Shown: in pieces, positions 1-44,493 of the stretch | How the letters are laid out: each line of letters begins with the position of its first letter | Numbering within the stretch: position 1 is the stretch's first letter | NCBI GenBank assembly: GCA_946500425.1 | Contig: CAMMVQ010000010.1 | Span: 1-44,493, forward strand | Origin: an uncultured Mollicutes bacterium | Lineage (GTDB): Bacteria > Bacillota_I > Bacilli_A > RF39 > UBA660 | Direction: 5' to 3' | DNA length: 44,493 bases | Position numbers and translations under genes: made by a program | The notes under the pieces: model-generated | Told to the model about the DNA's origin: nothing | What the model saw: only the letters and a program-made list of their open reading frames with translations | The model's database searches: none

Positions 1-83
1 AATTTTTTTTCATTTTTTTATGAAAAACTATTGACTATTCATAGTTGGTCTCCTTTATTTTTTATAATTATATTTTTATGTCA

Positions 84-713
84 TTATCCTTTAAACTTAA
101 GTGTTTTTTTCATAGCACTTTTTAAAACATCACTTGATTCTTTAAAATCAGTATCAATTACATAACTGCTAATATTTGTTTTTCTTATCAATTCATTAAA
201 ATAGTAATATTCAGCATTTACCTCATCCTCTACCTCCTTTATATTTTTATTACGCATAAAAGTTCCATAATCGAGATATCTTTTATATGCTCTTTCATAC
301 AAAACTTGCGGTGATGCTTTTAAGTATATAACTAAGGTTTGTATTTCATGTTCCAATAGCTTATTAAATAAATTATAATTAATAGCAGAAACATATGGTT
401 CATCAGGAAACTCTATATTAGGATTACCTGATGCGATAGCTGAATCTTTATAATGTTGTATAGAAAGATGTTGATCACCAACTGTAATATCATGATTACT
501 ACATACTTTACAAAAATAATCTTCAGCATCATTTGGAGCAATATCATAAAAAGCTCTATCAATTGATATATTTTTTTCTTTAGCCAAATCTATATATGCC
601 TTTGCTGGTTTATAATCATGTGCTGGTAAAGCGATACTCATATTTTTAACCAACGTACTCTTTCCAGAAGCTGCTGGTCCACTTACCATAACAAAAATAC
701 TCTTCTTTTCCAT
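84..713 (-). CDS. P-loop nucleoside/nucleotide kinase-like protein
   Basis: Walker A GPAASGKST near N-terminus; dNK/AAA-like length and layout. Confidence 0.7.
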   Translation of the reverse strand: MEKKSIFVMVSGPAASGKSTLVKNMSIALPAHDYKPAKAYIDLAKEKNISIDRAFYDIAPNDAEDYFCKVCSNHDITVGDQHLSIQHYKDSAIASGNPNIEFPDEPYVSAINYNLFNKLLEHEIQTLVIYLKASPQVLYERAYKRYLDYGTFMRNKNIKEVEDEVNAEYYYFNELIRKTNISSYVIDTDFKESSDVLKSAMKKTLKFKG

Positions 714-723
714 AAGTCCTCCT

Positions 724-1782
724 TTATTGCAGTTTTAAATTTTCTAATTCTTTAATTCTTACATCAATTTCATTTTTATATTTTTTATAATTTAGGTTTA
801 CTAATTCTTGTAATTTAGGTGTTAATTTATCAACATACTTATGTAATGCAATCAACATATCCGTTCTTCTTTCGTATTGAAATATATCTATCCTTGAAAA
901 CCAATGTTCTTCAATCAACTTATGCTGGTTATCAAATACTTTCGGATATTGATCAGAATAACCTGAAGCAACAAAAGCCACTTCTCTTTTAGCACAAGAT
1001 GAACAATTTTGACAATTACCATTATCACTATAACAGCTTACTGTTTCATTGGCATTCAAATATTTATCCCATTTTGCTTTCCATAAACATAATACTTCTG
1101 TCTTAGTCATTGTTACGAATGGCGAATATAACTGCACTCCAAAATACTTAACAAACTCATTATACATACGTATTGATTTGTCAGGAACAATCAACTCATC
1201 ACACAATCCTGCTAATACAATCTCCTTAGGATAAAAACAAAGGGCAATTGCTGATATCATTAAATTTCTAGCGGGGAATACATGACCAAATCTTTCTCCC
1301 CCGATTGCAATTAGATCAGATAAATCTAAAGTTGCTTCAATTAAAGTTACTTTTAACTTTTTACATATACTCTCTACCGCTTTTCTTTCTGGATTCCTAT
1401 ATGGTTGCCCATAATCACACCAAATAGCTATCGGGTTTTTACCAGTATCTATCATTTTTATTAAAGCGCCTGTTGAATCAACTCCTCCTGAAAAACACAC
1501 TAATACTCTATTTTTGAATTTGTCATAATAATGATTATTAGTATTTATAAATTTATCTCTTACTATTACTTGTGGAGTTTTCACTCCTTTAGGGTATGCT
1601 AATATATAAGTTAAAAAATCTCCCAATTCATTATTATCTGCATTTGTAGGATTATCTATTTCTATTTTTTCGGCATTTAAATAAGTCTCCTTAATAATGT
1701 AATAAAGATTATCTATTAATGCTGAAGAAACTGAAATTTCTTTTGATGAATCATTTTTCATGATTTTTACATTTACTTTCAT
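724..1782 (-). CDS. QueC-like ATP-PPase (7-cyano-7-deazaguanine synthase family homologue) with ~90-aa N-terminal extension
   Basis: PP-loop CFSGGVDSTG and four-Cys zinc motif CYSDNGNCQNCSSCAKR; start may be the internal ATG near 1761 because of overlap with the upstream gene. Confidence 0.8.
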   Translation of the reverse strand: MKVNVKIMKNDSSKEISVSSALIDNLYYIIKETYLNAEKIEIDNPTNADNNELGDFLTYILAYPKGVKTPQVIVRDKFINTNNHYYDKFKNRVLVCFSGGVDSTGALIKMIDTGKNPIAIWCDYGQPYRNPERKAVESICKKLKVTLIEATLDLSDLIAIGGERFGHVFPARNLMISAIALCFYPKEIVLAGLCDELIVPDKSIRMYNEFVKYFGVQLYSPFVTMTKTEVLCLWKAKWDKYLNANETVSCYSDNGNCQNCSSCAKREVAFVASGYSDQYPKVFDNQHKLIEEHWFSRIDIFQYERRTDMLIALHKYVDKLTPKLQELVNLNYKKYKNEIDVRIKELENLKLQ

Positions 1783-2566
1783 TTTTTATCCTCGCTTTCC
1801 AATATCCATATTTATAAGATGGTCTCCATATAAAGAAATGATATAAACTTGCACCTAAGCTATGTGTCAATTTATAACATTCATAAGCCCCTTTCAATTC
1901 ACTAAAAACAGATAAATCTTTCATTAAGCTTCTTTTACTATTTAGTCCATTTATTTCTTGTACAAACGTACCTAATCCCAATCTAATCGCAGATTTAGAA
2001 TCCTCTTTAAAAGTTAATGGCTTATGTAAAACTGATGATTTTGAAATAATATAATTTATATTATTTTCTTTTAATCGTTTTCTTTGGTCACTATCTTCTC
2101 CCCAATATAGATTTTCGTTAAATAATTTCCCTATATTTTTTTGAATTTCTAATCTAAATGCAAATGGCATTAATAACAATTTATCTGGAGTTGTATATTT
2201 TCTACATTTAGAAACAACTTTAGTAGAATAATTATAGTAATCAAAATTAATTGGAATATTAACAACATAATTATTTTCTAATTCTTTTTCAACCATTTCT
2301 ACTAAATTATTGCTAAGTACACAATCAGAATCAACGTAACATATAGCAGGAGTCTTACATTTTTCTACGGCAAGTTGCCTTAACTTACCAAGATTTCTTT
2401 CATCGCATCTATAAACACTTATTTGTTTATTGTTTTTAACCAAATTAAGTACATATTCATCAGGATAGTTTAATATCAATATGATTGGTACTTTACCAGG
2501 TATGCTTTCAAGACATTTTTTTAGCAAATGATCATCAGAACATATTATGGCAATTGATATTTTCAC
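1751..2566 (-). CDS. Family 2-type glycosyltransferase
   Basis: GT-A features: ERNLGKLRQLAV, YVDSDC (DXD), YWGEDSDQRKRL. Confidence 0.75.
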   Translation of the reverse strand: MKISIAIICSDDHLLKKCLESIPGKVPIILILNYPDEYVLNLVKNNKQISVYRCDERNLGKLRQLAVEKCKTPAICYVDSDCVLSNNLVEMVEKELENNYVVNIPINFDYYNYSTKVVSKCRKYTTPDKLLLMPFAFRLEIQKNIGKLFNENLYWGEDSDQRKRLKENNINYIISKSSVLHKPLTFKEDSKSAIRLGLGTFVQEINGLNSKRSLMKDLSVFSELKGAYECYKLTHSLGASLYHFFIWRPSYKYGYWKARIKNESKCKNHEK

Positions 2567-2567
2567 T

Positions 2568-3691
2568 TCAAATCACCTCATATTCTTTTATAGCTTTATT
2601 TTGAGTCTCAATACTCCAACTAGAAAAATATTTGCCATTTATTTTTTTACTTTTATCACATACTTTAGCAATATCACAACTTATTAATGCCAATCTGCAA
2701 CAATATATTGCCAAATCAGATATCATATTTATTTCAGCTTCATCATATAAAACTTTGTTACTAGATTCCATAATAGAAACATCATCAATTTTTCCTAGTA
2801 TGTATGCTATCGGATATAATATCATGTATAACAGTTGCTGTTCTGTTTCAGTTGAAGAATTTTTTTCAATTATGTCTATCATTTCATTTATACTATTATT
2901 TTTATTTAATAATAATTTTGATAATTTATTATATGGCTTTACTTTTTTATCGTATTTAATCAAATTATCAAATCTATTAATAATATCCTCATTTGATAAT
3001 ATCGCTCTCCATATTTGAAAACTATCTTTAATTTTCGAATCATTAGGTCTGTGTCTAGCAGGAAGAACTTCTACAAATGAAGTATTAATTTTCATATTAT
3101 TTTTTATTGCTAAAGATATAATATCCCATTCTCCACCCCAGTCATAATGATAGTTTTTGTTGTTAACTATCATATAGAGTTTATTTGTAACAGCTACCAC
3201 TGCTCCTGGAAAAGGTGTCAATAATACATCTTTATATTCCGGATAAAATAAATTAACAACCGTTTTACCTATTAATATATTACTTCTCCCTGCTGACATG
3301 CCGATATTTGGAATTAAAATATCATATTTATAATCCATTAATGTTAAAATTATATTTCTAACAAAAGAATAGTTTTTCTGTATGTTCCAATCAGAATCAA
3401 CAATTGCCACGTAAGGAATATTAAGTTCATATGCTTTATTAGTTATCAATGCAACACCATAGTTCTTGTTTGGAAAGATATCTATCTTGTTTTGAATAAT
3501 AATAACATTATTAATATTTTTTTAATATAGTTTATATTTTTATCATTATGTGTGTAATTCGCATCAAAGATGATAGGTAAAGTATCAAACCCAATCCTTG
3601 ATAAAGATCTTATTGATAATTTGAAAAATTCAACTAAATTTTCTACTGACTCATTTAGCCAACAAGTTCCCCATACTATCTTTTTATCCAT
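2568..3691 (-). pseudogene. GT-A glycosyltransferase split by a frameshift (ORF fragments 3482-3691 and 2568-3449)
   Basis: Adding one A to the A7 run (plus-strand T7 at 3517-3523) gives continuous ...NYIKKNINNVIIIQNKIDIFPNKNYGVALITNKAYELNIPYVAIVDSDWN...; DSD and DWGGEWD motifs downstream. Confidence 0.8.
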
Positions 3692-4352
3692 TTATTCTAT
3701 TCTCCGTTATATTTTCATATGATTTTACTTTTTTAACAAGTATGGTTGTTAACGGTAAGCATATAATTTCATATAAAGTTTTAAATACAACTTGTATGAT
3801 TATCATAGTAACAATCTGATTTAATGGTATCTTTCCTAAAAAAGCAACAAATACGAAAATCAATGAATCAGTTAATTCTCCAAATAACGTAGAGATTATT
3901 GCTCTAGTACTAAATCTATTATTTTTTTTACCTTTCATTTTTACCAATATTTTAGCATTTACTAATGAACCTAATAGATAAGCCATTAACCCAGCCAAGC
4001 AATTTCTAGGTGTAGAGCCAAGGATCAAAGCGAAACTATCGTTATTTTCAAACCATGTAGGCTAAGGTAACGCTATTGCTAATCCAAAGATTAGAACCAT
4101 GAATAAATTCATCAAAAATCCAAATACAATTAATTTTTTAGTTTTTTTGAAACCATAAACTTCAGAAAAAATATCATTAATAATATATGATATAGGAAAC
4201 ACTAACACTCCAGCGGTAACTGAATAATTATTTCCTATTTTTAATAGTTTAGCTGCTAAAATATTAGATAGTAATAAGCATACTACAAATAAAATAGATA
4301 ATGCTAAATACAAACCTGAATACTTCTCTTTTGAATATTTCATTTCTTTCAT
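3684..4352 (-). pseudogene. YhhQ/VUT-family queuosine-precursor transporter-like protein interrupted by in-frame TAG
   Basis: ORFs 4062-4352 and 3684-4028 are in one frame: ...GLAIALP-TAG-PTWFENNDSFALILGSTPRNCLAGLMAYLLGSLVNAK...; stop at plus 4062-4064. Confidence 0.8.
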
Positions 4353-4359
4353 ATTAACT

Positions 4360-5226
4360 TCACTCCTTAAATCTTTTTAAATAATAGTTTTTGTTCATAT
4401 TACAGTCTTTGCAACAATCTATGCTGTCATAATCCCCATAAGCTATATGCTCTTGTATCTTTTTCATTTCTTTTCCATGCCATATATCATATATACTTTT
4501 TTCATATACATTTCCAACAATATTTTGATAATTCCAATCTCTGCAACAAATTATTACATTACCATTAGAACTTATAACCATTTGATCCATCGGCCTATCG
4601 CAAGGCCCTACATAATGAATAGAATCAATCACTCCATTATAGATGTCATCTATTTTCCAATTTTCCTTATACTCTAAATCCCATTCACAAATTAAATACT
4701 TACCTAATTTTTCTTTCATTAAATCGTGATCATAGTATTTAGTTTTAGGTACCGCAATTCTTATCATTTTACACAATTCTTTATCTTCTATTTTTTCTAA
4801 TAATCCCAGAAGTTTTTCAAGAGAAACACCCATAATTTCTTTGTAATTCTCTTTATTAATAGTAGGAATACTTATATATAAAGTTGTTAATCCTACCGCC
4901 TTTAATTCTATTAATTTATCCATTGTTAATAATATTCCATTTGTAGAAAGAGTAATTTCTGTATCTTTAAGATTTTCATGTGCAAATTTTATAAATTCAC
5001 AAATCCTATAATCCAATAATGGTTCGTTATTATTAAACAAAGTAATTCTTTTAACTTCATGATTTGACATTTCTTTAATTAACTCTTTAAATCTTTCTAT
5101 ATCAAAAAAGACGGGTTTTTCATTTTTCCTTATTCTTGTATAAGGGCAAAATTTACAATTTCCTTGGCATAAATTCAAGGTTTCTATTAATATAGACTTT
5201 GGAAAATCTAAAGCAACTGTACGCAT
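4360..5226 (-). CDS. Radical SAM protein with SPASM-type C-terminal Cys region
   Basis: CQGNCKFCPY (CxxxCxxC); C-terminal GNVIICCRDWNYQNIVGN...CCKDCNMN. Confidence 0.85.
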   Translation of the reverse strand: MRTVALDFPKSILIETLNLCQGNCKFCPYTRIRKNEKPVFFDIERFKELIKEMSNHEVKRITLFNNNEPLLDYRICEFIKFAHENLKDTEITLSTNGILLTMDKLIELKAVGLTTLYISIPTINKENYKEIMGVSLEKLLGLLEKIEDKELCKMIRIAVPKTKYYDHDLMKEKLGKYLICEWDLEYKENWKIDDIYNGVIDSIHYVGPCDRPMDQMVISSNGNVIICCRDWNYQNIVGNVYEKSIYDIWHGKEMKKIQEHIAYGDYDSIDCCKDCNMNKNYYLKRFKE

Positions 5227-5243
5227 ATTATCCCCCTATATAT

Positions 5244-5280
5244 AAAAAAAGGTGGCAAAAACACTAAAGTGTTTGCCACC
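5244..5280 (-). terminator. Intrinsic terminator in the 5' leader of the radical SAM operon
   Basis: Minus strand GGTGGCAAACACTTTAGTGTTTTTGCCACC followed by T7, just upstream of the start codon. Confidence 0.8.
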
Positions 5281-5367
5281 ATGAAAATACTGCCACCATC
5301 TGGGCAAACACATCACCCAAATTGATTTAATTGCTTTTAAAATACAGTATTTACTATATAATGTCAA
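5251..5367 (-). promoter_or_regulatory. Promoter plus transcription-attenuator/riboswitch-like leader
   Basis: TTGACA (5367-5362) - 17 nt - TATTTT (5344-5339); GTGTTTGCC (5311-5303) complements GGCAAACAC (5277-5269), which is also in the terminator 5' arm. Confidence 0.6.
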
Positions 5368-5495
5368 TACTTTTATATAAAAATTTGTAAATATATTTAA
5401 AAAATAATTTTTACATTATTCTTATATTATTTATACTTTCAAACTATTTAAATCAATATTATTTTCCTTGAGTTTTTCAAATTTTTTTATTTTAT

Positions 5496-6013
5496 TATTG
5501 CATTAATAATATATTGTTCTATATATATTTTATCTCTTTTTAATAACTTACGAGATAAAACAAATTCAATTTTCTCTTTAATAAATGAAAATCTATCATT
5601 TTGATTTCCTTTATTTTGAGATAATATTTCTTTTAATGAATCATAATCTAACAATTTATTTTGTTTACATTTGTTGCTTTATCTCCATATATTTAACCAA
5701 CAACTTCTGATGACAACTTTAGACTTCCGGTGTCCGAAGTGATTTTTTCTTGATGTCATATTTATTTCACTAATTCCATAGTCCTGTTATCCTTAGGATT
5801 TCTTTTTCCTTTTTCGTATCTAGTCATTGTTCTTCTTTTACACTCACCAGTTAATCCTAATTTATCGGATACCTCATCTTGTGTCATTAAACTAAATTGT
5901 CTTACAAAAGCAATTCTAACTCCCCGAGATAAATCTTTAAAAAAAGGCTTTGTATAAATAAGTCGCATATTTCTAATTTCCAAACCATTATCGTACATTA
6001 ATAACTTAATCAC
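5496..6013 (-). pseudogene. Decayed XRE-family regulator (N-terminal part = ORF 5762-6013, plus downstream relic)
   Basis: HTH-like LSLMTQDEVSDKLGLTGECKRRTMTRYEKGKRNPKDNRTMELVK stops early; clean relic frame downstream reads LLDYDSLKEILSQNKGNQNDRFSFIKEKIEFVLSRKLLKRDKIYIEQYIINAIIK. Confidence 0.5.
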
Positions 6014-6063
6014 AAAAAAAGTACTAAGATATACGACATAATCGCCATCTTAGCACTTTTTTA
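6014..6063. terminator. Bidirectional hairpin terminator
   Basis: AAAAAAAGTACTAAGAT...ATCTTAGCACTTTTTT. Confidence 0.7.
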
Positions 6064-6136
6064 TATGTAAATATCTAATATAATTGGTTCTTTAAGTCTT
6101 AAATTATGTGCATTAGAAACACATCGATATTTGAAC

Positions 6137-8776
6137 TTATTTTTGCGTTCTACTCTTGATTGCGGCTTGTGCTGCAGCAAGTCTTGCAATAGGAACTCTA
6201 AATGGTGAACATGATACATAGTTAAGGCCTATATTATGACAGAACTCAACTGATGATGGGTCCCCGCCATGTTCTCCACATATTCCAAGCTTAATGTCCG
6301 GACGAGTTTTACGTCCTTTTTCAGCAGCCATTTTAACCAATTGTCCTACGCCCTCTTGGTCCAATTTAGCAAATGGATCAAATTCGTAAATTTTATTTTG
6401 ATAATAAGCATCCAAGAACTTACCTGCGTCATCACGAGAGAATCCAAACGTCATTTGGGTTAAATCATTAGTTCCAAATGAGAAGAATTCAGCTTCTTCA
6501 GCAATTTTATCAGCCGTTAAAGCAGCTCTTGGAATCTCTATCATGGTACCAATGTGATATTTCATGTCAGAGTTCTTTTCCTTCTTAACTTGTTCTGCAG
6601 TTTCTACAACTACGTCTTTTACAAACTTAAGTTCTTTTACTTCGCCAACAAGTGGAATCATGATTTCAGGTACGATATCATAACCTTTTTCTTCTTTCAC
6701 TTCGATTGCAGCTTCCATTAACGCTCTTGTTTGCATCTTAGCTATTTCTGGATAAGTAACCGCAAGACGACAACCCCTGTGTCCCATCATTGGGTTAAAT
6801 TCGTGAAGTTCAGCACACTTGTTTTTCAAATGCTCAACCGTAACCCCCATGTCCTTCGCTAAAACTTCAATGTCCTTTTCGTCGGTTGGTAAAAATTCGT
6901 GTAAAGGTGGATCTAAATAACGAACGGTCATTGGAAGACCTTTTAGTTCTTCATACATGGCTTTAAAATCACCTTTTTGGAACGGAATTAACTCATTTAA
7001 AGCCTTTTCTCTTTCTTCGACAGTCTCAGATAAAATCATCTTTCTTATTTTTGGAATTCTTTCTTCATCAAAGAACATGTGTTCAGTACGGCAAAGTCCA
7101 ATACCTTCTGCTCCTAATCTAACGGCGTTAGCAGTATCTCTTGGGTTGTCAGCGTTAGTTCTAACTTTTAACGTTCTTATTTCATCAGCCCATTCCATGA
7201 TTCTTCCGAAGTTACCAGTAACTGATGCTTCAACCGTCTTAATGTCTCCCTTATAAATCTTACCAGTTGAACCATCAAGTGAAATATAATCTCCTTCTTT
7301 GAAGGTTTCTCCGCCTAAAGTAAATTCTTTAGCTTCCTCATTTATTTTAATGTCACCGCAACCTGATACGCAGCATGTACCCATACCACGAGCTACAACG
7401 GCAGCATGACTTGTCATCCCACCACGAACGGTTAAGATACCTTGAGCAGCCACCATACCTTCAATGTCTTCTGGAGTGGTTTCAAGTCTAACTAATATTA
7501 CTCTTTCTCCTTTGCCTCCAATACCTTGAGCCTTAGCTTCTTCAGCGGTAAATACTATTTTACCTGCAGCAGCTCCTGGAGATGCTGGAAGTGCACTTCC
7601 AACTACTTTTCCTTCTTTTAAAGCCTTAGCATCAAAAGTTGGGTGTAATAGTTGGTCTAAGCTTTTAGCCTCTATTCTAAGCACTGCTTCTTCTTTAGTA
7701 ATCATGCCTTCATCAACCAAGTCACAAGCAATGTTAATTGCGGCATCAGCGGTACGTTTACCATTACGAGTTTGCAAGAAATATAACTTTCCTTCTTGAA
7801 TGGTAAACTCCATATCTTGCATGTCGCGGTAATGGTTTTCTAGTTTTTGAGCTATTTCCATGAACTCTTTATAGCAATCTGGCAAGTCTTCAGCTAATTT
7901 AGAAATTGGTTGTGGAGTTCTAACTCCCGCAACAACGTCTTCTCCTTGAGCGTTAATTAAGTACTCACCAAAAATACCTTTTTCACCAGTTGCTGGGTTA
8001 CGGGTAAATGCAACCCCAGTACCTGAGGTATCTCCCATGTTACCAAACACCATGGCTTGAACGTTTACCGCGGTTCCCCAGTCTCCTGGGATATCGTTCA
8101 TCCGGCGATAAACAATTGCTCTTGGATTATCCCATGATCTAAATACAGCCTTAACCGCACCCATCAACTGTTCTTTAGGATCTTGTGGGAAGTCTTCACC
8201 GTTCATTTCCTTTTTATAAACAGCTTTAAATCTCTTTACTAATTCTTTCAAATCATCAACGGTAAGTTCAGTATCAAAATGAACTCCTTTTTCTTCTTTT
8301 ACTTCATCAATGATTTTCTCAAAGAATGACTTTGGAACTTCCATAACAACGTCTGAATACATCTGAATAAATCTTCTGTATGAATCATATGCAAATCTTG
8401 GATTTCCGGTTTTTTTAGCAAAACCTTCTACCGCTTCATCATTTAAACCTAAGTTAAGGATGGTATCCATCATACCAGGCATAGAGGCTCTAGCACCAGA
8501 CCTTACTGATACTAAAAGCGGGTCTGCGTTATTACCAAATTTTTTGCCCTGCATTTCTTCAAGTTTTGATAAAGCTTCATAAATCTGGTCCTCGATTTCT
8601 TTTGAAATCGTTTTACCTTGCGTGTAATAATTTGTACACGCTTCAGTAGTAATGGTGAAACCTTGTGGAATTGGCAAACCTAAATTAGTCATTTCAGCTA
8701 AGTTAGCACCCTTACCACCAAGTAAGTTTCTCATTTGTGCGTTTCCTTCTTTAAAAAGGTAAACCCATTTTGTCAT
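6137..8776 (-). CDS. ppdK: Pyruvate, phosphate dikinase
   Basis: Full-length 879 aa; GGKGANLAEM N-terminus, GGMTSHAAVVARGMGTCCVSGCG swivelling His domain, PEP-binding C-terminal domain. Confidence 0.97.
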   Translation of the reverse strand: MTKWVYLFKEGNAQMRNLLGGKGANLAEMTNLGLPIPQGFTITTEACTNYYTQGKTISKEIEDQIYEALSKLEEMQGKKFGNNADPLLVSVRSGARASMPGMMDTILNLGLNDEAVEGFAKKTGNPRFAYDSYRRFIQMYSDVVMEVPKSFFEKIIDEVKEEKGVHFDTELTVDDLKELVKRFKAVYKKEMNGEDFPQDPKEQLMGAVKAVFRSWDNPRAIVYRRMNDIPGDWGTAVNVQAMVFGNMGDTSGTGVAFTRNPATGEKGIFGEYLINAQGEDVVAGVRTPQPISKLAEDLPDCYKEFMEIAQKLENHYRDMQDMEFTIQEGKLYFLQTRNGKRTADAAINIACDLVDEGMITKEEAVLRIEAKSLDQLLHPTFDAKALKEGKVVGSALPASPGAAAGKIVFTAEEAKAQGIGGKGERVILVRLETTPEDIEGMVAAQGILTVRGGMTSHAAVVARGMGTCCVSGCGDIKINEEAKEFTLGGETFKEGDYISLDGSTGKIYKGDIKTVEASVTGNFGRIMEWADEIRTLKVRTNADNPRDTANAVRLGAEGIGLCRTEHMFFDEERIPKIRKMILSETVEEREKALNELIPFQKGDFKAMYEELKGLPMTVRYLDPPLHEFLPTDEKDIEVLAKDMGVTVEHLKNKCAELHEFNPMMGHRGCRLAVTYPEIAKMQTRALMEAAIEVKEEKGYDIVPEIMIPLVGEVKELKFVKDVVVETAEQVKKEKNSDMKYHIGTMIEIPRAALTADKIAEEAEFFSFGTNDLTQMTFGFSRDDAGKFLDAYYQNKIYEFDPFAKLDQEGVGQLVKMAAEKGRKTRPDIKLGICGEHGGDPSSVEFCHNIGLNYVSCSPFRVPIARLAAAQAAIKSRTQK

Positions 8777-8819
8777 TTATATTCCTCCTTTAAGTAAGAC
8801 AATTTTATTATAGCACAAT

Positions 8820-8849
8820 AAAAAAAGCACTTACAATAATAAATGCTTT
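8820..8849 (-). terminator. Terminator after the Fic gene
   Basis: Minus AAAGCATTTATTATTGTAAGTGCTTTTTTT. Confidence 0.55.
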
Positions 8850-8899
8850 AAAACAGAAGTAATTTACATCATTTAATGCGACTTTTTTTGACAACTTTT

Positions 8900-9538
8900 T
8901 TACTTCATTTTACTATTTCTATTTATACTTTCTTTTTCTTTAACAGGCACCAAGGCCTTTAAAAAGAGCATTTGTAATAAACTTGGATAAACGTAATGAT
9001 ATTCTACGGCTTTTAAAAACTCATCTTTATCAATTAAAGAAAAATCTAACATTACGTTAAAAGGAAGCTTATTATTGTTTTCTAAAACATACTCTCTTAA
9101 AAATTCTCTTATTGTTCTTCCGTTTCCTTCTCTAAAAGGATGAACCGTCATTAATTGATAATATAAATCTGCTAGAAAAAAAGAATAATATTCTAGACTA
9201 GAAATATTTTTTAATTCGCTTTTCATTCGTTCTAGTTCAATATTTAAATATTGCTTTATGTCCGAAGGATTATAAAACTGGCGAGTTGTTTTAGCCATTG
9301 TGCACGTTCTAAGTTTTCCCGCGAAAGGATAAATATCACTAAATAGAAAGTAATGAATCTTCCTTAAATGTTCTTCATCAAACTTTCCCTTTACTGGAAA
9401 CAATTCTAAATAAGCTAACTTCTTTAAAGTAATTAATCTTTCTTGTTCTTCAAGTTTACTTTTATTAGTTATGTTTAAGTTATTTTTTAATACGTTTGTA
9501 CCATCAATAAAATAACTATCCCAACTATCTATTTGCAT
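8900..9538 (-). CDS. Fic-domain protein (putative AMPylator toxin)
   Basis: HPFREGNGRTIREF, canonical Fic active-site motif; upstream IYPFAGKLRT. Confidence 0.9.
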   Translation of the reverse strand: MQIDSWDSYFIDGTNVLKNNLNITNKSKLEEQERLITLKKLAYLELFPVKGKFDEEHLRKIHYFLFSDIYPFAGKLRTCTMAKTTRQFYNPSDIKQYLNIELERMKSELKNISSLEYYSFFLADLYYQLMTVHPFREGNGRTIREFLREYVLENNNKLPFNVMLDFSLIDKDEFLKAVEYHYVYPSLLQMLFLKALVPVKEKESINRNSKMK

Positions 9539-9719
9539 TTAGACCTTTCCTTTTCTTTATTAATAATGATATTTTATAATCGTTTAATAATTGTTGTTTT
9601 AGCTTTTCTTTTTCTTCTTTACTTACGGTAAGACCATCAACCATTAAATTCGCAGCTGCCTTTTCTACCGCCGACTCAACTTCTTTCTTAACCACATCAT
9701 CAACATAATTAACACTCAT
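9525..9719 (-). CDS. Small VbhA-like antitoxin candidate
   Basis: 64 aa, immediately upstream of and overlapping the Fic gene; NLMVDGLTVSKEEKEKLKQQLLNDYKIS resembles the VbhA antitoxin pattern. Confidence 0.6.
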   Translation of the reverse strand: MSVNYVDDVVKKEVESAVEKAAANLMVDGLTVSKEEKEKLKQQLLNDYKISLLIKKRKGLNANR

Positions 9720-9730
9720 AAAAACTACTC

Positions 9731-18566: not shown

Positions 18567-20459
18567 TTATTTGGTTATAGTAACATTTACGCTACCGTTC
18601 TTATATGTACCAGTTTCAAAGGTGCTACTACCACCATCAATTGCATTTCCCCAATTGAAGCTTTTTCCCGTTTTATTAATTATTGTTTTTAAATTATCAC
18701 ACCATTTAAATGCACGATTTCCTATTGAGTTTATCGTTGAAGGAATTGTAATGCTCTCAATGTTTCTGATTGCCCTAAATGCTTGATCCTCAATAGAAGT
18801 TATTCCTTCTGGTATGTTAATCTTATCAACATAAGAACCACCCAAAATCATATAATCGTTATCTCCAGCTGGAGCATAAAACATTGCTTTTGGAATTACA
18901 CTAATTCCTTTTCCAAAATTAAATTCTTTTATTGCCACAGTCGGGAAAGCCGTTTCTTCTATGGTTATAACAGAATCTGGAATGTTTAATACATCCGTAA
19001 CGATTCCTGAAAAAGTTCTAGTACCTATTTTTTCCACGGCAGAAAAGTCTATAGAGAGTCCTACTTGCATTTTTTTCAATACTGACAATAAATATATTCC
19101 CTGTTTTAAATTTATTCCTGAATCAGCAGAAAGTATGGAATCTCGGATTGATTCATTTGTCAATACAGCACCAAGTAACATTGGTATTCTATCCCCTGAA
19201 GTCCATCCCGCGACACATGATTGTAAATACGCACTAATCATAGAATTTTGTGTTTCATCATCAGTAAAAAGAACGTTCAGATTAGGGTTATTATCAATAA
19301 TTTGATTATATATTTCATTAAAAATAGTAGTAGAAGTAATATTTGGACCATCAAAAGTTAAAACACCACTATTATAAGAATAATTCGTATTATCTCCAGC
19401 AACACCGCTAGCTTTTAAATTAAGTTTTTCTATGTTAACCTCTGGAAAAGCATTTCTACCTAAAAAAGAATAGTTATCACCGTCTTCGAAATTAGCAAAA
19501 CTATTAAAAGTAATATTGGATATTTTGTCTTCTTGTCCATCAATCAAGGCAAAAGCTACAGCACCAATATTTTCTAAAGACTTAGGAAAAACCAAATTAC
19601 CTGATAAGTTTGAACAACATATGAATGATCCACTTCCTATTTTCTTTAGGGTTGAGGGGAAACTTACACTCTTTATTATATTTATTTCTGGGTTATTAAT
19701 TTTTTCAATAGAGGCCTCATCACCCATGTCTAATTTTCCTATTGTTATTGGTGAAAATCCTTTAGATAAAGTAGTAGTTGATAAATCATTCATAGCATCT
19801 GCTATTTCAGTTACTCCTTCTGGTATTTCTAAGTGACCATTATGTGACTTAACGTATTCTATTCCTTTTTCCGTTAATCCAGATACTATCGTTTCGCCGT
19901 CCCAATTAAACATATCTTTTGTCATTTCATTTATTTCTTGCTCTGTTGTTGGTCTATTATTAGTATCTTGTTCATACGTTATCGTTATCGTAAAGTTTGC
20001 TGTTGCACTTGTTGTAGTTGATGCTTCATCCCATGTTACTCTTATTTTCATTTTCTTCTCTTGATTAGAGCCTAGTATCTCATCTTGTTCTATCCCACTA
20101 TACGTTATTTTTATATCTGGATTATCTAATCCTTGAGTCTCTATTCCGGTTAGTACCGCGTTTAACTCTCCTTCATTTTTTATCGTCACGTCAAACTCTG
20201 CATAACTTGTTGGATACTCCAAATGAGGTACACTTATTTCTAGTTCTTTTCCCTCTTTTATTATGTTTGCAGTAGCATTACCACTTCCTTTTTCACTTAT
20301 ACCGTTTACCTTACTAAAGATAATACTAAAATCACTACTTCCTGTTGATGCTGTACCGCCTATGTTTAAACTTTCACTAAAAATGGCATATCCCACCATT
20401 AATGATAATACTAATGCTAATATGCCTACTATTACTTTCTTTTGTCTTGTTAGCTTCAT
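18567..20459 (-). CDS. Secreted/surface BspA-like leucine-rich-repeat (LRR_5) protein with TasA-like N-terminal signal region
   Basis: MKLTRQKKVIVGILALVLSLMVGYAIFS; repeated SITIPSTINSIGNRAFKWCDNL-type LRR_5 units. Confidence 0.85.
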   Translation of the reverse strand: MKLTRQKKVIVGILALVLSLMVGYAIFSESLNIGGTASTGSSDFSIIFSKVNGISEKGSGNATANIIKEGKELEISVPHLEYPTSYAEFDVTIKNEGELNAVLTGIETQGLDNPDIKITYSGIEQDEILGSNQEKKMKIRVTWDEASTTTSATANFTITITYEQDTNNRPTTEQEINEMTKDMFNWDGETIVSGLTEKGIEYVKSHNGHLEIPEGVTEIADAMNDLSTTTLSKGFSPITIGKLDMGDEASIEKINNPEINIIKSVSFPSTLKKIGSGSFICCSNLSGNLVFPKSLENIGAVAFALIDGQEDKISNITFNSFANFEDGDNYSFLGRNAFPEVNIEKLNLKASGVAGDNTNYSYNSGVLTFDGPNITSTTIFNEIYNQIIDNNPNLNVLFTDDETQNSMISAYLQSCVAGWTSGDRIPMLLGAVLTNESIRDSILSADSGINLKQGIYLLSVLKKMQVGLSIDFSAVEKIGTRTFSGIVTDVLNIPDSVITIEETAFPTVAIKEFNFGKGISVIPKAMFYAPAGDNDYMILGGSYVDKINIPEGITSIEDQAFRAIRNIESITIPSTINSIGNRAFKWCDNLKTIINKTGKSFNWGNAIDGGSSTFETGTYKNGSVNVTITK

Positions 20460-20617
20460 GACATTTCCAACTCCTTATACCTTGTAAACATCTTTTATTA
20501 TATATGTATATAATATCACATTACCCCTATACGTTCAAGCGTTTATATCCCTCAAGTACTCAAAATGTAAAGAGTTTTTCTATTGATATTTATTTTATTT
20601 TTGAATATAATTTATTT

Positions 20618-20702
20618 AGTGAGGACAACTTAACTAGTTGTTTTCCAAAATATGTGTTTTGAAAGACAGAGCTAGTTTACAACAACTAACTCTGTTTTTC
20701 TT
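20618..20702 (+). ncRNA. Putative ~85-nt small/antisense RNA, copy 2
   Basis: TTGATA (20583-20588) - 17 - TATAAT (20606-20611); ACAACT..AGTTGT hairpin; terminator CAGAGCTAGTT...AACTAACTCTGTTTTTC. Confidence 0.7.
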
Positions 20703-20792
20703 TTAATAATTAATAATAACCATTAAATCTATTACTAGCACTAAAAGGATAATTATTTTGATGTTAAACTTTATTTCAAATCTAAATCTCAT
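20703..20792 (-). CDS. 29-aa membrane micropeptide MRFRFEIKFNIKIIILLVLVIDLMVIINY, copy 2
   Basis: RBS-like GGGGATGGTG upstream; conserved with copy 1. Confidence 0.65.
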   Translation of the reverse strand: MRFRFEIKFNIKIIILLVLVIDLMVIINY

Positions 20793-20902
20793 AACTATCA
20801 CCATCCCCTCTTATTCAAAAGAAATGGAAGCAAAGCTAGTTTCTTATTGTCCTCTATTTAGATTATTAGACACTTTTACTTAAAACACTCGTTTTTATAA
20901 AA

Positions 20903-20936
20903 TAAAAGCAAGACCTAAAATTAGTTCTTGCTTTTA
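20903..20936 (-). terminator. Terminator after ABC permease gene
   Basis: AAAAGCAAGAACTAATTTTAGGTCTTGCTTTTATTTT (minus). Confidence 0.7.
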
Positions 20937-22249
20937 ACCGCTTTAAACATTTTCTTCCACAAACCATTTTCTGAATAGTTTAGAATTCCAACTTTATATA
21001 TTTTAAGACCATACTTAACTAATAAATAATCAAGTAATGCTAATATCAATATCGCAACTATTACCGTACCAACGCCTATTTCTCCAGACAAAAGAAGACT
21101 TGGAGCAAGTGATATTGAAATAAGTGGAATACAACTTATAACCTTTATAAAGATGGCCCCCGGAAACATGGATGATATCATTATTAAATAAAAGCCTATT
21201 AAACTTATTACCATAAGCGGTGTTTGAAGTTGTTGATAATTTTCCATGTTAGTCGTCATTGAAGCTAGGATTCCCGCTAAAAGAGAATACGCTAAAAAGC
21301 TTAAAACAATAAGAATTATCACAAGAGGAATAATGTATCCAAGTTTACCCATGATTCCACTATTATTCAAGGTGTCAATAATACTTGATACGTCCGAATT
21401 AGAAGTCAAATCTCCCATCATTGATGAACCGGTAGTGGTTAATTTCCTTATTATTAGGCCTATTCCACTATAGACTAAAAGTAAGAATCCTTGTAGCAAA
21501 ACGAATAAGTTACTAGCCAAAATCTTTGAGAAGAAGTGAGCTTTTGGAGACACGTTTCCTATTATTATTTCCATTCCTCTAGTTGATTTTTCTTCATTTA
21601 CTTCTGCCCCTATCATTTGCGTCAAGAAGATTATAAGCATAAAACAAGGTAAGACTATAATCATCGAAGCAACTGAAAGTAGGCTTCTTGAAGCTTCTTC
21701 ATCTTTAGACTTTTCTTCGTTTATAAACGTTCTTTCTATTTTAACTGGCTCACTTATTTTAGCAAGTTCTTTAGAATCAATGTTGGATTGCTCAAGGGCC
21801 AAAGTACTTTTCGCGTTATTTAAGCAAGAAGTTATAACTTGATATCTTAAAGTATCAACGTAAGAATCAGAAATAAACTCTACGTTAAAAACGTTTTGTT
21901 CATCATCATTAATGACAAGTAAAATATCTTTTTTATCTTCCAAATCCTTTTTTGCTTCTTTAATGTCCCTTGTTTCTTTAGACACTTCTACTTTAGTTTC
22001 TCCAACATATTTACCCATGTTATCTAAATTTGATTTTATAACGTCATAATATCCGGCGTTATCAACAATTTTTATTTTAAGGGTGTCATTAAAGTCACCA
22101 CCAAAAAAATTAACGATTGAATCGATGTTAATAAGTGCAATAACGATTACGGCAACAATTATGTTAGCTGCTAAAAACCATTTGTTCTTTAGTTTTTTCT
22201 TTAAACTATATTTTGTTAAAAAGCGGAATTTACTCTCCATATGCCTCAC
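20921..22249 (-). CDS. ABC transporter permease (NatB-like)
   Basis: Multiple TM segments; EEKSTRGMEIIIGNVSPKAHFFSKIL typical of ABC-2 permeases. Confidence 0.85.
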   Translation of the reverse strand: MRHMESKFRFLTKYSLKKKLKNKWFLAANIIVAVIVIALINIDSIVNFFGGDFNDTLKIKIVDNAGYYDVIKSNLDNMGKYVGETKVEVSKETRDIKEAKKDLEDKKDILLVINDDEQNVFNVEFISDSYVDTLRYQVITSCLNNAKSTLALEQSNIDSKELAKISEPVKIERTFINEEKSKDEEASRSLLSVASMIIVLPCFMLIIFLTQMIGAEVNEEKSTRGMEIIIGNVSPKAHFFSKILASNLFVLLQGFLLLVYSGIGLIIRKLTTTGSSMMGDLTSNSDVSSIIDTLNNSGIMGKLGYIIPLVIILIVLSFLAYSLLAGILASMTTNMENYQQLQTPLMVISLIGFYLIMISSMFPGAIFIKVISCIPLISISLAPSLLLSGEIGVGTVIVAILILALLDYLLVKYGLKIYKVGILNYSENGLWKKMFKAVKSKN

Positions 22250-23129
22250 CTACTTTCGCCACAAATATTTCTTCTAAGCTAGGTTCCTCAACCGCGTACT
22301 TAGTAATGCTATTTCTCGTTTTTAAATAGTCAAAAACGTTTTTAGCATAACTTTCGTCTTTAATGTTTACGGTGTATGAATTAGCGTTTTTATTAACGGT
22401 TATAACTCCTTCAATTGCCTGTAATTCCTTTTTAGAAACATCACCTTCAATCGTTATACGCTTTATCTTATAATCCTTTTTAATATCTTTTAAGTATCCT
22501 GATAAAACCGCTTTCCCACGAACTAAAATCACTAATTTTTCACAAAACAATTCAACGTGGTCCATTCTATGAGAAGAAAAAATAATCGAAGTTCCTTTTT
22601 CTTTTAACTCTAATATCACACTTTTAAAAAGCTCAATATTAATTGGATCAAGTCCAGAAAATGGCTCATCTAAAATAAGTAACTTAGGTTCGTTTATAAT
22701 TGCTGATATAAACTGCACCTTCTGCTGGTTTCCCTTTGATAAAGTATTTATCTTACGGTCTTTATATTCGCTTATCTTGAATCTTTCTAATAGCTTGTCC
22801 AAACGTTTTAAAATCACTTCTTCACTAAGTGATTTTAAAGCACCATAAAAAAGCATTTGCTCTTTTACCGTAAGCTTAGTTAATAAACTTCTTTCTTCGG
22901 TTAAAAATCCTATCTGGTCAGTTACGTCATAATCTATTTTTTTACCATTAAAAGTAATTTTACCCTCGGTAGGTGGCGTTAGGTTCATTATCATTCTGAA
23001 AGTAGTAGTTTTTCCGGCACCATTAACACCTAAAAGCCCAAAAATTTCCCCTTTATCAACTTCAAACGACAAATTATCTACCGCCCGAAAATCATCATAG
23101 TACTTTGTTACATTTTCAACTTTTAACAC
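22230..23129 (-). CDS. ABC transporter ATP-binding protein (NatA-like)
   Basis: GVNGAGKTTT Walker A; LSKGNQQKVQF signature; LLILDEPFSGLDP Walker B. Confidence 0.95.
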   Translation of the reverse strand: MLKVENVTKYYDDFRAVDNLSFEVDKGEIFGLLGVNGAGKTTTFRMIMNLTPPTEGKITFNGKKIDYDVTDQIGFLTEERSLLTKLTVKEQMLFYGALKSLSEEVILKRLDKLLERFKISEYKDRKINTLSKGNQQKVQFISAIINEPKLLILDEPFSGLDPINIELFKSVILELKEKGTSIIFSSHRMDHVELFCEKLVILVRGKAVLSGYLKDIKKDYKIKRITIEGDVSKKELQAIEGVITVNKNANSYTVNIKDESYAKNVFDYLKTRNSITKYAVEEPSLEEIFVAKVGEAYGE

Positions 23130-23131
23130 GT

Positions 23132-24415
23132 TTACTCCTCCTTACCTAATACGGTCACTTTGGTTTTTTGATTAAATTTTAAAGATTGTACATACTTTAA
23201 GTATTCATCATAAGAAATTCCTTCTACAAGCTCATATAAATCATCAAAAACATATCCATAACGATTAACGTAAATCCTTATGTGATTTAAAACGGAATCC
23301 GGAACTTCAAACATCTTAACATAACTTGAAAGATATGCTTTTTTATATAGTTCAAAAACCTCTTTTAAATCAGAAAAATCATGTAGTTTTTCCTCAATCA
23401 AATCATTTACGGCCTCATCATCTAAAATATCGCCAGCAAAGAAAATGATTGCAATATTATCTTTAAAAACATAGTCATAGTAAAAATATGACTTAACTAA
23501 TTTTTTCTTAATTAAATCTTCGGTAAATTCAGTAGTAGAGCCAAACTTGGTTGCTAAAAACAACTGAATATAAGACTCCCTTAAAAAGCTTTTTTTATCA
23601 TCTAACTTAGGTAATATAAACTTATAAGCATACCCTATTTTAGGTGATACCACGTTATGATAAATGGTTTCTTCTTTTTTAACCACTTTTTCTGGTTCTT
23701 CGTATTTTTTTAGCTTTATCTCTTTACTTTTTTCAAAGTGTTTTTCCGCTTGATTTTTCCTTACGAATTCAAAAACTTCGTGCTCATCTAAATCTCCCAT
23801 GATAACTAAAATCATGTTTGACGGGTGGTAAAAGGTGTTATAACACTCATATAAATCTTCTTTAGTTATTTTGTTTACTTCCTCTTTTGTTCCACCAACA
23901 TCATATTTTAAAGGATGATTTACGATTGCGTTATAATATAATTTCTGAAGAAGTACCTGAGAAGGATTATTACTGTACATATCTAATTCTTGTCCAATGA
24001 TTCCCTTTTCTTTCTCAACGTTTTCATCAGTAAAATATGGATTTTGAACCATGTTAATAAGTATTTCTAAATTCTCATAAAAATGATCAGCCCCAAAGAA
24101 ATAGTAATAAGTTTTATCATAAGTCGTGGCAGCATTAACGCCAGCTCCGTTTTTTTCAAACTTTTGAAAAACACTTTCGTTATCATTACTTTCAAATAGC
24201 TTATGCTCCAAAAAGTGTGCTATCCCAAGCGGGAAAGACTTCATTTCAGATGCGTTAATGGGAATAAAATCATTGTAAAGTGAACCATACTTAGTTTGAA
24301 AATAAGCCATTTTCTTTTGAAAACCTGGAGTTTTATAAAAGTAAATGTTAAGCCCATTATCAAGTGTTTCATGATAAATTATTTCGTTAAGCTTCTTTAT
24401 CTTTATTGTTTTCAT
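23132..24415 (-). CDS. M16-family peptidase, catalytic (YmfH-like)
   Basis: GIAHFLEHKLFE inverted zinc motif HxxEH. Confidence 0.9.
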   Translation of the reverse strand: MKTIKIKKLNEIIYHETLDNGLNIYFYKTPGFQKKMAYFQTKYGSLYNDFIPINASEMKSFPLGIAHFLEHKLFESNDNESVFQKFEKNGAGVNAATTYDKTYYYFFGADHFYENLEILINMVQNPYFTDENVEKEKGIIGQELDMYSNNPSQVLLQKLYYNAIVNHPLKYDVGGTKEEVNKITKEDLYECYNTFYHPSNMILVIMGDLDEHEVFEFVRKNQAEKHFEKSKEIKLKKYEEPEKVVKKEETIYHNVVSPKIGYAYKFILPKLDDKKSFLRESYIQLFLATKFGSTTEFTEDLIKKKLVKSYFYYDYVFKDNIAIIFFAGDILDDEAVNDLIEEKLHDFSDLKEVFELYKKAYLSSYVKMFEVPDSVLNHIRIYVNRYGYVFDDLYELVEGISYDEYLKYVQSLKFNQKTKVTVLGKEE

Positions 24416-25673
24416 TAGAACTCTCTCCTTCCAATAAAAATGAATCTGTTAAAAATACCTTCTTACTAAAATTCGTAATATCTTTTAGCGTTACTTTGTT
24501 AACTTCTTTTATTTTTTCATATATGTCACTAGTATCATTATATAATTTGGCTTTATAAACATAATTAGGATAACTATTTAAATAATCTAAGCTTTCTTTT
24601 AAAGACGAAGTTATCTCTTTTTTTACCCGTTCAATCTCCTCTTCTTTTACCTCGCTCATTTGCGATACTATTTGTTTTATCAATGATAAAGCCTTTTCAT
24701 AATTCTTGCCATCGATACCCGCGGAAACAACAATCACACTATCATCTTTTTCATACCTAGAAAAACAAGAATAAGCAAGCGAATTTTTTTCTCTTATCAC
24801 GCTAAATAGCCTTGACGATGCCCCTCCTCCTAATACTCCAGAATAAATCGGAGCAACATAAGAACGCTCGTAATCACTGATATCTCCTAACTTAAGTCCG
24901 ACCGTTAAAATTGATTGTTTACCGTCATACGTTTCTTTTTCTTCTTGTACTTCGTTTTTTATATCACTTGAAATTATAAGCTCTTTATCATATTTAACGG
25001 TTTTTAATCCATCTAAAACCGTTCTAATTATCTCGTCTTGATTATCTGTTTTTCCCGCTAAAATAAGTTCAATTTCACTTTCTTTTATCATCTTCAAATA
25101 ATCTTGATACAAACTTTCACTAGTTATTTTATTTAAATCTTCAATGGTTGCAACGTATGAAATTGGAGTTCCTTCTCCCATTTGACAATCAAGTTTTTCT
25201 AAAGCGTAATTCTTAGGTCTTTCTATCTTAGACTCAATTTCTGATTTCATCGCTTGATATTCTAAGTTAAACTCATCTTTATCAAAAGCATTGTCACTTA
25301 CGTTTGGATTAAAAATTATTTCTCTAAATAACTTTATTGCTTCCAACATGTTTCCATCTTTAGTGTACTTATCGTCCAAAATTCTAAATGCAAACCTATT
25401 AATCCGGTAATTTCCTTCCCTTGACGTGTTAGCTACTATACTAGGATTATATAAGTCCATCATCTTTTTATTTAACTCTTTACTTTGAGGATATTTTTTA
25501 CACGTATGAAGTAATAAATTCATTATCATCTTTCTTGTTACCATCATTTCTTTTTTTATTGGTGTTTTAAAGTATAACGACCCAATGACCGACTTAAATT
25601 TATCGGTTTCAATTATTGTAACCGGAATATCATTATAAGTAGTTTCTATTTTTTTCATTATTTCACCTCTCAA
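24387..25673 (-). CDS. M16-family peptidase-like protein, probably non-catalytic (YmfF-like)
   Basis: Paired with YmfH-like gene; M16 C-terminal GGGASSRLFSVIREKNSLAYSCFS; no HxxEH. Confidence 0.85.
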   Translation of the reverse strand: MRGEIMKKIETTYNDIPVTIIETDKFKSVIGSLYFKTPIKKEMMVTRKMIMNLLLHTCKKYPQSKELNKKMMDLYNPSIVANTSREGNYRINRFAFRILDDKYTKDGNMLEAIKLFREIIFNPNVSDNAFDKDEFNLEYQAMKSEIESKIERPKNYALEKLDCQMGEGTPISYVATIEDLNKITSESLYQDYLKMIKESEIELILAGKTDNQDEIIRTVLDGLKTVKYDKELIISSDIKNEVQEEKETYDGKQSILTVGLKLGDISDYERSYVAPIYSGVLGGGASSRLFSVIREKNSLAYSCFSRYEKDDSVIVVSAGIDGKNYEKALSLIKQIVSQMSEVKEEEIERVKKEITSSLKESLDYLNSYPNYVYKAKLYNDTSDIYEKIKEVNKVTLKDITNFSKKVFLTDSFLLEGESSNENNKDKEA

Positions 25674-25837
25674 TTATTATGCACAATATTTTAATTTATA
25701 AAATTCTTTCTATTATAATTATTATCCATCACTCATAATATTCCTTGGATTTTACCTCATTTTTTTAATTATAACACATTATGGCTTGTAATTTTATACT
25801 TTATAATTATAATAGTTGTCTTAAAGGAAGTGTTTTT

Positions 25838-26947
25838 TTGAAAAGCAGTACGTATCATTGGAATAAAAACGATTTATTAAAAAAATATTTTAAACTCCTT
25901 TCAGAATACTTAAAGGTCTTAGTAAAACATAATCCTAAACAGATAAAGCAGGTAAAAACAAGTTTAGCATTTTTAGAAGATATGTTTTTATCTTTAGGAT
26001 TATCATCCCCATCTTTTAAAAAGAAAAAACTAAAAAAACAACTAAAACTCAATAATAGATTAGTTAGGTACCAACTTAATATTTTTGAAAGAAAAAAAAT
26101 TGAAGAAATTATAAAATATTTTTTAAATAATAAAATAAAATTATCACGTCAAATTAACAAAGATAACCAAACTGATTATGTTTGCCTAAGCATTTTATTT
26201 TTAGAACAAATAGATGGATCGTTTTCTCATGAACTTAAAAGTAGCGTGGATAGTAAACGATTATTCGTTGATAATAATTATAAATTCACGGATGTATCAG
26301 GAAGCTTTTTTCACGTTGAAAAGGAAAACTATTATTATGTTGCAAACGGTTATAATTCAAAAACGTTTTTATGTATTAATCATGAAATTGCTCATGGAAT
26401 AGTAGCATTATTAACGGATTATAAATATGATTCGGATAGTGCGTTTTTATATCAAGAAGTAGCTAGTATTTTAATAGAAATATATAGTAATGCTTACTTA
26501 TATAAAAATGGTTTTATCGAGCTTGATGAGTACGTTTCTAATTATAATGACATTATTTTAACTAATATTTATGAATCAATTGAAGTAATTGACGTCTTAT
26601 ACACTAGTGCCACCAAAAAACTAGATGATAAAAAAATAAAAGAATTAATTAATAAAATGAAAGCCAATAATCCTGATTACAATATAACCCTTTCAGAACT
26701 AACGGAATTATCTTTAAGTAATCATTTAAAATACTTATACTCAGCGTGCATCGCACTTGCCATTTATAATAATAACAAAGACAATCCGAAAGATGGTATC
26801 TACGACGCACTAGCTTTAATGATAAGCGTTAATTACTATAACGAAGAAGAAATTTTTAAAATACTTAACATTGATTTAGAGAAAGGTATTAAATCATACG
26901 TTGATAAAAATAATACTTTAATAGATAGCACAAAAAGAATCAAATAG
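25838..26947 (+). CDS. HExxH putative metallopeptidase, paralogue of 27943-29061
   Basis: INHEIAHGIVALLTDY...FLYQEVASILIEIYSN; TTG start after AAAGGAAG; the ORF-track ATG at 25781 lies within the promoter. Confidence 0.65.
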   Translation: MKSSTYHWNKNDLLKKYFKLLSEYLKVLVKHNPKQIKQVKTSLAFLEDMFLSLGLSSPSFKKKKLKKQLKLNNRLVRYQLNIFERKKIEEIIKYFLNNKIKLSRQINKDNQTDYVCLSILFLEQIDGSFSHELKSSVDSKRLFVDNNYKFTDVSGSFFHVEKENYYYVANGYNSKTFLCINHEIAHGIVALLTDYKYDSDSAFLYQEVASILIEIYSNAYLYKNGFIELDEYVSNYNDIILTNIYESIEVIDVLYTSATKKLDDKKIKELINKMKANNPDYNITLSELTELSLSNHLKYLYSACIALAIYNNNKDNPKDGIYDALALMISVNYYNEEEIFKILNIDLEKGIKSYVDKNNTLIDSTKRIK

Positions 26948-26959
26948 TAAACTTAAATC

Positions 26960-27100
26960 ACCAGAAAATGACTTCACTAGTTGTTTTTACTTAACGCGGG
27001 GTTAGTTTACTATTTTTTAATTTTAAAGATAGTTTTTAGCTATCTTCACTTTAATTATTATACATTTCTTATTAAAACACCCGTATTTAATTTAAAAAAA
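26960..27100. repeat. Internally deleted relic of the dispersed cassette
   Basis: CACTAGTTGTTTTTAC and AAGATAGTTTTTA...TTTAATTATTA...TTAAAACACCCGT match both ends of the full copies. Confidence 0.45.
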
Positions 27101-27102
27101 AT

Positions 27103-27130
27103 AAAAAAACGTTAGAGACAAACTAACGTT
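27103..27130 (-). terminator. deoD terminator
   Basis: Minus AACGTTAG-TTTGTCT-CTAACGTTTTTTT. Confidence 0.8.
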
Positions 27131-27840
27131 TATAATTTAACCGCGGTTTTTAAAGCTAACTCAATCATTTCGTTGAAAGATTTTTCTCTTTGCTCGCTTG
27201 ATAATTCTTCTTTTGTAACCAAGCTATCAGAAACCGTTAAAATACACGCTGCTTTCTTGTTAAATAATTCAGCATTATAAAAAACGGCATAAGACTCCAT
27301 TTCAACGGCTAAGCATCCATGTTCGTTATACATCTTATCATAAACTTCGTCTTTAGTATAAAACGCTTCACTACAATATACTCTTGCCTTGATAAGATTA
27401 ACGTTTAAATCTTTGGCTTCATTTTCTATTTTATCATTTAAATATTCATTTGCTTTTAAAATTTCTTTATTAGTTCCTCCTTGAGCCACGTCAAAATTAG
27501 TGTCTGAATAAGCTTCGTCAACTAATAAAACGCTTCTTAACTGAATGTCACTATCATAAGCACCACAAGTTCCTACTCTAATTATATTATCAACGTCATA
27601 GTCATTAAATAACTCATAAGTATAAATAGCCGCTGATGGAATCCCCATTCCGTGAGCCATAACCGTTATACGTTTTCCTTTATAATTCCCAGTATAAGCG
27701 TACATGCCTCTTACTTTATTAACTAACTTATAGTCATCTAAGTAGTTTTCAGCAATGTATTTAGCCCGCATTGGATCCCCAGGCATTATCACGGTTTTGG
27801 CAATATCTTCTTTTTTAGCTTCGTTGTGTGCAGTTGGCAT
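27130..27840 (-). CDS. deoD: Purine-nucleoside phosphorylase (DeoD type)
   Basis: MPTAHNEAKKEDIAKTVIMPGDPMRAKYIAENYL; GTCGAY; AVEMESYA. Confidence 0.95.
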   Translation of the reverse strand: MPTAHNEAKKEDIAKTVIMPGDPMRAKYIAENYLDDYKLVNKVRGMYAYTGNYKGKRITVMAHGMGIPSAAIYTYELFNDYDVDNIIRVGTCGAYDSDIQLRSVLLVDEAYSDTNFDVAQGGTNKEILKANEYLNDKIENEAKDLNVNLIKARVYCSEAFYTKDEVYDKMYNEHGCLAVEMESYAVFYNAELFNKKAACILTVSDSLVTKEELSSEQREKSFNEMIELALKTAVKL

Positions 27841-27942
27841 AATATCATTCCTTTCTACCTTAATAATTATAACATATTATGGCTTGTATTTTCATAATTT
27901 ATGTTTATAATATAAAACTTAAGAAAGAAGGAGAAATATAAA

Positions 27943-29061
27943 TTGTACAAAAACGAATATAAGTGGAAAAAAAGAACTTTATTTAATTTATACATAAAAG
28001 ATAAAATAAATGCATTGGGTTATCTTCTCACTTTAAAATACGATGATTATGAAAAAATAAAAACAAGTATAAAAAACTTATTAGATATGCTTTTCCCCTG
28101 CTTTTTAGAATTTAGATTTCCACTAAAAACTAATTATGATTTAAAAAAAGAGTTAAAGAGAAATGATTTTTTAATAAATTTTGGATTAACTGAATTTGAA
28201 AAAAATAACATAGAAAACTTAATAAACATACTTTTAAATAAAAAAATAAATTTAACTGAAGATATAAGCGATACAAGATATGATGTTAATTACGTCTGCG
28301 AAAGTATTTTATTTTTAGAACAAATAAGTAGCGCTTTTTCATTGGAACTAGAAAATAGTGTTAAAAGCCATCATTTTTATATTGAGGACGAGAAAAAGCC
28401 ATTAGATTTTTGCGGTGAATTTTTCAGGGTAAATGGTGAAAATTACTATCATGTTATTGACTCAAAAAACTCTAAAACTTTTATAGCGATTAACCATGAA
28501 ATAATGCACGGGATAATAGCTGATTTAACACGTGAAAAATATAATGAAATTGATGAGGAATTTTTATTTAGAGAGATGATAAACTTACTTATTGAAATAT
28601 ATAGTAACGAATATCTTTTTGAAAACAAATTAATTGGTTATAACGAATACGTAAGTAATTATAACGATATGATTTTAACCAACTTATATAACGATATAGA
28701 AATAATAGACATTTTATATAAACTGGCTAAAACACCAGAAAAAAATACCATTAAGCAAACTAAGAAATTTATTAAAAATATGGCTCTTGAAAATCCTAAT
28801 TATAACATTCCATTATCAGAAATAACACAAAGACCACTTTATCATTATCTAATGTATTTATATTCGGCTGCAATCGCAATGGCTATTTATGAAAATAATA
28901 AACAAGATATGAAAAAAGGAGTGCAAGAAGCCATAGAAATAATGACAAACATAAAACAAGAAAATGAAGAAGAGTTATTTAAAAAATATAATATTAGACT
29001 TTTAGAGGCAGTTGATTCTTATTGTGATAAAAATAATAGGCTAATTAAAAGAAGAGGCTAA
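27943..29061 (+). CDS. HExxH putative metallopeptidase, paralogue of 25838-26947
   Basis: TTG start after AGAAGGAG; AINHEIMHGIIADLT...FLFREMINLLIEIYSN. Confidence 0.7.
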   Translation: MYKNEYKWKKRTLFNLYIKDKINALGYLLTLKYDDYEKIKTSIKNLLDMLFPCFLEFRFPLKTNYDLKKELKRNDFLINFGLTEFEKNNIENLINILLNKKINLTEDISDTRYDVNYVCESILFLEQISSAFSLELENSVKSHHFYIEDEKKPLDFCGEFFRVNGENYYHVIDSKNSKTFIAINHEIMHGIIADLTREKYNEIDEEFLFREMINLLIEIYSNEYLFENKLIGYNEYVSNYNDMILTNLYNDIEIIDILYKLAKTPEKNTIKQTKKFIKNMALENPNYNIPLSEITQRPLYHYLMYLYSAAIAMAIYENNKQDMKKGVQEAIEIMTNIKQENEEELFKKYNIRLLEAVDSYCDKNNRLIKRRG

Positions 29062-31238
29062 TCATCTTCCTCTTCTTCGTCTTTATTATCTTCATATTTA
29101 ACTAATACTTCTCTTGGTTTAGAACCATTAGGTGGTCCAACAATTCCTCTTTCTTCTAATAAGTCAATCATTCTAGCGGCTCTGTTGTAACCTAAACGAT
29201 ACTTTCTTTGAAGTAAAGAGGCACTTGTTTTTCCGCTTTTTATAACAAAATCTACTATCTCATTATATAATGGATCATCATACTGATCATCTTTTTCATT
29301 ATAGCTTGAAGCTCCTTGAGGTTTATCCGTTAAGTTGTTAAACTTCTCGTCATACTGTGCTTTTTGCTGCTTAATGGTGTAATCAACTACTCTTTGTACC
29401 TCTTCTTCAGAAATAAATGAACCTTGAATTCTAGTTGGTGTTGACTCTCCCATCGGTAAAAATAACATGTCACCCTTACCAATTAATTTTTCGGCTCCCG
29501 TCATGTCAAGGATGGTTCTTGAATCAATTGAAGATGAGGTTGTAAATGCTATTCTAGATGGAATATTCGCTTTTACAACACCTGTTATAACGTCCGTTGA
29601 TGGTCTTTGTGTTGCAACGATTAAATGGATACCCGCCGCACGTGCCATTTGGGTTATTCGCATGATGGAATCTTCTACTTCTTTTGCTGCCACAAGCATT
29701 AAGTCAGCAAGCTCATCTATTAACACCACGATGTAAGGAAGGCGTTTAAAAGTTCCTTCTCCACTTTCGTTTTTCTTATCCATTAAACGGTTGTATCCTT
29801 CTATGTTCTTGGTACCACTTTCACTTAAAAGTTCATATCTTCTTTCCATTTCCTCAACTATCTTTTTTAAAGCTACCGAAGCTTTCTTAGGATCCGTTAC
29901 AACCGGAGTTAAAAGATGCGGTGCCCCGTTATACATTGACAGTTCAACTTTCTTAGGGTCAACCATAACAAGCTTTACCTCATCAGGTTTAGCTCGCATT
30001 AAAATGCTTGTAATAACCGAATTTACGCATACCGATTTACCAGAACCCGTCGCACCAGCGATTAGAAGGTGTGGGGTTTTATTTATTTCCATCCACCTTG
30101 GATTTCCCATTATATCCTTACCTAATACGGCAAGAAGTTTACTATCTACTTTTTCTTTAGGAATGGCCGCTAAAACTTCCCTTAAAGATACTGGTGTTGA
30201 GACTTTATTTGGTATATCAATACCAATCGTACTTTTACCAGGAATTGGCGCTTGTATCCTTACGTCCTTAGCCGCTAACGCAAGGGCTATTTCTTTATTT
30301 AGACTAAGTATTTTATTAACTTTTGTTCCTGATTTTATTTCTAACTCGTACTGAGTTACCGTGGGTCCAACGTGAGCTTCTACTACTTTTCCGTTAATGT
30401 CAAAGTCCGTTAACACCTGTTCAAGTAATTTAATGTTTGAGGCGATGTTTTCTTCATTAGCTTTAGTATTAACTTTTTTTGGTACGTCTAAAAGAGAGAT
30501 TGGAGGTAATTTATATTCACCATTAACACTTGGCTCTTGCACTTCTTCTTGTTCTTCGGTCGAAACGTGAGATAAATCATTCACGCTTGATATAACAACC
30601 CGCTTATCAGTAGGCTGCTGGTCATGTTCTTCTTTTTCTTCTTCATCATCAGTTTCTTTATTCTTATTAAGCCATTTTTTTGGTGTAAAAAACAAGATAA
30701 CTTTTTTTAAAACGGCAGAAAAAGAAACGTTAAAGATAAGCATAACGCCAAAAACAATTAAAGCCCAACATACTATTTTAGAACCTAAAACATCAAAGCC
30801 TAAAACAAATAAATAAGAAAATATTGCTCCTAGTATTCCTCCACCCTGAATGAAATTAACGTCATTAAAACCTGATACTATGTTAGCTATCGTATCTTGA
30901 AACACGGCCGAACCAATATTGGTATCATACATTATGTATTTTACGTGAGCCATTGATAGTATCGCAATTGATAAAAGATAAAAACCTATTAACTTCTTAG
31001 TAAACAACTTAGGCTTTTGCCTTAAAATCAAAACGTATCCACCAACGATTAAGAAGAATACTAAACCCCAATTATAGTAAGCCCCAAATAAAAAAATACC
31101 AAAATTACTAACCATCCTACCAACAAAACCAGACCTTAACAATCCTAAAACGGTTAAAACTATATATAAAATACCAAATATTTCTACTGGCATTTTTCCT
31201 TTTTTCTTACTTGAGGAAGAAGTTTTTTTCTTCGCCAT
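29058..31238 (-). CDS. ftsK: DNA translocase FtsK/SpoIIIE
   Basis: N-terminal TM helices; AGATGSGKSVCVNS; GYNRAARMIDLLEERGIVGPPNGSKPREVL gamma domain. Confidence 0.96.
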   Translation of the reverse strand: MAKKKTSSSSKKKGKMPVEIFGILYIVLTVLGLLRSGFVGRMVSNFGIFLFGAYYNWGLVFFLIVGGYVLILRQKPKLFTKKLIGFYLLSIAILSMAHVKYIMYDTNIGSAVFQDTIANIVSGFNDVNFIQGGGILGAIFSYLFVLGFDVLGSKIVCWALIVFGVMLIFNVSFSAVLKKVILFFTPKKWLNKNKETDDEEEKEEHDQQPTDKRVVISSVNDLSHVSTEEQEEVQEPSVNGEYKLPPISLLDVPKKVNTKANEENIASNIKLLEQVLTDFDINGKVVEAHVGPTVTQYELEIKSGTKVNKILSLNKEIALALAAKDVRIQAPIPGKSTIGIDIPNKVSTPVSLREVLAAIPKEKVDSKLLAVLGKDIMGNPRWMEINKTPHLLIAGATGSGKSVCVNSVITSILMRAKPDEVKLVMVDPKKVELSMYNGAPHLLTPVVTDPKKASVALKKIVEEMERRYELLSESGTKNIEGYNRLMDKKNESGEGTFKRLPYIVVLIDELADLMLVAAKEVEDSIMRITQMARAAGIHLIVATQRPSTDVITGVVKANIPSRIAFTTSSSIDSRTILDMTGAEKLIGKGDMLFLPMGESTPTRIQGSFISEEEVQRVVDYTIKQQKAQYDEKFNNLTDKPQGASSYNEKDDQYDDPLYNEIVDFVIKSGKTSASLLQRKYRLGYNRAARMIDLLEERGIVGPPNGSKPREVLVKYEDNKDEEEEDD

Positions 31239-31358
31239 AATTACACCCCACTATCATAATTAATTATATCACGTAAAGTAAGAGATGTAAATTTAATGAA
31301 AAAAACTATACACTAATTTACTATTCAGTCAAAAGAAAATTTGTACGATAACATTAAA

Positions 31359-32576
31359 TTAAACTTTATTTTTATAAATAATTTTTTTAACTTTTACATT
31401 TTTTTGAAGCTTTAACCTTTTTAAATAATTAACAAGTAAAAAAGAATAATAATCCCGGTCTACTTCATCATCAAACTCCTTAACAATTTTCCTGTCATCT
31501 TTATTTATCACTAATGAATAGATTATCCTAATTAAACTAATTTCAAATAAAATTCCATCTAGTAAAACATATGAATCGTAAAGTTTTAAATCATTAAAAA
31601 TAGGAGGTAATACTTCTTTACCACTTTTATTTATCAATCCTTGTTTATTATTTTTTTCTACTATGGCGTATCCATTTTTAAATTCATTAATAAAATCATA
31701 TTTACACGCTACAACTAAGTTACCCTTTTTGTTAATCACACCATAATGATTATTTACACAAATAACCACTAAACCATAATGAAAACTACCCGCATAATCA
31801 AACCTAAAATCAATAACCCTATTTCCTTCTTTGTTAATAAAACCATATTTACCATTATAACAAACGCTTGCCAATCCATCATTAAAGTCACTTGCAAAGT
31901 CATATTTAGCTTCTATCACCTGGATTTTTTCTTTGTTAATAAACCCGTATTTACCATCAATTAAATTGACGGCTAATTCTTCTTTAAACTCATGAATATT
32001 ACCATAATTAAGCTTTAATATTTTTTGGCCATCAAGGTTAAAATAATATGTTTTTTCACCATCAATCGCTATTATAAGCCCATCACTTACATTGCCAACA
32101 TATCCGTATTTTGGTTTTATTATTACTTTTCCATCAGTATTTATTAGTCCCTGTTTCCCCTCTTTAATTACTCTTGCGGTTTTACCATTAAAATCATAAG
32201 CATAATCATATTTAGGTGCAATTACAAAGTCACCATGTTTATTAATGAAACCATATTTTCCATTTTGCTTAACCCTTGCTAGTTTCTCATGAAAATCATA
32301 AGCTTCTTCGCAAGCGATGGTCATTATGAGGTTTCCTTCTTTGTCAACGTAACCAAACCTTCCATTTACAATAACAAGCGCCAAGTCATCACTAAAATCA
32401 TTAACGCTATCGTATTTTAAATTAATTACTTCGTTTCCACTTGAATCTATAAAGCCATATTTACCATTTTTAAGGACACGAAAAAGGCCGCAACTAAACG
32501 GTCCTACAAAATCATACTTTCTTAAATCAACACCTAATTTATCATCAATTCTTTTTGTTTTCTTTAACGTAAGCAC
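31359..32576 (-). CDS. WG-repeat protein
   Basis: Repeated NGKYGFINKEGNxVI...KYDxxxxF units. Confidence 0.9.
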   Translation of the reverse strand: MLTLKKTKRIDDKLGVDLRKYDFVGPFSCGLFRVLKNGKYGFIDSSGNEVINLKYDSVNDFSDDLALVIVNGRFGYVDKEGNLIMTIACEEAYDFHEKLARVKQNGKYGFINKHGDFVIAPKYDYAYDFNGKTARVIKEGKQGLINTDGKVIIKPKYGYVGNVSDGLIIAIDGEKTYYFNLDGQKILKLNYGNIHEFKEELAVNLIDGKYGFINKEKIQVIEAKYDFASDFNDGLASVCYNGKYGFINKEGNRVIDFRFDYAGSFHYGLVVICVNNHYGVINKKGNLVVACKYDFINEFKNGYAIVEKNNKQGLINKSGKEVLPPIFNDLKLYDSYVLLDGILFEISLIRIIYSLVINKDDRKIVKEFDDEVDRDYYSFLLVNYLKRLKLQKNVKVKKIIYKNKV

Positions 32577-32599
32577 CTTTTTTAACTCTCCTTATCATT

Positions 32600-33454
32600 T
32601 TAGTTAACTACTAGCTTTGCGTTCCTACTATAATTAAAAAGATACTGCATTGCAATTCCGGAATATTTACCATAGGTATTCATAGCAAAATTTCTAATGT
32701 TTTTTTCTCCTTCAATGCCATAATCATTTTTCATTATTTTCTTAACCCACGTATCAATTGGAAAAACATCATACTTTTGATACGCGAAAAGTAATATACA
32801 TGATGCTACTTTAGGACCTATGCCAACGTTTTGCATGAGTTTTATTAAAGCATCACTGGTACTTAGATGATAAAATTCATCCAAGACAATCTTTCCTTCA
32901 TTAAGGTTATCAACCATGTTTTTTAAATATTTATCTCTAAAGCCAACCTTACAGTTTCTAAAGTCTGATTCACTTACACCTTTTAAAGCTTGATAAGTTG
33001 GAAAAAGATAATATTCTTTGTTGTTAAAAACCACTTTTTGTCCATATTTTCTGGCAATGTTATTTAATGCGTTGGCGATTTGAGGCACACCATTATTAGC
33101 AGATATTATGTACTCCATAATGGTTTCAAACGGGTCTTGTCTTATCATCGTAAGCCCTAACGAAAAATTAGCAGCACATTTTATTTTAGAATCCCTTTCA
33201 ACGATAAAATCAATCATTTTTTGATAATCATTATCAAGGTCAAAGTAATTAGTTACTATTTCTTTTAAATTAGTTTCGTCATTAGATGAAACCACCAAAT
33301 AACCATTTTCCTCATAAACGTTTATTACCCGGTCTTTTAATATTATGTCATAGCTTTCATCTTCTTGCCTAAAAAATCTAAATATTTGTCCACAAGTTAC
33401 CGTATCATTTAGTTTGAACGGCTTTGTTAGTTTTATTTTTATCATTATTATCAA
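32600..33454 (-). CDS. 8-oxoguanine DNA glycosylase (OGG1-like, HhH-GPD)
   Basis: TVTCGQIFRF; VGIGPKVASCILLFAYQKYDVFPIDTWVKK (HhH-K-PVD). Confidence 0.92.
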   Translation of the reverse strand: MIIMIKIKLTKPFKLNDTVTCGQIFRFFRQEDESYDIILKDRVINVYEENGYLVVSSNDETNLKEIVTNYFDLDNDYQKMIDFIVERDSKIKCAANFSLGLTMIRQDPFETIMEYIISANNGVPQIANALNNIARKYGQKVVFNNKEYYLFPTYQALKGVSESDFRNCKVGFRDKYLKNMVDNLNEGKIVLDEFYHLSTSDALIKLMQNVGIGPKVASCILLFAYQKYDVFPIDTWVKKIMKNDYGIEGEKNIRNFAMNTYGKYSGIAMQYLFNYSRNAKLVVN

Positions 33455-34058
33455 ACTCCTTGTTCATAAAAATATTAGATATGATAAGTATTATTGAACC
33501 TAAAATAATACTTGCAACAACGTCAGTTAAGTAATGAACTCCAAAATATATCCTGCTTAATCCGGTTAACACTATTAAAATTGATAAAATAGTAATTAAA
33601 ATGGTACGTTTTTTACCCGTTACCTTTTTGCTTATTAATAAAATTAAAGTTCCAAAAAACAAAAAAGCAGTAATCGTGTGCCCTGAAGGATAACTAAAAC
33701 CATCTTCGGTTATCCATTTCCACACTGGTCTTGTTCTTTGAATTAACAACTTTAACCCCTGCATTAATACTATTCCGGTAAATACGTTTATTACTATGTA
33801 TTTAAAATCACTAATGCTTTTCTTTCTAAGAAAGATAATGAAGGTAACTAAAAGTAAGATAAGTAAACCAACGGATGAAGCAAGGCTTGTTACCCAATAT
33901 AAAAACGTAGTTGTTTTATCAGACTTAAAGTTAATGATTTTATTAAAAACCGTCTCGTCAATCATTAACGTTTTTCCACTCATAACAAAGATTGTTAAAA
34001 ATACGAATAAAATTAATAAAATTGCTATTAAGTAGTATTCCTTTTTTATTCTTTTCAT
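33405..34058 (-). CDS. PAP2-family phosphatase, membrane
   Basis: KLLIQRTRP...YPSGHTITA...SRIYFGVHYLTDV. Confidence 0.93.
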   Translation of the reverse strand: MKRIKKEYYLIAILLILFVFLTIFVMSGKTLMIDETVFNKIINFKSDKTTTFLYWVTSLASSVGLLILLLVTFIIFLRKKSISDFKYIVINVFTGIVLMQGLKLLIQRTRPVWKWITEDGFSYPSGHTITAFLFFGTLILLISKKVTGKKRTILITILSILIVLTGLSRIYFGVHYLTDVVASIILGSIILIISNIFMNKEFDNNDKNKTNKAVQTK

Positions 34059-35242
34059 TTTTTCACTCCTAGTTTCTTAACTTTTCCATCATATAAAGGT
34101 TTAATGGTACTTAAGTCCATTCCGATGAGCGAAGTACACATATTTCTTACTTTTTCTTGTTTATCAGGACTCCAGTTACAAACGATACCAAGCTCGTTAT
34201 TCTTTTGCATTTCTTTCGTTCTGATTCTAACTTGAAATTGCTGATCACCATCCAATAAAACGTTCGTATTTAGGGACCTATATCCATTTTCTTTTGGTTT
34301 CTTAATAAAATCATAAAAAGTATTGGGTACTAACCTACAGAAATCTTTTAATGTGTTTAACGCTTTATAGCAATCATCTTTTTCCCAAACGACCATTCTT
34401 ATGGCAACTAAATCCAAAATTTCATCCAAACTATTACCCCTTACCAATTCATCATAAATTCCACCAACGTTCTTAACCTTATAATTATATGACATTGGTA
34501 CTCCTCGGGCGTTTAATCTTTTTTGAATCTCACCACCAATTATTTTATAACCAATAGCATTATCATTTTTTATTTGACAACGTAAATCATAACACTTTAA
34601 AAACTCATCCTCATAAAGATAAAAAAGACTCAAATCCTGAAGCTCATCCTTTATTGAATAAATACCTGTAAACCTTGCTAAAGGAACGTAAAAGCCAAGG
34701 GTTTCAGAAGCGATTTCTATTCTTTTTTCCTCTCTTAAAGCTCCTAAAGTAACCATGTTATGAAGTCTATCCGCTAATTTTATAGCGAGTATTCTTGCGT
34801 CATACGATATTTCACGAATGATTTTTTGATGAGTAGCTTTTTTCATTTCTTCTTTTGAAGTAAAACTAACGTCTTTCATTTTGGTCACCCCATCAACTAG
34901 CTTAGCGACGACGGAGCCAAACTCATTTTCTATTTCTTCTAAGGTACAATTAGTATCCTCGACCGTATCATGAAGTAAAGCCGCACAAATAGTTTCGTAA
35001 TCAAAACCACATTCAACTAAAATAGACGCAACATTTATTGGATGAGTTATGTAGGCATCACCACTTTTTCTTTCTTGCCCACGATGAAGTTCGGTTGCCT
35101 CACGAAGTGCCTTTAATATCATGCTATATTCACAAGTATTATATCCTTTTAAAATAAGACCCTTAATAAAACTAAAATAGGTTTTTGACATTTTTGTGCA
35201 AAGCTCTGGAAAATAACGTTCAATACCATTCATAAACATCAC
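34055..35242 (-). CDS. RelA/SpoT-homologue (HD hydrolase + divergent synthetase-like domain; no TGS/ACT)
   Basis: ITHPINVASILVECGFDYETICAALLHDTVEDT; ADRLHNM; FYDFIKKPKENGYRSLNT. Confidence 0.88.
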   Translation of the reverse strand: MMFMNGIERYFPELCTKMSKTYFSFIKGLILKGYNTCEYSMILKALREATELHRGQERKSGDAYITHPINVASILVECGFDYETICAALLHDTVEDTNCTLEEIENEFGSVVAKLVDGVTKMKDVSFTSKEEMKKATHQKIIREISYDARILAIKLADRLHNMVTLGALREEKRIEIASETLGFYVPLARFTGIYSIKDELQDLSLFYLYEDEFLKCYDLRCQIKNDNAIGYKIIGGEIQKRLNARGVPMSYNYKVKNVGGIYDELVRGNSLDEILDLVAIRMVVWEKDDCYKALNTLKDFCRLVPNTFYDFIKKPKENGYRSLNTNVLLDGDQQFQVRIRTKEMQKNNELGIVCNWSPDKQEKVRNMCTSLIGMDLSTIKPLYDGKVKKLGVKK

Positions 35243-35321
35243 CTTCTTTACCTTTTAGTTGATATCTTTTATACTAGCATACGTTGGCGTGATTGTAAAT
35301 TATTTTTTTATAAAACAAGAT

Positions 35322-35341
35322 AAAAAGCACTAAAAAGTGCT
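35322..35341 (-). terminator. yvcK terminator overlapping the gene 3' end
   Basis: AGCACTTTTTAGTGCTTTTT (minus). Confidence 0.6.
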
Positions 35342-36289
35342 GTTGATTAATTCTTCAAATATTTTTAACGATAATTTTATTGCGTCGTGTTTCAAAGTGT
35401 TATCATCATAAACTTTAACAAAGTTATCATGAATCGTTTTAACGTTCATTTTATTTAATTCATCTTTATCTAAAATTACGGCATCCTTTTGCTCTTCACG
35501 GTGATACTTTTTTTCGTACTCTTTACTTATTTTACCATCGTTTGCTATCACCGTTTGAACCTTTCTTTTACCAAGGTAAGCGTTAAGGGCTTTAACGTGG
35601 TCTGAGGCCTTAAAATCATCGGTTTCCCCTGGTTGGGTAAACATGTTACAAACGTACATTATCTTTGCTTTCGACTTATCGATGGCACTTATTATATCCT
35701 TACTAATTAAGTTGCAAATAACGCTAGTATAAAGACTTCCCATACTAAGAATAATTAAATCCGCGTTCTTAATACTATCTAATACCTTTTTGGTTATTAC
35801 TGGTTCTTTTTTATAATAAAGTTTTTTTATTTTTTTATTTGCTTCAGTTATGTTATGTTCTCCTTCTACAATCGTACCATCACTCATCTTGGCCATTAAA
35901 ATAACGTTATCTTCCGTAAGAGGTAAAACTTGTCCTTTTAAATTCAAAACCTTAGATAATGACTCAATTCCATCAGACATATTTCCAGTTATGTTACAAA
36001 GAGCAGTAAGAAGTAAGTTACCAACGGTGTGACCGTTTAAGTCACTGGTAGTATTAAAACGATACTCAAGTAATTTTTCAAATAATGGTTCGGTTTCTGA
36101 CATTGATGCAATTACCCTTCTTAAGTCACCTACGGCAGGTATGTCAAATTCTTTTCTTAACTTACCAGTTGATTTGCCATCATCACAAACGGATACAACC
36201 ACCGTAATATCAACCGGAAATTGTTTTAATCCTTTAACCAAGGTAGAAGTTCCGGTTCCACCTCCTAATATAACAACCTTTTTATTCAT
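35330..36289 (-). CDS. yvcK: YvcK/gluconeogenesis-factor family protein
   Basis: GGGTGTSTLVKGLK; VSVCDDGKSTGKLRKEFDIPAVGDLRRVI; LNGHTVGNLLLTAL. Confidence 0.95.
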   Translation of the reverse strand: MNKKVVILGGGTGTSTLVKGLKQFPVDITVVVSVCDDGKSTGKLRKEFDIPAVGDLRRVIASMSETEPLFEKLLEYRFNTTSDLNGHTVGNLLLTALCNITGNMSDGIESLSKVLNLKGQVLPLTEDNVILMAKMSDGTIVEGEHNITEANKKIKKLYYKKEPVITKKVLDSIKNADLIILSMGSLYTSVICNLISKDIISAIDKSKAKIMYVCNMFTQPGETDDFKASDHVKALNAYLGKRKVQTVIANDGKISKEYEKKYHREEQKDAVILDKDELNKMNVKTIHDNFVKVYDDNTLKHDAIKLSLKIFEELINSTF

Positions 36290-36815
36290 TATAATCTCCT
36301 TTCAAATATGGGTTATGCATTAATTCATAGCCCATGGTGCTACTTTCTCCATGACCAGGATATATTTTAACGTTAGCATCATACTTCTTTATTTTTTCTA
36401 TACTTTTTACCATCTCATTAACGTTACCACCATCAAGGTCGCACCTACCTATCGTTTCTTTAAACAAAAAGTCACCAGTAAACATTACGTTATCATCATC
36501 AAAAAAATACGTTGCAGAATCCTCTTTATGCCCAGGCGTTAAAATAATTTTAAAATTAAAGTTACCAATAGTTATGTTAGAATTACTTTTATAGTCTATC
36601 ACTGGTACGTTATATTCTTTTTTTAAAGCATCTAACGCTCCTACGTGATCAAAGTGATAGTGCGTAATTAAAACCGCAAGTACGTTTTTATCACCAACTG
36701 ATTTTTTGATTTTATCCCAATCATCTCCAGGATCAATTATCAGGCAAGTATTATTTTTAGATAACACGTAACAGTTTTCTTCTAAATAACCAGTTACTAT
36801 TTTTTCTACGTTCAT
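36282..36815 (-). CDS. MBL-fold hydrolase
   Basis: ITHYHFDHVGALD; TPGHKEDS; YPGHGESSTMGYE. Confidence 0.92.
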   Translation of the reverse strand: MNVEKIVTGYLEENCYVLSKNNTCLIIDPGDDWDKIKKSVGDKNVLAVLITHYHFDHVGALDALKKEYNVPVIDYKSNSNITIGNFNFKIILTPGHKEDSATYFFDDDNVMFTGDFLFKETIGRCDLDGGNVNEMVKSIEKIKKYDANVKIYPGHGESSTMGYELMHNPYLKGDYNE

Positions 36816-36816
36816 C

Positions 36817-37272
36817 TTAAAGCTCCCTTATCAAAGCTTCGTATAATAAATCAACCAAATAATTACTAGGCTTTAAATCATACTTTTTAATAAGCTTTTC
36901 AAAAACATCATCATTAACTTCTAAATCAAGGTATTTAAAAACCGACTCTTTTTGATTTTTTACCGTTTCTAAATAATTTCTAGTATAATTATTATCAATT
37001 ATTAAAAGTGGTAAATCTTCTATAAATTTTTTAAATTCTGTAATGATTTTGTTTGTTGTTTTTACGTATTTAAAAGCGTCATTATCATAATCAGTCATCT
37101 TTAAGATATCTGGTACTTTTATCATTTCCTTATCTAGTCTATAATCAAATCTGTCCTCTAGTTTTATTCCGTTTATTTTTAAGGCGGATATTTGTGCTAT
37201 ATCACCCGTTTTAGGACTTAAACTAGTTGGAATGAGTTCTAATATTACGTACCTTTTATTTTTTAAATTCAT
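36817..37272 (-). CDS. DnaQ-like exonuclease-fold protein with catalytic loss (tentative)
   Basis: YVILELIPTSLSPKTGDIAQISALKING resembles the DnaQ ExoI region without DxE; start MNLKNK preceded by GAAGGAAAT. Confidence 0.5.
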   Translation of the reverse strand: MNLKNKRYVILELIPTSLSPKTGDIAQISALKINGIKLEDRFDYRLDKEMIKVPDILKMTDYDNDAFKYVKTTNKIITEFKKFIEDLPLLIIDNNYTRNYLETVKNQKESVFKYLDLEVNDDVFEKLIKKYDLKPSNYLVDLLYEALIREL

Positions 37273-37273
37273 G

Positions 37274-38119
37274 CTATTTCCTTCCTTCATATTTATCATC
37301 ATAATCTTCTAAAAAATCATGCTTCTTTCCATTAGTTTTATAACCTCTCATCGTATCTAAGTTAACGTTTTCGGTCGCCCTAAAAATATTATACGGAATA
37401 AAACTATTTTCCTTACTTAAAGCCTCAATTAGTCGTTTTATCTCGATTCTTTTTGAGTTTTTGTTATCATCATAAGTATTTTCTTCAGTAAAACGACACG
37501 CACAGTTTAAAAACTCTAAATCGTTATATCTAGCCCATGCTTTAATATCTTTTTCTCTTACTAGATAAAGAGGTCTTATTAGCTCCATTCCTTCAAAATT
37601 ATCACTGTGAAGTTTAGGCATCATTCCTTTTATTTCTCCCCCGTAAATGATGCTGAGTAAGGTAGTTTCAATAACGTCATCAAAGTGATGACCTAAAGCT
37701 ATTTTGTTACAACCTAACTTTTTGGCATAATCATATAAACAACCACGTCTCATCCTAGCGCATAGATAACAAGGAGAACCCTCATCAAGCTTATAAACCG
37801 AATCAAATATATCACTATCAAACATACGTATATCAACGTTCATAATTTTAGCATTTTCTATTATCTTATTTTTATTTTTTTCATTATAACCAGGATTCAT
37901 CACGATGTATTTAGCATCAAAGTTAACCTTACCATGTTTTTTTAATTCTTCTATGCATTTAGCTAGCAAAAAAGAATCTTTACCTCCAGAGATACAAACC
38001 GCTATTTTGTCTCCTTCTTTAATAAGCTCATAATCCCTTACAGCGCGAGTAAACAAACGCCATATTTCTTTTCTAAACCTAACTATAATACTTCTTTCTA
38101 TTTCCTTATACTTTTCCAT
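37274..38119 (-). CDS. TtcA/TilS-like tRNA 2-thiolation ATP-PPase
   Basis: CISGGKDSF; CYLCARMRRG; ALGHHFDDVIETTLLSI. Confidence 0.88.
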   Translation of the reverse strand: MEKYKEIERSIIVRFRKEIWRLFTRAVRDYELIKEGDKIAVCISGGKDSFLLAKCIEELKKHGKVNFDAKYIVMNPGYNEKNKNKIIENAKIMNVDIRMFDSDIFDSVYKLDEGSPCYLCARMRRGCLYDYAKKLGCNKIALGHHFDDVIETTLLSIIYGGEIKGMMPKLHSDNFEGMELIRPLYLVREKDIKAWARYNDLEFLNCACRFTEENTYDDNKNSKRIEIKRLIEALSKENSFIPYNIFRATENVNLDTMRGYKTNGKKHDFLEDYDDKYEGRK

Positions 38120-38224
38120 ACGTACCTCTAATAATAATTGTATAATTAATAACGTTTTTAGTCAAATAAAGAAAATTGTAAAAAATAACAAAATTTATCC
38201 ATAATATTTAACAGGAGGTATAAA

Positions 38225-44493: not shown

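Follow-up and report, generated by a model that had tools for sequence, protein, structure and literature searches.

A putative transcription attenuator RNA before interchangeable operons for accessory biosynthesis in uncultured gut Bacilli of one family

A short leader on the minus strand of the window (the whole stretch of 44,493 nucleotides analysed here) is probably, at roughly 70%, a cis-acting transcription attenuator RNA that, in uncultured gut Bacilli of one family, precedes interchangeable operons for accessory biosynthesis. In the focal leader and its relatives an intrinsic terminator is located between the promoter and the first gene, and the 5' arm of this terminator contains one strand of a competing antiterminator, the other strand of which lies within the loop and 3' stem of an upstream hairpin, S1 (Table 1). 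The promoter, the TGGG/CCCA hairpin, the 9-nt pairing, the terminator, the T7 run and the direct repeat that a sequence-only reading had assigned were all recovered on the minus strand exactly where it placed them.

Table 1. Positions of the leader, the operon behind it and a second leader remnant in the window.
Feature	Position	Strand	Detail	Basis
Promoter	5339-5367	-	TTGACA 5367-5362, 17-nt spacer, TATTTT 5344-5339	sequence
Hairpin S1	5298-5322	-	ATTTGGG 5322-5316 : CCCAGAT 5304-5298	sequence, folding, covariation
S1 inner pairing		-	TGGG 5319-5316 : CCCA 5304-5301	sequence
Antiterminator 5' strand	5303-5311	-	GTGTTTGCC, within S1 loop and S1 3' stem	kept in 16 leaders
Antiterminator 3' strand	5269-5277	-	GGCAAACAC, part of terminator 5' arm	sequence, comparison
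Region containing direct repeat	5273-5299	-	ATGGTGGCAGTATTTTCATGGTGGCAA, contains ATGGTGGCA	invariant, six genus leaders
Direct repeat	5299-5291 and 5282-5274	-	ATGGTGGCA	sequence
Intrinsic terminator	5244-5280	-	arm GGTGGCAAACAC 5280-5269, arm GTGTTTTTGCCACC 5264-5251, T7 5250-5244	folding, relatives
Radical SAM/SPASM gene	4360-5226	-	first of operon; ATG 5226; ribosome-binding site GGGGG 5236-5232	
Vut_1/YhhQ-type queuosine precursor transporter gene	3684-4352	-	in-frame TAG at 4062-4064	
Frame-shifted gene	2568-3691	-	break near 3480 (ORFs 3691-3482, 3449-2568)	
Family 2 glycosyltransferase	1751-2566	-		
QueC-like protein	724-1782	-		53 bits vs QueC equivalog cut-off of 150
P-loop kinase-like protein	84-713	-		all matches below cut-off
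Second-leader remnant	39365-39408	-	5' part GCAATTAAATCAATTTGGGTGCTAGTGTTT running straight into terminator 3' arm and T-run after loss of about 45 nt	

The two antiterminator strands are perfect complements over 9 nt by inspection, and a perfect 9-nt complement of the terminator arm arises by chance within the upstream 55 nt in 172 of 20,000 dinucleotide shuffles (0.9%). Folding gives -16.6 kcal/mol for the terminator (z -4.6 against shuffles) and -29 kcal/mol for the whole leader (z -4.2). The promoter match is, taken alone, weak evidence for a promoter, with 11 promoter-like matches observed in 1.2 kb and 8.4 expected; most relatives have TTGACA and a -10 region at the same distance as well, and the position between promoter and first gene is the same in nearly all leaders compared. 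The elements stand beyond chance decisively because the same parts recur, with compensating changes, in homologous leaders, where the terminator is also kept.

Comparison of 16 leaders from 15 genomes shows, as far as aligned sequences can, that both the S1 and the antiterminator pairings are maintained across genera. In the antiterminator helix 94.9% of cells are paired (13 distinct rows), as against 22-58% when the helix is slid, and double changes occupy four cells in four leaders (G-C to A-U in G018 and G006, G-C to U-A in G069 and C-G to U-A in G205), a number matched by 1 of 500 shuffles. In S1, TGGG:CCCA becomes TAAG:CTTA in G205, and S1 and S2 together are 87.9% paired with 11 double-change cells, which 1 of 500 shuffles reaches; two S2 pairs are broken in G152, and likewise in G084. 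In a separate permutation test the values were 0.006 (antiterminator) and 0.03 (S1), and all of these counts derive from segments cut by hand, an S1 register picked by eye and 16 related leaders, with antiterminator partners that are also constrained by the terminator. Eight sequences alone, before the other genera were joined, gave no significant excess of covariation. The sequence-only reading had named a pairing lost among homologues as the outcome that would speak against it, and the alignment gave the opposite, a conserved antiterminator pairing with covariation. Covariation is seen in S1 and in stem 2 alike, and the two helices have CC in common with the longer antiterminator; either S1 and the antiterminator exclude one another, or they stand together in an H-type pseudoknot, for which the possible geometry has a loop 1 of 1-6 nt, a loop 2 of 0 nt and a stem 2 of 5-7 bp.

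Pseudoknot-free folding of growing transcripts of the 16 leaders gives the antiterminator a probability above 0.5 in 13 of them at the completion of its 3' strand (0.56 in the focal leader), and at full length a probability of 0 in most leaders and of 0.78-0.95 in G018, G440, G205 and G069; within the genus the terminator wins in the full-length transcript. This points to an antiterminator that in most cases forms early and later gives way to the terminator, the computed default of the focal leader being termination. For an attenuator of this kind, the promoter would place the start of transcription about 13-20 nt before S1, S1 is computed to form next, and the antiterminator, or a pseudoknot between S1 and the terminator arm (computed, and conserved), would form as the terminator 5' arm emerges. 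Upon emergence of the 3' arm the terminator is predicted to displace the antiterminator unless the latter is held, and we suggest that a shared factor or state could hold it, whereby the polymerase would pass and the operon be expressed. The holding agent would presumably be common to all operons, a protein, an RNA or a polymerase state being likelier than each operon's own product.

Within the genus, which includes Candidatus Aphodocola excrementigallinarum (Bacilli; G001), the leader is found in 7 of 18 genomes, one of which (G015) has two. Mean identity between loci is 91% over the leader, 73% over the promoter and 60-66% over the flanks, indicating conservation of the leader rather than of a common chromosomal place. 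Indeed, the genes that follow are entirely different between loci: FolE2, a GTP cyclohydrolase II-like protein and Q_salvage in G001; HAD-HMGL, a cytidylyltransferase and NUDIX in G004; SDR, HAD, a carbamoyltransferase and NUDIX in G008; a short peptide, radical SAM/SPASM, HelD and HAD in G012; a C39 peptidase, YcaO, radical SAM, NUDIX and an S51 peptidase at the first G015 locus (G015a); a guanylate kinase-like protein, a methyltransferase and a Schlafen-type helicase at the second (G015b); and a short peptide with unannotated genes behind it in G006. The leader had been read as serving the radical SAM-QueC operon in particular, a view that is not supported, as operons of eight or more unrelated types have it in front of them. 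A pattern derived from the leader retrieved seven true leader loci from 264 Gb of genomes and one false positive inside a CapA-like gene (L071); phage, plasmid and viral-contig searches gave no match. A 64-aa protein ending NGGILIVGMIIVIVGLxGFIxTKNxN is encoded near two leader loci, upstream of the leader at L022 and downstream at L024, and is adjoined at both by a second membrane protein.

The focal operon itself cannot be compared across genomes, since its radical SAM protein has no homologue at E <= 1e-30 among 361 genomes. The idea that a recoded TAG keeps the YhhQ gene intact was rejected, as TAG terminates 8 other ORFs of the window, including genes of 320 to 727 codons. With TAG an ordinary stop in the focal genome, the TAG and the frameshift mean that this copy of the operon may be decaying, or that two bases of the MAG consensus may be erroneous. 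The ORF at 3449-2568 has no match in Pfam or NCBIfam, and is called glycosyltransferase-like solely by eye and by neighbourhood.

Covariance models, together with a search using the G012 radical SAM protein, identified diverged leaders in eight further genera (G018, G152, G433, G440, G205, G069, G469 and G084), and in G236 a shifted antiterminator only, S1 being absent. Weaker covariance-model matches (L061, L063, L065, L066, L085, L086 and L088-L096) were judged on reading to be plain terminators or chance. One common peptide operon is present at seven leader-bearing loci (G012, G018, G440, G205, G069, G469 and G084) and as a variant in G236, its peptide ending GYDGCGTHTHK; G503 and G185 have a homologous peptide operon and lack the leader. 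G433 and G152 share an SDR operon with G008. The peptide/radical SAM/HelD operon, scattered across genera, is apparently an undescribed RiPP-like operon, and the radical SAM/SPASM protein in it comes nearest to HxsB. The conserved short peptide itself, KNDIVKNLK...KISFGNKIGLGYDGCGTHTHK (L084, L087, L099, L102, L105 and relatives), is followed by the radical SAM/SPASM protein and the HelD gene. The peptide gene is flanked by a strongly conserved 12-bp inverted repeat, ACACAACATAGG before and CCTATGTTGTGT after it (L098-L107), the left copy of which also forms a CATAG-GAAA-CTATG hairpin.

No Rfam family matches the window (scanned at gathering thresholds), the leader (E up to 10) or 12 homologous loci; on the leader this relaxed limit brings up a spurious microRNA on the opposite strand and nothing else. 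The preQ1 covariance models of all Rfam classes are unmatched, for the leader also when E values as high as 10 are admitted, as is the T-box model; Stem I and the T-box bulge are absent and the RNA is too short. At its thresholds, Rfam thus excludes the described riboswitch classes and T-boxes, which bears out the earlier view that no preQ1 class I/II or T-box consensus is present and brings up no known class with a different ligand; as far as Rfam and the literature searched show, the leader would be the first described member of its leader family.

A riboswitch that binds a metabolite, either a 7-deazapurine (preQ0, preQ1 or queuine) or a guanine nucleotide, through an H-type pseudoknot aptamer like that of preQ1-I, would be compatible with the pseudoknot geometry and with the focal QueC-like and YhhQ genes, the FolE2, GTP cyclohydrolase II-like and Q_salvage genes of G001 and the guanylate kinase-like gene that comes first in G015b. 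It is nevertheless unlikely, as the RiPP-like/HelD, YcaO, SDR/carbamoyltransferase and HAD-HMGL/cytidylyltransferase operons contain no 7-deazapurine or guanine genes, no Rfam match is found, and the would-be aptamer loop is unconserved across genera. The region of ATGGTGGCAGTATTTTCATGGTGGCAA is not conserved outside the genus except in G433, and the loop between the antiterminator strands is likewise conserved in the genus and G433 only, which counts against one common metabolite aptamer. Genes linked to 7-deazapurines occur in two of the eight operon types (the focal operon and the FolE2/Q_salvage operon of G001), and queuosine biosynthesis or transport genes do not run throughout the leader-bearing operons, so the proposed 7-deazapurine ligand finds no support and the signal is probably not a queuosine precursor. 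The terminator, the competing antiterminator and the overlapping hairpin stand; a riboswitch is a candidate only, the loop that would serve as aptamer being conserved just within the genus and G433.

The leader could instead sense polymerase inhibition, a slowed or stalled RNA polymerase shifting the race between antiterminator and terminator and so inducing operons that would encode polymerase-hitting products together with HelD as immunity. The strand exchange is kinetic in the folding of growing transcripts, and a HelD-type RNA polymerase recycling motor is encoded in two unrelated leader-bearing operon types, in G012 (519 bits, cut-off 419) and G152 (402, just below), in both cases in addition to another HelD elsewhere. 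We consider this improbable: HelD was not found in the operons of the focal genome (G000), G001, G004, G008 and G015, and solitary HelD genes have no leader, most leader-bearing genomes encoding HelD elsewhere without one. The link of HelD with polymerase inhibition is no more than a lead. It is equally doubtful that the leader defines a new RNA class through which antibiotic-like operons, unrelated and exchangeable, answer to a common signal; inhibition of RNA polymerase could be that signal, and HelD would then confer immunity in some of the operons. In the focal genome a shift of frame and several stop codons disrupt the HelD gene (L142, G000:C36, contig about 4810-6823).

Leader and cargo seem to travel together into recurrent sites, because the same hybrid histidine kinase directly precedes intact leaders with three different cargoes in G004 (61% identity), G012 and G433. 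The second-leader remnant of the window likewise lies directly behind the hybrid histidine kinase gene (39474-41279), and looks like a deletion between two GTGTTT stretches. This recurrent kinase, and near-identical DNA followed by unrelated cargo, would also be expected of a DNA-level element, in which a conserved promoter and terminator mark a cassette-exchange site without RNA switching. That explanation is unlikely, as the RNA pairs show compensating changes across genera and conservation of the leader exceeds that of the promoter or flanks.

One terminator-bearing leader before long operons of unrelated content would equally fit the logic of a target for a specialised NusG-family processive antiterminator (LoaP/RfaH), as in antibiotic and polysaccharide operons, and GGTGGCAGTAT differs at two positions from the ops consensus. 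This is very unlikely, as each of the 18 genus genomes encodes exactly one NusG-domain protein, none scoring over the RfaH cut-off, and the UNCG hairpin is absent, the focal leader containing no CG dinucleotide at all; a LoaP- or RfaH-type paralogue is excluded as far as the draft genomes go. Ribosome-mediated attenuation via a leader peptide whose frame has two adjacent Trp codons (MVAVFSWWQTL or MCLPRWWQYFHGG) can be dismissed almost entirely, since the frame ATG-GTG-GCA-GTA-TTT-TCA-TGG-TGG across the terminator 5' arm, shared by the focal genome and five genus relatives, has no ribosome-binding site, carries two second-codon-position changes in G433 (Ala to Val, Ser to Leu) and a stop in G006, and is absent from other genera, no leader ORF in any frame being conserved among the leaders.

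If the attenuator reading is right, uncultured gut Bacilli have an entire set of operons for accessory biosynthesis that a single small RNA element both marks and controls. This would represent attenuation across a regulon in the absence of the NusG paralogue that commonly performs such a task. The leader can also be used to search genomes for new gene clusters, such as that of the KNDIVKNLK...GYDGCGTHTHK peptide, its radical SAM enzyme and HelD.

The leader resembles T-boxes in the choice between terminator and antiterminator in Bacillota leaders, but has no Stem I (S1 lies about 13 nt from the likely RNA start), T-box sequence or Rfam match. With the preQ1-I riboswitch (PMC11625349) it shares small size, a possible H-type pseudoknot and, in the focal operon, a queuosine-precursor transporter, whereas it lacks an Rfam match, its loop is unconserved across genera and most leader-bearing operons are without queuosine genes. 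Mutually exclusive hairpins that exchange during transcription are likewise known from classical terminator/antiterminator attenuators, as in the yxjA-type strand exchange of the purine riboswitch (PMC9756952), in contrast to which the leader has no recognisable aptamer and is common to operons of unrelated content. Like the LoaP-controlled leaders of the Bacillus velezensis dfn and mln operons (PMC12691694), it is short, combines a small RNA structure with an intrinsic terminator and precedes large operons of different product. In place of the NusG paralogue and the UNCG hairpin that is a feature of LoaP leaders (PMC12691694), the leader described here has an antiterminator strand that is the complement of part of the terminator arm.
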